Source: Falsiroseomonas frigidaquae
GTDB taxonomy: Bacteria; Pseudomonadota; Alphaproteobacteria; Acetobacterales; Acetobacteraceae
DNA length: 64,000 nucleotides
NCBI RefSeq assembly: GCF_012163145.1
Contig: NZ_JAAVTX010000003.1
Span: 124,001-188,000, forward strand
Reading direction: 5' to 3'
Shown: positions 1 through 64,000 of the stretch, piece after piece
How the letters are laid out: each line of letters opens with the position of its first letter
Numbering within the stretch: the first letter of the stretch is position 1
Position numbers and translations under genes: made by a program
The notes under the pieces: generated by a model
Told to the model about the DNA's origin: nothing
Databases searched by the model: none
Seen by the model: the letters and a program-made list of their open reading frames with translations, nothing else

Positions 1-11
1 TGAGGCTGGTG

Positions 12-917
12 TCAGCCGCGCAACAATTCCTCCACCATCGCCCGCGTCGGCGTGGCGCCATCCCGCGCCCGCAACCCGCCGGCGGCGGAGGCGAAGCGCA
101 TCGCCTCCGCCACGCCCTGGCGTTCCGCCATGGCCAGCGCATAGGCGCCGTGGAACACATCGCCGGCGCCGGTGGTATTGGTGGCCTGGACGCGGAAGGC
201 GGGGGTGACGCGCGGCTCCGGGTCCGCCGCCGTCAGCCACAGCGTGCCCTTCTCGCCCCGTGTCACCGCGGCCGTCTGGCAGCCGGCGGCGATGGCCTTG
301 CGCAGCCCCTCCACCGGGCGCGCGCCGGGCGCGTAATTGGCCAGGCCGGGCTGCGAGAAAATCGCGTGGTCGGCGCGCGGGATGAGGTCCACCAGCAGCC
401 GCGTCTCGCTTTTCTCGCCGTCGATCACGGTCGGCACGCCGTGCAGGCGGGCGTGGTCCAGGGCGCGGGCGGCGCCCTCCGGCCAGCGCGGGTCGCACAG
501 GAAGGCCTGCGCCGTTTCCAGCAGGTGCAGCGGCAGCCACTCCGGGTCCGTGCCGAGGTTGTCGCCGCGATAGGAATAAATACTACGCTCCCCGACCGGG
601 TCCACCAGCACTGCGGAAACCGGCGTGCGCGCATGGGTCGCGACATGGCAGTGGGAGACATCGACCCCCTGGGCGGCCAGCGCCTCCAGCAGCGGCTTGC
701 CGTTGAGGTCATCCCCCACCCGCCCCCAGAAGATGCAGCGCCCGCCCAGGCGCGCCACCCCCACCGAGGCATTGGCCGCCAGCCCACCCGCGCCCAGGCT
801 GTAGCCGGTGGCGCGGTTCTTCGATGGCGGCTGCACGATATCCTGCACGAGGAAAGTGTGGTCCATGACGACACTGCCGAGGCAGACAACGATTGGTCGG
901 AGATCAGGCTCGTTCAT
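12..917 (-). CDS. PfkB-family carbohydrate kinase
   Basis: A 301-aa sugar or nucleoside kinase of the ribokinase/PfkB fold. The N-terminal glycine-rich substrate motif (GAGGLAANASVGVARLG, about residues 40-56) and the C-terminal anion-hole/catalytic motif NTTGAGDVFHGAY with the catalytic Asp near residue 253 are both intact, and the length is normal for the family. The substrate cannot be told from sequence; ketohexokinase- or sulfofructose-kinase-like members look similar. I start at the ATG at 917 because the PfkB N-terminal strand (IVVCLGSVVMD) begins just after it; the in-frame extension upstream is antisense to the next gene. That ATG overlaps the ATG of the divergent pseudouridine synthase by two bases. 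Confidence 0.88.
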   Translation of the reverse strand: MNEPDLRPIVVCLGSVVMDHTFLVQDIVQPPSKNRATGYSLGAGGLAANASVGVARLGGRCIFWGRVGDDLNGKPLLEALAAQGVDVSHCHVATHARTPVSAVLVDPVGERSIYSYRGDNLGTDPEWLPLHLLETAQAFLCDPRWPEGAARALDHARLHGVPTVIDGEKSETRLLVDLIPRADHAIFSQPGLANYAPGARPVEGLRKAIAAGCQTAAVTRGEKGTLWLTAADPEPRVTPAFRVQATNTTGAGDVFHGAYALAMAERQGVAEAMRFASAAGGLRARDGATPTRAMVEELLRG

Positions 918-1650
918 GCCACCCAGGGTTCCACCAGCGGGCAGGTTTCGCCAAGCGAAGATTGCTGCACCGCCAAATCTTCCGCCGTGGTTGCAGGCGC
1001 GCATCCTGCATCTGGGGCCGGAGCTGCTGGTGCTGGACAAGCCCGCGGGGCTGCCCGTTTCCGCCCGGCAGGGGGAGACGCTGGAGACCTGGCTGCCGGC
1101 GCTCAGCCTCGGCAAGAAGCGGGTGCCGCAGCCGGCGCACCGGCTGGATACGGACACCGCCGGCTGCCTGGTGCTGGGCCGCACCGCGCCGATGCTGGCG
1201 CGGCTGAACGCCCTGTTCGCGGCGCGCCAGGTGGGCAAGGCCTATTGGGCGGTGGTGCGCGGCGGGCCGGCGGGCGAGTCGGGCGTGGTGGAGGCGCCGC
1301 TCGCCAAGACCAGCAGCGCGGCACGGGGCTGGCGGATGCAGGTGGATGCGAAGGGCGATCCGGCCCGCAGCCTCTGGCGGGTGCTGGGGCGCGGCGCCGG
1401 GCTCACCTGGCTGGAGCTGGTGCCGGAGACCGGGCGGACGCATCAGCTGCGGGTGCATTGCGCGCATCTCGGCTGCCCGATCCTGGGGGATGGGATGTAT
1501 GGCGCCGATGGGGAACGGGGCGAGGCTGGGGGGCTGCACCTGCTGGCGCGGTCCCTGACCCTGCCGCTGGACCCGGCGCAGCATTTCGAGGCCCCGGTGC
1601 CCGCGCATATGCAGGCCGCCATCAAGGCCTGCGGCACGGCGGTAGGCTGA
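916..1650 (+). CDS. RluA-family pseudouridine synthase
   Basis: Converts uridine to pseudouridine in rRNA or tRNA. The catalytic motif is H-R-L-D-T-D-T-A-G with the nucleophilic Asp at about residue 78, and the later family motifs LVPETGRTHQLRVH and GCPILGDGMYG are present. At 244 aa it is a short member with no N-terminal S4 domain, like the RluA/TruC group; target site unknown. The start is uncertain: the ATG at 916 overlaps the divergent kinase start, and a TTG at 991 lies closer to the first conserved strand. Convergent with pbpC across a G/C-rich hairpin. Confidence 0.85.
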   Translation: MPPRVPPAGRFRQAKIAAPPNLPPWLQARILHLGPELLVLDKPAGLPVSARQGETLETWLPALSLGKKRVPQPAHRLDTDTAGCLVLGRTAPMLARLNALFAARQVGKAYWAVVRGGPAGESGVVEAPLAKTSSAARGWRMQVDAKGDPARSLWRVLGRGAGLTWLELVPETGRTHQLRVHCAHLGCPILGDGMYGADGERGEAGGLHLLARSLTLPLDPAQHFEAPVPAHMQAAIKACGTAVG

Positions 1651-1656
1651 GCGCCT

Positions 1657-1734
1657 GCCCCCACCCCGCCCCCCCCCCGCAAGCGGAGGAGGGAGATGCA
1701 CTTACCCTCCCCTGCAAGGCGGGAGGGTGGGGGC
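1657..1734. terminator. G/C-rich hairpin between convergent genes
   Basis: Arms GCCCCCACCC (1657-1666) and GGGTGGGGGC (1725-1734) are perfect inverted repeats lying between the stop codons of the convergent pseudouridine synthase and pbpC genes. There is no T-tract on either side, so it could serve as a bidirectional RNA 3' end or simply be one of the palindromes common in the spacers of this window. Confidence 0.4.
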
Positions 1735-1745
1735 CAGCCGCCCCC

Positions 1746-3668
1746 CTACCGCACCCGCAGCTCCGCCCCCGCCGCCACGCCATCCGCATCCAGCACCGTC
1801 ACGCGGTAGAAGCCCGGCCCGGGCGGCACCCAGGCGGCCTCCCGCCGCGCCCGGTGGTGGTCCAGCGGCGCGCCATCCACCAGGAAGACCAGCGGCCGGC
1901 GCCCCCCGGCGGCGCGCAGCGTGACGGGACCACCCTCCGCCAGCACCGCCCCCGGCATGGGGAAGACCAGGCGCAGCCGGTCGGCGGCCTCGGCGAAGGG
2001 GCGCGGCGTGGCGCGCACCGCAAGCGGCTGGCGCGGCGCGGCCGGCAGCCGGGCAAACAGCGCCGCCAGCGCCGGCAGCGCCACGCCCCGCCCGGTCAGG
2101 CCCGGAACCGGCGTGCCATCCGGCCGCCCGACCCAGACACCCGCGACATGCCGCGCATCCAGCCCCAGCGCCCAGCCATCCCGCCCGCCCCAGGAGGTGC
2201 CGGTCTTCCACGCCACCCCCCGCGGCCCGCCACCCGGAAACGGCTGCACCAATATCCCCGCCACGCTCGCCGCGGCGCGCGGCAGCACCACCTCGGGCCG
2301 CTCGGCCGGTGGCGTGGGAACGGCCACCAGCGGCCCGGCCCGGCCCGCATCGCCGAGCAGCGCATACAGCGCGACCAGTTCTCGCAGCGTGGTCCCTGCC
2401 CCACCCAGCGCCAGCGGCAGGGAGGGTTCGGCCCCCCGCGCCAGGCGTGGCGGGCTGCCGGCCAGCTTCAGCGCGGTGGCGTAGCGCAGCACGCCCAATT
2501 CGCTCAGCAGCGCCACGGCCGGCAGGTTCAGCGATTGCCGCAGCGCGTCGGCGGCGGTGATGCGGCCGACGAAATCGCGGGAGAAATTCTCGGGCGCATA
2601 GCTGCCGAAGCGGAAGGGCAGGTCCGCCACCAGCGTTTCGGGCCGCGCCACCCCGGCCTCGAAGGCCAGCGCATAGAGGAAGGGTTTTTGGGCCGAGCCG
2701 GGGGAGCGCACCGCGCGCGTCAGATCCAGCATGCCGGCGCGGGTCTCGACGCCGAAGCTGCCGCCGACCAGGGCGCGGATTTCGCGGGATTCGATTTCGG
2801 CTACCACCATCGCCATGGCGGCGTGGTCGGACAGGGCCAGCAGGCGGTCTTCCGCCAGCGCCTCCGCCGCGCGTTGCAGGTCGCGGTCGAGCGTGGTGGC
2901 GATGCGGGCGCCCGGCGCGGCGTCGCGCGCCAATTGGCGGGAGAGGTGCGGCGCCAGGCGCGGCATGGGGTGGCGGGCGCCGGGCACCGGGCTGGCCAGC
3001 GCCAGGTCGCGCTCCGCCGGGCTGACCTGGCCGGCGCCGGGGGCGCGCTGGCGCAGCAGGGCGTCGCGGGCCGCGCGTGCAGCCTCCGGGTGCCGGTCCG
3101 GGCGCAGCGCCTCCGGCCGCCGGGCCAGCGCCACCAGCAGCGCGGATTCGGCGGCGTCGAGCTGGCCGGGCGGGCGGCCGAACCAGGCGAAGGCGCCGGC
3201 GCGCAGCCCCTCCAGATTGCCGCCCTGGGGGGCGAGGGTGAGCCAGATCCCAAGGATCTCATCCTTGCTGAACCGCGCCTCCAGCTGCAGGGCGCGCAGC
3301 ATCTCGATGGCCTTGCTGCGCAGCGTGCGCGGGCGCGGCTCCAGCAGCCGGGCGGCCTGCATGGTCAGCGTCGATCCGCCGGAGACGACGCGGCCGGCGC
3401 GCACCCATTGGAAGGCGGCACGGGCCAGCGCCAGCGGATCGACGCCCGGATGCCAGCGGAACCGCGCATCCTCCGCCGCGACCAGCATGGCGAGGAGGTG
3501 GGGCGGCACATCGGCCGGCGCGGTGGGCAGGCGCCAGATGCCGCCCGGGGCCGGCAGGGTGGAAAGGGTGCGGCCGTGGCGGTCCAGCACCTCCACGCCG
3601 GAATGCAGGCGGGCGAGGTTGGGGGGGAAGGCGCGGTCGAGGAAGAACAACCCGATCGCAAGCGACAT
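1746..3668 (-). CDS. pbpC: Penicillin-binding protein 1C
   Basis: Bifunctional class A peptidoglycan synthase of the inner membrane. A short N-terminal hydrophobic anchor is followed by a glycosyltransferase (GT51) domain with the catalytic Glu in AAEDARF (about E66) and the GGSTLTMQ motif. Then comes a transpeptidase domain with SAQK (Ser about 325, Lys about 328), the PBP1C-typical PENFSRDF segment and KTGTSWGG (Lys about 488), and a C-terminal beta-sandwich tail as in other PBP1C proteins. About 640 aa from the ATG at 3668, which is shorter than E. coli PBP1C because the N-terminus is brief; hydrophobic residues continue upstream in frame, so a non-ATG start slightly further up is possible. 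It lies downstream of the alpha-2-macroglobulin gene, a long-known partnership thought to repair or guard the envelope. Confidence 0.9.
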   Translation of the reverse strand: MSLAIGLFFLDRAFPPNLARLHSGVEVLDRHGRTLSTLPAPGGIWRLPTAPADVPPHLLAMLVAAEDARFRWHPGVDPLALARAAFQWVRAGRVVSGGSTLTMQAARLLEPRPRTLRSKAIEMLRALQLEARFSKDEILGIWLTLAPQGGNLEGLRAGAFAWFGRPPGQLDAAESALLVALARRPEALRPDRHPEAARAARDALLRQRAPGAGQVSPAERDLALASPVPGARHPMPRLAPHLSRQLARDAAPGARIATTLDRDLQRAAEALAEDRLLALSDHAAMAMVVAEIESREIRALVGGSFGVETRAGMLDLTRAVRSPGSAQKPFLYALAFEAGVARPETLVADLPFRFGSYAPENFSRDFVGRITAADALRQSLNLPAVALLSELGVLRYATALKLAGSPPRLARGAEPSLPLALGGAGTTLRELVALYALLGDAGRAGPLVAVPTPPAERPEVVLPRAAASVAGILVQPFPGGGPRGVAWKTGTSWGGRDGWALGLDARHVAGVWVGRPDGTPVPGLTGRGVALPALAALFARLPAAPRQPLAVRATPRPFAEAADRLRLVFPMPGAVLAEGGPVTLRAAGGRRPLVFLVDGAPLDHHRARREAAWVPPGPGFYRVTVLDADGVAAGAELRVR

Positions 3669-3689
3669 GGCTGCGAAAGCGAGGGGTCT

Positions 3690-3777
3690 CCCTCTCCCCC
3701 CGCGGAGGGGGGAGGGTCGGGGTGGGGGGGGCTGCGAGGGACGCGGGTCGCCCCCGCCTTCCAAGGCCCCCCCCACC
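3690..3777. repeat. Palindrome-rich spacer between the alpha-2-macroglobulin gene and pbpC
   Basis: Two G/C hairpins in tandem. The first pairs a CCCTC-CCCCCC-type arm with a GGGGGG-AGGG arm around 3690-3716. The second has perfect 12-bp arms, a GGTG-plus-eight-G arm at 3721-3732 and its complement at 3766-3777. They separate two genes transcribed in the same direction, so they may tune read-through or stabilise mRNA ends. No coding potential is evident. Confidence 0.5.
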
Positions 3778-3853
3778 CAACCAGCCTTCGGCGTCGCGGC
3801 AGTGCCGCGACCCCCTCCCTTCGGGTGGAGAGGGCTTTTTCCGCCCGCCCCCA

Positions 3854-6800
3854 TCACTCGCCCGGCAGCACCGTGATGCGCGCCGCGTTCTGCCGCGCGA
3901 AGATGCCCGGCCGGTACATGTCCTGCGCCTCCATCCCCGGCAGCTCGAAGCTGCCGGCAGTCACCGCCCGCACCCGCACGGCGAAGCGGGCCAGCGGGCT
4001 TTCGGCGGTCAGTTCCAGCGCAGCGGCGTAGCGGTCATCCCGCGCCGGCTGGGCATCCGGGTCGGTCAGCGTGCCGAGCCACGGCATGCCCTGCACCTCG
4101 CCCGGGCCGAGCCGCCCGGCAATCTCCCACCCCGCCGGCAGGCCCTGGATCACCATGGCCAGGTGGCGCTCATTGTCGGTGGCCCGCGCCTCCATCAGCA
4201 GCACGAAGCCGGTGCCGGCGCGCAGCGCATCCAGGTTCAGCGGCTGGCCATCCAGCGCGAAGAAGCGCCGCGCCACCCGCATGCCCTGGCTGGCCGCCGG
4301 CAGGGGGGAGGTCGGCACGCCGGCGATCGACACCGCCTGCACCACCGGCGCATCGCCACGGTTGCGCGCCTCCCCGGCCGCCGTCAGCGGCGCCGTCACC
4401 ACGCCCGCCACCGGCAGGTCCCGCCCATCCAGCGTGATCCGCGCGGGCCGACCGTCGCGGCCCAGCACGAAGGCCGCGGCGACGGCCCAGGCCTGTTCCT
4501 GGGTGTTGCTGACGGCGGGCGTGAATTCCGCCCCCGGCAGGCGCGCGAGCAGCGCCGGCAGCCGGTCCTGGGCCACGCCGGATTCGCGTAGCAGCAGGGC
4601 GGTGGCCAGCGCATCCCGCGCCGCGCTGCCGAAATCGGCGTGCCAGACCTGCCGCGCCGGGGCTTCCAGGCTGGCCGCGAAGATCGCCGCCGCGCGGTCC
4701 CGGTCGCCCGCACGGGCGAAGGCGCTGGCGAGCTGCGCCTTGGCGAGCGGCGTCGGCAACTGGTCGAGCTGCTCCGCCAGCCGCCGCGCCGCACCCAGCC
4801 GGTTGCGGCCGGCCAGCGCCAGCACGTGCACGCGGTACGCCTGGACGGCCAGGTATTCCGGCGAGTTGCCGCTGCCTTCCAGGTCATCCTCCACCGATTG
4901 CAGCGCCGCGTTCAGCGCCGCCTCCGGCACCGGGGCGCCATTGGCGCGGGCGCGCAGCAGGGCCTCCGTCGCATACAGGCTGGCCCAGTCATGCACGCTG
5001 CCCTCGGCGCTCCAGTAGCCGAAGCGCCCGGAATAGGTCTGCCGGTCGAGCACCGAGGAAATCGCCCGGCCGAGCAGCGCCGCATCCTCCTGCGCCGTAT
5101 CCGGGTTGGCCGGGGCGTAGGACAGCGCCAGCAGGCGGGATCCGGCCTGCTCGACGCAATCCAGCGGGAAACGCTTGAGCCCCGCCAGCAGCGCCTGCGG
5201 ATCGTAGCGCACCGGCGCGCCCCAGCTTGCCGTGGCGCGCCAGGTGCCAGCCAGGAAACGGGAGGATGGCAACGCCACGGGCGCGGTGGCGCCCGGCGCC
5301 AGGGTGCTGATGGCGACCTCGCTGACCGCGGGGCGGGAGGAGCGGACGGTGATCTCCGCCTCCCGCTCCGTCCTGAAGCCGCCGGGGCCGGTGACGGCCA
5401 GGCGCAGCGTGCCCTGCCCGACCGATACGCCGCGCAGGCTGGTGGCCGGCACGGCGCGGGCGCCAGCGGCGAGCTTGGCGTCCAGTGTCGCCGGCCCGGC
5501 CAGCGCGATCGCCCCGGTGGCGGTCAGCGTGGCGCGGAAGTCGCCGGGCGGCAGTTCGACATTGTGCAGCAGCACGGGCAGCCGGACTTCATCGCCCGGC
5601 GCCAGGAAGCGCGGCAGCAGGGCCTCCGCCACCGCCTGTTCGCGGATGGTCATCGGCCGGGCCGCGCTGCCGATGCGGGCGCCGTCCCAGGCCACCACCA
5701 TCAGTCGCACCTCGCCGGCGAAATCCGGCAGGTCGAGCGGGATGGTCGCGGTGCCATCGGCGGCCACTGCCACCGGCCCCTGGAACAGCGCCACCACGCG
5801 CTGCGGCACCTGCAGCAGCGCGCTGGCATCCATGCCGTCGCCACCCTGGCGCAGCACCGCGGCCTCGCCCTCCGCCGGGGCGATCAGGCGGCCGTAATCG
5901 TCCCGGATATCGAGGCCGAGGCGCCGCCGGGCCAGGAAATGGCCCACCGGATCAGGACTCGAAAAGTTGGTAATTCGGAGAATGCCCTCATCCACCGCCG
6001 CCAGCGTCACCATCGCGGAGGCACCGGCGCCGGGGAGGCGGATCGGCACCTCGATGCGCGTGCGCGGCCGGGCCAGCGGCGGCGTGTCGATCGCCACCTC
6101 CAGCCGCCGCGCCGCCGGGTCCAGCCCGAGCCAGGCGAGCCCCAGCGCGCGACCCGGCCGGCCCGCACCGGCGCCCCCACCGGCACCGGGCCGGAAGACG
6201 GTGACGGCGACATGCGCACCGGGGCCCCAGGCGGCGTCAACCGGCACCTCGATTTCGGCACCGGCTTCCGGCACCTCGATCTCCCGCAGCGAGACCACGC
6301 GATCCGTCAGCACGGCGATGCTGGCGCGCCCGGCGAAGGGCGGGGTGATGCGCAGCCGGGCGGTGTCGCCGGCGCCATAGGCGCGGCGGTCGGCGGCGAC
6401 ATCCACGCGGTCCGGCACCTCCGCCGCCTCCGCCTGCGCCCAGCCGGCGCGGAAGCGGTAGCTGGCGATGCCGAGGCCGTTCGGCTCCGTCACCTCCAGC
6501 CGGTAGCGGCCGAAGGACAGGGTGCGGGCGAAGCGGGCGGGGCGGCCGGGGGCGACCTGGACCTCGGCGGAATCCACCGGCTCGTCGCGCCACACCGTCT
6601 CGTAGCGGGCCAGGCGTTCGCGCATCACGATCCGCCAATCGGGCCTTTCGCGCACCAGCCGCACGCGCAGCGTGCCGGCGGTGGCCTCGCCCGCCGGGTT
6701 CACGGCGGCGATGTCGAAGGCGGCCTCCGCCCCGTCATTCACCGCGCCGCCCTCGAAGGCCGGGCGGATGGCGAGCAGCGTGCCGCGGGCGCGCACCGGC

Positions 6801-8989
6801 AGGGACAGGCGCGTTCCGCTGGTCCGGCCACCGGGTTCGGACATCAGCACCGACACATCGGCGCGCAGCGGCCGCGTGGTGTCAGGCGCCTGGGGCAGCA
6901 GCAGCGACAGGGTCGCCTTGCCCTCCGCATCCGTCTCCGGCACGTCGAAGACCTGCAGGTCGGGTGTGAAGCTTTCGTCCATCAGGCCGAAGCGCCAGCC
7001 GCGCCAGGCCTCGAAGGGCTCCGGGTCCACGGACAGGCGCAGTTCCGCCGTGCCGGTCAGGCCGGCGCCCGGCGCGCCGTACAGGAAGCGGGCGGCGACG
7101 GGAATTTCCATCTCCTGCCCCGGCACCAGCGTGCCGGGGGCGGGGCCAGCATTCACCTCCAGCCGTTCCGGCACGAAGGCATCGACGCGGAAGCTGGTGG
7201 TGCCGATCGGCGGCGCGTTGGGGTCCGCCAGCACCTCCACCGTCCAGGCGCCGGCCGGGGCGCTGGCCGAAAGGGGCACGGGCGCGACGAAGGCGGCGCC
7301 CTGCACGCGGTCCGGCACCGTCTCGAAGAACACCTGGCCGTTCGGGCGCTTCACCCGCAGCCGCACCGGCAGGTCCACCGGCTGCCCGCCGCCATCGCGC
7401 AGCAGCGCGCCCACCTGCACCACCTCGCCCGGGCGGTAGATGCCGCGGTCGAGCCAGAGGAAGGCATCGAGCGGCCCCGGATGCGGCCGCCCCTCGGCGC
7501 CGCGATCGGTCAGGTCGAAGGCGGCGCTTTCCAGGTTGAGCGTGGCGAAATCCTCGCCGGAGAAGGCCTGCACCGCCACCGGCGCCAATTGCCCGGCACC
7601 GCGCAGCACCGCCGCGTTGAACCGCGCCAGGCCATCCGGCCCGGTCATCGCTTCCGCCAGGATATCGTTGTTGCGGGCCAGCAGCACCGTCCGCACCGCG
7701 CCGCGCGGCACGGCATCGGAAAAGCCGCGCACCTGCACGGCCAGGCCCTGCGGCCCACGCCAGGCGGTGATGCCGAGATCCGTCGCCATTACGGCGAGCG
7801 AAGCGCTGCTGCCGCGCTGCGTGCCGTCGCCGGGCAATGCCACCAGCACATACATGCCGGGGCCGGCGGTCCGCAGCGCCTCGGGCAGTGGCAGGGCGTT
7901 GCGCGCCATGCGGTTGGGCTCCGCGGCCGGCAGCTCGGCGCGGCCTTCCCACACCACGCGGCCGAGATCCTCGGAGAGGTTCTCCGCCATCCAGTCGTCC
8001 ATCGTGGTGCCCGGCCGCCAGTCGCGCATCAGCGGTACCAGGTTCCGCTCCGTCACCCGCACCAGCTTGAGGCGCAGGGCGGCGACGTTCACGGTCGCGA
8101 CCGTCACGCGGGGGTCCTGGCCCGCTGCCTGTGGAGCCCGGGGCAGCAGGAAGGCGCGGTTGTCGAAGGCGATGCGGGCCGGACGGTTCGGCATGGCGAT
8201 GCGGTAGGTCAGGTCACGCTGCACGCGCAGCCCGTCTTCCCCCGGCAGGCCGGCGCGCACCACCAGCCGCGTGGTCTCGCCCCAGGGCAGGCCGGCGACG
8301 CAGAGTACGTCGCCTTCCCGCGTCACCGCCATCGCCGGCAAGCCGGGTTCGGCGCGCAGCCAGTCGGCCGGCTGCCAATCCGCGCGGCGGGCGGGGGCGG
8401 AGGTGAAGGCGAGGCAGGCGCGGGCCGGTTCGGCATCCGGTTCCGTCGTGATGCGGCGCACCAGCAGGCCGGCGGTGCGGCGGGCGCTGGCCAGCGCCTC
8501 CCGGTGCCGCGCATCCTCCGGCGCACGCTCGACCACCGCCTCCAGCGCCTCGATCTGCCAGACCGGCTGGTCCATCCGGCGCAGCGCCTCCGCCATCGCG
8601 AGCAGCGAGGGGATCTCCGGCGCGCCGCCTGGCACCATCATGTAGGCACGCCATGCCGCCTGCAGCGCCCGCCGCGCCTCCGGCGGGGTGCGGGAGAGCT
8701 GGGCGCGGGACAGCGCGAGCCAGGTGTCGCCGGAGGCATCGCCGGCGCCGACCCTTTCCTCCCACGCCGCGACGGCCGCGGCCCAATCCTTGCGGGCTTC
8801 CGCCGCGCGGGCCCGGGCTTCCGCCTGGGCGCGCTGCTGCGGCGTGCCGCCGGCGGGGAAGCGGCGGGTCAGTGCGCCTTCGTACTGGCCCGCATCGTCG
8901 GAGAGCCCAGGGGGGTCGAAGGCCTGGGCGGAAAGCGGCAGCAGCCAGCCGAGCAGCAGCAACAAGGGCAGCAACAAGCGGGGCGACAT
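3854..8989 (-). CDS. Bacterial alpha-2-macroglobulin (thioester type)
   Basis: A 1711-aa periplasmic protease-trapping protein related to E. coli YfhM. A clear Sec signal peptide (leucine-rich, ending LSAQA, about residues 1-23) starts at an ATG preceded by AGGAG at good spacing. Macroglobulin beta-sandwich repeats (for example the [13 protein letters not shown] region) fill the first two thirds. The thioester motif C-V-E-Q lies at about Cys1278 (genomic 5147-5158), followed by the alpha-helical thioester domain ([18 protein letters not shown]). The signal sequence lacks a lipobox cysteine, so the protein is probably soluble rather than lipid-anchored. Pairing with downstream pbpC is the classic arrangement: the trap is thought to protect cells while PBP1C repairs the wall. 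Confidence 0.92.
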
Positions 8990-9178
8990 GGCGGGCTCCT
9001 GCGCGGCGTTTTCCGCAGCATGGCACGGCGCTTGCGCTTCGTGCAGCCGTCACGGACGGCGCATGCCCAGATTCCGTTGCGCGTCGTTTCGCCGCGCCAT
9101 TCACCCTTTCGCAAGCCGTACCGGGGCAGCCTGACCCGGGGCACCGCATGAGGCGGGCCGGCAGCAAGGACCCGCAGC

Positions 9179-10171
9179 ATGAAGCGCGCGCGCAAACGCG
9201 TCCTGATCACCGGCGGCGCCGGCTTCCTCGGCTCCCATCTGTGCGAGCGGCTGCTGGCGGAGGGCGAGGAGGTAATCTGCCTCGACAATTTCTTCACGGG
9301 ATCGCGCGACAATATCCGCCACCTGCTGCCGCATCCGCATTTCGAGGTGATCCGCCACGACGTGACGCAGCCGATCCAGCTGGAGGTGGACGAGATCTAC
9401 AACCTCGCCTGCCCCGCCTCCCCGGTGCATTACCAGCATAATCCGGTGCAGACGGTGCGAACCTCGGTGCATGGCGCCATCAACCTGCTGGAGCTGGCGA
9501 AGCGGCTGGGCGCGCGGATCTTCCAGGCTTCCACCTCGGAAGTGTACGGCGACCCTGCGGTGCATCCACAAACGGAAAACTACCGCGGCAACGTCAACCC
9601 CATCGGCATCCGCGCCTGCTACGACGAGGGCAAGCGCTGCGCGGAGACGCTGTTCTTCGACTACCACCGCCAGGACGGCGTCGATATCCGCGTCGCCCGC
9701 ATCTTCAACACCTATGGCCCCCGCATGCATCCGAATGACGGGCGCGTGGTGTCCAACTTCATCGTCCAGGCGCTGCAGGGCGAGGCCATCACGCTGTATG
9801 GCGATGGCAGGCAGACCCGGTCCTTCTGCTATGTGGACGATCTGATCGACGGCATCATCCGCCTGATGCGTGCGCCGGATGGCATCACCGGCCCGGTCAA
9901 TCTCGGCAACCCCACCGAATTCACCATCCGCGAATTGGCGGAGGAGGTGACGCGGCAGACCGCATCCCGCGCCGGCTACGTGCTGCGCCCGTTGCCGCAG
10001 GATGACCCGATGCAGCGCTGCCCGGACATCACCCTGGCGCGCAGCCTGCTCGGTTGGCAGCCGGAGGTGCCGCTGGAAGCCGGGCTGCGCCGCACCATCG
10101 CGTATTTCGCCGAGACGCTGGGCCTGCGCGTGCCGGAACCGGCGCTGCTGCGCGTGGTGGCGGGGCGCTGA
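9179..10171 (+). CDS. UDP-glucuronate decarboxylase (UDP-xylose synthase)
   Basis: An extended short-chain dehydrogenase/reductase of 330 aa that converts UDP-glucuronate to UDP-xylose with bound NAD. N-terminal GGAGFLGSH nucleotide-binding motif, the UXS signature [20 protein letters not shown], the YxxxK pair in CYDEGKR and [21 protein letters not shown] are all present and typical of UXS rather than 4-epimerases. AAGGA sits 8 bases before the ATG. It precedes the type I secretion genes by 50 bases on the same strand, so it may supply a pentose donor to the glycosyltransferases of this island, or to carotenoid glycosylation further on. Confidence 0.88.
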
Positions 10172-10221
10172 TCGCGCGCCGATTTACCAGGCGTCCATAC
10201 CGGCCGCGATAGGCTGCGCGC

Positions 10222-12377
<2,156 letters not shown>

Positions 12378-12378
<1 letters not shown>

Positions 12379-13736
12379 TGCGCTTGCGCCGCAGCAGACC
12401 CCCGCCGCGGCGCCTGGCGGCGGAGGCGGTGGCGTTCCAGGACGATCTGGAGGCGCTGATCGCCGAGCCGCCCTCGCCTTTCCTGGGCGGCGCACATTGG
12501 TGGCTGGCGCTGCTGGCCCTCGCGCTGCTGGCCGGCGCGGCGCTGGCGCGCATCGACGTGGTGGTGACCGGCAGCGGCCGCCTGGTGCCTGATGCGCCGC
12601 CGCTGGTGCTGCAACCGATGGAACGTGCGGTGCTGCGGGAAGTGCTGGTGCGGCCCGGCCAGGCGGTGCGGCGCGGCGACGTGCTGGCGCGGATGGACGC
12701 CACCTTCGCCGAAGCCGACCAGCAGGCGCTGGCGGCCCAGGCCCGGTCGCTGCGTGCGCAGCTCGGCCGCGTGGAGGCCGAGCTGGCCGGCGCGGAACCG
12801 GCGCGCGGCGAGAACCCGGACAGCGCCCTGCAGGCCGTGCTGCACGCCCAGCGCCAGGCGCTGCGCGCCGCCCGGACGAATGCGCTGGACCAGGACATCC
12901 AGGCGCTGGAGGAAGGGCTGCGCGCCACGCGCATGCAGCAGGCTTCGCTGGCCGAGCGCGCCGCCATCGCCCGGGACGTGGAGGCGATGCGCCTGCGGCT
13001 GATGGAGGGTCAGATCGGCTCCCGCCTCAACCTGCTCGCCGCCCGCGTGCAGCGGATGGAGGCGGAGCAGGCGGAGGAGGCGGCGCGCAGCCGCGAACAG
13101 GAACTCGGCCACAGCCTGGCCGCGCGGCGTGCCGAACGCGAAGGCTTTCGCGATGAATGGACACGGCTGCTGCTGGAAGATGCGGTGCGGCTGCGGGGCG
13201 AGCTGGTGCGAGTGGAGGAATCGCTCGCCAAGGCCACGCGCATGCAGGCGCTGACCACGCTGCTGGCGCCGGCGGATGGCGTGGTGCTGGAGGTGGCGCG
13301 CCGTTCCGCCGGCTCCGTGCTGCGGGAGGCGGAGCCGCTGGTGGTGCTGGTGCCGGCCGATGCGCCGCTGATCGCAGAGATCACGCTGCGTTCAGCCGAT
13401 ATCGGCCATCTGCGCGTGGGCGATCCGGTGGTGCTGAAGGTGGATGCCTTCCCGTTCCAGCGCCACGGCCCGCTGCTCGGCACGCTGCGCGCCATCAGCC
13501 GCGACAGCTTCGGCGCCAACCAGCCCGGCGGCGGCGAGCCGCTACCGGGCGGGCCCACCGTGCATCGCGGCCAGGTGGAGATCGCGCCCGGCGCCGTGCT
13601 GCGGCTGGAGCCCGGGCTGGCGCTGATCCCGGGCATGACGCTGGCAGCCGAAATCAAGATCGGCGACCGCAGCGTGCTGGGCTACTTCCTCACACCGTTG
13701 ATCCGCGGGATGCGGGAAAGCCTGCGGGAGCCTTGA
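12378..13736 (+). CDS. HlyD-family membrane fusion protein of type I secretion
   Basis: A 452-aa periplasmic adaptor partnering the ABC exporter. Short cytoplasmic N-terminus, one membrane helix at about residues 41-58, lipoyl/barrel halves flanking a long Ala/Arg/Glu-rich coiled coil (about 100-300), and a C-terminal beta-barrel with the family motif GDPVVLKVDAFPFQRHGPLLG and ending EIKIGDRSVLGYFLTPL, as in HlyD/LktD. I take the ATG in the TGATG overlap with the exporter stop; an in-frame ATG at 12348 would add 10 residues. It is followed directly by a palindromic repeat element. Confidence 0.9.
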
Positions 13737-13738
13737 TC

Positions 13739-13829
13739 ATACCAGATCCCACTTATCGGAACCTGCGCCCGCCGAAGGCGGGCGAGCGGCCGAAGGCGGC
13801 GATCGGTCACGATCGCCGGGATTTGGTAT
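13739..13829. repeat. Palindromic MITE-like element, short form
   Basis: A 91-bp element bounded by inverted ends ATACCAGATCCC (13739-13750) and GGGATTTGGTAT (13818-13829), containing an internal hairpin (GCGCCCGCCGAAGGCGGGC) and a GATCGGTCACGATC palindrome. A longer copy with nearly the same ends and the same internal blocks lies at 62424-62557. It fills the gap between the hlyD-like stop and the stop codon of the convergent methyltransferase; its last T is also the final base of that stop codon. No transposase is encoded. Confidence 0.75.
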
Positions 13830-14557
13830 CAGGCTGCGAGAGACAGCGAAAGCTGCACGGCCCTGCGCGGCTTGCGCAGCACGCCGATGAAGTAGCCATT
13901 GTGCCAATCGCTGTCCTTGAACGCGATCTCCGGATGCGTGTTGTCCAGCGTGGTGCGGATCTCCGCGCCGTACAGCATCTGCAGCCCGCCCTGCACGATG
14001 GCGCGATGCGTGCCGGCGCGCACCGGCCACCAGTTCCAATCGTCGCAGATGAAGACGAACTCCTCCGTCAGCGCCGGCAGGGCGGCGATCAGCCCGTCAT
14101 GCTGATCCTGTTCCTCATGCGGACCGTCGAACAGATAGACCTCGAAGGGCGTGTGACGGGCCGCCAGATCGGCGAAGGGCACGGCGCGGAAATCCGCCTC
14201 GATCACCTCCACCGCCGCCGCCTCCGTGCGGAACTGCGCGAGGTTGCCGAGGAAGGCGTCGCGCGGGCCGCCGAACTGGCTCCAATTGTCGATCGCGACC
14301 GCACGCACGGCGTTGCCATGGATGGCGCTGCACAGCGTCGATCCCATCCAGCTTCCCACTTCCAGATAGCCGGTACGGCCCAGCTTGCGGAGCAGGCCGT
14401 TGATGAAATGGCGGTAGCGCGCGCCGGACATGCCGTCGATCGTGTAGAAGCCCTGCGCCCGGTCGATCGGCGCTGCCAGCGCCTCCGACAGCGCGAGGCG
14501 CAGCGGCGCGACCAGCCGGGCCTCCGGCTCGATGAGGATTTCGCTGAGATGGGTCAT
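13829..14557 (-). CDS. Class I SAM-dependent methyltransferase (Methyltransf_24-like)
   Basis: A 242-aa soluble methyltransferase. The SAM-binding motif I appears as YLEVGSWMGSTL, followed by an acidic residue in AVAIDNWSQFGG and a further YLFDGPHEEQDQHDG segment typical of the family that modifies sugars or glycosylated products. The start ATG at 14557 is preceded by GGAG at suitable spacing; longer in-frame extensions run antisense to the divergent methyltransferase. The acceptor is unknown. Placement between the secretion genes and the GT41 pair suggests a role in decorating glycans, which is inference only. Confidence 0.75.
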   Translation of the reverse strand: MTHLSEILIEPEARLVAPLRLALSEALAAPIDRAQGFYTIDGMSGARYRHFINGLLRKLGRTGYLEVGSWMGSTLCSAIHGNAVRAVAIDNWSQFGGPRDAFLGNLAQFRTEAAAVEVIEADFRAVPFADLAARHTPFEVYLFDGPHEEQDQHDGLIAALPALTEEFVFICDDWNWWPVRAGTHRAIVQGGLQMLYGAEIRTTLDNTHPEIAFKDSDWHNGYFIGVLRKPRRAVQLSLSLAA

Positions 14558-14695
14558 CGGGGATTTTCTCCGCATGCGGGGCTGCGCCATATCTGAGCCG
14601 CTTTGGCTGAATCGAGCGTGAATGCGCGCGCCTCCAGCATTGGGTAATCCTTTGCCGCCAGACTGCCCGGGAACCCGCCCGGAAAATCCGAGACC

Positions 14696-15295
14696 ATGGA
14701 AACCCTGCCCTCCTCCCGCCCCGGCGCCCTTTCCAGCCGCCTCGTGCTGCATGTCGGCTGTGGCGCCGCGGCACCGGACAAGTTGCCGGCGCATTTCTTC
14801 CCGGCCGGCGAATGGCGGGAGATCAGGCTGGACATCGACCCGGATGTGGCGCCCGACGTGCTTGCCTCGATCACGGATATGGAGGCCGTGGCCGATGCCT
14901 CCGTCGATGCCGTGTGGTCGTCCCACAATCTGGAGCATCTGTTCCCGCATGAGGTGCCGCTTGCGCTGGCCGAGTTCCGCCGCGTGCTGAAGCCGGGCGG
15001 CTTCGCGCTGATGACCATGCCGGATCTGCAGCAGATCGCGAAGCTGGTGGCGGAGGACCGGCTGATGGAGGCGGCCTACCTGTCCCCGATGGGACCGATC
15101 ACGCCGCTCGACATGCTGTACGGTCATGGCGGGTCGCTGGCGCAGGGCAATGTCTTCATGGGCCATCGCGGCGGCTTCACCGCGCGGTCACTGGAATCGG
15201 CGCTGCTGACCGCCGGCTTCCCCATCGTCCGCGTGGTGCGCGATGACAGTTTCGCGCTGTGGGCCACAGCCTATATGGGCGGCGTCACGCTGTAA
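14696..15295 (+). CDS. Class I SAM-dependent methyltransferase (Methyltransf_11-like)
   Basis: A 199-aa methyltransferase with motif I LVLHVGCGAAAPDKLP, an acidic motif II (IRLDIDPDV), a motif IV-like segment AVWSSHNLEHLFPHEV and the post-motif LAEFRRVLKPGGFALMTMPD. These are typical of methyltransferases found in glycan and polysaccharide gene clusters. It is divergent from the other methyltransferase (138-base gap) and converges with the first GT41 gene, the two coding regions overlapping by 11 bases at their 3' ends. The acceptor is unknown. Confidence 0.8.
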   Translation: METLPSSRPGALSSRLVLHVGCGAAAPDKLPAHFFPAGEWREIRLDIDPDVAPDVLASITDMEAVADASVDAVWSSHNLEHLFPHEVPLALAEFRRVLKPGGFALMTMPDLQQIAKLVAEDRLMEAAYLSPMGPITPLDMLYGHGGSLAQGNVFMGHRGGFTARSLESALLTAGFPIVRVVRDDSFALWATAYMGGVTL

Positions 15296-17147
15296 GCCGT
15301 ACCGTCTCCAGCGCCGCTTCCAGGCGGCGCGTGAAGCCGGCGCAGTCGCCCAGCGTGCGCGCCCAGGCATCACCCGCCAGCACATGCCGCGCCGCCTCGT
15401 GGCGGGCGGGATCGGTGGCGAGGGCGATGGCGCGGGCGACATAATCCTCCCGCGTTCCCGTGATGCCATCGGTCAGGCCGATTGCGGTCAGCAGGCTGCA
15501 CGCCATGCGCGCGGCGAAGGCCTTGCCCGCCAGGGTCAGCAGCGGCAGGCCCATGCGCAGCGCGTCGCTGGCCACCGTGCCGGAATTATAGGGCGTGGTA
15601 TCCAGGAACAGATCTGCCAGCCGCATCCGCGCCAGGTAGCGCGCCGGTTCCACGCGCGGGCCGAACACCAGGCGCTCCGGGCCGATGCCCGCCGCCGCCG
15701 CGCGGGCGCGCAGATTGGCGCTGGCACCGTGGCCATCTTCCGCCAGCCACAGCACGGCGCGCGGCACGGCGTGCAGGATGCGCATCCAGTCGCTGAACAT
15801 CTCCGCCGTGATCTTGTAGAAATTGGCGAAGCAGCACAGCACGAAGGCGTCTTCCGGCAGCCCTTCGCCGGCGCGGGTCAGCACCGGCAATTCCGGCATG
15901 CGGCTGTCATTCGCCTGGTACAGGCCCTCGATCGCCAGCGGCTTCGGCGCGTAGAGATGCGCCACATCCGGCGGCACCGCGATGGCATCGCACAACAGGA
16001 AATCCAGCTCCGGCAGTGGCACGCTGCCGATATAGCCGAGATAGGTGCCCTGCACCGGCGCCGGCTTCCAACGCAGCGCGCCCAGCCTGGCGCCGCGCGT
16101 CAGGCCGTTCAGGTCGATCAGGATGTCGATCTCGTCCGCGCGGATGCGCCGCGCGGCCGCCTCGTCGTCCATTCCCGCGATGCGGACATGATGATCCAGC
16201 GCCGCGACGACGCGGGCGCGGATGTCGCTGCCATCCTCGGGCGATGAACAGTAGCCGAAGATCTCGAATCGCCCGCGATCGTGGCGTTCCAGTACCTCCG
16301 CGATCAGGAAGCTCATCGCATGCCGGCAGAAATCGGAGGAGACGTAGCCGATGCGGATCCGGTCATGCGCATAGCCATGCCGCGGCGCCAGACGCTGCGG
16401 CGCGGCTGGCACCTTGCGATCCAGCCAGGTGGCGACGATGCGGCGTTGCAGGTCGATATCGTCGAACAGTGCCAGCGCGCCGAGCGGCCCGGCATGCAGC
16501 GCCGCCTGTTCCATCGTCAGCCCGGGAGTGTCGCCGGCATGCACCGGCCACAGGCACAGTTTTTGGCGCAGATGCGACCAGTGCTGCAGCACGTCGGGCT
16601 GGTCGGCTTCGCTGATCAGGCTCTCGCGCAGCGCCCGCTCGGCCTCGGCGAAGCGTCCCACCTGTTCCAGAACGCGGCCGCGCTGGTTCAGCAATTGGCG
16701 CCGCGTGGCTTCCGGTTGCAGCGCCTGCTGCCAGGTGGCCAGCGCAGCATCCGTCTGCCCTGCCGATTCCAGCGCCAGGCCGAGGTTGATGGCCGCCTCG
16801 TGGAAATCCGCCTTCAGCGCCAGCGCGTTGCGGTAGCAGGTGGCGGCCTGGCTGAATTCACCGGTCTGCGCAAAGGCAACGCCCAGATTGAACCAGGCGG
16901 CCATCGCCTGCGGATGCGCGGTGTTGGCGGCGAGCCAGGCCTTGTAGCCGCCGATCGCGACGGATTGCCGCCCTTCCCGGCTTGCCTGTTCCAGCAGCGG
17001 CAGCAGGCCCTCGAGGCGGATGGCGCGCAGCCCGCGCTGGCGCCGCGCCTCCTCCGCCGGCGGCAGCAGCGCCGGCCATTCGGCGCGGGCGAGAAGGCCC
17101 GCGAGCCAGCCGATATCCAGCGTATCGGATGCCGTCAGCGCATTCAT
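15285..17147 (-). CDS. TPR-containing GT41 (O-GlcNAc transferase-like) glycosyltransferase
   Basis: A 620-aa soluble protein. Residues about 60-200 hold tetratricopeptide repeats (for example FNLGVAFAQTGEFSQAATCY and AAINLGLALESAGQTDAALA). Residues about 265-610 form a GT41 catalytic region with RIGYVSSDFCRHAMSFL, the nucleotide-site NFYKIT lysine segment and LFLDTTPYNSGTVASDALRMG. GT41 enzymes transfer sugars from nucleotide donors to Ser/Thr of proteins in the cytosol. The ATG at 17147 overlaps the upstream gene stop as ATGA; a GTG at 17159 is an alternative. Paired with a second GT41 gene and near a Thr-rich repeat protein, its likely target. Confidence 0.85.
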   Translation of the reverse strand: MNALTASDTLDIGWLAGLLARAEWPALLPPAEEARRQRGLRAIRLEGLLPLLEQASREGRQSVAIGGYKAWLAANTAHPQAMAAWFNLGVAFAQTGEFSQAATCYRNALALKADFHEAAINLGLALESAGQTDAALATWQQALQPEATRRQLLNQRGRVLEQVGRFAEAERALRESLISEADQPDVLQHWSHLRQKLCLWPVHAGDTPGLTMEQAALHAGPLGALALFDDIDLQRRIVATWLDRKVPAAPQRLAPRHGYAHDRIRIGYVSSDFCRHAMSFLIAEVLERHDRGRFEIFGYCSSPEDGSDIRARVVAALDHHVRIAGMDDEAAARRIRADEIDILIDLNGLTRGARLGALRWKPAPVQGTYLGYIGSVPLPELDFLLCDAIAVPPDVAHLYAPKPLAIEGLYQANDSRMPELPVLTRAGEGLPEDAFVLCCFANFYKITAEMFSDWMRILHAVPRAVLWLAEDGHGASANLRARAAAAGIGPERLVFGPRVEPARYLARMRLADLFLDTTPYNSGTVASDALRMGLPLLTLAGKAFAARMACSLLTAIGLTDGITGTREDYVARAIALATDPARHEAARHVLAGDAWARTLGDCAGFTRRLEAALETVRLTA

Positions 17148-19105
17148 GGCGTGCTCCACATGCGGCCATCCGCCGGCAGGTGCTGGAAGGCGTTGCGCCG
17201 CGCCAGTCTGTCGCGCCAGCGCGCCACATAATCCGGCAGCGTGCCGGTCTCCTGCGCCTCATGATCCTCGGCAGCGCCGAGATCGAGATAGGTGTCGAGG
17301 TTGCGGAGATCCGGCCGCGGCAGGCGGCCTTCGCGGAAATCCTGCCACATGCCGTCGAAGGCCTGTTCGATGTGCCGGACGAAGTTCCCGGTGTCGAACA
17401 GCAGCGAGGTCTGCCGCGCCGCCAGCAGCCCCGCCCGCAGGCCGCGCAGCCGCGCCGGGTCCCGGCCCAGCGCGATGGCCTGGGCGACGTAGTCCGCCGG
17501 CGTGGCGCAGACCAGCTCCGGCAGGCCGGCGGCGCGCACCAGGCTGGCGCAGACGCGGCTGGCGAAGCCGCGGCCGGGCATGGTCAGCACCGGCGTGCCC
17601 ATCCACAGCGCGTCGGATGCGGTGGTATGCGCGCCATAGGGCGCCGTATCCAGGAACAGGTCGGCCGCTGCGTAGCGCGCGACATGCTCAGCATTGCCGG
17701 CCATCGGCGCGAAGATCAGCCGCGTCGCGTCGATGCCCGCCGCTGCGGCCCGTTCGCGCAGCTTCACATCCACCGCATCGCTGGATTTCAGCAGCCACAG
17801 CACGCTGCCCGGCACGCCGCGCAATACCTGCATCCAGCGATCGAAGCCGAAGCGGGTGATCTTCTGCGTGCCGTTGAAGCTGCAGAACACCACGACATCC
17901 TCCGGCAATCCCAGCGCGGCGCGGGTGGGGGGCGTTGCGACCTCGCGGTGGCGGTCATTCGGCTGGTAGCAGGGCAGCCGTCGCACGGCTTCGGAGTAAT
18001 AGATCTCGCTGCCTGGCGGGATGATGACCTCGTCGGCCAGGATGTAGTGATGGTACGGCGTGCCCATGGTGCCGGCATAGCCGAGCCAGTTGACGATGAC
18101 GGGCGCCGGCCGCCGCGACAGCAGCCTGGTGCGCGCGCCGCGGGTATGGCCGTTGATGTCCACCAATATGTCGATGCCGTCCGCCAGCATGCGCGCCAGC
18201 GCGGCATCGTCGTCCATCGGCGTGATGTCCAGCCAATGTTCCACGCTGTCGCGGATGCGCGCCTTCACCGCATCCTCCTGCGGGATGCCGCAGTAATAGA
18301 CGAAGACCTCGTAGCGGCTGCGGTCATGCAGCCGGTACATGTCCGCCGTCAGATGCCCGATGGCGTGCGAGCGCAGGTCCGAGGACAGGTAGCCCACCCG
18401 CAGCCGCGGCGCCGCCGGCCGCTGCGCGAAATCCGCTTCCGTCTGGAAACTCGCCGGCACGCCGAATTCGGCGCGGCTGTAGGCGGCGGAAAGCGCGAGC
18501 GCCAGTATCGGGTCGTCGGTATGGGTGATCAGGCTCAGCGGCGCCATGCCGCGCAGCAGCGCCGCGCGGTCCAGCGTGCCCACTGGCTCCAGCAGCGGCC
18601 ATGCGCATTGCCGTTGGCGCAGGCTGATCCAGTGCTGCACCACGTCGCGCTGCCTCGGCGCGAGTTCGATGATCTGGCGCAGATGTTCCTCCGCCTGCGC
18701 ATGGCGCTGGGCGCCCTCCAGCACGCGGGCGATGTGCTTCAGCGCGGTGGTCTTGTAGGCCAGGCTGTCGCCGGACAGCGCGGCCAGGCTCGCCGTGGCA
18801 TGCGCCCAATGGCTGATCGCGGGCTCCGTCGCGCCCAGCCTTTCATACACCACGCCGAGGTTGATGAAGGGCGGCAGGAAGGTGGCGTTGCGACGGATTG
18901 CCTCGCCGAAGGCGATGGCCGCACCAGCCAGGTCATCGAGGCCCGAGAGCAGCACGCCATAGTTGAAGTAGACCGCATGGCCCAGCGGGTCCGCCGGGTT
19001 GCACGCCAGCCATTCCCGGTACAACGCGGCCGCCTGCGGCGCCTGGCCCGCCAGGGTCAGCCGATGCGCCGTGCCGAACAGCTCGGCCACACTCTCATTC
19101 TGCAT
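17144..19105 (-). CDS. TPR-containing GT41 (O-GlcNAc transferase-like) glycosyltransferase
   Basis: A 653-aa paralogue of the next gene. N-terminal TPR units (about 10-190, for example FINLGVVYERLGATEPAISH) are followed by a GT41 region with RVGYLSSDLRSHAIGHL, DILVDINGHTRGART, the VFCSFNGTQKIT lysine segment and LFLDTAPYGAHTTASDALWMG. I start at the ATG at 19105, which has GGACGGAAG just upstream. Starts at 19195/19198 would add about 30 residues whose codons (CTA, TCA) look non-coding and would cover a candidate operator. First gene of the coupled GT pair, divergent from the repeat-protein gene across about 226 bases. Confidence 0.85.
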   Translation of the reverse strand: MQNESVAELFGTAHRLTLAGQAPQAAALYREWLACNPADPLGHAVYFNYGVLLSGLDDLAGAAIAFGEAIRRNATFLPPFINLGVVYERLGATEPAISHWAHATASLAALSGDSLAYKTTALKHIARVLEGAQRHAQAEEHLRQIIELAPRQRDVVQHWISLRQRQCAWPLLEPVGTLDRAALLRGMAPLSLITHTDDPILALALSAAYSRAEFGVPASFQTEADFAQRPAAPRLRVGYLSSDLRSHAIGHLTADMYRLHDRSRYEVFVYYCGIPQEDAVKARIRDSVEHWLDITPMDDDAALARMLADGIDILVDINGHTRGARTRLLSRRPAPVIVNWLGYAGTMGTPYHHYILADEVIIPPGSEIYYSEAVRRLPCYQPNDRHREVATPPTRAALGLPEDVVVFCSFNGTQKITRFGFDRWMQVLRGVPGSVLWLLKSSDAVDVKLRERAAAAGIDATRLIFAPMAGNAEHVARYAAADLFLDTAPYGAHTTASDALWMGTPVLTMPGRGFASRVCASLVRAAGLPELVCATPADYVAQAIALGRDPARLRGLRAGLLAARQTSLLFDTGNFVRHIEQAFDGMWQDFREGRLPRPDLRNLDTYLDLGAAEDHEAQETGTLPDYVARWRDRLARRNAFQHLPADGRMWSTP

Positions 19106-19166
19106 GCTTCCGTCCTGGCGCGCTGCAACCTGCCGCAGCAGCCTGACGCGGTCGGGTGAAGATTGC

Positions 19167-19180
19167 GTTAGCGCTTTCAC
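19167..19180. promoter_or_regulatory. Possible LacI-type operator in the divergent GT41/repeat-protein spacer
   Basis: GTTAGCGCTTTCAC is an imperfect palindrome centred on AGCGCT and resembles the AGCGCT-centred operators of LacI-family repressors. It sits in the shared upstream region of the glycosyltransferase pair and the repeat-protein gene, where one regulator could control both. No regulator gene lies alongside. The match is short. Confidence 0.3.
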
Positions 19181-19331
19181 GACGCGTGGATTCATCACCC
19201 GTCAAGGCTTCCTCGCCTACCTTCCCGCGACGCCGGGACGACAAGATGTCCACCCCGTTGCGACCACGCCGTTTCTGCCGGGCTTGCTGGGCCCTGGCGT
19301 GGCCGATTTTCCCCGGCAGGGAGTGATGGCG

Positions 19332-22300
19332 ATGGCGCTGTTCGATTCGTTGACCACCACGCAGATCGGTCAACTCACGACCACGACCATTGCCGCGCTG
19401 CGGACCACCGAGATCCGTAGCCTGGCCGCGACGCAGATCGCGGCGCTGACAACGACGCAGATCGGCGCCCTGGCTGCGACACAGCTCGGCGCGCTGTACA
19501 CCACGCAGGCCGCGGCGCTGGAGACGACGGATATCGCCGTGCTGACCAGCGCGCAGCTCCGCGGCCTGGTTTCCACCCAGATCGCCGCGCTGACCACCAC
19601 GCAGGTCGGCGCCCTGACCTCGACGCAGTTCGGCGCCCTGAGCTCGCTTCAGGCCGCGATGTTGTCGACCACGCAGGTGGCGGCGCTGACCACCACGCAG
19701 CTCGGTGGCCTTGGCACCACCCAGGTGGTCGGCCTTACTTCGCAGCAGATCGCGGCGCTCACCACCACCCAGGTCGCCGTGCTGACCTCCACGCAGATCG
19801 GCGCCATCGGCGCGACGAAGATCCGTGGGCTGGAGACCTCCGACATCGAGGCGCTGACCACCACGCAGATGGCCGGGCTGACGACGGCGCAGCTTGCGGC
19901 GCTGACCAGCACTCAGGCGGCGGCGTTCGAGACGACGGATCTGGTGGCGCTGACCACCACCCAGCTGCGCGGCCTGGTCTCGACGCAGCTTGCCGCACTG
20001 ACCACGACGCAGGCAGCGGCGCTGACCACCACGCAGCTTGGTGGCTTGACCTCGGTCCAGATGGCGGCGCTGAGCAGCACCCAATTGTCGGCGCTGACCA
20101 CGACGCAGGTGAGCAACCTCGGCACCACTCAGGTCGCCGGCCTCACCTCCGGGCAGATCGCCAGCTTCACCACCACGCAGGTAGGCGTGCTGACCTCGAC
20201 GCAGATCGGCGCGATCCGTTCCAGCCAGATCCGCGGCCTGGAAACCACGGACCTTGCCGCGCTCACCACCACCCAGGTCGCCGGCCTCACCAGCCTGCAG
20301 CTTGGCGGGCTGAGCGCGACGCAGATCCTCGCGCTGGAGACGACGGATCTGGCGGCGCTGACGACGACGCAGATACGCGGCCTGACAACGACCCAGATGG
20401 GCGCGCTGACAACGACGCAGACGGAGGCGCTGACCACGACGCAGCTTGCCGCGCTGGGCACGACGCAGGTTGCCGGCTTCGGGTCGCTGCAAATGGCGGC
20501 GCTGACCACCACCCAGGTCGGCGCGCTGACCTCCACCCAGATCGCCGCCATCGGCAGCGTCGCCCTGCGCGGCATGGAGACCACCGACCTCGCCGCCCTC
20601 ACCACCACCCAGGTCGCCGGCCTCACCAGCCAGCAGCTCTCCGCGCTGACCTCGACCCAGGCGGTCGCGCTGGAGACCACCGACCTCGCCGTCCTCACCA
20701 CCACCCAGCTGCGTGGCCTCACCACCACCCAGATCGGTGCATTGACCACCACCCAGGCGGTGGCGCTGACCTCCACCCAGGTCGCCGGCCTCACCTCCAC
20801 CCAGTTCGCCGCCATCACCACCACTCAGCTCGCCGCGCTCACCACCACCCAGGTCGGCGCCCTCGGCACCACCCAGGTCGCCGGCCTCACCTCCACCCAG
20901 CTCGCCGCGCTCACCACCACCCAGGTCGGCGTGCTCACCACCACCCAGATCGCCGCCATCCGCTCCAGCCAGATCCGCGGCCTGGAGACCACCGACCTCG
21001 CCGCCCTCACCACCACCCAGATCGGCGGCCTCGGCACCGCCCAGATCGCCGCCCTCACCACCACCCAGGCCGCGGCGCTGGAGACCACCGACCTCGCCGT
21101 CCTCACCACCACCCAGCTCGGCGGCCTCACCTCCACCCAGCTCGCCGCGCTCACCACCACCCAGCTCGCCGCCGTCACCACCACCCAGGTCGCCGCCCTC
21201 ACCACCACCCAGGTCGGCGGCCTCACCACCACCCAGGTCGCCGCCCTCACCACCACCCAGGTCGGCGCCATGGGCACCACCCAGGTCCAGGGCCTCACCA
21301 CCGGCCAGCTCGCCGCGCTCACCACCACCCAGGTCGCCGCGCTCACCTCCACCCAGGTCGGCGCCATCCGCCGCAACTGGATCCGCGGCATGGAGACCAC
21401 CGACCTCGCCGCCCTCAACACCACCCAGATCGGCGGCCTGTCCTCCGACCAGCTCAACGGCCTGACCAACACCCAGCTCGCCGCGCTCGAGACCACCGAT
21501 CTCGCCGTCCTCACCACCACCCAGCTGCGCGGCATCACCTCCACCCAGCTCGCGGCGCTGACCACCACCCAGGCCACCGCCCTGACCACCACCCAGGTTG
21601 TGGGTCTCGCCACCACCCAGCTCACCGGCCTGACCAGCACACAGGTCGCGGCCTTCACCACCACCCAGATCGGCGCGCTGACCACCACCCAGATCGCCGG
21701 CCTGGCCACCGCCACCATCCGTGGCATCGAGACGACCGATCTGGCCGCGCTGACCACCACCCAGATCGCCGGCCTCACCAGCCAGCAGCTCTCCGCGCTG
21801 ACCTCGACCCAGGCGGTGGCGCTGGAGACGACGGATCTGGTGGCGCTGACCACCACGCAGCTGCGCGGCCTGGCCAGCACCCAGCTTGCGGCGCTGACCA
21901 CCACCCAGGCCACCGCGCTGACCACCACACAGGTCGCGGCCCTGACCACGACGCAGGCGGCGGCGCTGACCACCACACAATTGGCAGTGCTGACCACGAC
22001 GCAGATCGGCGGGTTGGGCACCACCCAGTTGGCCGGCCTCACCTCCGCCCAGCTGGCCGCGCTCACCACCACCCAGGTCGCCGTGCTGAGCTCGACGCAG
22101 ATCGGTGGCATCAGCAGCGTGGAGATCCGCGGCCTGGAGACGACCGACCTGGCGGTGCTGACCACCACCCAGTTCGGCGGCCTGACTTCAACGCAGCTCT
22201 CCGCGCTGACCTCGACCCAGGCCACCGGCCTGACCACCACCAGCCTCGCCGCGCTGACCACCACCCAGCTCGGCGGCCTGACGGTGACGATGGTGGGGGC

Positions 22301-22529
22301 GCTGACCACCACCCAGGTGGCGGCGCTGACCAGCACCTCCATCACCGCGCTGACCACGAAGCAGATGGAGGGGCTGACGACGACCCAGCTCGCCGCCCTC
22401 AGCACCACCCAGGTCACGGCGCTGGAGGTGGCGGACATCACGGCGCTGACGGACACGCAGGTGGCCGGCTTCACCACGACGCAGATCGGCGCGATGACCG
22501 CCAACCAGGTGAACGCGCTGTTTGCCTGA
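19332..22529 (+). CDS. Giant Thr-rich octapeptide-repeat protein
   Basis: A 1065-aa protein made almost wholly of about 132 tandem octapeptides, consensus [AG]-L-T-[TS]-T-Q-[IVL]-[AG], with no other domain. CAGGGAG stands 8 bases before the ATG at 19332; an ATG at 19326 is too close to it. There is no signal peptide or membrane segment (N-terminus MALFDSLTTTQ) and no RTX nonapeptide; the C-terminus is AMTANQVNALFA. Variant octads with E-T-T-D and I-R-G recur regularly, giving a hierarchical repeat. I do not recognise a characterised family. With type I secretion genes and two GT41 enzymes nearby it is a good candidate for a secreted, Thr-glycosylated surface protein, but substrate status is inference. 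It could instead be an intracellular scaffold. Confidence 0.85.
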   Translation: MALFDSLTTTQIGQLTTTTIAALRTTEIRSLAATQIAALTTTQIGALAATQLGALYTTQAAALETTDIAVLTSAQLRGLVSTQIAALTTTQVGALTSTQFGALSSLQAAMLSTTQVAALTTTQLGGLGTTQVVGLTSQQIAALTTTQVAVLTSTQIGAIGATKIRGLETSDIEALTTTQMAGLTTAQLAALTSTQAAAFETTDLVALTTTQLRGLVSTQLAALTTTQAAALTTTQLGGLTSVQMAALSSTQLSALTTTQVSNLGTTQVAGLTSGQIASFTTTQVGVLTSTQIGAIRSSQIRGLETTDLAALTTTQVAGLTSLQLGGLSATQILALETTDLAALTTTQIRGLTTTQMGALTTTQTEALTTTQLAALGTTQVAGFGSLQMAALTTTQVGALTSTQIAAIGSVALRGMETTDLAALTTTQVAGLTSQQLSALTSTQAVALETTDLAVLTTTQLRGLTTTQIGALTTTQAVALTSTQVAGLTSTQFAAITTTQLAALTTTQVGALGTTQVAGLTSTQLAALTTTQVGVLTTTQIAAIRSSQIRGLETTDLAALTTTQIGGLGTAQIAALTTTQAAALETTDLAVLTTTQLGGLTSTQLAALTTTQLAAVTTTQVAALTTTQVGGLTTTQVAALTTTQVGAMGTTQVQGLTTGQLAALTTTQVAALTSTQVGAIRRNWIRGMETTDLAALNTTQIGGLSSDQLNGLTNTQLAALETTDLAVLTTTQLRGITSTQLAALTTTQATALTTTQVVGLATTQLTGLTSTQVAAFTTTQIGALTTTQIAGLATATIRGIETTDLAALTTTQIAGLTSQQLSALTSTQAVALETTDLVALTTTQLRGLASTQLAALTTTQATALTTTQVAALTTTQAAALTTTQLAVLTTTQIGGLGTTQLAGLTSAQLAALTTTQVAVLSSTQIGGISSVEIRGLETTDLAVLTTTQFGGLTSTQLSALTSTQATGLTTTSLAALTTTQLGGLTVTMVGALTTTQVAALTSTSITALTTKQMEGLTTTQLAALSTTQVTALEVADITALTDTQVAGFTTTQIGAMTANQVNALFA
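19413..22200 (+). repeat. Hierarchical 24-bp / 408- or 336-bp / 1152-bp coding repeat
   Basis: The 24-bp unit encodes one octapeptide. A marker segment (I-R-[GS]-[LMI]-x-T-T-D type) begins at 19413, 19821, 20229, 20565, 20973, 21381, 21717 and 22125, giving spacings of 408, 408, 336, 408, 408, 336 and 408 bp, all multiples of 24. The order itself repeats every 1152 bp (48 octads). From about 20,560 to 21,530 the codons are nearly uniform (CTC ACC ACC ACC CAG), whereas the flanks mix CTG, ACG and ACC. Confidence 0.9.
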
Positions 22530-22586
22530 AGCTGCGGCCGGAGGGCGGGGGGCAATCCCTCCGCCACGGCAGGGCGAGAGGGAATT

Positions 22587-22667
22587 GCGGGCGGCGGGGA
22601 TCGAACCCGCATGGCACTGGGCCGAGGGTTTTTAAGACCCTTCCGTCTACCGTTCCGGCACGCCCGC
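22587..22667 (-). tRNA. tRNA-Leu (anticodon TAA)
   Basis: The reverse complement folds as a class II tRNA: acceptor arms GCGGGCG/CGCCCGC, a D-arm containing GGTAGACG, an anticodon stem AGGGT/ACCCT around the loop CTTAAAA (anticodon TAA), a long variable arm typical of Leu tRNAs, and a T-arm GCGGG-TTCGATC-CCCGC. The 3' CCA is not encoded. It lies just after the repeat-protein gene, a place where mobile islands often insert, although no integrase or second attachment site is seen. Confidence 0.93.
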
Positions 22668-22695
22668 CTGTGGGCCGACTATGCCGTGCCTGGCG

Positions 22696-23316
22696 TCACC
22701 TCGCCAGGGCGGGCCCGGCCGGGGAGGGAAGACGAGCCTCCGCCACATCGGTCTGCGGCAGGATTGATTCGATGGGCCGCAGCACGGTCCACCACTCGCA
22801 CTGCTCCTCCCGCCCCCGTGCGGCGCACCAGATGCGGCCGACGCCAAGCGGGCGCATGCCCAGGCCGCGCAGCACGGCGCGGGAGGCGGTGTTGTCCGGC
22901 TGCACCGCGGCACGCACCTCGCTGACGCCAAGCTGGCCGAAGATGGCCGCCAGCGCCGCCGGCGCGGCTTCCCGCATCAGGCCCTCGCCCTGGAACCGGT
23001 CGCCCAGCCAATATGTCAGCACGGCACGGTTGCGGTCGGCCTCGGAACGTGCGGCACTGATCCAGCCGACGATCTCGCCGCCATCGCGACGCGTGATCAC
23101 CATCGGCAGGGCCAGCCCGGCCATCGCGGCCGCGCGGGCTTCACCCAGCCGGGCGGCCGCCGCCTCGGGCGCCAGATGGACCGGCCAGGAGGCCAGCCTG
23201 GCGCTGATATCGGGCCCCATCAGGCTGGCAAGCGGTGCCGCATCTTCCGGAAAGGGCAGGCGAAGGCACAGCCTGGCCGTGCATACCTCCCGAACCTGAT
23301 CCCCTGATGCGTTCAT
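22696..23316 (-). CDS. GNAT-family N-acetyltransferase (RimJ/RimL-like)
   Basis: A 206-aa acetyl-CoA-dependent acyltransferase. It begins with TARLCLRLPFPEDAAPLASL, the RimJ/RimL-type opening strand, has a YWLGDRFQGEGLMREA loop in the acetyl-CoA-binding position (a Q/R-x-x-G-x-G/A variant), and ends with DNTASRAVLRGLGM, typical of the group that acetylates protein N-termini or small amines. It lies 18 bases downstream of the aldehyde dehydrogenase on the same strand and may be co-transcribed with the carotenoid operon, though no pathway role is obvious. Substrate unknown. Confidence 0.8.
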   Translation of the reverse strand: MNASGDQVREVCTARLCLRLPFPEDAAPLASLMGPDISARLASWPVHLAPEAAAARLGEARAAAMAGLALPMVITRRDGGEIVGWISAARSEADRNRAVLTYWLGDRFQGEGLMREAAPAALAAIFGQLGVSEVRAAVQPDNTASRAVLRGLGMRPLGVGRIWCAARGREEQCEWWTVLRPIESILPQTDVAEARLPSPAGPALAR

Positions 23317-23334
23317 GAATCGAGTCTGGCATCG

Positions 23335-24690
23335 TTAACGTCTTCCCACCAGCCTCGCGATCAACCGGTGGGCGAGTCTTTTTCTAGGAAGATCAAAGAC
23401 ACGCGCCAGACTCCAGGCACCATGCCGAACATGTGATCTTGCTTCGGAAAAGGTAAAAAATCCTTGTTTTCCGTGATAGCGCCCCTGCCCTGAGGCGCCT
23501 GTTCCGCCGAATCCCAGGGCGGGAAACGCCGCATATTCGACCGTCCGGCCGCTGACCAGGGCGCCGGAACGGGTGGCGGCGCCCACCGCCGTGCGCTCCG
23601 CCCGGCTGGCGCCGAACAGGTAGATCGCGAGGGGCGCCGGGTGGGCGTTGATCCAGCCGATCGCCGCCTCCAGCCCCGCCATTTCCTCCACCGCCAGGAC
23701 CGGGCCGAACACCTCCTCCCGCCCCAGCGCATCGCCCGGCTGCGGGAAGGCGAGCGTCAAGGCGCGCTGCCGGCCAGGGCCATCGGGGCCGAGCGGTTGC
23801 TGCGCCACCCCCTGCAGCAGCCGGTCCAGCCGCGCCGCCTGGGCATCACTGGCCAGGCCCGATTCGGGCAGAGCGAGGCCGCTGGCGCGGCAGGCGGCAG
23901 TGAAGTCAGCGATGGTGTGGCCGACCAGCAGCACGGTATCCGGCGCCACGCAGGTCTGCCCGGCATTCACCGCCTTGCCGACCAGGATATCCCGCGCCGC
24001 CACGGCCAGATCCGCCCCCGGCAGCACCACCGCCGGGCATTTGCCGCCGAGTTCCAGCGTCACCGGCACCAGGTTGCGCGCGGCGGCCTCCGCCACCTTG
24101 CGGCCGGTTTCCGTGCCGCCGGTGAACATCAGGTGGTCCCAGCGCTGGGCGGCGAAATCGGCCGCCACATCCGGCCCGCCCAGCACGGTGGCGGCGATCT
24201 CCGGACCCAGCGCCGCCTCCAGCACCTCCGCGATCAGCGCGGCGGTGCGGGGCACGGCCTCGCTCGGCTTCACCGCCACGCGGTTGCCGGCGGCCAGCGC
24301 ATCCACCACCGGCACCAAGGCGAGCTGCACAGGGTAGTTCCAGGGCGCCATGATGCCGACGATGCCCTTCGGCACCGGCTCCTCCCACGCGCTGGCCGGC
24401 CAGAAGGGGTAGGGCACGGCGACGCGGCGGGGCCTGGCCCAGCGGCGCAGGTGGCGCCGCGCATGGCGGGCGGCATCGACGGTGCAGAGCACATCGGCCA
24501 GCAGCGTCTCCAGCCGGGACCGCCCGCCGTAATCGGCGTCGAGCGCGGCGGCCAGATCCTCCGCCCGCGCCAGCAGGGTCTTCGCCAGCCGGTCGAGCAG
24601 GTCGCGCCGCCGGTCCAGCGCCAGCCGGCCATCGCGCGCCTCCGCCGCGCGCAGCTGCGCGAGTGCCGCGGCGGGTGTGCGGCATGGCAT
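23335..24690 (-). CDS. Aldehyde dehydrogenase, probably carotenoid aldehyde (CrtNc/AldH type)
   Basis: A 451-aa NAD(P)-dependent aldehyde dehydrogenase. The general-base Glu lies in TLELGGKCP (about E213), the catalytic Cys in NAGQTCVAPD (about C247), and the C-terminal YHGKQGFFTFSEAR resembles the fatty-aldehyde/coniferyl-aldehyde subgroup that includes the staphyloxanthin AldH. In this operon it most likely oxidises a C30 apocarotenoid aldehyde to the acid that is then glycosylated. Its ATG overlaps the hpnE stop as TGATG. The last 45 codons or so are markedly AT-richer, with AGA, TCA, CTT and CCT codons otherwise rare here. Confidence 0.85.
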   Translation of the reverse strand: MPCRTPAAALAQLRAAEARDGRLALDRRRDLLDRLAKTLLARAEDLAAALDADYGGRSRLETLLADVLCTVDAARHARRHLRRWARPRRVAVPYPFWPASAWEEPVPKGIVGIMAPWNYPVQLALVPVVDALAAGNRVAVKPSEAVPRTAALIAEVLEAALGPEIAATVLGGPDVAADFAAQRWDHLMFTGGTETGRKVAEAAARNLVPVTLELGGKCPAVVLPGADLAVAARDILVGKAVNAGQTCVAPDTVLLVGHTIADFTAACRASGLALPESGLASDAQAARLDRLLQGVAQQPLGPDGPGRQRALTLAFPQPGDALGREEVFGPVLAVEEMAGLEAAIGWINAHPAPLAIYLFGASRAERTAVGAATRSGALVSGRTVEYAAFPALGFGGTGASGQGRYHGKQGFFTFSEARSHVRHGAWSLARVFDLPRKRLAHRLIARLVGRR

Positions 24691-25931
24691 CAGGCGGCGA
24701 CGGCCTGGCGCGCCTGGGCGGAGAGCAGGGCCGCCGCGGCAGCCTCGCCGGATCGGATGGCGGCCTCGATCGTCGCCGGCAGGGCAGCCAGCGTCCAGTC
24801 GCCGGCCAGGGCGAGGTTGGGCAGCGGGCGGCGCGGCGGGGCCGGGGGCGGGTTCAGCCCGTGCCGCGGCGTCGCCCGGCGTTCGCGCACCGCCCGCGCC
24901 GGGGGCGATTCCACCGGCCAGTCGCCGGGCAGGCCGAAGCGCAGCGCCGCCTCCCGCACTTCCGGCCAGATCCGCGCCGCAGCCTCCGAATCGTTCAGCC
25001 CGACACTGTCATCCGCCGCGCTGACGGTGACGGAGACGCCGGAGGGCCGCACCAGCACCCATTGCGCCAGCCCGCCCAGCAACCCGAGGAAGCGCACCGG
25101 TCCTTCCTCGAGCCGGTTGAAATGCACGTTCAGGATCGGCGCATGGCGGGTGGGCACCGGCAGGTCGGGCAGCAGGCGCACGGCTTCCCAGGGCGGCAGG
25201 GCCAGCACCACGGCATCGGCGGGGCCGATGGGCTGCACCGCCTCGCCCAAATCCAGCCCGGTGACGCGCCCGCCTTCCTGCACCAGCCCGCGCAGCCGGC
25301 TGCCGGTGCGGAGGTTGGCGCCGTGGCAGGCGAGAGTCGCCAGCGCCGGCGCCACCAGATCCGGCCCGAGGCCCTGGCGCGCCACCAGCAGCCGCGCCGC
25401 GCCCTTGCCGCCGAGCCGCCGCAGCACCGCACCCAGCCGCCGGGCGGAGGCTTCGCCCACCGGGGTGTTCAGCGCCGCCACCGTCAGCGGCTCCACCAGC
25501 GCGCGCAGCAGCTTCGGGTGGTGGGCGAAGGCGTCCGCCACGCTGCGATCCGGGCCGGGCAGCGCCAGGCGCAGCAAGGCGAGCAGGCTGCCCAGCGTCA
25601 CCCCTTCCGGCCGCCGTGCCGCATCGCCCCAGCCGAGGGGGGAAAGCGCCACGCGGCGCGCGCTGCCATTCTCCAGGTCCAGCACCGGCAGGCCGCCCGG
25701 CTCCGGCTCCACCCAGCCCTCCCGCGCGCCGATCTGCACCAGGAAGCGCAGCGCGGCGCGGTTGGCGCCGAGCAAGGCGTGGGTGCCGTTGTCGGTGCCA
25801 TCCGGCAGGGCACGGCAGCGGCCGCCGGCCACCGGAGCGGCCTCATGCAGCGCGACGCGCTGGCCGCCGCGCACCAGGGCCAGCGCCGCCGCCAGCCCGG
25901 CCACGCCGGCGCCAATGACGTGCACCGTCAT
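24690..25931 (-). CDS. hpnE: Hydroxysqualene dehydroxylase HpnE
   Basis: A 413-aa FAD-dependent amine-oxidase-fold enzyme that reduces hydroxysqualene to squalene, the third step after HpnC and HpnD. N-terminal dinucleotide motif VIGAGVAGLAAALAL, EAAPVAGGRCRAL, the HpnE-like DNGTHALLGANRAALRFL and VEPLTVAALNTPVGEASA, and a C-terminal FAD-binding LALAGDWTLAALPATIEAAIRSG. It lies 24 bases after the hpnC-hpnD fusion and is coupled to the aldehyde dehydrogenase. Together these support a squalene-based, CrtM-independent route to C30 carotenoids. Confidence 0.9.
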   Translation of the reverse strand: MTVHVIGAGVAGLAAALALVRGGQRVALHEAAPVAGGRCRALPDGTDNGTHALLGANRAALRFLVQIGAREGWVEPEPGGLPVLDLENGSARRVALSPLGWGDAARRPEGVTLGSLLALLRLALPGPDRSVADAFAHHPKLLRALVEPLTVAALNTPVGEASARRLGAVLRRLGGKGAARLLVARQGLGPDLVAPALATLACHGANLRTGSRLRGLVQEGGRVTGLDLGEAVQPIGPADAVVLALPPWEAVRLLPDLPVPTRHAPILNVHFNRLEEGPVRFLGLLGGLAQWVLVRPSGVSVTVSAADDSVGLNDSEAAARIWPEVREAALRFGLPGDWPVESPPARAVRERRATPRHGLNPPPAPPRRPLPNLALAGDWTLAALPATIEAAIRSGEAAAAALLSAQARQAVAA

Positions 25932-25955
25932 CTGGGCACCGTCATGCGTGCAGCC

Positions 25956-27566
25956 TCACGGCTTCACCGCCAGCCAGGCCATGCGCAGCTTCTCCGTCCG
26001 GGTCAGCCGCGGCCGCTGGCGCGGATGCGCGAAGCCTGTGGCCAGCATGCGGTCCAGCAGCCGGCGGTAGCCCCACATCATGATGCGCGCCGGTTTCATC
26101 GCCTGGGCGTCATGCTCCCGCAATTCCAGTTCCGCCCGCGCGAAGCCGGCCGCCGCCCGCGCCGCGAGGTCCTCGCAGCATAGCGCGAAATTCGGGTGGG
26201 CGACGATGGCAGATGGGGTAGCCGGCGGCACATCGTGGCGAGCAAGCAATGAGGCCGGGACATAGACGCGGTCGATCGCCGCATCCTCATCCACGTCGCG
26301 CACGATGTTCACCAGCTGGAAGGTGCGGCCGAGCGCCAGGCCGAACCGCTCCGCCCCCGGGGCGCCGAAGATGCGTACCGCCATGGCGCCGACGCTGCCG
26401 GCGACGCGGCGGCAATAGGCATCCAGCGCCGCCTCGTCCGCCAGGCGCAGCCCGGGGGTCGCGTCCGTCTCCATGCCGTCGATCATCGCCACGCATTCGG
26501 CCAGCGGCAGCGCGAAGCCGGCGCGCGCCCAGGCGAGTTCGGCCGACAGCGCGCAATCCGGCTGCACCAGCTTGCCGCGCCAGGCGGCGAGAAGGCGGCG
26601 CTTCTCCGCCTCCGGCATCGCGCCATCCGCGATGTCGTCCACCGCGCGGCAGAAGCCGTACACGGCGTAGAGCGCCCGGCGGCGCTCGCCCTTCAGCACC
26701 GCCATGCCGCGGCCGAAGCTGCTGCCGGCGCGATCGACGCGGGCGCGCACCACGGCGGCATTCCCGGGCGGCGGGCGCAGCAGGCCGGTGAAGGCGGCGG
26801 CGAAATCGGCGCGACGCAGCGCCACCCGCCCGGCCACCGGGTCCGCCGCGCGCAGCCGGGCCAGCAGCCGCCAGGCCAGCGCCAGGGTCACCGCCGCCTG
26901 TCGCTTCAGGCGGGAGCGCAGCAGGCGCGGCAGCGGGGCCGCCACCTCCAGCGCCGCCTCCACCCGGTCCAACGCCGCATCCAGCACGGCGCGGCGATGT
27001 GGGTTTGCCGGGGCGAAGAAGGCATCCTCCCCGCCCGCCAGCGCCATCCAGGAGCAGGGCAGGTAGATGCGATCCATCGCCGCGCGATCCGGCACCAGAT
27101 CCTGCAGGTGGTTCAGGATCTGCAGCGCCGTGCACAGCGCATCGGCGGCAGGCGCGGCCTGCGGATGCGCCTCCCCATGCAGGCGCAGCAGCATGCGGCC
27201 CACGGGTTGCGCCGACCGCGTGCAGTAATCCTCCAGCGCGGGCCAATCCGCGTAGCGCGACTGGACCGAATCCTGCCGGAAGGCGGAGAGCAGCAGCCGG
27301 GCCTCCGCCGTGCCCACCTCGGCCAGGGGGCCGCGCGGATCGTCCAGCAGCCGCTCCATCGCATCCAGCCGCGCGAGCTTCGCTGCGGGCGCCAGGTCCG
27401 GCGCATCCGCGATATCGTCGGCGGTGCGGGCGAAACGGTAGAAGGCGAGCACCTTGGGCCGCAATGCGGGCGGCAACAGGCGCGAGGCGACGGGGAAATT
27501 CTCCGTCGTCTCCGTCCGGTTCGGCGCACCGGCGGCAGGCCCGGCCGCGAACTCGGACTGGTCCAT
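25956..27566 (-). CDS. Fused HpnC-HpnD (hydroxysqualene synthase, presqualene diphosphate synthase)
   Basis: One 536-aa reading frame holds two complete trans-isoprenyl diphosphate synthase domains. The first (about 1-265) is HpnC-like: TENFPVASRLLPP opening, first Asp motif DDIAD (50-54), second LQDLVPD (about 155-160). The second (about 270-536) is HpnD-like: AGSSFGRGMAVLKGERR opening, DDIAD (about 310-314) and NIVRDVDED (about 420-428). HpnC and HpnD are normally separate proteins of roughly 280-300 aa. The junction (near GLLRPPPGNAAVVRARVDRA) shows no stop or frameshift scar. Acts with HpnE downstream to make squalene from farnesyl diphosphate. Confidence 0.9.
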   Translation of the reverse strand: MDQSEFAAGPAAGAPNRTETTENFPVASRLLPPALRPKVLAFYRFARTADDIADAPDLAPAAKLARLDAMERLLDDPRGPLAEVGTAEARLLLSAFRQDSVQSRYADWPALEDYCTRSAQPVGRMLLRLHGEAHPQAAPAADALCTALQILNHLQDLVPDRAAMDRIYLPCSWMALAGGEDAFFAPANPHRRAVLDAALDRVEAALEVAAPLPRLLRSRLKRQAAVTLALAWRLLARLRAADPVAGRVALRRADFAAAFTGLLRPPPGNAAVVRARVDRAGSSFGRGMAVLKGERRRALYAVYGFCRAVDDIADGAMPEAEKRRLLAAWRGKLVQPDCALSAELAWARAGFALPLAECVAMIDGMETDATPGLRLADEAALDAYCRRVAGSVGAMAVRIFGAPGAERFGLALGRTFQLVNIVRDVDEDAAIDRVYVPASLLARHDVPPATPSAIVAHPNFALCCEDLAARAAAGFARAELELREHDAQAMKPARIMMWGYRRLLDRMLATGFAHPRQRPRLTRTEKLRMAWLAVKP

Positions 27567-27650
27567 GGTCAGGGCAGGATGGGGATTGGGCGTGGGGGGC
27601 GGGCGAGCGCGCGGTTCATTGCGGCCCCCTCACCCAACCTGGGGCGGCTA

Positions 27651-28751
27651 TTACGCCGTGCCATAGGCGCGCCCCTTCCAGCCGGCGGGCTTGCCCATCA
27701 GCGCGCGGGCCAGCGCCACCCACTGGATGGACAGCGCCACCAGCACCGTCAGCGGATGCAGGGGAATGGTCCACCACGGCTCCCGCACCCGCAGCGTGAC
27801 GGCGGCGCGCAGCGCGAAGCCGAGCGCGAGCGCCAGCACCGCGGCGCTGCGCGGCAGGAAGAAGAACGGCCAGAGATGCGCGCCGGCGAGCATGACCGTC
27901 CAGATCGGCAGGCCCACCGGCGTCGCCATGCCCTCCCGCGCATTCTTGATGAACCCGGCCCAGCTGTCGCGGAAGTTGGTGTACATGCGGCAGGTGGCGA
28001 GGCCGTGGCCCTCCACGATCTCGGTCGCCAGGCCGTGGTCGCGCATGCGGCGCGCCAGCGCCAGGCCATCATGCAGCACCCCGCGCACCCCCTCATGCCC
28101 GCCACTCGCAAAATAGCCCTCCCGTTCCACCAGCAGAAGCTGGCCGCAGGCCGCGGCCATGCCGGGCCTGCGGGTGAAGGCGCGGCCACCGCCGGGCAGG
28201 TAGCAGAACAGCAGGAAATTGATCATCGGCACGGTCAGCGCCTCGCCCAGCGAGCCGATCACCTGCTTCGGCACGCCGGTGACCATCGCCGTGCCGGTGC
28301 GCGCGGCATGGCCGGCCATGCAGGCGGCGGCCTCCGGCGCCAGGCGCACATCTGCATCGATGAACAGGAAATGCGTGCCGCGCGCGGCATCGGCCAGGCG
28401 GGCGCAGGCATGCACCTTGCCGGTCCAGCCCGGCGGCAGGGCGGGCGCCGATTCCAGCCGCACCCGCGCATCCCGCGCCGCATAATCGCGCACGATCCGG
28501 GCCGTTGCATCGGTGGAGCCATCATCCATCACCACCACCTCCACCGCCACGTCGCGGGAGGCAAGGGCGGCATCCAGGCAGCCGGCGATGTTCGCCCCCT
28601 CGTTGCGCGCCGGAATGAGGATGGAGACCAGCGCGCCTTCCCGTGGCGTACCGCGCGGCGGGCGCACCAGGAACAGGTTCACGACGCCCATGGTGGCGGG
28701 GAACATGGCGAGGGCGAGCGCAATCCAGGCCCAGGTGAATTCCAGATCCAT
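27651..28751 (-). CDS. Family 2 glycosyltransferase, CrtQ/HpnB-like
   Basis: A 366-aa membrane-associated inverting glycosyltransferase. One N-terminal membrane helix, then a GT-A domain with SILIPARNEGANIAGCLDAAL, VVVMDDGSTDATARIV, the LPPGWTGKVHAC motif shared by CrtQ and HpnB, and the DxD-like FIDADVRL; hydrophobic C-terminal segments follow. In staphyloxanthin synthesis CrtQ glycosylates a C30 carotenoid acid, and this position in the operon suggests the same job. The donor sugar is unknown; UDP-glucose or, given the UXS gene upstream, UDP-xylose are possible. It starts 3 bases after the acyltransferase stop. Confidence 0.82.
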   Translation of the reverse strand: MDLEFTWAWIALALAMFPATMGVVNLFLVRPPRGTPREGALVSILIPARNEGANIAGCLDAALASRDVAVEVVVMDDGSTDATARIVRDYAARDARVRLESAPALPPGWTGKVHACARLADAARGTHFLFIDADVRLAPEAAACMAGHAARTGTAMVTGVPKQVIGSLGEALTVPMINFLLFCYLPGGGRAFTRRPGMAAACGQLLLVEREGYFASGGHEGVRGVLHDGLALARRMRDHGLATEIVEGHGLATCRMYTNFRDSWAGFIKNAREGMATPVGLPIWTVMLAGAHLWPFFFLPRSAAVLALALGFALRAAVTLRVREPWWTIPLHPLTVLVALSIQWVALARALMGKPAGWKGRAYGTA

Positions 28752-28754
28752 CGC

Positions 28755-29594
28755 CTAGCCCGCCCCTCCCGTGGGATCCCCTTTGGGATCATGTCTTGGA
28801 TCGAATGATTGTCCCTTCGCCGCCGAAAGCAAGCGCCGCCACATCTGGTAGATGCCGCCCATGCCTTCCGGGCCACGCAGCAGCGTCTCGAACCGCGCGG
28901 GATCGCGCGCGATGGCATCCTCCGCCAGGCGGTCCATGGTGGCGGCCAGCGAGTCCGACAGCACCAGCAGCCGATCCTCCCGCCGCAGCGCCGCCAGGCT
29001 GGTGGCCTCGATGGGCGGGCCGAAGGCGCACAGCATCTCCGCCTTGCGCTCGGTCCAGAACGGGTAGTCCAGCGCCAGCGGCACGAACAGCGCATCGGGC
29101 GCCATCTCCGCCAGGCGGGACATGCCGGGGGCGATCGGCACCGGGCGTTCGCGCACGTCGCTGAAACGGCCGGGAGCGTTCATCCACAGCATGCGGTCCG
29201 GCGCCGCCAGCACCTGGCGCGCGGTGCGCAGGAAGGCGACGGCGCCGCGCGGGTTGCCGTTCTCCACGCCGAACACGCCGATGCGCGTCATGAAGCGGTA
29301 GCGGGACAGCGCCGCCGCATCCATCGGGATGAACATGCGCCGCCCCGGGAACAGCCGCTGCGACAGCAGCATGAAGGCGACGCCGTCCCACCAGCCCGGA
29401 TGGTTGGCGAAGACCACCAGCGGCCGCGCGCCGTAATCCTGCGGCATGCCCCAGCGCGCTACCCGCGCGGCCCGCATATGCGTGCGGAAGAAGCGGGTGA
29501 ACATGTAGTGGAAGAACGCCATGCGGCGCGGGTCGTAGAGCGTGACGGGACTTGCGCCCGCCTCCCCCCCGGCCCTGTCCGGCATGGCGTTCAT
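28755..29594 (-). CDS. PlsC-like acyltransferase, probable carotenoid glycoside acyltransferase
   Basis: A 279-aa lysophospholipid-acyltransferase-fold protein with the catalytic H-x4-D motif in FANHPGWWDGVAF and a second block LFPGRRMFIPMDAAALSRY. It lacks sequence similarity to staphylococcal CrtO that I can recognise, but it occupies the same functional slot next to the glycosyltransferase in a C30 carotenoid operon and may esterify the sugar with a fatty acid. The ATG at 29594 lies 7 bases after the crtP-like stop; longer in-frame starts overlap that gene and look like shadow. Confidence 0.78.
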   Translation of the reverse strand: MNAMPDRAGGEAGASPVTLYDPRRMAFFHYMFTRFFRTHMRAARVARWGMPQDYGARPLVVFANHPGWWDGVAFMLLSQRLFPGRRMFIPMDAAALSRYRFMTRIGVFGVENGNPRGAVAFLRTARQVLAAPDRMLWMNAPGRFSDVRERPVPIAPGMSRLAEMAPDALFVPLALDYPFWTERKAEMLCAFGPPIEATSLAALRREDRLLVLSDSLAATMDRLAEDAIARDPARFETLLRGPEGMGGIYQMWRRLLSAAKGQSFDPRHDPKGDPTGGAG

Positions 29595-29601
29595 GGCATG
29601 G

Positions 29602-31188
29602 CTACTCCGCCGCGGCGGCCAGCTCCGCCTCCCGCCGCCCGGCCTCGCGCGCCGCATCGGACATGCCGCGCCCGCCACGGTCGCGATCCAGCGCATCCGC
29701 GGCGATCCAGCCGGACATCATCACCATCGGCATGCCCGGCCCCGGATGCGCGGCGCCGCCGCACAGATACAGGCCCTTCACCATCTTGGAGCGATTGCCC
29801 GGCTTGAAGGCGCCGGTGAAGCTGCCATGGCTGGCGAGGCCATAGATCGCGCCGTCCAGCACCTTGTAGCGCTCATGGATATCGACCGGCGTGAGCTGGC
29901 TTTCGACCACGATCCGCTCCTCGATATCCTCCAGCCCCGCGGTGCGCTTCAGCTTGTCCAGGATGGTCTGGCGATACTTCGGGAAGATCTTCGACCAGTC
30001 GTGGTGCGGCCGCAGATACGGGGTGTGCACCAGCACATACAGCGCCTCCCCGCCCTCCGGCGCGGTGCCGTCATCGCTGCAGGATGTCGCCGCGAGATAC
30101 GCGGTCGGGTCGGGGGCCGGCTCGCCCTTATTGTAGATCGCGTCGAATTCCTCCTCCGCATCGCGGGAGAAGACGAAGTCATGATGCGCCAGGTGGTCGT
30201 AGCGCTTGTTCAGGCCGAGATAGAGCACCACGCCGGAACAGGCCGGCTCGAATTTCCGCTTCGCATATTTCCGGCCGGGCGCGCCGCCCACCAGCTCCGT
30301 GTAGGTCCGCACCGCATCCATGTTGGAGATCACAGCGTCGCAGGCGATCGTCTCACTGCCCAGGCGAACGCCCTTGATGGCGCCGTTCTCGATATCAAAG
30401 CCGGTCACTTCGGCATTGGTGCGCAGCTCCGCGCCCAGCTCGCCGGCCAGCTTCGCCAGGCCCTCCGCCACCGCGCGCGTGCCACCCACCGGATACCAGA
30501 CGCCCTCGCTGGCCTGCATGTCGCCGATCGAACACACCACTGCCGGCGCCAGATAGGGGGAGGACCCGATATACTGGCAGTAATGATCCAGCATCTGCGC
30601 CAGCCGGGCATCCGGCACATGGCCGCGGATGACCTTGGCCGCGGTCTGGCCCATCTTCAGCGACAACACGTCCCGGATCGTGCCCGGATTCATGTTGGCC
30701 TTCATGTCGATGGTGTCCGTCACCCCCTCGACCGGCCGCCAGAAGAAGAACTTCTCGGAGACGCCATGCAGGTGCCGGCTTTCCTCCTGGAACTTCCGGT
30801 AGCCCTCGCCCAACCCACGCCCCGGCGCGAACTTCTCGATCTCCGCCTGCATGGTGGCGACATCGGCCATCAGGTCGATCTGCGTGCCATCCTCGAAGAA
30901 ACAGCGCCATTGCGGGTCCAGCCGGATCAGCGGCAGCTCCCGCGCCTGGTCGCGCCCCGCCTCCGCATAGATCCGCCGCAACACCCGCGGCACCGTCAGG
31001 ATGGTCGGCCCCATGTCAAACCGGAACGACCCGGACCCATCCGGCGCCTCCAGCTTCAAAACCGCCGCCTTCCCCCCCATCCAAGGGTTCTTGTCCAGCA
31101 CCGTCACCTTGTGCCCACGCGCCGCCGCAACACAGGCCGCGGCCAGCCCACCGAGGCCACCCCCCACCACCACCACCCGGTCTGCCAT
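29602..31188 (-). CDS. Carotenoid desaturase/oxidase, CrtP-like
   Basis: A 528-aa FAD enzyme of the CrtI/CrtN family. N-terminal VVVGGGLGGLAAACVAAARG, then KNPWMGGKAAVL, FDMGPTILTVPRVL and a C-terminal LYLCGGAAHPGPGMPMVMMS segment. Two CrtI-type enzymes occur in tandem; by analogy with staphyloxanthin-type and methylobacterial pathways one desaturates the C30 backbone and the other oxidises terminal methyls. I label this one CrtP-like because its PGPGMPMVMMSGW tail differs from the VIYEGARIT tail of its neighbour; the roles could be swapped. GGAGG precedes the ATG at 31188 at good spacing. First gene after a palindrome-rich spacer. Confidence 0.82.
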   Translation of the reverse strand: MADRVVVVGGGLGGLAAACVAAARGHKVTVLDKNPWMGGKAAVLKLEAPDGSGSFRFDMGPTILTVPRVLRRIYAEAGRDQARELPLIRLDPQWRCFFEDGTQIDLMADVATMQAEIEKFAPGRGLGEGYRKFQEESRHLHGVSEKFFFWRPVEGVTDTIDMKANMNPGTIRDVLSLKMGQTAAKVIRGHVPDARLAQMLDHYCQYIGSSPYLAPAVVCSIGDMQASEGVWYPVGGTRAVAEGLAKLAGELGAELRTNAEVTGFDIENGAIKGVRLGSETIACDAVISNMDAVRTYTELVGGAPGRKYAKRKFEPACSGVVLYLGLNKRYDHLAHHDFVFSRDAEEEFDAIYNKGEPAPDPTAYLAATSCSDDGTAPEGGEALYVLVHTPYLRPHHDWSKIFPKYRQTILDKLKRTAGLEDIEERIVVESQLTPVDIHERYKVLDGAIYGLASHGSFTGAFKPGNRSKMVKGLYLCGGAAHPGPGMPMVMMSGWIAADALDRDRGGRGMSDAAREAGRREAELAAAAE

Positions 31189-31229
31189 GCGTGCGTCCTC
31201 CGTGTCGTCCGAAGTCTTAACAGGTTTGC

Positions 31230-31446
31230 GCGGGTGGTTCGCAGGGAGGGCGCTGCCCTCCCTGCGAACCACCCGCAAAGGGCTTTGGCCCTTTGAACCC
31301 GGGGATGAGGGGTGGAAGGGAGGAGGGGCAACACGGGACCACCGGCCCAGCGGACGCTCCACGCCCCTCCTCCCTTCCACCCCTTAATGGGATTCCAAAG
31401 GGACCACTGTCCCTTTGGCGGGGGTGCAGGGGGCAGCGCCCCCTGC
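31230..31446. repeat. Cluster of five perfect hairpins between the crtN-like and crtP-like genes
   Basis: Arms read directly: 31230-31250/31256-31276 (21 bp, loop CGCTG), 31276-31283/31288-31295 (CAAAGGGC), 31309-31329/31363-31383 (21 bp, 33-nt loop), 31395-31404/31409-31418 (CCAAAGGGAC), 31426-31434/31438-31446 (GCAGGGGGC). All are exact. The spacer is 279 bp with no plausible gene. It may set the ratio of crtN-like to downstream mRNA or be a nest of mobile palindromes. Confidence 0.8.
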
Positions 31447-31467
31447 AGGCCACCCGCGGTAACCAGG

Positions 31468-33063
31468 TTAAGGCTCCGCCGCCACCGGGGTTGCCGGCTG
31501 GAAGCCGCTGCCGGGGGTGGGGCGGCTGGGGGCGGCGGACAGGCCGAGGTCGGCGGCGAGCAGGCCGGTGGTGATGCGGGCGCCTTCGTAGATCACCGGC
31601 AGGCCGCTGCCCGGGTGGGTGCCGCCGCCGACCAGGTACACGCCCTCCACGTCGCGGAAGCGGTTGCCGGGGCGGAACAGCAGCATCTGCGGCAGTTCAT
31701 GCGACAGGTTGAAGGTCGCGCCGAAGCCGACGTTGTAGTCGCTCTCCCAATCCTGAGGGGCGACGATGCGCTCGTACTTGATGTGCGGCCGCAGGTCGCC
31801 GAGGCCGAGCACCTTCAGGCGATCCAGCGCGATCTCCCGGAAGCGTGCGCTCTGCTGCGCCCAGTCCGGCTGCACGATCAGGTTCGGCACCGGCACCAGG
31901 ACATACAGCGCGGAGTGGCCTTCGGGGGCCAGGGTCGGGTCCGTGGCGCCGGCGTGCTGGACATACAGCGACGGGATCTCCGGGATCTCGCCGGATTCAA
32001 TCTGGCCGATATTCTCCCGGTACTGCTCGGACAGGATGACATTGTGGTGGGCGACGCCCGGCAGGGTCCGGTCCAGGCCGAGGTAGAGCATGAAGGTCGA
32101 GCAGGAATAGCGCGCCTTGCCGATCTTCTTGTCGGTCCAGGTCTTGCGCAGGTGGTTCGGGATCAGCTTCGGGATGGCGCCGGCGAAGTCGGCGTTCACC
32201 ACCACCGCATCGGCATCATGCCGCGTGCCGCCGATCTCGACGCCCTTGGCGCGCTTGCCGTCGAAGGCGATGCAGTCGATCGGGCTGTTCAGGCGGATAT
32301 CGGCGCCGAGGCGCTCGGCCACCCGCGCCATGGCGTTGGAGACGGCGCCGCAGCCGCCGATCGGGTGGAAGACGCCGTGCTCGTATTCCAGGAAGGACAG
32401 GATGGTGAACAGCGCCGGGCATTTGAACGGCGACATGCCCAGGTATTTGGTCTGGAAGGAGAAGGCCAGGCGGACCCGCGGGTCCTTGAAGTGCCGCGCC
32501 AAGTCCCGGTCCACGGTGGACCAGGGCTTCATCAAGGGCAGCGCCTTGATCATGTCCGGCCGGATCATGTCGGCGGCGGTGGAGAAGGCGCGTTCCAGCA
32601 CTGGCCGGAAGGCTTCCAGCTTGGCGCGGTTTTCCGCCATGAAGGGGCGCAGGCCCTTGGCATCGCCCGGCGAGATGCGGGCGATCTCGGCTTCCATGCG
32701 CTCCAGATTGGCGCTGGCGTCGAGCTTCGTGATGTCGCCGCCCTGCTCGAACAGCAGTCGGTATTGCGGCTCCAGCCGCCGCATATCGACTTCCTGTTCG
32801 AGATCCGCGCCGCAGCGGGAGAAGATCTCCTTCAGGATGCGCGGATACAGGAAGAAGGTCGGCCCCAGGTCGAAGCTGTAGCCTTCCGGGGAGGTCAGGG
32901 TGCGGGTACGCCCGCCCACCACCTCATCCTTTTCATAGACCGTGACCCTGGCGCCGGAGGCGGCCAGCAGCATGGCGGCGGCGAGGCCCCCGGGTCCGGC
33001 GCCGATAATGGCCACCTTGGGACGGGAGCGGTGAAGGGCGGGGGAGGACAAGGGTGCGGTCAT
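31468..33063 (-). CDS. C30 carotenoid desaturase, CrtN-like
   Basis: A 531-aa FAD enzyme of the CrtI/CrtN family, first gene of the carotenoid operon. Dinucleotide motif VAIIGAGPGGLAAAMLLAASG at about residue 17, YEKDEVVGGRTRTL, FDLGPTFFLYPRILKEIF, and the C-terminal signature LVGGGTHPGSGLPVIYEGAR that fits the desaturase branch. Predicted to introduce conjugated double bases into squalene- or diapophytoene-derived C30 chains at the membrane. The Pro/Ala-rich C-terminus is an extension beyond the usual end. The operon promoter should lie just upstream (33064-33120), but I see no clear -35/-10 pair. Confidence 0.84.
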   Translation of the reverse strand: MTAPLSSPALHRSRPKVAIIGAGPGGLAAAMLLAASGARVTVYEKDEVVGGRTRTLTSPEGYSFDLGPTFFLYPRILKEIFSRCGADLEQEVDMRRLEPQYRLLFEQGGDITKLDASANLERMEAEIARISPGDAKGLRPFMAENRAKLEAFRPVLERAFSTAADMIRPDMIKALPLMKPWSTVDRDLARHFKDPRVRLAFSFQTKYLGMSPFKCPALFTILSFLEYEHGVFHPIGGCGAVSNAMARVAERLGADIRLNSPIDCIAFDGKRAKGVEIGGTRHDADAVVVNADFAGAIPKLIPNHLRKTWTDKKIGKARYSCSTFMLYLGLDRTLPGVAHHNVILSEQYRENIGQIESGEIPEIPSLYVQHAGATDPTLAPEGHSALYVLVPVPNLIVQPDWAQQSARFREIALDRLKVLGLGDLRPHIKYERIVAPQDWESDYNVGFGATFNLSHELPQMLLFRPGNRFRDVEGVYLVGGGTHPGSGLPVIYEGARITTGLLAADLGLSAAPSRPTPGSGFQPATPVAAEP

Positions 33064-33120
33064 ATCGGTTGGCAGCAGATGCGTCCGGTCCGCCAGGGCG
33101 CAAGAGGCATGATCAACTGG

Positions 33121-34743
33121 TTAATGCCGCGAGGCCGTGGGCAGCGCCGCGCCCTGTTCGATTTCCATGCATCGCGCTTCCGCCCGGGGCAGCAGCCGGG
33201 CCAGGTAGAAATCCGCCAGGGCGGCGCGATCCGGGCTGGCGGAGGCGGCACGGGCCAGCATCCAGCCACCCAGCAGCCAGCCGCAGGCATCCAGATAGGC
33301 GGCCGCCAGCGACTGCGCCGCATCCGGGTCCCGCCCCTGCAGGCCGAGCAGCAGGTCGGTGACCGCAGCAAGCCGGGCGGTGGCATGGGCCAGGCGCGGA
33401 TCGGTGGCGGCGACCTCCGCCAGCAGGGCGCGCATGGCGGCACCCCCGTCGCGGGCCAGCTTGCGAACCAGCAGGTCGATCGCCTGGATGCCGTTGGTGC
33501 CCTCGTAGATCGGCGCGATCCGGGCATCCCGCATCACCTGCGCGGCGCCGCTGTCTTCGACGAAGCCCATGCCGCCATGCACCTGGATGCCGAGGCTGGC
33601 GGTCTCCACCCCCCGATCCGTGCACCACGCCTTCACGATGGGGGTCAGCAGGGCGAGCCGGGTGGCGCCGGCCTCCTCGCCCAGCAGGTGGTGGCGATCC
33701 AGCGCCGCGGCGGCCTCCAACGCCAGCAGGCGGCCGGCCAGGGTGGTGGCGCGCATCTCCGCCAGCATGCGGGCCACGTCCGGGTGATGGTCGATGTTGC
33801 GGCCGTTCTGGCTGCGCTGCGCCGCGTAGGCTTCCGCCAATGCCAGCGCCCGCGCACCCTGGCCGACGCCCTGCACGCCCACGGCGAGGCGGGCGGCGTT
33901 CATCATGGCGAACATGGCGTTCAGCCCGCGCCCCGGCTCACCCACCAGCTCCGCCTCCGCACCATCGAACAGCATGATGCAGGTGGGGGAGGCGTGGATG
34001 CCCATCTTGTGCTCGATACCGCCGCAGCGCAGCGCGTTGCGGCCGCCCTGGGGCAGGATGCGCGGCGCGGCGAACAGGGAGATGCCCTTCGATCCCTCCG
34101 GCGCGCCGGGCAGCCGGGCCAGCACCAGGTGCAGGATGTTCTCCGTGAGGTCGTGCTCGCCCCATGTGATGTAGATCTTCTGGCCGTGCAGGGCGTAGCG
34201 CCCCTCGCCAAGCGGCTCCGCCCGGCAGCGCAGCGCCGAGAGGTCGGAACCCGCCTGCGGTTCCGTCAGGCACATGGTGCCGGTCCATTCGCCGGAGACC
34301 AGCCTGGGCAGCCAGCGCGCCGCCTGGTCCGGCGTGGCGTGGCCCGCCAGCAGGTCGATGGCGCCGGCGGTCAGCACCGGGCCGAGGAAGAAGGCCATGT
34401 CGGCGGCGGAGGCGAGTTCCGTCACCGCGATCCACAGCGCATGCGGCAGCCCCTGCCCGCCATGTTCGGTGGGGGCGGCGATGCCCTGCCAGCCGCTGTC
34501 GATCCAGTCCCGCATCAATTGGGTGTAGTGCGGCGGGCAGGTGACGGTGCCGTTGGCGTAGCGGGCGCCGTGGCGGTCCGCCTGCTGCCAGCCCGGGGCC
34601 ATCTTCTCCCCCGTGAAGCGCGCGGCTTCCTCGACCAGGGCGGCGATGTCCGCCGCCTCCAGCTTCGCGCCGGCGGCCTCCGTCAGGCCGGGCAGGTCGA
34701 TCACATGCGTCAGGCCGAGGACCAGGTCGTCGGTCACGCTCAT
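33121..34743 (-). CDS. Acyl-CoA dehydrogenase (DmdC-like)
   Basis: A 540-aa flavin acyl-CoA dehydrogenase. Motifs MCLTEPQAGSDLSALRC, GQKIYITWGEHDL, PEGSKGISLFAAP, HKMGIHASPTC and the C-terminal IAPIYEGTNGIQAIDLL fit the longer subfamily that includes 3-methylmercaptopropionyl-CoA dehydrogenase DmdC and carries an extra C-terminal domain, although this one is about 50 residues shorter. The actual acyl substrate is unknown. The ATG overlaps the preceding oxidoreductase stop as ATGA, so the two are translationally coupled. The gene ends 57 bases before the carotenoid operon start on the same strand. Confidence 0.85.
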   Translation of the reverse strand: MSVTDDLVLGLTHVIDLPGLTEAAGAKLEAADIAALVEEAARFTGEKMAPGWQQADRHGARYANGTVTCPPHYTQLMRDWIDSGWQGIAAPTEHGGQGLPHALWIAVTELASAADMAFFLGPVLTAGAIDLLAGHATPDQAARWLPRLVSGEWTGTMCLTEPQAGSDLSALRCRAEPLGEGRYALHGQKIYITWGEHDLTENILHLVLARLPGAPEGSKGISLFAAPRILPQGGRNALRCGGIEHKMGIHASPTCIMLFDGAEAELVGEPGRGLNAMFAMMNAARLAVGVQGVGQGARALALAEAYAAQRSQNGRNIDHHPDVARMLAEMRATTLAGRLLALEAAAALDRHHLLGEEAGATRLALLTPIVKAWCTDRGVETASLGIQVHGGMGFVEDSGAAQVMRDARIAPIYEGTNGIQAIDLLVRKLARDGGAAMRALLAEVAATDPRLAHATARLAAVTDLLLGLQGRDPDAAQSLAAAYLDACGWLLGGWMLARAASASPDRAALADFYLARLLPRAEARCMEIEQGAALPTASRH

Positions 34744-35891
34744 GCCGCTTGTTCCTGTTCGAGATCGGCCAGCAGCCCGGGCGGCGGCGGCGTGGCACCG
34801 GCGGCCCATCCGGCCAGCCCCGGCGCCAAGGCGGGGTCGCCCGCCGCCCGCGCCAAAGCCAGGCCGAGCAGCGCGCCGAATTTGAAGCCGTGGCCGGAGA
34901 AGCCGGACATGACGAAGGCGCGTTCTCCCAGCCGCTCCACCACGAATCGTTCCTCCGCCTCGACGTCATAGTAGCAGGCGGCGGCGGAGATCACGCGATA
35001 GCTTTCCAGGTCACGGATGCGATGGCGGGCGAGGCCGAGAATCTCCGCCGCCTCCGCCGCCGTCGCCTCCCGCGGTGCGTCCGGGTCGGTGGTGGGGGCG
35101 AAGCGGTGGTCGCCGATCTTCAGCGGCGTGCCGGCCACGGGCGGGACAGCGTAGAAGCCGCCATCCCCTGCAAGGTCCAGCAGCATCGGCGCCGACTGCC
35201 AGGCGGCCTCGTGTTCCGGTGGCGGCGCCAGGCGGACGATGATCTGCCGCGTCGGCCGCACCCGCGCGGCCAGGCCTGGCACCAGGCGCGGCGCCCAGGG
35301 GCCGGCGGCGAACACCAGCAGGTCGGCCTGCAGCCGCACGCCATCCGCCAGCGTCACCGCGCCATGGGCGGGGTCCACCGCAATGGCCTGGCCGCGGCGG
35401 ATATCGATGCCGCGCGCGGCCAGCCGGCGCGCCAGCAGCTCCACGATGCGCCGCGCCAGCAGCACGCCGCCGGAAGGCAGGTGGAAGGCGGCGGCGATGC
35501 CGTCCGGCATAAGGAAGGGGTGCCGCGCGGCCACCGTTGCGGCGTCCAGCTCCGTCACCGCATGGCCATCGCCGCGCAGTGCGGCGCGGCTTTCGGCCAG
35601 CCAGCCGCCCGGACCGTTCGCCAGGGCCAGCACGCCGGTCGGCACGTAGGGGCGTTCGCCGGCCTCGGCGAACAGCAGGTCCCAGGCGGCGAAGGCCGGG
35701 TCGATCATCCGCATGTAGCCGGTGGCGGCGCCATAGGCGTGGCGGATCAGCCGGTGGTCATCCACCGAACTGCCGCGCGGATTGGGGACCGGGTCCTGGT
35801 CCACCACCCGCACCGACCAGCCGGCGCGGGACAGCGCCCAGGCGGCCGAGAGGCCCATGACACCGGCACCGAGCACGAGAGCGCTTTGCAT
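34740..35891 (-). CDS. FAD-dependent amine oxidoreductase, monomeric sarcosine oxidase-like
   Basis: A 383-aa DAO-fold flavoenzyme. N-terminal LVLGAGVMGLSAAWALSRAG, a PRGSSVDDHRLIRHAYG segment that matches the sarcosine/N-methyltryptophan oxidase opening, and SAAACYYDVEAEERFVVE followed by MSGFSGHGFKFG. The Cys in ACYYD lies where monomeric sarcosine oxidase binds FAD covalently. Likely oxidises an N-methylated or secondary amine, releasing peroxide and an aldehyde. The start at 35891 is chosen because the Rossmann strand begins at once; the upstream extension is low-complexity shadow. Confidence 0.85.
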   Translation of the reverse strand: MQSALVLGAGVMGLSAAWALSRAGWSVRVVDQDPVPNPRGSSVDDHRLIRHAYGAATGYMRMIDPAFAAWDLLFAEAGERPYVPTGVLALANGPGGWLAESRAALRGDGHAVTELDAATVAARHPFLMPDGIAAAFHLPSGGVLLARRIVELLARRLAARGIDIRRGQAIAVDPAHGAVTLADGVRLQADLLVFAAGPWAPRLVPGLAARVRPTRQIIVRLAPPPEHEAAWQSAPMLLDLAGDGGFYAVPPVAGTPLKIGDHRFAPTTDPDAPREATAAEAAEILGLARHRIRDLESYRVISAAACYYDVEAEERFVVERLGERAFVMSGFSGHGFKFGALLGLALARAAGDPALAPGLAGWAAGATPPPPGLLADLEQEQAA

Positions 35892-35940
35892 GGCGCCAGT
35901 CTGGCCTGCCCTGCCGTGGTTGTGGAAGGGGGGTCGCCGG

Positions 35941-36783
35941 TTACACCAATAGCAGGCTTGCCCCGCCCCGCAGCGCCGCGCCCGGCGCCAGCACATGCAT
36001 CGGGCCGTACGCGGCGATGTGGGGGCGGTTCACCGCATCCGGCGCGTGGCTCACCGGCTCCACGCACAGCACCGGGATGCCGCGCGGGGCATAGACCTGC
36101 AGGTTGCGCGCCCAGTCGCCGGTGGCGCGCAGTTCCAGGTCCGGGCCGCCCGGGCGGGTCATCACCGCCACGCCATCCCAACCCGCGAAATGCGTGTCCA
36201 ACCCCTCCAGCACCGCCTCCCCGCCATTCAGCCCGGCGCAGGGGCGCGGGGCGATGGCCAGGTTGCGGGCGTCGCGGCCGAAGATGGTGCTGGCGGCGAA
36301 GCGCAGCCTGGTGCCGGTGGGGCGGGTGAAGAAAGGGTGCCAGCCGATGCCCATCGGCGTCGGCGCGTCGCCGGTATTGGTCAGCGTCAGGTCCAGGGTC
36401 AGGCCCTCGGGCGCCAGCGCCACCTCCAGCCGCGCGGCGCAGCGGAACGGCGCATGGTCCACGGTGCAGGCCAGCACCGCGCGGTCCGGCGCCTGGGCTT
36501 CCACGGCCCAGACGCGTTCCCGCACGAAGCCGTGCAGCGCATGCCCTTCCAGCGGCCGGTTGATCGGCATGACGTAGTCCCGGCCACCCACGGAAATCCG
36601 CCCATCGGCCAGGCGGTTGGTCCAGGGCGCCATCAGGAAGGCGCTGTGCAGCCCGCGGTTCGGGCTTTCGCCCTCCGGCACCGGCTGCACGATGTCCTGC
36701 CCGCGCCAGGACAGGGCGCCGATCGCGGCGCCCTGGCTGACCAGGACCGTCGCGTCCCAGTCGCCGGAAGCGATCCGGATCAT
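35941..36783 (-). CDS. Aldose 1-epimerase family protein (mutarotase)
   Basis: A 280-aa galactose-mutarotase-fold protein. Conserved pieces are APWTNRLADGRI, HALHGFVRERVW (first catalytic His), MGIGWHPFFTRP (second His) and VLCVEPVSHAPDA (Glu). Interconverts sugar anomers. It is the last gene in this direction before the uronate dehydrogenase, separated by a 166-base spacer of repeats, so it may supply the right hexuronate or sugar anomer to that pathway, or act independently. Confidence 0.82.
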   Translation of the reverse strand: MIRIASGDWDATVLVSQGAAIGALSWRGQDIVQPVPEGESPNRGLHSAFLMAPWTNRLADGRISVGGRDYVMPINRPLEGHALHGFVRERVWAVEAQAPDRAVLACTVDHAPFRCAARLEVALAPEGLTLDLTLTNTGDAPTPMGIGWHPFFTRPTGTRLRFAASTIFGRDARNLAIAPRPCAGLNGGEAVLEGLDTHFAGWDGVAVMTRPGGPDLELRATGDWARNLQVYAPRGIPVLCVEPVSHAPDAVNRPHIAAYGPMHVLAPGAALRGGASLLLV

Positions 36784-36788
36784 CGTTT

Positions 36789-36923
36789 GCCCTCAAGCGC
36801 CGGGCGCCGGCTCCGCCGGCTTGGCTTCATGCCCTCAGGTGCCGGGCGCCGGCTCCGCCGGCTTGGCTGCGCGACACTTGTCGCAGCGGCCGTTCGGCCG
36901 CTCGGCCGGCACGAATGCCGGCC
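36789..36923. repeat. Tandem 42-bp repeat and hairpins in the mutarotase/udh spacer
   Basis: Two copies of a 42-bp unit beginning GCCCTCA and containing GCCGGGCGCCGGCTCCGCCG lie at 36789-36830 and 36831-36868, differing at a few bases. They are followed by CGGCCG palindromes and a GGCCGGC/GCCGGCC hairpin at 36904-36910/36917-36923. No reading frame with coding character. Possibly a transcript end for the udh operon. Confidence 0.6.
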
Positions 36924-36949
36924 GCAGGCCGGATCCCCGATCGCGGCCA

Positions 36950-37792
36950 TCACTCGAGGTCGAATTGGTCGCGGGGGGAGAAGCCGCCCTTGCGGCTGTA
37001 TTCGATCGAGGTGTAGCCGCCGCCCTGATACCGCTCCTCCACCGCGTCGTCGGAGACGATGTGGCCGACCTCGGCGCGGAAATCCTCGGCAGTATCCTGC
37101 GGCGCCCAGCCTAGCCGGTCCCGGTGGTCCTCGGCCCAGAAGCTGTCCGGGTTCTTCGAGGCACCCCAGACCACGCAGTGCCCGACGCGCTCGGCCTCGA
37201 TGGTGCGGGCGATGAGGCGGGCCAGATCGGGGTAGGACAGCCAGGTGGCCAGCATCCGCTTGTTGATCGGCTTCGGGAAGCAGGAGCCGATGCGGATGTT
37301 GACGTTCTCCACCCCGTGCTTGTCCCAGTAGAGCCGGCCCATCAGCTCCCCATACACCTTGGACAGGCCGTAATAGCCATCCGGCCGGAAGGCGCAGTCG
37401 GCGTCCAGCTTCGCGGCATTGCCCTGCGGCCTTTCATGGAAGCCGATGGAGTGGTTGGAACTCGCGAAAACCACGCGGGCGCCGAACATCCGGGCGGCTT
37501 CGTAGATGTGGTACAGCCCGTGCAGGTTGGGGCCGGCCACTTCCTCGAAGGGCCGTTCCACGCTGACGCCGCCGAAATGCAGGATGGTGCCGCAGCCTTC
37601 CGCCTGGCGCACGATCGCCAGCGAATCGGTCAGGTCCGCCTTCACGAAGCTGGCGCCCTTCGGCAGTTCGTCCGGGAAGGGCACGATGTCCGTCAGGCGC
37701 AGCGTGTAGCCGGCGGCCGACAATTCCTTCGTCAGCATGCGGCCGAGATTGCCGGAGGCGCCGGTCAGCAGGATGGGCTTGGTGTCGGGCAT
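36950..37792 (-). CDS. udh: Uronate dehydrogenase
   Basis: A 280-aa SDR enzyme that oxidises D-glucuronate or D-galacturonate to the aldarolactone with NAD. N-terminal LLTGASGNLGRML, ILHFGGVSVERPFEEV, FASSNHSIGFHE (catalytic Ser/Asn region), GYYGLSKVYGE (YxxxK) and VRIGSCFPKP-type NIRIGSCFPKPIN. These match bacterial Udh closely and differ from sugar epimerases. Length is typical (about 265-280). It follows an SMP-30 lactonase and a TRAP transporter on the same strand, which fits an oxidative hexuronate pathway. The start at 37792 is the first ATG before the Rossmann strand. Confidence 0.88.
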   Translation of the reverse strand: MPDTKPILLTGASGNLGRMLTKELSAAGYTLRLTDIVPFPDELPKGASFVKADLTDSLAIVRQAEGCGTILHFGGVSVERPFEEVAGPNLHGLYHIYEAARMFGARVVFASSNHSIGFHERPQGNAAKLDADCAFRPDGYYGLSKVYGELMGRLYWDKHGVENVNIRIGSCFPKPINKRMLATWLSYPDLARLIARTIEAERVGHCVVWGASKNPDSFWAEDHRDRLGWAPQDTAEDFRAEVGHIVSDDAVEERYQGGGYTSIEYSRKGGFSPRDQFDLE

Positions 37793-37803
37793 GGTGGGAA
37801 TCC

Positions 37804-38673
37804 TCAGTCGGCGAAGCAATGGATGGCGGTACCCTGGCCCAGACCCTCGGCGCGGAACAGCCCACCCAGCGACGGATGCGCCGTCAGCGTCGCCGCATCC
37901 TGCCCGGCGCGCAGGCTTGTGACGAACAGGCTGGCGAGCCCGGGCCCGGCGAAGCAGGGCATGGTGGGGGTGGGCACCGGAAAGGCGAAGTGGCGCAGGA
38001 TCGCGCCCTGCGGCGAGATCACGTTGATGCGCCCGGCGGAGACACCGGCGGACCAGTAGTTGCCCTCGGCGTCGCAGGCGGCGCCATCGGGGCGGCCGGT
38101 CGCCTCGTCCAGCTCGCGCACGCGCCGCCAGGGGCCGATGGCGCCCGTCGCCGGGTCGAAGCCGGCGCTGTCGAGCACGGCGCGGCGACTGTCGGATTGC
38201 CAGATGGTCCGGCCATCCGGCCCCCAGGCCAGGCCGTTCGACACCACCAGCCCATCCCGCCGGCGCTCCACGCCGCCATCGGGCGTGACGCGCCACAGGA
38301 TGCCGGTGGGCTGCTTCTCCGGCCGGTCATCCATGCTGCCGACCCAGTAGCAGCCATCGGGGCCGACCTTGCCGTCGTTCAGCCGATTGTGGCCCGGCTC
38401 ATCATTCATGCTGGCGAAGGGGGTGATGGCGCCGGTGGCGGGGTCGAGCCGCACCACGCTGGCGCGCTGCGCCACCAGCAGCGCACCGCTGCGGCACAGC
38501 GCCAGGCTGCCGCAGACCTCCGGCACCGGAATGCGGCGGGTGACGCCGGTGGCAGGGTCGAAGCGGATGACGCAGGGGGCAAGGATGTCCACCATCCACA
38601 GCACGCCGCGCTTCGCATCCCAGACCGGGCTTTCGCCGACCTGCGCGCGCAGGTCGGCCGCCAGGCTGAACAC
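37804..38673 (-). CDS. SMP-30/gluconolactonase family lactonase
   Basis: A 289-aa six-bladed beta-propeller lactonase. The metal ligands and active-site strands appear as VGESPVWDAKRGVLWMVD (Glu), HNRLNDGKVGPDGCYWVG (Asn), VVSNGLAWGPDG (Asn) and GRPDGAACDAEGNYW (Asp). In a cluster with uronate dehydrogenase it most likely opens the aldarolactone to the aldaric acid. I use the GTG at 38673, which has GAGGG upstream and lies 5 bases after the dctM-like stop; no ATG is suitably placed. Confidence 0.85.
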   Translation of the reverse strand: MFSLAADLRAQVGESPVWDAKRGVLWMVDILAPCVIRFDPATGVTRRIPVPEVCGSLALCRSGALLVAQRASVVRLDPATGAITPFASMNDEPGHNRLNDGKVGPDGCYWVGSMDDRPEKQPTGILWRVTPDGGVERRRDGLVVSNGLAWGPDGRTIWQSDSRRAVLDSAGFDPATGAIGPWRRVRELDEATGRPDGAACDAEGNYWSAGVSAGRINVISPQGAILRHFAFPVPTPTMPCFAGPGLASLFVTSLRAGQDAATLTAHPSLGGLFRAEGLGQGTAIHCFAD

Positions 38674-38678
38674 CCCGC

Positions 38679-39977
38679 TCAGCCCTCGTAGCCCAGCAGC
38701 AGCCGCGGCAGGGTCAGCGACACGGCCGGCCAATAGGTGGTCAGCACCAGCGCCAGCGCGATGGCGCCGTAGAAGGGCCAGATGGTCTTCATCACCGCCT
38801 CGATCGGGATGCGGCCGATGGCGCAGCCGACGAACAGCACGGCGCCGACCGGGGGCGTGGTCAGGCCGAGGCCGAGGTTCATCATCATGATCATGCCGAA
38901 CTGCACAGGATCCACGCCAATGGCGACGACGACGGGCAGGAAGATCGGCGTGGTGATCAGGATCAGCGCCGCCATGTCCATGACGCAACCCAGCAGCAGC
39001 AGGCACAGGTTGATCATCAGCATGATGACGACGGGGTTGGAGCTGATCGCCAGCATCCCTTCCGTCAGCAGGTCCGGCAGGCGGTACAGAGCCAGCAGAT
39101 AGGCGAAGGCGGTGGCAGTGCCGACCAGCAGGAACACCACGGCGGAGGTGCGGACACTTGCGGCGACAGCGACCTTGAAATCAGCCCAGGTCAGGCTGCG
39201 ATAGACCAGCACTGTCACGAGAAGTGCCCAGAGCGTGCCGAAGGCCGCGCTTTCCGTCACGGTGAAGACGCCCGACAGCACGCCACCCAGAATGATGAAG
39301 GCGGTGAACAGCCCCGGCAGCGCATCGACGAAGCGCCAGAACAGGTGGCGGAAGCCGGCCCAGGGCTCCGACGGATAGCCGCGGCGCACAGCCATCACAT
39401 AGGCGGCGATGGCGAGGAATCCGCACATCAGCAGCCCCGGCACGATGCCGGCGACGAACAGTGCGGTGACGGAGATGCCGCCGCCCGCCGCCAGGCTGTA
39501 CAGGATCATGTTGTGGCTGGGCGGGATCAGGATGCCCGCGATCGAGGAGGTCACGGTCAGCGATACCGCATAGTCCACCCCATAGCCCTTCGCCTTCATC
39601 GCCGGGATCAGGATGACGCCGGTGGCGGAGGTATCGGCAACGGCGGAGCCGGATATGCCGCCGAACAGCATGGAGGTGGAGACATCGACCATGCCGAGCC
39701 CGCCGCGCATCCAGCCGACCGCGGCGGAAGCCAGCGCCACCAGCCGGCGCGCGATGCCGCCATGCAGCATCAACTCCCCGGCGAAGATGAAGAACGGGAT
39801 CGCGAGCAGCGCGAAGATGCTCATGCCGCTCGCCATCTGCTGGAAGGCGACGGCCGGGTTGATGCCCTCATACAGAAAGCCGGCCAGGGCCGCGATGCCC
39901 AGCACGAAGGCTACCGGCACGCCGGAGACGACACCGAGGACGAAGATCCCGAAGATCAGGAAAAGGCCGAATTCCAC
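38679..39977 (-). CDS. TRAP transporter large permease (DctM)
   Basis: A 432-aa integral membrane protein with about 12 hydrophobic segments, including the family motifs FALLAIPFFIFAGELMLHGGIARRL and SSIAGILIPPSHNMILY, and GLTTPPVGAVLFVGCAIGRI near the C-terminus. It is the ion-coupled channel subunit of a tripartite ATP-independent uptake system. It lies 6 bases after the small permease and just ahead of the lactonase, so the substrate is probably a hexuronate or related sugar acid. Confidence 0.92.
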   Translation of the reverse strand: MEFGLFLIFGIFVLGVVSGVPVAFVLGIAALAGFLYEGINPAVAFQQMASGMSIFALLAIPFFIFAGELMLHGGIARRLVALASAAVGWMRGGLGMVDVSTSMLFGGISGSAVADTSATGVILIPAMKAKGYGVDYAVSLTVTSSIAGILIPPSHNMILYSLAAGGGISVTALFVAGIVPGLLMCGFLAIAAYVMAVRRGYPSEPWAGFRHLFWRFVDALPGLFTAFIILGGVLSGVFTVTESAAFGTLWALLVTVLVYRSLTWADFKVAVAASVRTSAVVFLLVGTATAFAYLLALYRLPDLLTEGMLAISSNPVVIMLMINLCLLLLGCVMDMAALILITTPIFLPVVVAIGVDPVQFGMIMMMNLGLGLTTPPVGAVLFVGCAIGRIPIEAVMKTIWPFYGAIALALVLTTYWPAVSLTLPRLLLGYEG

Positions 39978-39983
39978 GCGAGT

Positions 39984-40511
39984 CTACTCCAGGAAGGCCG
40001 CGGCGATACCGCGCTGTTCGGGGCCGTCCTTGTTCAGGATGTCGCGCAGCACCTGCTCGATGGCGAAAAGCGTCACCAGCCCGCCGCAGACCTGCAGGGG
40101 CACATAGGTCCAGCCCTGGCTGATGCCGAGCAGCGGGATTTTGAAGTTCCAGACCATCTCCACCAGTTCCTGCGAGTAGATCATCATGGCGAAGCCGAAG
40201 ACGCCGACGGTCGTGTCGCAGCCCACTGCGATCCAGCGCTGTGCCTGCATCGGCAGCGCCTCGCGGAAGCCGAGCACCGAAAGATGGAAACGCTCCCGCA
40301 CGCCGACGGCGGCGACCGGCAGGGCGATGCACAGGATGGAAAGGGTCGCGGCGCGCTCGATCCAGGTCGGCGTGTCGTTCAGCACATAACGGCCGAACAC
40401 CATCCAGCCCATCATCACCACCAGCCCGACCAGGGCGCAGCCGGCGACGACCACGACGACATGGCAGAAGGCATCGAGCACGCGTGAAAACATCGCCATG
40501 GCGTATTGCAT
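39984..40511 (-). CDS. TRAP transporter small permease (DctQ)
   Basis: A 175-aa membrane protein with four hydrophobic helices and the DctQ hallmark WMVFGRYVLNDTPTWIERAA. It pairs with the DctM subunit that follows 6 bases later. I place the start at the ATG at 40511; ATGs at 40499 and 40493 are alternatives and none has a strong Shine-Dalgarno. A strong intrinsic terminator sits between this gene and the upstream binding-protein gene. Confidence 0.85.
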   Translation of the reverse strand: MQYAMAMFSRVLDAFCHVVVVVAGCALVGLVVMMGWMVFGRYVLNDTPTWIERAATLSILCIALPVAAVGVRERFHLSVLGFREALPMQAQRWIAVGCDTTVGVFGFAMMIYSQELVEMVWNFKIPLLGISQGWTYVPLQVCGGLVTLFAIEQVLRDILNKDGPEQRGIAAAFLE

Positions 40512-40538
40512 CCTGGCAGCGGAAGGGATGGCGAGGAG

Positions 40539-40569
40539 AAAAAAAAGGGGGCGGCCGGGCCGCCCCCTT
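40539..40569 (-). terminator. Intrinsic terminator between dctP- and dctQ-type genes
   Basis: On the minus strand a G/C stem (GGGGGCGGCC paired with GGCCGCCCCC, plus strand 40547-40567) is followed by eight T residues (40539-40546 read as A on the plus strand). It lies between the binding-protein stop and the small-permease start, so partial termination would give more binding protein than permease. Confidence 0.88.
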
Positions 40570-40576
40570 CGGCGCA

Positions 40577-41584
40577 TCACGGCAGGGCGCGGATCGCCTG
40601 CACCATGCCGGCCAGGCGCGGCGTCGACGCATACTTCGCGTAGACCGGCTCCATAAGCTGCGACCACGGGCTGCGATCGGTCAGCTCGATCACGGTCACG
40701 CCCGCGGCCTCGACCCGCTGGCGCGAAACCCGCTCCCGCTCCGCCCAGAGCTGGCGCTGCAGGGTGGCGCTTTCGCGGGCGGCATCGCGGACGATGTTGC
40801 GCTCCTGCTCATTCAGGCGGCGCCAGCGCTGCTGCGACACGGCGAGCACTTCCGGCACGTTGGAGTGTTCCGTGGTGGTGTAGTAGCGCGCCACCTCGAA
40901 ATGCCGGGTGCTTTCATAGGACGGGAAGTTGTTCTCCGCCGCGTCGATGACGCCCGACTGCAGGCTGGTGAACACCTCGCCGAAGGGCAGCGGGGTCGGG
41001 TTGGCGTTCAGCGCACGCATCAGGTCGATCCACAGATCGCTGGTCTGCACGCGGATCTTCAGGCCGCGCATGTCGGCCGGCGTGCGGATCGGGCGGGTGG
41101 AATAGACGCTGCGGGCGCCGCCATCGTACCAGGCCAGCGCGATGATGCCGATCGCCTCGAGGTCCTTGGCAATCTCCTGCCCGGCCACACCATCGATCGC
41201 GGCGTGGCTGTGCGCCACGTTGCGGAACAGGAAGGGCAGCGTCACCACATTGGTGGACGGCGCCAGGTTGTTGAAGGGCGAGAGGTTGAAGTTGCCGAAG
41301 TCGATGGAGCCCAGCCGCATCTGCTGGATCGCCTCATCCTGCTGGCCGAGCTGCGCGGAATGGTAGGTGCGCATGCGGATGCGGTTGTTGGTCCGCTGCA
41401 TCACCAGCTGGCCGAAGCGGTCCAGCCCCTGGCCATTCGGGTAGTCCGCCGCATGGATGTTCCAGCCACGCCATTCCTGCGCCGCGGCGGGGGTGGCCGC
41501 CAGGGGCAGCAGGGCGGCAGCCGCAAGGGCCGCCGCGCAAAAGGCCGTGCCGGCCTTGGCGCCAATCGCGCGCAGAGCTTTCAT
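40577..41584 (-). CDS. TRAP transporter solute-binding protein (DctP family)
   Basis: A 335-aa periplasmic receptor with a Sec signal peptide (positively charged MKALRAIGAKAG, Ala/Leu core, cleavage near AAAQ, about residue 36). DctP features include FGNFNLSPFNNLAP, RGLKIRVQTSDLWIDL with the ligand-binding Arg, and EVFTSLQSGVIDAAENNFPSY. The last of these is common in sugar-acid-binding members. First gene of the hexuronate operon, directly downstream of a promoter overlapped by a palindromic operator. Confidence 0.92.
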   Translation of the reverse strand: MKALRAIGAKAGTAFCAAALAAAALLPLAATPAAAQEWRGWNIHAADYPNGQGLDRFGQLVMQRTNNRIRMRTYHSAQLGQQDEAIQQMRLGSIDFGNFNLSPFNNLAPSTNVVTLPFLFRNVAHSHAAIDGVAGQEIAKDLEAIGIIALAWYDGGARSVYSTRPIRTPADMRGLKIRVQTSDLWIDLMRALNANPTPLPFGEVFTSLQSGVIDAAENNFPSYESTRHFEVARYYTTTEHSNVPEVLAVSQQRWRRLNEQERNIVRDAARESATLQRQLWAERERVSRQRVEAAGVTVIELTDRSPWSQLMEPVYAKYASTPRLAGMVQAIRALP

Positions 41585-41624
41585 GGATTGTCTCTCCTTC
41601 CCCTCCCGCGGCCTTCTGGCAACG

Positions 41625-41646
41625 GGTTATACGACATCATACAACC
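41625..41646. promoter_or_regulatory. Palindromic operator (GntR/UxuR-like) upstream of the TRAP-udh operon
   Basis: Half-sites GGTTATACGA and TCATACAACC form a 22-bp imperfect palindrome (8 of 10 positions match). It covers the -10 region of the minus-strand promoter, so a bound repressor would block transcription. The form resembles operators of FadR-type GntR regulators of hexuronate genes (UxuR/ExuR). The regulator gene is not in the window. Confidence 0.6.
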
Positions 41647-41666
41647 GGCTCGCGCCGCTTTGTCAA
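41637..41666 (-). promoter_or_regulatory. Sigma-70-type promoter for the TRAP-udh operon
   Basis: On the minus strand a consensus -35 TTGACA (41661-41666) is followed after about 16-17 bases by a weak -10 (TTGTAT/TGTATG) embedded in the operator. The start codon of the binding-protein gene lies about 50 bases further on. Confidence 0.55.
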
Positions 41667-41730
41667 TTCGCGCCGCGCAACCCCCGCCCCCCTGGCGCGC
41701 TGACGCCGTGTGGGATGCCAGGAGGGCAGC

Positions 41731-41886
41731 ATGGACCGCGACAGCACCATCGAGGAAGCCGAGGCCGGCGGCGTCCGGTTGCTGCCCGCCGGGCTGATCG
41801 GCTTCCTGGTCTATCCGGCCGTACTGGAGCTGATCGTTGCGCATCCGCCGGCCAACGACCAGATGGCGCCACCCGCCCAGGGCTGA
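41731..41886 (+). CDS. Small membrane protein, 51 aa, unknown
   Basis: A short gene with a near-ideal AGGAGG five bases before the ATG. The product starts with a charged stretch (MDRDSTIEEAEAGG), has one hydrophobic segment (about residues 17-36, LLPAGLIGFLVYPAVLELIV) and ends in a Pro/Ala-rich tail (PPAQG). I do not recognise a family. It sits between the divergent hexuronate operon and the amidase gene, 123 bases upstream of the latter, and could be co-transcribed with it. Confidence 0.6.
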   Translation: MDRDSTIEEAEAGGVRLLPAGLIGFLVYPAVLELIVAHPPANDQMAPPAQG

Positions 41887-42009
41887 GCCGCCAGCGCTGA
41901 ACCGCCAGCGCCGCCCGCCCAGCGCTGAACCGGCGGAGCGTCCTGCGGGCTTGCCCCCGCCGCCCATCCTGGCCAGCATCCGGCGCATCCCAGCCGGAAG
42001 CGCCCGCCC

Positions 42010-43359
42010 ATGCCGCCTATCACCCTTGCCGAAGCCGCCGCCGACCTCGCGGCCGGCCGCACCACCGCCGCCGCGCTGACAGAGGCGGCGCTGGACCGGA
42101 TCGCCGACCCGGCCGGCGAAGGCGGGCGTGCCTTCCTGGTTGTCCACGCCGACGCCGCGCGGGCTTCGGCTCAGGCGATGGATGCGCTGCGGCGCGCCGG
42201 CCGCACGCCCAGCCCCTGGGCCGGCATCCCGATCAGCATCAAGGACCTTTATGACGAGGCCGGCCAGCAGACCCGCGGCGGGTCCCGGGCGCTGGCGGAT
42301 GTGGCGCCGGCCACCGCCACCGCACCCAGCGTCGCCCGGCTGCAACGAGCCGGGTTCGTGGTGCTGGGGCGCACCAATATGGTGGAATTCGCCTTCTCCG
42401 GCCTCGGCCACAACCCGCATTTCGGCACGCCGCGTAGCCCGTGGGATCGCGCCACCGGGCGGCTGCCGGGCGGGTCTTCCTCCGGCGCCGCGGTGGCGAC
42501 GGCGGATGGGATGGGCTTTGCCGGGCTGGGGTCCGACACCGGCGGGTCCTGCCGCATCCCTGCCGCGCTGTGCGGCCTGGTCGGCTGGAAGCCCACGGCG
42601 AAGCGGGTGCCGCTGACCGGCACGCTGCCGCTTTCCTTCTCACTGGACAGCCTCGGCCCCATCGCGCGCTCCGTCGCCTGCTGCGCCGTGATCGACAGCC
42701 TGATGGCCGGCGAGGAAGCCTGGTCGCCGGGCCTGCCCCTGCCGGTGGCCGGGCTGCGCCTCGGCGTGCTGCAGGGCTATGTGACCGAGAACTGGGATGC
42801 CGGCGTGACCACCGCCTTCGAGGCGGCGCTGGAAAAACTCTCCGCCGCCGGGGCGCGGGTGGAGCGGCTGGTGGTGCCCGAACTGGCCGAGATCCCGAAG
42901 GCCAATGCCACCGGCGGCTTCGCCTCCTCCGAGGCCTATGCCTGGCATCGCGGCCTGATCGAACGGCAGCGCGACGCCTATGACCAGCGCATCCTGGCCC
43001 GCATCCTGCGCGGCGGGCAGATGTCAGCGGCCGACTACATCCAGCTCGGCCAGGACCGTGCGCGGATCATCGCGGGTTTCGCGGCGCGCACGGCGGGCTT
43101 CGATGCGGTGGTGTCGTCCACCTGCCCGCTGGTGCCGCCGGCCATCTCCGAGATCGAGGATGAGGCGGAGTATGGCCGCATCAACCTGCTGCTGCTGCGA
43201 AACACCAGCGTCGGCAATTTCCTCGACCGCTGCGCCATCAGCCTGCCCTGCCACCGCGCCGGGGAGGCGCCGGTCGGCTTCCAGCTGATGGGCGAGCATG
43301 GCGGCGATGCCAGGCTCTTCGCCGTGGCGCAGGCGGTGGAGGCGGCGCTGGCGGCGTGA
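42010..43359 (+). CDS. Amidase signature family amidase
   Basis: A 449-aa amide hydrolase. The catalytic Lys is in PISIKDLYD, the cis-Ser loop in GGSSSGAAVATADGMG and the nucleophile Ser in GSDTGGSCRIPAALCGLVG, the full Ser-cisSer-Lys triad. Length and layout match bacterial amidases related to GatA. The substrate is unknown. The downstream cupin gene starts inside its stop codon (GTGA overlap), suggesting a joint catabolic role. Confidence 0.9.
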   Translation: MPPITLAEAAADLAAGRTTAAALTEAALDRIADPAGEGGRAFLVVHADAARASAQAMDALRRAGRTPSPWAGIPISIKDLYDEAGQQTRGGSRALADVAPATATAPSVARLQRAGFVVLGRTNMVEFAFSGLGHNPHFGTPRSPWDRATGRLPGGSSSGAAVATADGMGFAGLGSDTGGSCRIPAALCGLVGWKPTAKRVPLTGTLPLSFSLDSLGPIARSVACCAVIDSLMAGEEAWSPGLPLPVAGLRLGVLQGYVTENWDAGVTTAFEAALEKLSAAGARVERLVVPELAEIPKANATGGFASSEAYAWHRGLIERQRDAYDQRILARILRGGQMSAADYIQLGQDRARIIAGFAARTAGFDAVVSSTCPLVPPAISEIEDEAEYGRINLLLLRNTSVGNFLDRCAISLPCHRAGEAPVGFQLMGEHGGDARLFAVAQAVEAALAA

Positions 43360-43682
43360 GCCCGCGCTTCGGCAATCTGGCGGAAGGCGAAGCCCCGGCG
43401 GAGGGCGCCGAGAGCTTCGCCACGCTGCTGGAACAGGGTGGCGTGGTGGTGCAGCGCATCGCCTCCCACCGCGCCGCCAGCCCGGACGGCTTCTGGTACG
43501 ACCAGCCCGGGACGGAATTCGTGCTGCTGGCGCGGGGCACCGGGACGCTCGGCTTCGCCGATGGCACGCGGCGCGCCATGGCGACGGGGGATTGGGCGGT
43601 GCTGCCGGCAGGCTGCCGGCACCGGGTGGAGGCGACCGGCGCGGATGCGCTGTGGCTGGCGGTTCACCTGCCGTCCGGCTGA
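43356..43682 (+). CDS. Small cupin-domain protein
   Basis: A 108-aa single-domain cupin with the two half-motifs visible as GFWYDQPGTEFVLLARGTGTLGF and GDWAVLPAGCRHRVEAT. The first lacks the usual HxH (it has GTEF), the second keeps PAGxxHRV, so metal binding may be weak or altered. Translation probably starts at the GTG overlapping the amidase stop. Its 3' end overlaps the convergent eutC gene by 19 bases. It may be an accessory enzyme or sensor for the amidase pathway. Confidence 0.78.
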   Translation: MSPRFGNLAEGEAPAEGAESFATLLEQGGVVVQRIASHRAASPDGFWYDQPGTEFVLLARGTGTLGFADGTRRAMATGDWAVLPAGCRHRVEATGADALWLAVHLPSG

Positions 43683-44452
43683 GAGACCTCTGAGAACACT
43701 GGCGGGTCGGCTGCATTCTCAAACGGTCTCTCAACCTCCAGCAGCGGCACCACCGGCTGTTCATCCTTCAGCGCCACGCCCGTGGCGCCCAGGCTTCGCG
43801 CGGCGGCGACCAGCCAGAGCAGTTTCGCCGTGGCCTCCGCCACGCTCAGCCCGCCGGGGCGGATATTGCTGATGCAGTTGCGCTCGGCATCGGTGCGGCC
43901 AGGGCGCGGGGCGTGGGTCAGGTAGATGCCCATGCTGTCGAGTGCGGACAGGCCCGGCCGCTCGCCGATCAGCACCGCGACCATGGCCGCGCCCAACGCC
44001 TGGCCGATGGCATCCCCTATGGCGACGCGCGCCTGGGTGGCGATGACCGGCGGCGCCACATCCCACCCCGCCGCCTGCAACCCCGCGGACAGCGCCGCGA
44101 CCAGCGCGGGCGCCTGGGCCTGCACCCCGGTGGCGCAGAGGCCATCGGCCACGACGATGGCGAAGCAGCCGGGCCGCGGCGCCAGCACAGTACCCTCCGC
44201 CAGGCGCCGGCCGAGATCCGGGCGCAGCAGGTAGCCGCGCCGGTCCGGTGCCGCGCTCGCCACCACCTGCGCGCCCAGCGCCGCCTGCAGCGCGGGCACA
44301 TCGAGCTTCGACCAGACCGCATCGCGCGCCTGGGCATGCGCCTCCTGGAAATCCAGATGCGCCGCGGTGGGCAGCCCGTTGCCGACGCGGCCGAGCGCGA
44401 CGCGCGCCGCGGTGAAACGGCGCAGGTCACGCCAGAGGGTGGGTGCGCTCAC
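43664..44452 (-). CDS. eutC: Ethanolamine ammonia-lyase small subunit
   Basis: A 262-aa EutC, part of the adenosylcobalamin-dependent lyase that turns ethanolamine into acetaldehyde and ammonia. Typical segments are SGRIGxG-like ARVALGRVGNGLPTAAHLDFQEAHAQARDAV, FAIVVADGLCATGVQAQ and VAIGDAIGQALGAAMVAVLIGERPGL, ending with the NCISNIRPGGL loop. Somewhat shorter than the E. coli protein (295 aa), lacking part of the N-terminal extension. Coupled to eutB by an ATGA overlap. Confidence 0.93.
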   Translation of the reverse strand: MSAPTLWRDLRRFTAARVALGRVGNGLPTAAHLDFQEAHAQARDAVWSKLDVPALQAALGAQVVASAAPDRRGYLLRPDLGRRLAEGTVLAPRPGCFAIVVADGLCATGVQAQAPALVAALSAGLQAAGWDVAPPVIATQARVAIGDAIGQALGAAMVAVLIGERPGLSALDSMGIYLTHAPRPGRTDAERNCISNIRPGGLSVAEATAKLLWLVAAARSLGATGVALKDEQPVVPLLEVERPFENAADPPVFSEVSQPDGR

Positions 44453-45813
44453 AGCAGGCCGGCCGTGGCCATCGCCGGCGGCAGTAGGTCCGGCGTGCGG
44501 TCCCCCAGCCCCATGCGGTGCAGCCAGACGGCGAATTCGGGGGCCGGCTTCTTGCCCAGCGCGGCGCGGACATAGAGCCCGTCATGGAAGGAGGTGGATT
44601 GGTAGGCGAGCATGGTGTCGTCCGCCCCCGGCACGCCCATCACATAGGTCACGCCGGCCACGCCGAGCAGCGTCAGCAGCGCGTCCATGTCGTCCTGGTC
44701 GGCCTCGGCATGGTTGGTGTAGCAGACATCCACCCCCATCGGCAGGCCGAGCAGCTTGCCGCACATATGGTCCTCAAGGCCCGCACGGGTGATCTGCTTG
44801 CCGTCGAACAGGTATTCCGGGCCGATGAAGCCGACGACCGAGTTCACCAGCAGCGGCCGGAAGCGGCGCGCCACGGCATAGGCGCGGCATTCCAGTGTCT
44901 GCTGGTCCACGCCGTGATGCGCATCGGCCGACAGCGCGCTGCCCTGGCCGGTCTCGAAATACATGCAGTTGTCGCCCAGCGTGCCGCGCTTCAGGGACAG
45001 CGCCGCCGCATGCGCCTCCGCCAGCAGGGACAGGGACACGCCGAAGCTGTCATTCACCGCCTGGGTGCCGCCGATGGATTGGAACACCAGGTCCACCGGC
45101 GCACCGCGCTGCATGGCCAGCAGCGTGGTGGTGACATGCGCCAGCACGCAGGTCTGGGTGGGGATGGCGTAGCGGTCGCGCACCGCATCCAGCAGGCCCA
45201 GCACGCGGCACAGGTTGTCCACATTGTCGGTCGCCGGGTTCACCCCGATCACCGCATCCCCGGCGCCGAGCAGCAGCCCGTCCAGCACCTGCGCCGCGAT
45301 GCCCTTCGGGTCGTCCACCGGGTCGTTCGGCTGCAGTCGGATGGACAGCGTGCCGGGCAGGCCGAGCGTGTTGCGGAAGCGCGTCGTCACCCGGCATTTG
45401 GCGGCGATCGCCACCAGGTCCTGCAGCCGGCAGATCTTCGACAGTGCCGCCACCATCTCGGGCGTCAGGCCGGGCGCGAGGGCGGCCAGCGCGGGCGCAT
45501 CGGCCTCCGCCAGCAGCCAATCCCGGAAGCCGCCGACCGTGAGGTGCGCGACGGGGGCGAAGGCGGCGGCGTCATGGCTGTCCAGGATCAGCCGCGTCAC
45601 CTCATCCGCCTCATAGGGCACCACGGCCTCATCCAGGAAATGCCGCAACGGCAGGTCTGCCAGGGCGCGCTGCGCCGCCACCCGCTGTGCTGCGCTTGCG
45701 GCCGCGACACCGGCCAGCGCATCGCCGGACCGGAACGGCGTGGCGCAGGCCAGAAGCTGGCGCAGGTCGGCGAAGACATGCCGCGTGCCGCCGACCGTTG
45801 CGGAAAAACCCAT
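44449..45813 (-). CDS. eutB: Ethanolamine ammonia-lyase large subunit
   Basis: A 454-aa TIM-barrel EutB, essentially the length of E. coli EutB (453). Characteristic pieces include LSKICRLQDLVAIAAKCRV, LQPNDPVDDPKGIAAQVLDGLL, GDAVIGVNPATDNV and NCMYFETGQGSALSADAHHG. The start at 45813 has AAGGAGAG upstream. No eutA reactivase, shell or acetaldehyde dehydrogenase genes lie nearby, so this is the microcompartment-free type, and cobalamin must come from elsewhere. Divergent from the TPP decarboxylase genes across 129 bases holding 22-bp tandem repeats. Confidence 0.95.
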   Translation of the reverse strand: MGFSATVGGTRHVFADLRQLLACATPFRSGDALAGVAAASAAQRVAAQRALADLPLRHFLDEAVVPYEADEVTRLILDSHDAAAFAPVAHLTVGGFRDWLLAEADAPALAALAPGLTPEMVAALSKICRLQDLVAIAAKCRVTTRFRNTLGLPGTLSIRLQPNDPVDDPKGIAAQVLDGLLLGAGDAVIGVNPATDNVDNLCRVLGLLDAVRDRYAIPTQTCVLAHVTTTLLAMQRGAPVDLVFQSIGGTQAVNDSFGVSLSLLAEAHAAALSLKRGTLGDNCMYFETGQGSALSADAHHGVDQQTLECRAYAVARRFRPLLVNSVVGFIGPEYLFDGKQITRAGLEDHMCGKLLGLPMGVDVCYTNHAEADQDDMDALLTLLGVAGVTYVMGVPGADDTMLAYQSTSFHDGLYVRAALGKKPAPEFAVWLHRMGLGDRTPDLLPPAMATAGLL

Positions 45814-45825
45814 GCCACCCTCTCC

Positions 45826-45891
45826 TTCACCCCAACCCGCGCCCGGGTTCACCCCACCCCGCGCCCGGGTTCACCCCACCCCGCGCCCGGG
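45826..45891. repeat. Three tandem 22-bp repeats upstream of eutB
   Basis: Three head-to-tail copies of a 22-bp unit (TTCACCCC-A/C-CCCGCGCCCGGG) at 45826-45847, 45848-45869 and 45870-45891; copies two and three are identical and copy one differs at one base. They sit in the divergent promoter region of eutBC and the TPP decarboxylase genes, immediately 5' of eutB. Each contains the CCCGGG palindrome. Confidence 0.85.
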
Positions 45892-45942
45892 TTGCCACCT
45901 GAAGCCTCCGGGGGGAGGATGCCACAGATACGGAGGAACGGT

Positions 45943-46494
45943 ATGGACCGCGAGAAGCTGGAAATGCGCCCGGATGCGGCCGCGGAATGGCCGGATGGCA
46001 TCTACGCGGCGCTGAAGGCCAATGGCATCACCCAGGTGGCCCTGGTGCCGGATGCCGGCCACAGCCGGCTGATCAAGCGCTGCCTCGCCGACAATAAGAT
46101 GACGGTGGTCACTCTGACGACCGAGGAAGAAGGCGTCGCCATGCTGTGCGGCGCCTGGCTCGGCGGCGTCAAGGGCGTGCTGCTGATGCAGTCCTCCGGC
46201 GTCGGCAACTGCATCAACATGCTGTCGCTGTCGCATATCCACCGCACGCCGCTGCCGATGATCGTGACCATGCGCGGCGACTTCGCGGAATTCAATCCGG
46301 CGCAGATCCCGATGGGCCAGGCGACCCAGACGGTGCTGGAGGCGATGGGCACCATCGTGCACCGCGCCGACCGGCCGGAGGATGTGGCCGCCACCGTCGA
46401 TGCGACGCTGCGCCTGGCCTTCAATACGTTCCGCCCGGCGGCCACGCTGCTCGGCCAGCGCCTGATCGGCGCCAAGACCTTCGGGAAGGACTGA
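45943..46494 (+). CDS. TPP-dependent decarboxylase, alpha (PYR) subunit, sulfopyruvate decarboxylase ComD-like
   Basis: A 183-aa pyrimidine-binding half of a split thiamine diphosphate enzyme. The activating Glu lies in VVTLTTEEEGVAMLCGAWLG, followed by LLMQSSGVGNCINMLSLSH and a TPLPMIVTMRGDF strand typical of sulfopyruvate/phosphonopyruvate decarboxylases. GGAGG precedes the ATG. Paired with the beta subunit three bases downstream; phosphonopyruvate decarboxylase is normally one chain, so the ComD/ComE (sulfopyruvate) type is favoured. Confidence 0.82.
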   Translation: MDREKLEMRPDAAAEWPDGIYAALKANGITQVALVPDAGHSRLIKRCLADNKMTVVTLTTEEEGVAMLCGAWLGGVKGVLLMQSSGVGNCINMLSLSHIHRTPLPMIVTMRGDFAEFNPAQIPMGQATQTVLEAMGTIVHRADRPEDVAATVDATLRLAFNTFRPAATLLGQRLIGAKTFGKD

Positions 46495-46497
46495 GCC

Positions 46498-47091
46498 ATG
46501 GCCGAATACCCGAACCGGCGCGATCTGGTGCGCGCGCTGCTGGAAGACCGTGGCGAGCTGATGGTGATCGCCGGCCTCGGCGCCTCCGCCTGGGACATCA
46601 CCGCCATCGGCGATACGCCGCGCAATCTTCCCCTATGGGGCGGCATGGGCGGCGCCGCGATGATGGGGCTTGGCCTGGCGCTGGCGCAGCCTTCCGCGAA
46701 GGTGCTGGTGATCACCGGTGATGGGGAGATGCTGATGGCGCTCGGCGCCATGGCCACCATCGCGGTGCAGAAGCCGAAGAATCTGTCGATCGTCGTGCTG
46801 GACAATGAGCATTACAGCGAGACGGGCAACCAGGAGACGGCGACGAAGCACGGCGTGGACCTCGCCGCGATGGCGCGCGGCGCCGGTCTGAAGGAAGCGC
46901 GCACCTTGACGAGCCTGGCGGAAGTGCCCGCCCTGCGCGCGCAGATCCATGCCGGCGCGGGTACGGTCTTCGCGGTCACGAAAATCGCGCCGGGCAATCT
47001 GCCGCTGGTGCTGCCGCCGCGCGACGGCGCCATCCTGCAGGCGCGATTCCGCGAGGCCCTGCTCGGCCCCGCCGCCCACCACCAGCTTTGA
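46498..47091 (+). CDS. TPP-dependent decarboxylase, beta (PP) subunit, sulfopyruvate decarboxylase ComE-like
   Basis: A 197-aa pyrophosphate-binding half. The Mg/TPP motif is ITGDGEMLMALGAMATIAVQ followed by LDNEHYSETG (GDG...N pattern), with LPLWGGMGGAAMMGLGLALA ahead of it. Together with the preceding subunit it should decarboxylate a 2-oxo acid with a small polar group to an aldehyde. The next gene, a 2-hydroxyacid dehydrogenase, could provide that 2-oxo acid. Confidence 0.83.
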   Translation: MAEYPNRRDLVRALLEDRGELMVIAGLGASAWDITAIGDTPRNLPLWGGMGGAAMMGLGLALAQPSAKVLVITGDGEMLMALGAMATIAVQKPKNLSIVVLDNEHYSETGNQETATKHGVDLAAMARGAGLKEARTLTSLAEVPALRAQIHAGAGTVFAVTKIAPGNLPLVLPPRDGAILQARFREALLGPAAHHQL

Positions 47092-47101
47092 AGGCCCGAC
47101 C

Positions 47102-48082
47102 ATGCCGCATGTGATCTGCGTCCGCCCGATCCACGAGGAAGCCATCGCGCGGATGCGCGCGACACCGGGCGTGACGGTGGATGTCCTGATGGACCTGTCG
47201 CCCGAAAGCCTCGCCGCCAACCTGCCGAAGGCGGACGCGCTGATCGTGCGGACCATCCGCATCGACCGCGCCTTCCTGGCGCATTGCACCAATCTGAAGA
47301 TCCTGGTCCGCCACGGCGTCGGCTACGACATCGTCGATGTGCCGGCGCTGACGGAACGCGGCATCCCGCTGGCCATCACGCCGGAGGCCAATGCGGTTTC
47401 CGTCGCCGAGCATGCGCTGATGATGATGCTGGCCTGCGCCCGCAAGCTGACCAGCTTCAACGCCAATATGCGCGCCGCCACGCCGGTCTGGGGCTCGCAG
47501 CCCGGGCTGCCGACCTTCGACCTGCAGGGCAAGACCGTGCTGGTGGTGGGCTTCGGCCGCATCGGCACGCGCGTCGCCAAGCTGTGCGCCGCCTTCGGCA
47601 TGCGCGTGCTGGTGCGCGACCCGAATATCGGCAAGGGCAGCATCCGCGGCCTGGGCTTCGAGCCGGTGGATGATGCGGCGACCGCGGCGGCGGAGGCGGA
47701 TATCGTCACCGTCCACGTCCCGAGCGGCCCGGCCACGCGCAACATGATCGACGGCGCCTTCATGGCGCGGATGAAGCCGGGTGCGGTGCTGGTGAATACC
47801 GCGCGCGGCACCATCGTGGACCAGGTGGCGCTGGAAGCCTCACTGCGCGCCGGGCACCTTTCCGCCGCCGGAATCGACGTGTTCGAGGAGGAGCCGGTGG
47901 AGACGCCGATCAGCCTGCTGTCCACGCCCAACCTCATCATGACCCCGCATGTCGCCGCCAGCACGGCGGAGGGGCTGCGGCGCATGGCGCTGGACAGCGC
48001 GGCCGCCGCCCTGGCCTGCTTCGACGGCACGCTGGACCCGGATGTCATCGTGAACAGCGAAGTCCTGGCACGCAGGAACTGA
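47102..48082 (+). CDS. D-isomer-type 2-hydroxyacid dehydrogenase (SerA/SlcC-like)
   Basis: A 326-aa NAD-dependent dehydrogenase. Rossmann motif [16 protein letters not shown] at mid-protein, catalytic Arg in [12 protein letters not shown], Glu in [11 protein letters not shown] and His in [13 protein letters not shown]; the N-terminal [16 protein letters not shown] is typical. No ACT regulatory domain, so it is unlikely to be a dedicated serine-biosynthesis enzyme. (S)-sulfolactate dehydrogenase SlcC belongs to this family, and the ComDE-like pair just upstream makes that a reasonable candidate. Confidence 0.85.
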
Positions 48083-48087
48083 CCGCC

Positions 48088-49761
48088 ATGCGCCGCCTGA
48101 TCCTCGCTGCCCTGCTGCTGGCCGCGCCCGCGGCGGCGGAACCCGCGCGCGCCACGCGTCAGATGGCCGCCACCGCCAGCCCGCATGCGACGCAGGCGGC
48201 ACTGGCGATGTTGCGCGCCGGCGGGTCGGCGGTGGATGCGGCGATCGCGGCACAGGCGGCGCTGTCGGTGGCGGAGCCGCATGCCAGCGGCGTGCTCGGC
48301 GGCGCCTTCGTGCTGGTCTGGGACCAGGCGGCGGCCCGACTGCGCTACTATGAGGGCATCTCCAGCGCGCCCGCCGCCAGCCAGGACCGGCTGACGGCGG
48401 GCGGCATCGGCCCCGCCACGGTGGCTCGGTCCGGCCGCGCCGTCGCGGTGCCGGGCACGGTGGCTGCACTGGCGCTGGCGCATGCGGCGCATGGCCGCCT
48501 GCCCTGGGCGGAGCTGTTCACGCCCGCCATCCAACTGGCGGAGGAAGGCTTCCCCCTGCCACCCTATCTGCACCGGGTGATCCGCAACCGCGCGGCGGAG
48601 CTGGCCCGCGTGCCGGCGATCCGCGCGCTGTATTTCGATCAGGAAGGCCAGCCGCTGGCCGCCGGCGCCACCTTCCGCAACCCGGACCAGGCGGAGGCGC
48701 TGCGCCTGCTGGCCAGCGAGGGCCCCGCCACCCTGTATGGCGGCACGCTGGGCCGCAGCGTGGTGCGGGCGGTGATGGACCACGCCGTGCCGGGCTGGAT
48801 GACGCTGGCCGACCTGGCCGCCTATCGCGCCGTGGAACGCACGCCGGTCTGCGCCGAGGCCTTCGCGCGCCGCATCTGCACCGCGGCCGCGCCGTCCTCC
48901 GGCGGCATCGCCGTGCTGCAGACGCTGGGGCTGGCCGAACGGCTCGGCATCGCGCAGGCGGAGCGCGACAGCGCCCAGGCGACGCATATCTTCATCGAGG
49001 CCAGCCGCCTCGCCACCGCCGATCGTCGCCGCTGGATGGGCGACCCGGACAAGGTGCCGGTGCCGCAGGCCGGGCTGCTGGCGCGCGACTACCTCGATGC
49101 GCGCGCCGCGCTGGCCGGGCCGGGACGGGCGCTGGAAACGGTGGCGCCCGGCACGCCGGCGGAACGCCACGGGGCGCTCCCCACCCCCAGCGACCCGATG
49201 GCGGAGGCGGCGACGACGCAGGTTTCCATCATCGACGCCGCCGGCAATGCGGTGGCCTTCACCACCACCAACAACCTGAACTTCGGCGCCGAGCTGCTGG
49301 CGATGGGCGTCACGCTGAACAACGGCATGACCAATTTCGCGGTCAATCCGGGCACCGCGGAGGCACCGGCGCAGAACCGCCTGGCGCCGGGCAAGCGGCC
49401 CGTCAGCACCATGGCGCCGACCATCGTCTTCGGCGCCGATGGACGGCCGGAGCTGGTGCTGGGCGCCGGCGGCGGCGCGCGCATCCCGGATGCGGTGGCG
49501 GCCGCGGTGATCGAGGTGCTGGCCTTCGGCGCCGATGCCGAACGCGCCACCGCCCGGCCCCGGATCGGCGCGCAGACCGGCACGGTGGAGCTGGAACAGG
49601 GAACACCGCTCGCCGCCTTGGCACCGGCCTTGCAGGCGATGGGCCATGCGCCGCGCGTGGCGGTGATGAATACCGGGCTGCAGGTGATCCGGCGGCTGCC
49701 GGATGGCACACTGGAGGGCGCGGCCGATCCGCGGCGGGATGGGGTGGCGGCGGGGGATTGA
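48088..49761 (+). CDS. ggt: Gamma-glutamyltransferase
   Basis: A 557-aa periplasmic Ntn hydrolase that cleaves gamma-glutamyl bonds of glutathione-like compounds. Signal peptide about residues 1-18 ([18 protein letters not shown]), large-subunit motif [22 protein letters not shown], nucleophile Thr in [11 protein letters not shown] (about T376) that marks autoprocessing, and later [13 protein letters not shown]. It starts 5 bases after the dehydrogenase stop, so it belongs to the same transcript. Confidence 0.92.
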
Positions 49762-49890
49762 TCCCACCTCCTGCGCCAACCGGCCAATGACATCGCGACC
49801 TGCGGCCCGGAGGGCCGAGGCCGCGAACGCGGCCCGCCGCCTATGCGGCGAAGCCAAGCCGCGCGGATGCGCGGCGCACGGCGCCTGAGT

Positions 49891-49915
49891 GGCAGGAAGG
49901 CTTCGCCTTCCTGCC
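49891..49915. terminator. Hairpin between convergent ggt and Bug receptor genes
   Basis: Perfect 11-bp arms GGCAGGAAGGC (49891-49901) and GCCTTCCTGCC (49905-49915) with a 3-base loop, preceded by further G/C palindromes from about 49,800. Lies between convergent stop codons, 7 bases from the end of the Bug gene. No T-tract, so it is a candidate bidirectional transcript end only. Confidence 0.45.
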
Positions 49916-49922
49916 CGAAGAA

Positions 49923-50906
49923 TCAGTCGAACTGGATATTCGCGCGCCGGATCACCTCGGCGTATTTCGCGGCATCCCTTCGCAGCAGCGCCGCGGCATC
50001 GGCGCTGGTGCCGCCGCCGGGGATGAAGCCGGCATCGGCCACGCGCTGGCGCAGGCCGGGGTCGGACAGTGCCTTGTTCACCGCCTGCACCCAACGCTCG
50101 CTGATGGCGGAGGGCAGGCCGGGCGGGCCCATCACCATGTACCAGACGGCCGCGTCGAAATCGGGGAAGCCGCTTTCGGCGATGGTCGGCACATCCGGCA
50201 GCGTCGGGACCCGCTCCTTCAAGGTGGTGGCCAGCGCCCGCACGCGGCCGGCGCGGATATGCGGCAGGTAGGTGGGCAGGGTGTCGATGGCGATGTCGAT
50301 GCGCCCGGCCAGCACCTCGTTCACCGCCTGGCCGGTGCCGCGGAACGGGATATGCGTCATGTCCAGCCCGGCCGCGAAGGACAGGGCCGCCGCCGCCAGG
50401 TGCTGCTGGGTCGCGATGCCGGAGGAGGAGTAGTTCAGCTTCCCCGGATTCGCCTTCGCATGCGCGATGAACTGGTCGAAGGTCTGCGCCGGCGAATCCA
50501 ACGGCACCACCGCCACCAGCGGCACGGTGCCGGCCAGCACCACGGCGGTCTGGTCGGCGATGATGTCGAAGGGCGGCGGCTTCATCGTCGGCGGCACGAC
50601 GGCGGATGCGCTGACCGTGGTCATCAGCATCTGGTAGCCATCCGGCCGGCCGCGCGCATTGGTCGTCGCCGCGATGGTGCCGGACCCGCCGGCGCGATTC
50701 TCGATGGCGATGGCCTGGCCGAATTCCGCCTGCAGCGCGGGCTGCAGCAGGCGGGCGATGATGTCCGTGCCGCCGCCCGGCGCGAAGCCGACAAGCAGGG
50801 CGACGGTACGGGTGGGGTAGCTGCCCTGGCTGCTACCTTGGGCCAGGCCCGGCAGTGGCAAGGCGACAGCGCCCGCCGCCGCCAAAAGGCCGCGTCGTGA
50901 GAACAT
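49923..50906 (-). CDS. Bug-family tripartite tricarboxylate transporter receptor
   Basis: A 327-aa periplasmic solute-binding protein. Signal with a twin-arginine-like SRRGLLAAAGAVALPLPGLAQ. Family features are YPTRTVALLVGFAPGGGTDIIARLL, QAIAIENRAGGSGTIAA and PDGYQMLMTTVSASAV. The TctA/TctB permease genes are not here, as is common for the many orphan Bug receptors. The ligand is probably a small carboxylate; the enoyl-CoA hydratase gene lies just upstream on the same strand. Confidence 0.92.
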   Translation of the reverse strand: MFSRRGLLAAAGAVALPLPGLAQGSSQGSYPTRTVALLVGFAPGGGTDIIARLLQPALQAEFGQAIAIENRAGGSGTIAATTNARGRPDGYQMLMTTVSASAVVPPTMKPPPFDIIADQTAVVLAGTVPLVAVVPLDSPAQTFDQFIAHAKANPGKLNYSSSGIATQQHLAAAALSFAAGLDMTHIPFRGTGQAVNEVLAGRIDIAIDTLPTYLPHIRAGRVRALATTLKERVPTLPDVPTIAESGFPDFDAAVWYMVMGPPGLPSAISERWVQAVNKALSDPGLRQRVADAGFIPGGGTSADAAALLRRDAAKYAEVIRRANIQFD

Positions 50907-50949
50907 GGTTCCTCCGGTTTTTACTTATGGACCGAAGGATGCCGTGCGG

Positions 50950-51726
50950 TCAGGTTCCCGTCCAGACCGGCTTCCGCTTGGCGAGGAAGGCCTGCACCCC
51001 TTCGCGGAAATCATTGCTGCCGAAGCACATGGTCACCAGGTCGTCGCCCTCGATGGTGCCGGCCGCCAGGCGCAGGCGCTTCAGCGCCACCTTGGTCGCG
51101 GTCAGCGTCAGCGGCGCCATGCCGGCGATCTCCTCCGCCAGCTTCTCGGCGCGCGCCGCGAGGGCTTCGGGCGTGTCCAGCATCTCGGAGATGAAGCCGG
51201 CGGACAGCGCCTCCGGCGCATCCATCAGCCGCGCGGTGAAGATCAGGTCCTTCAGCTTGGCGGGGCCGATCAGCGCGGCGAAGCGGGAGATGTTCATGGT
51301 GGACAGCGTATTGCCGAGCGTGCGCGCCACCGGCACGCCGAAGCGCGCATTGGCGCTGGCGATCCGCATGTCGCAGACCCCCGCAATCCCCAGCCCTCCG
51401 CCGACGCAGGCGCCGGCCACCGCGGCGATGACGGGCTTCGGGCAATCCTCGATCGCGGACAGCACGCGGTCGATCCGCGTCTCATAGTCCAGCGCGTCCT
51501 GGCCGGTGGTGAAGTTCTGGAACTGGCTGATGTCGGTGCCGGCCGCGAAGGCCTTGCCGCCGGCGCCGGTGATGACCCAGCAGCGAATCGCCGGATCCTT
51601 CGCCACCGCGGCGGCCTGTTCGAACAGCCCCTCATACATCGGGAAGGTCATGGCGTTACGCTGGTCCGGGCGGTTCAGCGTGGTCCAGGCCACCGGGCCG
51701 CGGGTCTCGTGCAGGATATCGGGCAT
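50950..51726 (-). CDS. Enoyl-CoA hydratase/isomerase family protein
   Basis: A 258-aa crotonase-fold protein. Oxyanion-hole segments AFAAGTDISQFQ and AAVAGACVGGGLGIAGVCDM are intact; the usual catalytic Glu positions are less clear (ARTLGNTLSTMN in the second loop), so it could be a hydratase, isomerase or lyase. AGGAGGA stands before the ATG at 51726. It precedes the Bug receptor gene and is divergent from the D-tartrate-dehydratase-like gene. Confidence 0.85.
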   Translation of the reverse strand: MPDILHETRGPVAWTTLNRPDQRNAMTFPMYEGLFEQAAAVAKDPAIRCWVITGAGGKAFAAGTDISQFQNFTTGQDALDYETRIDRVLSAIEDCPKPVIAAVAGACVGGGLGIAGVCDMRIASANARFGVPVARTLGNTLSTMNISRFAALIGPAKLKDLIFTARLMDAPEALSAGFISEMLDTPEALAARAEKLAEEIAGMAPLTLTATKVALKRLRLAAGTIEGDDLVTMCFGSNDFREGVQAFLAKRKPVWTGT

Positions 51727-51818
51727 ATTGGTTCCTCCTCCCCCTCTTGTGCGCCCCCTCTTGTGCAGTGGTCGGGTGCGGGGCGACAAGTCCGGCAACC
51801 GGATGGAGACCGACAAGA

Positions 51819-53000
51819 ATGCGTATCGTCAGCGTCAAGCAGGGCATTGCCCCGATCGCGAGCGACATCGCCAATGCCTATATCGACTTCTCGAAGATGA
51901 CCGCCTCCATCGTCGCGGTCACCGTGGAAGGCGAAGGCGGGGCGCGGGCCACCGGCTACGGCTTCAACTCCAATGGCCGCTACGCCCAGCCCGGCCTGCT
52001 GGCCGAACGCTTCGTGCCGCGGCTGCTGGAGGCGACGGAGGCGCAGGTCACGGCCCCGGATGGCAAGCTGAACCCGCAGGGCGCCTGGTCGGCGATGATG
52101 AAGAACGAGAAGCCCGGCGGGCATGGGGAGCGCAGCGTCGCCGTCGGCGTGCTGGACATGGCGCTGTGGGATGCCGCGGCGAAGCTGGAGGGTGTGCCGC
52201 TGTGGCGCCTGCTGGCCGATCGCTACAATGGCGGCCAGGCGGATGACGCGGCCTGGGTCTATGCCGCGGGCGGCTACTACTACCCCGGCAAGGGGGTGGA
52301 TGCGCTGGTCGAGGAGATGAAGCGCTACCTCGGCATGGGCTATGCGACCGTGAAGATGAAGATCGGCGGCGCCCCCGGCACCGCCCTGGCCGATGCGCTG
52401 GCCGAGGATATCGAGCGGATCGAGGCGGTGGTGAAGCTGCTCGGAGGCGATGGCAGCAAGCTTGCTGTCGATGTGAATGGCCGCTTCGACCTGCAGGCGG
52501 CGCTCGCCTATGCCGAAGCCTTGGCGCCGATGAAGCTGCGCTGGTACGAGGAACCGCTCGACCCGCTGGATTATTCCACGCATGCGACGCTGGCGGAACA
52601 TTATGGGCCGCCGATCGCGACCGGCGAAAACCTGTTCTCCATGCTGGATGCGCGCAACCTGATCCGCCATGGCGGGCTGCGGCCGGATCGCGACATCCTG
52701 CAGATGGACCCGGCGCTGTCCTATGGGTTGTGCGAATATCTGCGGACGCTGGATATGCTGGCCGCCCATGGCTGGTCCCGCCGCCGCTGCGTGCCGCATG
52801 GCGGGCACCAGTTCGCGCTGAACATCGCGGTGGGCCTCGGGCTGGGCGGCAATGAAAGCTATCCGGAGGTTTTTGCCCCGTTTGGCGGCTTCGCCGATGA
52901 CGTGCCGGTGGTGGAAGGGCGCGTGGCCATGCCGGATATTCCCGGCGTAGGCTTCGAGGCGAAGAACAAGCTGTACGACGTCTTCAAGGGCCTCGGCTGA
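51819..53000 (+). CDS. Enolase-superfamily dehydratase, D(-)-tartrate dehydratase-like
   Basis: A 393-aa mandelate racemase/muconate lactonizing-type enzyme. From memory it closely resembles Bradyrhizobium D-tartrate dehydratase: IRNAYIDF-like IANAYIDFSKMTAS, GYGFNSNGRYAQPG, KNEKPGGHGERSVAVG, YAAGGYYYPGKG, the KMKIGGAP acid/base Lys, LAVDVNGRFDL metal Asp, YEEPLDPLDY and ATGENLFS, and the catalytic His segment CVPHGGHQFALNIA. Converts a tartrate-like acid to the 2-oxo acid. Followed by a PrpF-like isomerase with a TGATG overlap. Confidence 0.87.
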   Translation: MRIVSVKQGIAPIASDIANAYIDFSKMTASIVAVTVEGEGGARATGYGFNSNGRYAQPGLLAERFVPRLLEATEAQVTAPDGKLNPQGAWSAMMKNEKPGGHGERSVAVGVLDMALWDAAAKLEGVPLWRLLADRYNGGQADDAAWVYAAGGYYYPGKGVDALVEEMKRYLGMGYATVKMKIGGAPGTALADALAEDIERIEAVVKLLGGDGSKLAVDVNGRFDLQAALAYAEALAPMKLRWYEEPLDPLDYSTHATLAEHYGPPIATGENLFSMLDARNLIRHGGLRPDRDILQMDPALSYGLCEYLRTLDMLAAHGWSRRRCVPHGGHQFALNIAVGLGLGGNESYPEVFAPFGGFADDVPVVEGRVAMPDIPGVGFEAKNKLYDVFKGLG

Positions 53001-54142
53001 TGCCCCAGCGCGCCATCCCCGCCGTCTTCATGCGCGGCGGCACCAGCAAGGCCATCATGTTCCACGCCCGCGACCTGCCGGCGGATCGCGCGGAATGGGA
53101 TGCGATCTTCATGGCGGCGCTGGGCACGCCGGACCCCTATGGCCGCCAGCTCAACGGCATGGGCGGCGGCGTGTCCTCGCTGTCGAAGATCTGCGTGCTG
53201 GCGCCCTCGGCGCGGGATGACGCGGATATCGACTACACCTTCGCCCAGGTGCTGATCCGCGAGGCGCGGGTGGATTGGAAGGGCAATTGCGGCAATATGA
53301 GCTCCGCCGTCGGCCCCTTCGCGGTGGATGAGGGCCTGGTGCGGCCGAATGGCACGCAGGCCACGGTCCGCATCTACAACACCAATACGAAGAAGATCAT
53401 CCACAACACCTTCGAGCTGGAGGATGGCCGCGCCAAGGTCCTGGGCGACCTGGCCATCCCGGGCGTCGGCGGCACGGGCGCGCCGGTGCGGCTGGATTTC
53501 GTGCAGCCGGGCGGCGCCACCACCGGGCGGCTGCTGCCCTCCGGCCAGGTGCTGGACGTGCTGGAGGTCCCGGGCTTCGGCCGGATCGAGGCCTCCCTCG
53601 TCGATGCCGCCAACGCTTCCGCCTTCATCCGGGCGCGGGATATCGGCCTGACGGGGCGCGAATTGCCGGGGGAGCTGGAGGCGCGGCCGGAAATCCTGGC
53701 GCTGCTCGATGCCATCCGGCTGCAGGCCAGCATCCGCATGGGCATCGGGGCGGACCTCCCGGCGGCCAAGGCGATCAGCTCCGTCCCCTATATCGGCTTC
53801 GTCAGCCCGCCCGCCGATGCGCCGACCCTGTCGGGGGAGACCATCGCGCAAGGGCAGATCGACCTGGCGGCGCGCATCATCTCCAACGGCCAGCCGCACC
53901 GGGCGCTGCCGCTGACCGGGTCGCTGTGCACGGCCGTCGCGGCACGCATCGCGGGGACGCTGGTGGCGGAATGTCTCGGCGAAGGGGTGGCGGCGGGGCC
54001 GATCCGCATCGGCATGCCGTCCGGCGTGCTGACGGTTGGCGCGGATGTGGTGCAGGAGGCGGGGGCCTGGGTGGCCCGCGCCGGGTCCTTCTACCGCACC
54101 GCGCGGCGGCTGTTCGATGGCCGGGTCTGGATTCCGGGCTGA
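53000..54142 (+). CDS. PrpF-family isomerase (methylaconitate/oxalomesaconate type)
   Basis: A 380-aa diaminopimelate-epimerase-fold protein. AVFMRGGTSKAIMFH, GMGGGVSSLSKICVL and WKGNCGNMSSAVGPFAV, which carries the conserved Cys and glycines, are hallmarks of PrpF, as is the later AKAISSVPYIGFVSPP. PrpF members shift double bonds in unsaturated tricarboxylates or dicarboxylates. Coupling to the tartrate-dehydratase-like gene suggests a hydroxydicarboxylate pathway, but the exact substrate is not decidable from sequence. Confidence 0.88.
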   Translation: MPQRAIPAVFMRGGTSKAIMFHARDLPADRAEWDAIFMAALGTPDPYGRQLNGMGGGVSSLSKICVLAPSARDDADIDYTFAQVLIREARVDWKGNCGNMSSAVGPFAVDEGLVRPNGTQATVRIYNTNTKKIIHNTFELEDGRAKVLGDLAIPGVGGTGAPVRLDFVQPGGATTGRLLPSGQVLDVLEVPGFGRIEASLVDAANASAFIRARDIGLTGRELPGELEARPEILALLDAIRLQASIRMGIGADLPAAKAISSVPYIGFVSPPADAPTLSGETIAQGQIDLAARIISNGQPHRALPLTGSLCTAVAARIAGTLVAECLGEGVAAGPIRIGMPSGVLTVGADVVQEAGAWVARAGSFYRTARRLFDGRVWIPG

Positions 54143-54145
54143 CCT

Positions 54146-55177
54146 TCAGCGCGCCAGCCACTCCCGGGAAAAACGGTCGGCACCGGAGGGCAGCGGCGCT
54201 GCGGGATCAGCGGTGAACGCCAGGATATCGCCCACCACCGCCGCCCGGTTGCTGTCGGTCAGCAACAGGTGAAACCCCTCCTCATGAATGCCGATCCGCA
54301 CCGGGCTGTCCGGTGGCAGGGCGTTCAGGGCGCGGCGGACCGGGCGGGCCGGGATTAGCGAATCCTTGTCGCCATACAGCAGCAGCACCGGCACCGGGCG
54401 CTGCGCGGCATCGCGGCAACAGGTGGGCAGGGCGGCCGTCGCCGCATCCATCAGGTCCACCAGCCCGACCGCGGCATCCACCCGGGTGCTGCGCAGCACC
54501 AGGGGGTCCCGTCCCAGCCGGCGCAGCGCCGCCATGTTGTCGCTGGCGACGATGCCGCCCACCCCGCCCTGGAAGCCAAGGATCGGCATGGTCCGCGCCG
54601 CCACCCAGAGCCCGCCGCGCATCACCGCATTCATGCTGGCCCGGCCCCATAGCGCGGGGGCGAGCAGCACATAGCCATCCACCGGCGGCGGATCGGCGCT
54701 GGTGCCGGCCACCACCGCCACGGCGCCGCCCATGCTTTCCCCCATAAGGAACAGCGGCAGGCCGGGGTGGCGGGCGCGCAGCAGGCGGGCAGCGGTCGCG
54801 GCGTCCTCCGCCAGCGTCGCCTCCCCCGGCCAGTAGCCACGGTTGGGGGACCGGCCGAAGCCGCGCTGGTCATAGGCATAGACCAGCAGCCCGCCCGCAT
54901 TGAGCTGGCCGATGCTGTCGGTCAGGAAATTGCCGGAATGGTCGTTGAAGCCGTGCAGCGCCAGCAGCACGGCACGCGGCGGCACCCCATCCGCCCGCCC
55001 ATCTGGCGGAAAGGCGCGCATCGGCAACCGGGCGCCATCGGCCGCCACCACCGCATCCTGCGCCAAGGCGGGCGGGGCGATGGCAGGGCCCATCGGCATC
55101 ACCACCGGCGTGCAGGCGGCCCCCAGCAGCAAGGCGAGGCAGGCCAGGACCACCCGGGGGGAGGCGATGGGTCGCAT
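54146..55177 (-). CDS. Alpha/beta hydrolase lipoprotein (monoacylglycerol lipase-like)
   Basis: A 343-aa hydrolase with a lipoprotein signal (LALLLGAACT; lipobox LGAAC, Cys about residue 22), so it is probably lipid-anchored in the envelope. Catalytic triad elements: nucleophile Ser in LMGESMGGAVAV, acid in LLYGDKDSLIPA, His in HEEGFHLLLTD; oxyanion strand LLALHGFNDHSGNF. Resembles serine aminopeptidase S33/monoacylglycerol lipases. It converges with the PrpF gene with only 3 bases between the stop codons. Confidence 0.87.
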   Translation of the reverse strand: MRPIASPRVVLACLALLLGAACTPVVMPMGPAIAPPALAQDAVVAADGARLPMRAFPPDGRADGVPPRAVLLALHGFNDHSGNFLTDSIGQLNAGGLLVYAYDQRGFGRSPNRGYWPGEATLAEDAATAARLLRARHPGLPLFLMGESMGGAVAVVAGTSADPPPVDGYVLLAPALWGRASMNAVMRGGLWVAARTMPILGFQGGVGGIVASDNMAALRRLGRDPLVLRSTRVDAAVGLVDLMDAATAALPTCCRDAAQRPVPVLLLYGDKDSLIPARPVRRALNALPPDSPVRIGIHEEGFHLLLTDSNRAAVVGDILAFTADPAAPLPSGADRFSREWLAR

Positions 55178-55280
55178 GCCGCAGGGGTAGCGCGAACCGC
55201 CCGGGCTGGTCCATCGCCCCCGGCCCCCCTATGTTCCGGGTCGCCACACAGACCACCGCAACAGCCCACCAAGGACCGCC

Positions 55281-55505
55281 ATGCGCGATGCCCGCCAGAC
55301 CGGCTATACCCCGGTCGCCCTGCCCGGCGTGACGCCGGAGGAAACCATCACGACCACCAGCCGCACCGTCGGCTGCGACGGCGGCGGCGGCGCGCTGGGG
55401 CATCCGCTGGTCTTCCTGCGCATCGAGCAGCACCAGGTGACCTGCCCCTATTGCTCCCGCACCTATGTCCTGGCCGAAGGCGCGGGCGACGACGGCGGCC
55501 ATTGA
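55281..55505 (+). CDS. Zinc-finger domain protein (zf-CHCC, NDUFS6-like)
   Basis: A 74-aa protein with a single zinc-binding pattern: Cys at VGCDGGG, His in ALGHPLVFL and the pair in VTCPYCSRTYVL. This is the compact CHCC finger found in alphaproteobacterial proteins related to the complex I accessory subunit NDUFS6. It ends one base before the polA start and is probably co-transcribed with it. Confidence 0.82.
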   Translation: MRDARQTGYTPVALPGVTPEETITTTSRTVGCDGGGGALGHPLVFLRIEQHQVTCPYCSRTYVLAEGAGDDGGH

Positions 55506-55506
55506 G

Positions 55507-58332
55507 ATGAGCGAGGTCGCCGCGATCCCGAACGGTACCGTGGCGGTTCCGCCGGTCGCACCGGGCCAGAAGCGGCTGATCCTGGTGGATGGCTCGGGCT
55601 ACATCTTCCGGGCCTTCCACGCCTTGCCGCCGATGACGCGGCCGGACGGCACGCATGTGAACGCCGTCTTCGGCTTCACCCAGATGCTGTCGCAATTCCT
55701 GTCCCGCCACGCCGCGACGCATATCGCCGTGGTCTTCGACAGCGCGCGGCTGACCTTCCGCAATGATTTCTACCCCGACTACAAGGCGCACCGGCCGGAA
55801 CCGCCGCCGGAGCTGATCCCGCAATTCGCCCTGATCCGCGAAGCGACGGAGGCACTCGGCGTCTGCCAGGCGGAGCAGCCGGGATTCGAGGCGGACGACC
55901 TGATCGCCGCCTATGCCCGCGCCTTCGTGGCGGAGGGCGGCGAGGTCTCCATCGTCTCCTCCGACAAGGACCTGATGCAGCTCATCGGCCCCGGCGTGCA
56001 GATGCTGGACCCGATCAAGCAGAAGCCGATCCGCGAGCCGGAAGTGTTCGAGAAGTTCGGCGTGACCCCGGACAAGGTGGTGGAGGTGCAGGCGCTGGCC
56101 GGCGACAGCACCGACAACGTGCCGGGCGTGCCGGGCATCGGCATCAAGACCGCCGCCCAGCTCATCAACGAGTACGGCGACCTGGAAACGCTGCTCGCCA
56201 ATACGGCGAAGATCAAGCAGCCGAAGCGGCGGGAAGCGCTGGAGCAGAATGCGGAGAAGGCACGCATCAGCAGGCGGCTGGTGCAGCTCGATGCCGACGC
56301 CCCGCTACCCTGCCCGATCGAGAAGATGGAAACCCGCGCGCCGCATCCGCCCACGCTGGAGAAATTCCTGCGCGAGAACGGTTTTCGGAGCCTGCTGGCC
56401 CGCCTCGGCCTTGGGGATGCCAGCGCCGTCACGCGCAACGGCTACCGCCCGCCGGCGCCGGCCGCCGAAATGCCGACGGCCCCCGCCGAGGCGCCGCCCT
56501 TCACGGGGTATGAGACCGTCACCACGCTGGACCGGCTGCGCGCATGGGTGCGGGAGGCGGAGGCTGCGGGCGTCATCGGCTTCGATACGGAAACCGACAA
56601 CCTCAACGCCATGAAGGCCAGCCTGGTTGGCTTCTCGCTGGCCACCGCGCCGGGCCGCGCCTGCTACGTGCCGCTGCGGCATGAGGGCAGCGGCGATCTG
56701 ATGGGCAGCGGCACGCCGGAGCAGATCGACCCGGATGCGGCGATGGAGGAGCTGAAGGGGCTGCTGGAGAACCCGGCGGTCCTCAAGGTGCTGCACAACG
56801 CCAAGTACGACCTGGAAGTGCTGTGCCGCGCGGCGCATGGCGGCATCGCCGTGGCGCCGGTGGATGACACCATGCTGATGTCCTACGCGCTGCGCGCCGG
56901 CAAGCACGGGCACGGCATGGATGAGCTGGCGGGCCAGCACCTCGGCCATAGCTGCATCAGCTACGACAGCTGCACCGGCACCGGGCGCAACCGCATCCCG
57001 TTCAGCAAGGTCGCACTGGACAAGGCCACCGCCTACGCCGCGGAGGATGCCGATGTGACGCTGCGGCTGTGGCACGCGCTGCGGCCCGAACTGCGCCCGG
57101 CCCGCGCGCTGGCGCTGTATGAGCAGGTGGAGCGCCGCATGGTGCCCGTGCTGCGCGACATGGAACTCGCCGGCATCAAGATCGACGCCGCCGAATTGTC
57201 GCGAATTGGCGCCGATTTTGCGGAAAAGCTGGTCCGTTACGAACGCGAGATTCACGAACTCGCCGGCAAGCCCTTCAATGTCGGCTCGCCGAAGCAGCTT
57301 GGGGAAATCCTGTTCGATGACCAAAAGCTGCCGGGCGGCAAGCGCAGCAAGCTGACCGGCGCCTGGGGCACGGATGCCGGTGTGCTGGAGGAGCTGGCGG
57401 CGCAGGGCCACGCTTTGCCGCGCCGGGTGCTGGACTGGCGGCAGATCGCCAAGCTGAAATCCACCTATGTCGATGCGCTGGCCCAGGCGGCGGATGCGCA
57501 GGGGCGGGTGCATACCGATTTCGCCATGGCGCTGACCTCCACCGGGCGGCTGTCCTCCAGCGATCCGAACCTGCAGAACATCCCGGTGCGGACCGAGGAA
57601 GGTGCGCGCATCCGCACAGCCTTCGTGGCGGAGCCGGGGCATGTGCTGCTGGCGGCCGACTACAGCCAGATCGAGCTCCGCATCCTGGCCCATGTCGCTG
57701 ATGTGCCGGCGCTGAAGGAGGCCTTCGCCACCGGCCAGGACATCCATTCCCGCACGGCGGCCGACATCTTCCACCTGGCCCCCGATGCGGTGGACAAGGA
57801 AGCGCGGCGGCGGGCGAAGACGATCAATTTCGGCATCATCTACGGCATGTCCGCCTTCGGCCTCGGCGCGCGGCTGGGCATCGGGCCGGGCGAGGCGCGG
57901 TCGATCATCGATGCCTATTTCGACCAGTACCCCGGCATCCGCGCCTGCATGGAAAAGCTGAAGGAGGATGCACGCACCAACGGCTATGTGCAGACCCCCT
58001 TCGGCCGTAAGCTGTGGATCGCGGACATCGCCAGCAAGGACCCGGTGCGCCGCGGCGGGGCGGAACGCGCCGCCATCAACGCCCCCTTCCAGGGCGGCGC
58101 GGCGGAGGTGATCAAGCGCGCCATGGTGCGCCTGCCCCTGGCGCTGCGCGAAGCCGGCCTCGGCGCGCGGATGCTGCTGCAGGTGCATGACGAGCTGGTG
58201 TTCGAGGTGCCGGAGGCGGAGGTGGAAGCGACCTCCGCCCTGGTGAAGCGCATCATGGAAGGCGTCGCCAGCCTGACCGTGCCGCTGGCGGTCGAGATCG
58301 GGCATGGCAGGTCCTGGGCCGAGGCACACTGA
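55507..58332 (+). CDS. polA: DNA polymerase I
   Basis: A 941-aa repair and Okazaki-fragment polymerase with all three activities. The 5' nuclease domain (about 1-300) opens with LILVDGSGYIFRAFHALPPM. The 3'-5' exonuclease has the intact D-x-E in GFDTETDNLNAM (about D360, E362). The polymerase domain shows motif A DYSQIELRILAH (Asp about 718), motif B RRAKTINFGIIYGMSAFGL and motif C QVHDELVFE (about 892-900). The ATG at 55507 follows the zinc-finger gene stop by one base; the earlier in-frame ATG at 55465 lies inside that gene. Confidence 0.97.
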   Translation: MSEVAAIPNGTVAVPPVAPGQKRLILVDGSGYIFRAFHALPPMTRPDGTHVNAVFGFTQMLSQFLSRHAATHIAVVFDSARLTFRNDFYPDYKAHRPEPPPELIPQFALIREATEALGVCQAEQPGFEADDLIAAYARAFVAEGGEVSIVSSDKDLMQLIGPGVQMLDPIKQKPIREPEVFEKFGVTPDKVVEVQALAGDSTDNVPGVPGIGIKTAAQLINEYGDLETLLANTAKIKQPKRREALEQNAEKARISRRLVQLDADAPLPCPIEKMETRAPHPPTLEKFLRENGFRSLLARLGLGDASAVTRNGYRPPAPAAEMPTAPAEAPPFTGYETVTTLDRLRAWVREAEAAGVIGFDTETDNLNAMKASLVGFSLATAPGRACYVPLRHEGSGDLMGSGTPEQIDPDAAMEELKGLLENPAVLKVLHNAKYDLEVLCRAAHGGIAVAPVDDTMLMSYALRAGKHGHGMDELAGQHLGHSCISYDSCTGTGRNRIPFSKVALDKATAYAAEDADVTLRLWHALRPELRPARALALYEQVERRMVPVLRDMELAGIKIDAAELSRIGADFAEKLVRYEREIHELAGKPFNVGSPKQLGEILFDDQKLPGGKRSKLTGAWGTDAGVLEELAAQGHALPRRVLDWRQIAKLKSTYVDALAQAADAQGRVHTDFAMALTSTGRLSSSDPNLQNIPVRTEEGARIRTAFVAEPGHVLLAADYSQIELRILAHVADVPALKEAFATGQDIHSRTAADIFHLAPDAVDKEARRRAKTINFGIIYGMSAFGLGARLGIGPGEARSIIDAYFDQYPGIRACMEKLKEDARTNGYVQTPFGRKLWIADIASKDPVRRGGAERAAINAPFQGGAAEVIKRAMVRLPLALREAGLGARMLLQVHDELVFEVPEAEVEATSALVKRIMEGVASLTVPLAVEIGHGRSWAEAH

Positions 58333-58415
58333 GCCTGGCGGGCCGGCACCGCCTGATCGCCCCGGGCAGGTTCGGAGACGGCCCCGCTTCACCATAATGT
58401 TCCGCAGGAAGACCG

Positions 58416-59597
58416 ATGCAGTCCGTTGCCATGGATCTCCGGCCGAATCCGAGGGCCTGCGTCATTGGAACCTCGAACAGCGCCGGCGCGGGAAGCTATG
58501 CGGGCGAGCTGGCGCGCGACAGCTGGTTCCGCGGCGTGGAGAACCGCGCCCTGGGGTTCTGTACGAGCGATCTCTTTGCCTTTCGCAAGGTCAGCCTGGA
58601 TTTCGCCGAATTCGACCTCTGCATCCTGGACTTCGCCCCGAATGATGGCGCGCTGCTGGCCGGCAAGCGCCTGGACACGGACCGGATCGAGCAGGCGCTG
58701 ACCTCCGCGATCTCCGAGATCTCGCGGGCCGGTTGCCTGCCCGTCCTCATGATCCTGCCGATCGTCAACCTGATGCCCGAAGGCCGGGGGATACGCCGCC
58801 TCTGCACGAAGATCGCGGAACGCCATGGCATTCCCTTCTTCGACGGATTCGCCTTCCTGAACCGCCTGCTGGCGGTCGAAGCGGATGCGCCGCAACCCGG
58901 CCTGTTCAAGGACCGGATGCACTACACGCTGCCGGTCGCCAAATTCATCGGCGAATGCCTGGCTGACGCGCTGCGCCAGCTCTGGGCGGGGCCCATCGCC
59001 TTCGACGCGCCATTGACCACGGCCAGGGGGAACGACCACAGCTTCCTGCCCGCCGAGGTCCTGTTCCCGGACCATCCGATCGTTCACAGCAGAACCGCCA
59101 TGGTCGAGACGAAGCTCGTGCATCTGACGGGCGATACGACGCTGCGCCTGAAGGTCCCGGCCGGCAGCGAGATCACCTCGCTGGTCGCCAATTTCCCGCG
59201 CTGCCGCGGCGTGCTGTCGATCACTGGCGAGGGCACGACGCGCCTCGGCATTTCCAGCTCGACCTTCACCGACGATCCCGCCGCGAAGATGACACTCGGG
59301 ATCTACCCGCTTCCCGCCACGGTGCGGTCGATCGACGGTGAGATTGAACTGGCCCTCACGGCGGCCGGCCCGGCCGAGCATTCCGTGGGCGCTCCGGCAT
59401 CCCCCCTCGACAGCGCCAGCCTGATGATCGCCGGGCTGGTCGGACGCGGGCCGCGCGGCCTGGTACCGATGCGGCGCATGCTGCCCGACGCCGTGGAACT
59501 CGGCGCGTTCATCCCGGATGAGCGGCTGGTGGCCGCGAGGGCCCGGCTCGCCCCGCCCACCGCCTTCGTCACGACCGGCAAGCTCGGCTACGACTAG
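58416..59597 (+). CDS. SGNH-hydrolase-like protein with C-terminal beta domain, unknown function
   Basis: A 393-aa protein. Residues about 14-190 resemble an SGNH/GDSL fold: CVIGTSNSAGAGSY (block I Ser position), LCILDFAPNDGALL (block III Asn/Asp) and FKDRMHYTLPVAKFIG (block V Asp-x-x-His). Residues about 200-390 are beta-rich with no motif I recognise. No signal peptide or membrane helix. AGGAAG precedes the ATG. It could act on a glycan or acyl ester, but it is unlinked to neighbours by function. Confidence 0.7.
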   Translation: MQSVAMDLRPNPRACVIGTSNSAGAGSYAGELARDSWFRGVENRALGFCTSDLFAFRKVSLDFAEFDLCILDFAPNDGALLAGKRLDTDRIEQALTSAISEISRAGCLPVLMILPIVNLMPEGRGIRRLCTKIAERHGIPFFDGFAFLNRLLAVEADAPQPGLFKDRMHYTLPVAKFIGECLADALRQLWAGPIAFDAPLTTARGNDHSFLPAEVLFPDHPIVHSRTAMVETKLVHLTGDTTLRLKVPAGSEITSLVANFPRCRGVLSITGEGTTRLGISSSTFTDDPAAKMTLGIYPLPATVRSIDGEIELALTAAGPAEHSVGAPASPLDSASLMIAGLVGRGPRGLVPMRRMLPDAVELGAFIPDERLVAARARLAPPTAFVTTGKLGYD

Positions 59598-59771
59598 GCC
59601 GCGCGCGAGGCATGGCAGTGAGCGCAACCGGGCGATGCAGCCGCCACCGGTCTGCCCCCGGCCAGGCGCGGCTGGTCGGATCGGCGGGCCCGCCTATAGT
59701 CGGTGGCAAATCCAAGAGAGTGCGCCATGCAACACCAGCCGAGCGCCGTCCCAGCGGCCGGGGTGACCTGA

Positions 59772-60977
59772 ATGTCCGCGGTCACGCAGGATGCCGTGCC
59801 CCTCCGCTGGACCCAGCCGGAGCGGCGCACCCTCGGCGCCATCGGCGCGGCGCATGCCGTCAGCCATCTGCACATCCTGGTGCTGCCGCCGCTGTTCCCG
59901 CTGCTGCAGGCCCGCCTTGGCGTCAGCTTCATCGAGCTGGGCCTGGCGATCACGCTGTTCAGCATCGTGTCGGCGCTGACCCAGGCGCCGATGGGCTTCC
60001 TGGTGGACCGGATCGGGCCGCGGCGGGTGCTGGCGGCGGGGCTGGTGGTGGGCGGCGCGGCCTTCGGGCTGGTCGGGCTTTCGCCGAGCTATCCGATGGT
60101 GCTGGTGGCCGGCGCGCTCGCCGGGCTGGCGAACGCCGTCTACCACCCTTCGGACTACGCCATCCTCAACACCGTGATGGCCGGGCCGCGCATGGGGCGG
60201 GCCTTTTCGCTGCATACCTTTGCCGGTTTCGCCGGGGGCGCCGTGGCGCCCTTCATGATGCTCGGGCTGGCCAGCTGGCTCGGCCTGTCCGGCGCGCTGC
60301 TGGTGGCGGGCGGCATCGCCTGGCTGGTGGCCGTCTGGGTGCTGGCAACCTGCCCGCCGGACCCGGTGAAGGGCGTCGCGCCGAAGGCGGTGGCCGGGCA
60401 GCAGACGCGGGTGCTGAACTCCGCGGTGATCTCGCTCACCGGCTTCTTCGTGCTGATCTCGCTATCCGTCGGCGGCATGAACGCCTTCGCCATCGCGGCC
60501 CTGGTGGCGGCGGGCGGCATGAGCCTCGGCATGGCTTCCACCGCGCTGACGGCGCTGCTGGCGGGTTCCGCCGCCGGCGTGCTGATCGGCGGCGCGCTGG
60601 CGGATCGGGCGAAGCGGCACGGGCTGGTGGCGATGGGCGGTTTCGGGCTGGCAGGGGTGCTGACCATCGGCGTCGGGCTGCTGGCCCTGCCAGGCTGGCT
60701 GGTGGTGGTGGTCCTGGGGCTGGCGGGGATCATGACCGGTCTCTGCATGCCGTCCCGCGACATGATGGTTCGCGCCGCCGCGCCGCCCGGCCAGGCCGGC
60801 GCGGTGTTCGGCATTGTCTCCACCGGCTTCAACATCGGCGGCATGATCGCCCCGCCGATGTTCGGCTGGCTGGTGGATAGCGGGCGGCCGGAGGCGGTGT
60901 TCCTGCTCGGCGGCGCCTTCATGCTGGCGACCGCGACGATGGCCCTGGCGCAGGAGATGCGGCGCAAGGCTATTTGA
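59772..60977 (+). CDS. MFS transporter
   Basis: A 401-aa integral membrane protein with about 12 hydrophobic segments in two halves, and a signature loop after TM2 ([15 protein letters not shown]) plus its repeat in the second half ([16 protein letters not shown]). It resembles small single-component major facilitator exporters or sugar/organic anion carriers; the substrate is not apparent. Its 3' end overlaps the convergent DUF3140 gene by 8 bases. Confidence 0.88.
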
Positions 60978-61317
60978 GCGGGTCGTGGCCCCAGTTCATC
61001 AGGCTGTAGCGCCAGCGGGAGGTTTCGACATTCTCCGCCGGGCCGCCCTGGGCGAGGTGACGGTGCACATAGCCGGTGACCTTGCGCATATGGGCGTGGT
61101 CCTCCGCGGTCAGATCCGCCTGGCGCTTGCGGCGGATTTCCAGGATGCGGCGGCCGGATTGGTGGCCGACGGATTCCGATTCACCCTCGGCATGGAAGCC
61201 GACGGAGGCGCTGTCCTCCGTTGCCAGCCAGCGCTCCAGCTCCGCCGGCGCCATGTTCACGGCCGCCTGGAAATCGTGGCGGATGGCGGCTTCGTCATCT
61301 GAATCGATTTTCGCCAT
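60970..61317 (-). CDS. DUF3140 domain protein
   Basis: A 115-aa soluble protein. The conserved pieces [38 protein letters not shown] and [16 protein letters not shown] match the DUF3140 family, small proteins often next to stress genes; [14 protein letters not shown] is its usual C-terminus. GGAGG lies 8 bases before the ATG at 61317. Function unknown. Confidence 0.85.
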
Positions 61318-61374
61318 GGCGCGATCCTCCCATGCTGGGAACGGCGGCAAGGCTGGCGGGTTTCGGCGCGCCGG

Positions 61375-61761
61375 CTATGCGGCGGAAGGGCCGGGCGGCA
61401 GCCGCTCGAACAGGCCCATCCGCAGGCTGCGGGCGATGCGCCGGGCGCGTTCGATGAAGGCCTGCGCCGTCGCCTCCGGGAACAGGTCCCGGCAACTGCC
61501 CTCGAACAGTGCCAGCCAGGCATCGAACATGGCCGGCGTCAGCCCGGGCAGGCGCAGATGCGCGCTGTAGGGGTCGCCGTGATAGGCGCCGCTGCGCAGC
61601 ATCACCGCGGACCAGAAGCGGCGCAGCTTTTCCAGATGGGCGTCCCACTCCGCGCCGATCGCGGCCTGGAACACCGGGCCGAGGGACGGGTCGCGGCGGA
61701 CCCGGGCGTAGAAGTGGTCCACGAGGCTGGCGATCTGCGCATCCGTGATCTGCACGCTCAC
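61375..61761 (-). CDS. Group III truncated hemoglobin
   Basis: A 128-aa single-domain globin of the 2-on-2 type. LVDHFYARVRRDPSLGPVF opens helix A/B, EKLRRFWSAVMLRSGAYHGDPYSAHLRLPGL contributes the distal region and the proximal His (in SAHLRLP), and FDAWLALFEGSCRDLF follows, as in group III. Likely detoxifies NO or senses oxygen. Starts at a GTG overlapping the stop of the small membrane gene (GTGA), in a unit under an NsrR-like operator. Confidence 0.85.
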   Translation of the reverse strand: MSVQITDAQIASLVDHFYARVRRDPSLGPVFQAAIGAEWDAHLEKLRRFWSAVMLRSGAYHGDPYSAHLRLPGLTPAMFDAWLALFEGSCRDLFPEATAQAFIERARRIARSLRMGLFERLPPGPSAA

Positions 61762-61910
61762 AGGAAGGGCAGCACGGCGAGCACCGCCACCAGGTTCCAG
61801 ACCAGCATGTTGACCAGGGTGCGCAGCATGACGCGGCTGTCCTGGTCCTCGATGTGCAGCGCGTCGCTGGCGAGGTTGCCGGGCAGCAGGAACAGACCGA
61901 TGGGGCTCAT
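61758..61910 (-). CDS. Small membrane protein of the NO-response unit, 50 aa
   Basis: A short gene with AGGAGG at ideal distance from its ATG (61910). It encodes MSPIGLFLLPGNLASDALHI, then a charged middle (EDQDSRVMLRT) and a hydrophobic C-terminal segment (LVNMLVWNLVAVLAVLPFL), so one membrane helix. It is coupled to the truncated hemoglobin by a 4-base overlap and lies first after the NsrR-type site. Small proteins in this position accompany NsrR/globin pairs in other alphaproteobacteria as I recall; function unknown. Confidence 0.72.
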   Translation of the reverse strand: MSPIGLFLLPGNLASDALHIEDQDSRVMLRTLVNMLVWNLVAVLAVLPFL

Positions 61911-61921
61911 CGCAGCCTCCT

Positions 61922-61944
61922 AAGATGTATTGTCCATACATCTT
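61922..61944. promoter_or_regulatory. NsrR-type operator
   Basis: Half-sites AAGATGTAT and ATACATCTT form a perfect 9+9 palindrome with a 5-base centre, matching the NsrR consensus (AAGATG-[CT]-AT...). It lies between the divergent globin unit and the Rrf2 regulator gene and would let the regulator repress both until NO damages its cluster. Confidence 0.85.
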
Positions 61945-61970
61945 ATGCCCCGCGACGCTTGCAAAGCAAT

Positions 61971-61987
61971 ATGAAAAATGCATCTTT
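61971..61987. promoter_or_regulatory. Second NsrR-like half-site next to the regulator start
   Basis: The stretch ATGAAAAATGCATCTTT contains one perfect NsrR half-site (AAGATGCAT read on the minus strand) with a degenerate partner, 6 bases before the regulator ATG. Consistent with autorepression. Confidence 0.55.
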
Positions 61988-61992
61988 AAACC

Positions 61993-62424
61993 ATGCGCCT
62001 CACCACCCTCACCGACTACGCCCTCCGCATGCTGGTCCACCTGGCGGTCGCGCCGGAGGGGCGGGCGACCATCGCGGCGGTGGCGGAAGCCTTCGGCATT
62101 TCCGAGAACCACCTGATGAAGGTGGCACATCAGCTCGGCCAGTCCGGCCATATCCTGACCCTGCGCGGCCGTGGCGGCGGGCTGGCGCTGGCCCGGCCGG
62201 CGGAGGCGATCACGGTGGGGGATGTGGTGCGGCGGATGGAGCCGGACCTGGCGCTGGTGCCCTGCATGGGCGGCGGCGCCTGCGCCATCCTGCCCGCCTG
62301 CCGCCTGAAACAGGCGCTGCATCAGGCCAGGGCGGCCTTCCTGGCGGTGCTGGATGGCACCACCCTGGCCGATATCGCGCAGCCCCAGGCGGAACTGCGC
62401 GAATTGCTCGGCCTGCCCGCCTGA
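61993..62424 (+). CDS. nsrR: Rrf2-family regulator, NsrR-like
   Basis: A 143-aa winged-helix regulator. DYALRMLVHLAVAP and the recognition helix ISENHLMKVAHQLGQ are typical, followed by LRGRGGGLALARPAEAITVGDVVR. Three Cys (91, 97, 103) in PCMGGGACAILPAC occupy the iron-sulfur ligand positions of NsrR. It should release DNA when NO nitrosylates the cluster. Divergent from the globin unit with a consensus operator between. The last base of its stop codon is the first base of a palindromic repeat element. Confidence 0.88.
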   Translation: MRLTTLTDYALRMLVHLAVAPEGRATIAAVAEAFGISENHLMKVAHQLGQSGHILTLRGRGGGLALARPAEAITVGDVVRRMEPDLALVPCMGGGACAILPACRLKQALHQARAAFLAVLDGTTLADIAQPQAELRELLGLPA

Positions 62425-62557
62425 TACTAAATCCCATTGATGGGAACCTGCGCCCGCCGAAAGGCGGGCGAGCGGCCGAATGGCCGCCGCGCCAAGTGGC
62501 GCGTAGCCAAGCCGGCGATTGAGGCTGTGATCGGTCACGATCAACGGGATTTGGTAT
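62424..62557. repeat. Palindromic MITE-like element, long form
   Basis: A 134-bp element with inverted ends ATACTAAATCCC (62424-62435) and GGGATTTGGTAT (62546-62557), sharing the GGAACCTGCGCCCGCCGAA, GGCGGGCGAGCGGCCGAA and GATCGGTCACGATC blocks with the 91-bp copy at 13739-13829. It has an extra internal block of about 40 bp with GGCGC palindromes. Non-coding; ends 3 bases before the stop codon of the convergent SDR gene. Confidence 0.75.
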
Positions 62558-62560
62558 GAC

Positions 62561-63328
62561 TCAGCTCATGCTGGCGGTCACGCCGCCATCGACGAACAGC
62601 AGCTGCCCCGAGACGAAGTCCGACGCCGGCGAGGCCAGGAACACCGCGGTCCCGGCGATCTCCTCCGGGTCCGCATAGCGCCCGGCCGGGCAGCGGCGCT
62701 GCACCATGGCAAGCCATTCCGGGTTGGTCAGCAGTGCCTTGTTCATCTCCGTGTCGAACCAGCCCGGCCCGATCGCATTGCACTGGATGTTCCAGGGCCC
62801 GAGTTCCACCGCCAGCGCCCGGATGAACATCTTCAAGCCCCCCTTGGCCGAGGCATAGGGCGTGATGGTGGCGCGGCCGAGGTCGCTGGCCAGGCTGCCG
62901 GTGGCGATCACCTTGCCACGGCGGCGTTCCTTCATCCCCGGCACGATCAGGCGGGACAGCCGCCACAGCGCCGTCAGATGCGTGTCGATCACGCTGTGCC
63001 AGCCTTCCTCCGTCGTCTCCTCGATCGGCGCGCGGTGCTGGTTGCCGGCGTTGTGCAGCAGGATGTCGATCGGCCCGAGGCCAGCCACCGCCGCCTCCAC
63101 CGCGCGCCCATCCGTCACGTCGAAGGCGCTGATCCGGCAGGCGAGGCCCTCGGCCCGAAGCGACTCGGCCTGCGCCTCCAGCGTCGCGGCATTGCGGCCG
63201 TTCAGGATCACCTCCGCCCCCGCCTGGGCCAGCCCGCGCGACATGGCGGCGCCGAGGCCGCGGGACGCGCCCGTGACCAGCGCGACCCGTCCGGTCAGGT
63301 CGAAGCGTTGCATATGAACCTGGTGCAT
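62561..63328 (-). CDS. SDR-family oxidoreductase (gluconate 5-dehydrogenase-like)
   Basis: A 255-aa short-chain dehydrogenase. Cofactor motif VTGASRGLGAAMSRGL with NGRNAATLE after it, LLHNAGNQHRAPIEE, catalytic Ser in VIATGSLASD, YxxxK in TPYASAKGGLK and a C-terminal SGQLLFVDGGVTASM. The Arg after the glycine motif suggests NADP. Closest in form to gluconate 5-dehydrogenase/3-oxoacyl reductases; the substrate is open. The ATG at 63313 is an alternative start removing five residues. Confidence 0.85.
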   Translation of the reverse strand: MHQVHMQRFDLTGRVALVTGASRGLGAAMSRGLAQAGAEVILNGRNAATLEAQAESLRAEGLACRISAFDVTDGRAVEAAVAGLGPIDILLHNAGNQHRAPIEETTEEGWHSVIDTHLTALWRLSRLIVPGMKERRRGKVIATGSLASDLGRATITPYASAKGGLKMFIRALAVELGPWNIQCNAIGPGWFDTEMNKALLTNPEWLAMVQRRCPAGRYADPEEIAGTAVFLASPASDFVSGQLLFVDGGVTASMS

Positions 63329-63408
63329 GACTTTCGTTTCCCCCTTGCGCGCCGCAGTCTGGCGGCTGACACCGCGACGGTCCAGGAGCCCCCCCGAGAG
63401 CCACGAGG

Positions 63409-64000
63409 ATGTTCGCCCGCATGATCCCGCATGACTACGAAGCCGGCTTCGCCAAGGCGCGGCTGCGTGACCCGGAGATGGCGGAGACCTATCTGCGGCA
63501 CACCAGGCTGGGCGATCCGCTGGCCGATGCGGCGCTGGCCGCGATGGCGGAAAGCGGGCGGCGGGACTGGATCAGCCTCGGCATCGAGCAGGGGCCGGCC
63601 GCGCTGGCCGAGGCACCGGAGGCGGTGCGCGCCTTCTTCAACGAAGCCGAGCGTGTGCCGGACTGGTTCGACCCGGCCGCCACGCTGGCCGGCTGCCGCG
63701 CCTTCCACGGCAATTCGGAGATGCTGCTGGGCGCCTTCGTCGGGGCCGTGCTGATCGAGGGTTTCTCGACCCTCATCAGCAAATCCTTCGCCATCACCGG
63801 GCGGGTGACGGACCAGGGCGTGCGCAGGCTGAAGCAGAACAACCGGCATCTGGTGGAGATCTTCATGCCGGGCGGCCTCGACCGGCAGGGCGACGGCTGG
63901 AAACTCTCGGTCCGCATCCGGCTGATGCACGCCCGGGTCCGCCAGCTTCTATCCGCCTCCGAGGAATGGGACGAGGCCGCCTGGGGCACGCCGCTGCACG
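63409..64000 (+). CDS. MpaB-family oxygenase (DUF2236), partial at window end
   Basis: The first about 197 residues of an open frame that continues past the window edge. It carries YEAGFAKARLRDPEMAETYL, FNEAERVPDWFDPA, CRAFHGNSEMLLGAFVGAVL, and NRHLVEIFMPGG with RIRLMHARVRQLL, the histidine- and arginine-bearing pieces of the heme-dependent latex-clearing/MpaB-type oxygenase domain. The ATG at 63421 is an alternative start. Divergent from the SDR gene across about 80 bases. Confidence 0.8.
   Translation, partial: MFARMIPHDYEAGFAKARLRDPEMAETYLRHTRLGDPLADAALAAMAESGRRDWISLGIEQGPAALAEAPEAVRAFFNEAERVPDWFDPAATLAGCRAFHGNSEMLLGAFVGAVLIEGFSTLISKSFAITGRVTDQGVRRLKQNNRHLVEIFMPGGLDRQGDGWKLSVRIRLMHARVRQLLSASEEWDEAAWGTPLH

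Follow-up and report, generated by a model that had tools for sequence, protein, structure and literature searches.

The locus considered here raises the question of whether a threonine-rich repeat protein, two glycosyltransferases of the GT41 family and a type I exporter, all encoded close together, belong to a single system, and, if so, which residues of the repeat the two enzymes would act upon. A sequence-only reading of the window (viz. the whole stretch of 64,000 nucleotides that was analysed) had named a UDP-xylose synthase, a HlyB-like exporter, a HlyD adaptor, two methyltransferases, a GT41 pair and, divergent from these, the repeat protein, and the list of open reading frames (ORFs) together with profile scans of the window placed every one of these genes where it had been claimed to lie.

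The UDP-glucuronate decarboxylase (UDP-xylose synthase, UXS; 9179..10171, forward strand; Epimerase, PF01370), a candidate sugar-donor gene, matches UXS1 structures with a phmmer E value of 3.5e-124 and is, judged by its close similarity to characterised enzymes, a predicted UDP-xylose synthase. The genome holds three UXS-like genes (100, 68 and 63% identity, i.e. the window gene and two paralogues), and 23 of the 136 GT41a/b loci described below have a UXS gene within the stretch that was fetched. The HlyB-type type I secretion ABC exporter (10222..12378, forward), which has an N-terminal C39-like region, scores 612 bits against TIGR01846, below the model cut-off of 725.55, and its closest solved relative is HlyB (E = 8.7e-135 over residues 20-714). 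The HlyD-type periplasmic adaptor (12297..13736, forward), given here from its ORF start with the true start probably further in, scores 280 bits against TIGR01843 (cut-off 208.65), and no TolC-type outer membrane channel was found among the eight cluster proteins scanned. The methyltransferases are of the Methyltransf_24 type (13829..14596, reverse strand; PF13578, 32.3 bits, cut-off 26.3), with an ORF that extends to 15166 and a length chosen by us, and of the Methyltransf_11 type (14696..15295, forward; PF08241, E = 1.8e-11); homologues of the former occur in loci L026, L027, L072, L074 and L138, and one of the latter in the stretch of 30/136 loci.

GT41a (15285..17159) and GT41b (17144..19198), both on the reverse strand, had been described as coupled TPR/GT41 enzymes, and this was borne out, as their genes overlap by 16 nt and both proteins match PF13844 (227 and 274 bits, respectively; cut-off 25) and exceed the cut-offs of TPR models, GT41b only barely (TPR_2 30.5 vs 27, TPR_12 30.4 vs 30.1). 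The four partial PF13844 matches in the whole genome all fall within these two, with no other gene found. A histidine and a lysine are invariant in 11/11 aligned sequences of each enzyme (His280 and Lys449 in GT41a, His278 and Lys446 in GT41b); their motifs align with SSDFGNH and FNQLYK of human OGT, and we take these residues to be those of the active site. Both proteins are, by sequence, predicted glycosyltransferases of the GT41 family. Membership in the HMW1C subfamily is ruled out, as a GT41b profile matches human OGT (E about 1e-136, about 460 bits) far better than HMW1C-like chains (E = 9e-7, 31 bits) and the TPR region is present rather than the AAD domain.

The divergent intergenic region (19199..19331) separates GT41b from the repeat protein gene (19332..22529, forward strand). 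The true start of GT41b is probably near 19105, with homology from about residue 32 onward, in which case this region would measure about 226 nt. The ORF of the repeat protein opens at a TTG at 18999; counted from the ATG at 19326 the protein has 1067 residues, 289 of which are threonine, in keeping with the hundreds claimed earlier, and we read the ATG at 19332 as an alternative start by its distance from a GGGAG motif. The protein is built of 132 octads with the pattern LTTTQ[LIV]A[AG] and matches the ALTTAQ repeat (PF20080) with 720 bits in 38 stretches of a Pfam scan (cut-off 26.4), a family match that rules out a chance repeat or composition artefact. The protein is present as claimed, but its repeat is not a new find, as Pfam already lists it. 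The accessible descriptions attach no function or system to PF20080 or to PDB 9zem ("HeliScrew4"), which has the same repeat (E = 1.7e-16), although its octads are of LTPEQ type with no threonine at positions 3 and 4, unlike those of the window. The AlphaFold models predict a row of short helices, one per octad, in which position 2 (T/S) forms the N-cap, positions 3 and 4 lie in the first turn and positions 1 and 6 make up the hydrophobic core; the five models of each run disagree a good deal, from 78 and 83 for the best to 38 and 37 for the worst. A beta-solenoid fold is at odds with these helical models. Foldseek, run against PDB structures, returned mesothelin (E = 5e-4, TM 0.26-0.40), a match too weak to build on, and 9zem was not in its list. 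Pfam matches of octad proteins to EndoS LRR, gp5, CAAP1, sigma-70 and DUF6955, as well as weak PDB matches to TAL repeats and LRR, were taken as composition echoes. No Sec signal was seen in the octad protein when its sequence was judged by eye, and the RTX family (glycine-rich nonapeptide repeats) is absent from its Pfam matches.

Absence of co-conservation had been set beforehand as what would refute the proposal, and this refutation failed, as the survey found octad genes together with GT41a/b and also, in many lineages, with HlyB/HlyD. An octad gene is present in the fetched stretch of 111 of the 136 distinct GT41a/b loci, with a median gap of 69 nt, and in 103/136 it lies within 500 nt of a GT41 gene. 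In 17 of the 25 loci lacking an octad ORF the GT41 gene is less than 1 kb from the stretch end; the ORF is absent with no contig end near in 8/136 (L022, L039, L046, L076, L099, L103, L118 and L132). Among 150 genomes of the family, GT41a or GT41b is found in 19/20 genomes with PF20080 (E<=1e-9) as against 6/130 others (Fisher p = 6e-18). Of the genomes with PF20080, G119 lacks a GT41a/b match and G289 lacks any GT41. Both enzymes are present in 43 of the 136 loci, GT41a alone in 28 and GT41b alone in 65. Hence the pair noted earlier recurs, but not as the rule: one GT41 is often enough, and the pair is to be regarded as a variant. As the 80 named loci are the best 80 of 578 matches, close relatives of GT41b are favoured. 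Loci that yielded under 10 parsed octads, duplicates (by shared k-mers) and fragments of the own genome (L001-L012) were omitted.

Comparison of these sequences shows that the residue found at position 4 of the octad goes with GT41b. Where this enzyme is present, 44-100% of octads carry threonine at position 4, whereas in GT41a-only loci 0-39% do so, and the ranges do not overlap; the enzyme class was set by locus, and genome-wide absence was taken from searches of 398 and 396 genomes (among the matches listed) and of seven genomes as a whole. In six a-only genomes searched whole there was no GT41b, the lone GT41b-like match in each being its own GT41a (35-40% identity). The discovery loci gave 56-95% with GT41b (n=15) and 5-39% without it (n=7). 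For 89 loci fetched after the position-4 idea had been noted, and parsed with positions 3 and 4 left free, the values were 44-100% (n=74) and 0-31% (n=15), respectively (p = 1e-9), although these test loci are often relatives of the discovery loci. Based on these observations, we consider it rather probable that this cluster is dedicated to one task, to glycosylate the alpha-helical octad protein in the cytosol and to export it. GT41b would add a sugar to the position-4 threonine in the majority of octads. GT41a, with less certainty, would add one to the position-3 threonine or serine, and the window protein would thereby have up to about 230 glycosylation sites. UXS may provide UDP-xylose, either as the donor itself or as its precursor, and capping of the sugar may fall to the methyltransferases. 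Glycosylation would precede export, in which HlyB/HlyD with a TolC-type channel encoded elsewhere would carry the octad protein without a Sec signal, the export signal lying perhaps in the octads conserved at its C-terminus. The result would be a stiff helical rod, coated with sugars and located on the cell or around it.

If, however, octad subfamilies and GT41 types were merely co-inherited in a few lineage blocks, then position 4 could differ for reasons unrelated to the enzymes, such as stability or composition. The switches are indeed few: on the GT41a tree, GT41b presence switches in three places (loci with octad data), too few for a sign test of independent pairs to attain 0.05, and the GT41b tree has one such switch of GT41a; the threonine-4 trait changes three times at a cut of 41% (set after seeing the data) and four times at 35%. 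Further, low values are seen in two octad genes that lie apart from GT41 and whose genomes carry GT41b (L042, in the own genome, 27%; L069, 32%). Against this, a regression that allows for the GT41a phylogeny (57 loci) retains a GT41b effect on position 4 (slope of 71 points; t is 7.4 at lambda 1 and rises at lower lambda), whereas positions 2 and 3 show no such effect in the same regression (t -0.9 and -0.8 at lambda 1). Locus L013, which has both enzymes and 80% threonine at position 4, lies inside an otherwise a-only clade of 0-9%, beside L102 (7%), and the octad gene of L025, which is unlinked to GT41 and whose genome has GT41a alone, has 6%. We regard a pure lineage effect as unlikely. 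It is far less probable still that the GT41s act on other cell proteins with the octad protein as a scaffold or partner; a bacterial GT41 enzyme may serve several substrates, but the octad gene adjoins them in 111/136 loci and its position 4 follows GT41b.

The export step calls for separate consideration, as the octad protein could be glycosylated by the GT41s yet stay in the cell or leave it otherwise, with the exporter carrying something else. The exporter is present in the stretch of only 53/136 loci, most loci having none there, and the HlyB subfamily (identity >=59%) is missing from 12 of the 26 octad/GT41 genomes in the survey of 150; the 17 neighbour clusters listed include no conserved alternative transporter for the exporter-less loci. 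Many recurring neighbour clusters resemble antisense ORFs by eye, and one is an FkbM methyltransferase (PF05050; 17 loci). On the other side, all 14 genomes of the 150 with the HlyB subfamily are octad/GT41 genomes, compared with 12 of the 136 without it (p = 5e-13), an octad ORF is present in the stretch of 48/53 HlyB loci, and two conserved kinds of C-terminus cover 31 of the 35 listed ends of exporter-linked loci, although similar ends are also found in loci with no exporter in the stretch. Octad genes, GT41a/GT41b and the HlyB/HlyD subfamily are by these counts genetically linked, and we hold it unlikely, if worth keeping in view, that the octad protein is no type I substrate. Based on the exporter's presence in 53/136 loci and its absence from 12/26 genomes, type I export, which had been proposed for the repeat protein, should be interpreted as common but not universal.

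Returning to the favoured dedicated system, its bolder form is a position code, in which each GT41 owns one octad site (GT41b threonine 4, GT41a threonine/serine 3) and a lineage that loses or gains an enzyme has this residue rewritten in at least 100 repeats. The helical solenoid, with one or two sugars per short helix and exported by type I secretion in many lineages, would then be a new class of bacterial glycan-coated rod. We offer this tentatively, as somewhat short of an even prospect. The link of position 3 to GT41a is weak: T/S makes up 82-100% with GT41a (57 loci) and 27-100% without it (54 loci), and on the GT41b tree, with its one change of GT41a presence, the position-3 regression gives t 2.0. 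A clean double dissociation of the two positions by enzyme was rejected, as position 3 fails in the b-only loci (27-100% T/S). The stricter parser, which was applied in the locus survey, the trees and the regressions, restricts the letters allowed at position 3 and so raises its values, and class counts were redone without this restriction. Among b-only loci, the position-3 residue is associated with the exporter as well.

The enzyme set of a species thus appears to predict the amino acid at a fixed position of the octad. This provides a candidate function for the PF20080 repeat, for which none is known to us, a prediction from genomes alone of the acceptor site of an orphan GT41 enzyme, and a link between OGT-like enzymes and type I secretion. 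With an octad predicted to form a regular helix and sites at fixed positions, two enzymes and one short repeat would allow the choice of OGT-type enzymes between adjacent threonines to be tested cleanly, and would be a route to proteins carrying sugars at set spacing.

In searches of the open-licence literature of PMC no glycosylated type I substrate of the octad kind was found, nor do the titles and abstract beginnings of the papers retrieved point to work on octad (ALTTAQ) proteins or on GT41 enzymes combined with type I secretion. In exporter and adaptor type the cluster resembles the HlyB/HlyD secretion of RTX proteins, but the octad protein, unlike those substrates, has no RTX Pfam match. 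Dedicated glycosylation and export of a Ser/Thr repeat protein is known for the serine-rich-repeat adhesins of Gram-positive bacteria (GtfA/GtfB and accessory Sec). These differ in enzyme family and in the use of accessory Sec, and to our knowledge their repeats are not known as helical, whereas the octads are predicted to be so. FlmG of Caulobacter (PMC7591256) is a cytoplasmic flagellin glycosyltransferase using pseudaminic acid, with which the proposed system would share cytoplasmic O-glycosylation of exported alphaproteobacterial proteins; that paper uses the word tetratricopeptide once, but FlmG acts on flagellins, and neither GT41 nor type I secretion is mentioned there. In HMW1C/HMW1 of Haemophilus (PMC3983070), a cytosolic GT41 enzyme is encoded with one large adhesin secreted by the two-partner route; that system is N-linked, uses Sec and an outer-membrane pore, and its HMW1C lacks the TPR fold. 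The present locus is similar in encoding a cytosolic GT41-family enzyme with one large substrate, whose export is here predicted from the genes, and differs in that its GT41s bear TPRs and are OGT-like.

Every gene that the sequence-only reading named for this cluster is present where that reading placed it. UXS (a UDP-glucuronate decarboxylase), the HlyB-type exporter (HlyB) and its HlyD-type adaptor (HlyD) are all on the plus strand, with a gap of 50 nt between UXS and the exporter and with overlapping exporter and adaptor ORFs. The two TPR-containing GT41 (PF13844) glycosyltransferases, viz. GT41a and GT41b, are minus-strand genes with a 16-nt overlap, and divergent from them is the gene for the Thr-rich octad protein, starting at ATG 19326 or 19332. 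This protein contains 132 octads of the consensus L-T-T-T-Q-[LIV]-A-[AG] (commonest letters L1 113, T2 86, T3 85, S3 37, T4 108 and Q5 107), and its repeat is the ALTTAQ repeat of Pfam PF20080. Further PF20080 matches are found on two other contigs of this genome, and a search of it for GT41 gave no match beyond the window's two genes. The closest named relative among the named contigs scanned is Falsiroseomonas tokyonensis (GT41b identity 89%; L107). In the exporter (10222-12378), a Pfam scan with a limit of E<=0.001 detected no C39 peptidase; its Cys17 and His24 are kept in 42 and 45, respectively, of 51 aligned exporters, and Cys17, judged by spacing against the C39 motif, is presumably not the catalytic Cys. 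A 1711-aa ORF (3854-8989, minus strand), which by eye looks of the alpha-2-macroglobulin type, adjoins the cluster.

It had also been proposed that these genes be examined for co-conservation, and octad genes do co-occur with GT41a and GT41b, both in a survey of 150 genomes of the family and in the counts over distinct loci. In the family survey, PF20080 (E<=1e-9) was present in 20 genomes and PF13844 in 79. Matches to GT41a split into those of at least 51-52% identity and those of at most 44%, and the orthologues of the window enzymes, as judged from sequence identity, are a tight group. An orthologue of GT41a or GT41b was found in 19 of the 20 PF20080 genomes versus 6 of the 130 others, and four of those six (G005, G006, G080 and G053) have octad genes below the strict threshold; in G119, the one PF20080 genome without a GT41a/b match, the octad pieces sit at contig ends. 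The HlyB subfamily (>=59% identity) is limited to 14 of the 150 genomes, all of them octad/GT41 genomes, with the match in G035 being partial. Around GT41 genes less like those of the window (37-47% identity; six loci, L056-L061) no octad ORF was seen.

Outside the family, few genomes have PF20080 at E<=1e-9 (4 of 385 at class level, own genome set aside), and the cluster arrangement is seen in three of these four. At locus L070, UXS, GT41b, GT41a, HlyD, HlyB and octads occur together; L068 has the same set except that UXS is absent from the fetched stretch, and in L066 two octad genes accompany GT41b and UXS. The fourth genome (G289) is without GT41. When named genome contigs were scanned with a GT41b profile and the best 80 of 578 loci kept, an octad ORF lay inside the stretch in 66 of the 80, and in 52 of the 63 left after duplicates were removed. 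The 52 octad loci from these best 80 of 578 comprise 46 from Alphaproteobacteria, 3 from Verrucomicrobiota, 2 from Fidelibacterota and 1 from a deltaproteobacterium, the six non-alphaproteobacterial loci being mostly MAGs. The GT41b-octad pair, at 50-53% identity, was observed in L137, L146, L170, L174, L183 and L184 (Marinimicrobia/Fidelibacterota, Verrucomicrobiota and deltaproteobacterial), and its presence in these six distant records may reflect either transfer or mis-binned contigs.

Overall, 111 of 136 distinct loci contain an octad ORF (median gap 69 nt, at most 500 nt in 103); among the 25 that lack one, the GT41 gene is no more than 1 kb from where the stretch ends in 17 and farther away in 8. 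HlyB is present in 53 of the 136 stretches, HlyD in 58, UXS in 23 and Methyltransf_11 (one of the two methyltransferases of the cluster) in 30, and these counts, including that of octad ORFs, are lower bounds because many stretches stop at contig edges. An octad ORF is found in 48 of the 53 HlyB loci, at a median distance of 1.7 kb from HlyB or HlyD. In 17 loci (e.g. L041, 3963-4835), a methyltransferase of the FkbM type (PF05050) lies close to the system, and tblastn found none in the window.

The octad data (15,709 octads, 111 loci) further show that the residue at position 4 follows the enzyme present. In the discovery loci (L013-L071), it was noted that loci with GT41a only have LTTAQ octads and that where GT41b is present Thr precedes Gln, the share of Thr at position 4 (Thr4) being 56-95% in the 15 loci that have GT41b and 5-39% in the 7 that lack it. 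In 89 test loci (L072 onward), which were fetched after this pattern was written down, Thr4 was 53-100% where both enzymes are encoded (n=26), 44-92% where there is GT41b only (n=48) and 0-31% where there is GT41a only (n=15), so that the ranges with and without GT41b do not overlap. Six GT41a-only genomes, searched whole, have no GT41b; the one match to it in each is GT41a, with 35-40% identity. Position 3 is T/S in 82-100% of octads with GT41a (57 loci) versus 27-100% without it (54 loci), and position 2 is rich in T/S whatever the enzyme class (medians 68-90%). In GT41b-only loci, the median for position 3 is 85% with HlyB or HlyD (11 loci) versus 59% without them (43 loci). The exporter-less loci of this kind (among L138-L186) often encode octad proteins of 2,200-3,300 aa with lower T/S at position 3, and clustering of their neighbours revealed no conserved transporter alongside.

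The proposed code, in which GT41b owns position 4 and GT41a position 3, was also considered on trees. On the GT41a tree (57 rows with octad data), GT41b presence changes three times, and the position-4 trait shows three changes with a cut of 41% and four with a cut of 35%. The independent pairs are all concordant (about 3/3 in one analysis and 2/2 on supported branches in another), which is too few for a sign test. In a Brownian-covariance regression of Thr4 on GT41b presence, the slope was 71 points (t 7.4, larger at smaller lambda); GT41b presence was no clear predictor of position 2 (t -0.9, and -1.6 with a lambda of 0.8, which fits better) or of position 3 (t -0.8). On the GT41b tree, the regression of position 3 on GT41a presence gave t 2.0 with one change of that presence, so the evidence for the position-3 part of the code is no more than suggestive.

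Octad genes unlinked to GT41 fit this pattern in L025 (6% Thr4; GT41a-only genome), L037 (79%; both enzymes) and L064 (50%; GT41b). Two others, L042 (27%) and L069 (32%), are off the pattern in genomes with GT41b, and therefore octad proteins encoded away from GT41 are not necessarily substrates. The L042 protein (7506-11264; own genome, contig C15; 1252 aa) usually has G, A or S at position 2, does not strongly favour Thr at position 3 or 4, and may be an unmodified form of the octad fold. Another PF20080 protein of this genome (L043, 10048-11337; contig C9) joins about 13 octads to a DUF1217 domain, which is known from flagellar proteins; a search of its 20-kb stretch with the window proteins found no GT41 homologue.

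For the octad protein of the window, AlphaFold, run without an alignment on the first and last 320 residues, predicts short helices in a row, with one helix for most octads (best models pLDDT 78 and 83, pTM 0.60 and 0.70; the lowest-scoring models of these runs 38 and 37). The predicted helix spans octad positions 3-7, which would make position 2 the N-cap and place positions 3 and 4 in the first turn. A match to the octads is PDB 9zem (HeliScrew4; E 1.7e-16), which mostly has P at position 3 and E or D at position 4; if its fold is the same, Thr at these positions is dispensable for that fold, consistent with an acceptor role.

Both enzymes keep the OGT-motif His and Lys in every aligned member, and in the window protein the candidate acceptors would be the Thr residues at position 4 (108) and the Thr/Ser residues at position 3 (122). 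UDP-xylose would be the first-guess donor, because UXS adjoins the system in 23 of the 136 loci, in several families, and it is weakly indicated because this genome has two more UXS-like genes. Export would then proceed through the HlyB/HlyD-type exporter and adaptor. Among 35 C-terminal ends from loci bearing HlyB or HlyD, 24 read by eye ...GFTTTQIGAMTxxQVNALFA and 7 ...GNAFTTTQIxxMxxxQVxALxxLIG; these conserved ends are a possible export signal, and similar ones also occur in loci without an exporter in the stretch.

Searches of the open-licence PMC literature turned up no description of an octad/GT41 system. Similar to HMW1C/HMW1 and the serine-rich-repeat adhesins, the proposed system would combine cytosolic glycosylation with a dedicated export route. 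However, it would differ from both in its OGT-like enzymes, in a substrate of predicted helical octads, in the use of type I secretion in many of its lineages and, possibly, in having one enzyme for each octad site.
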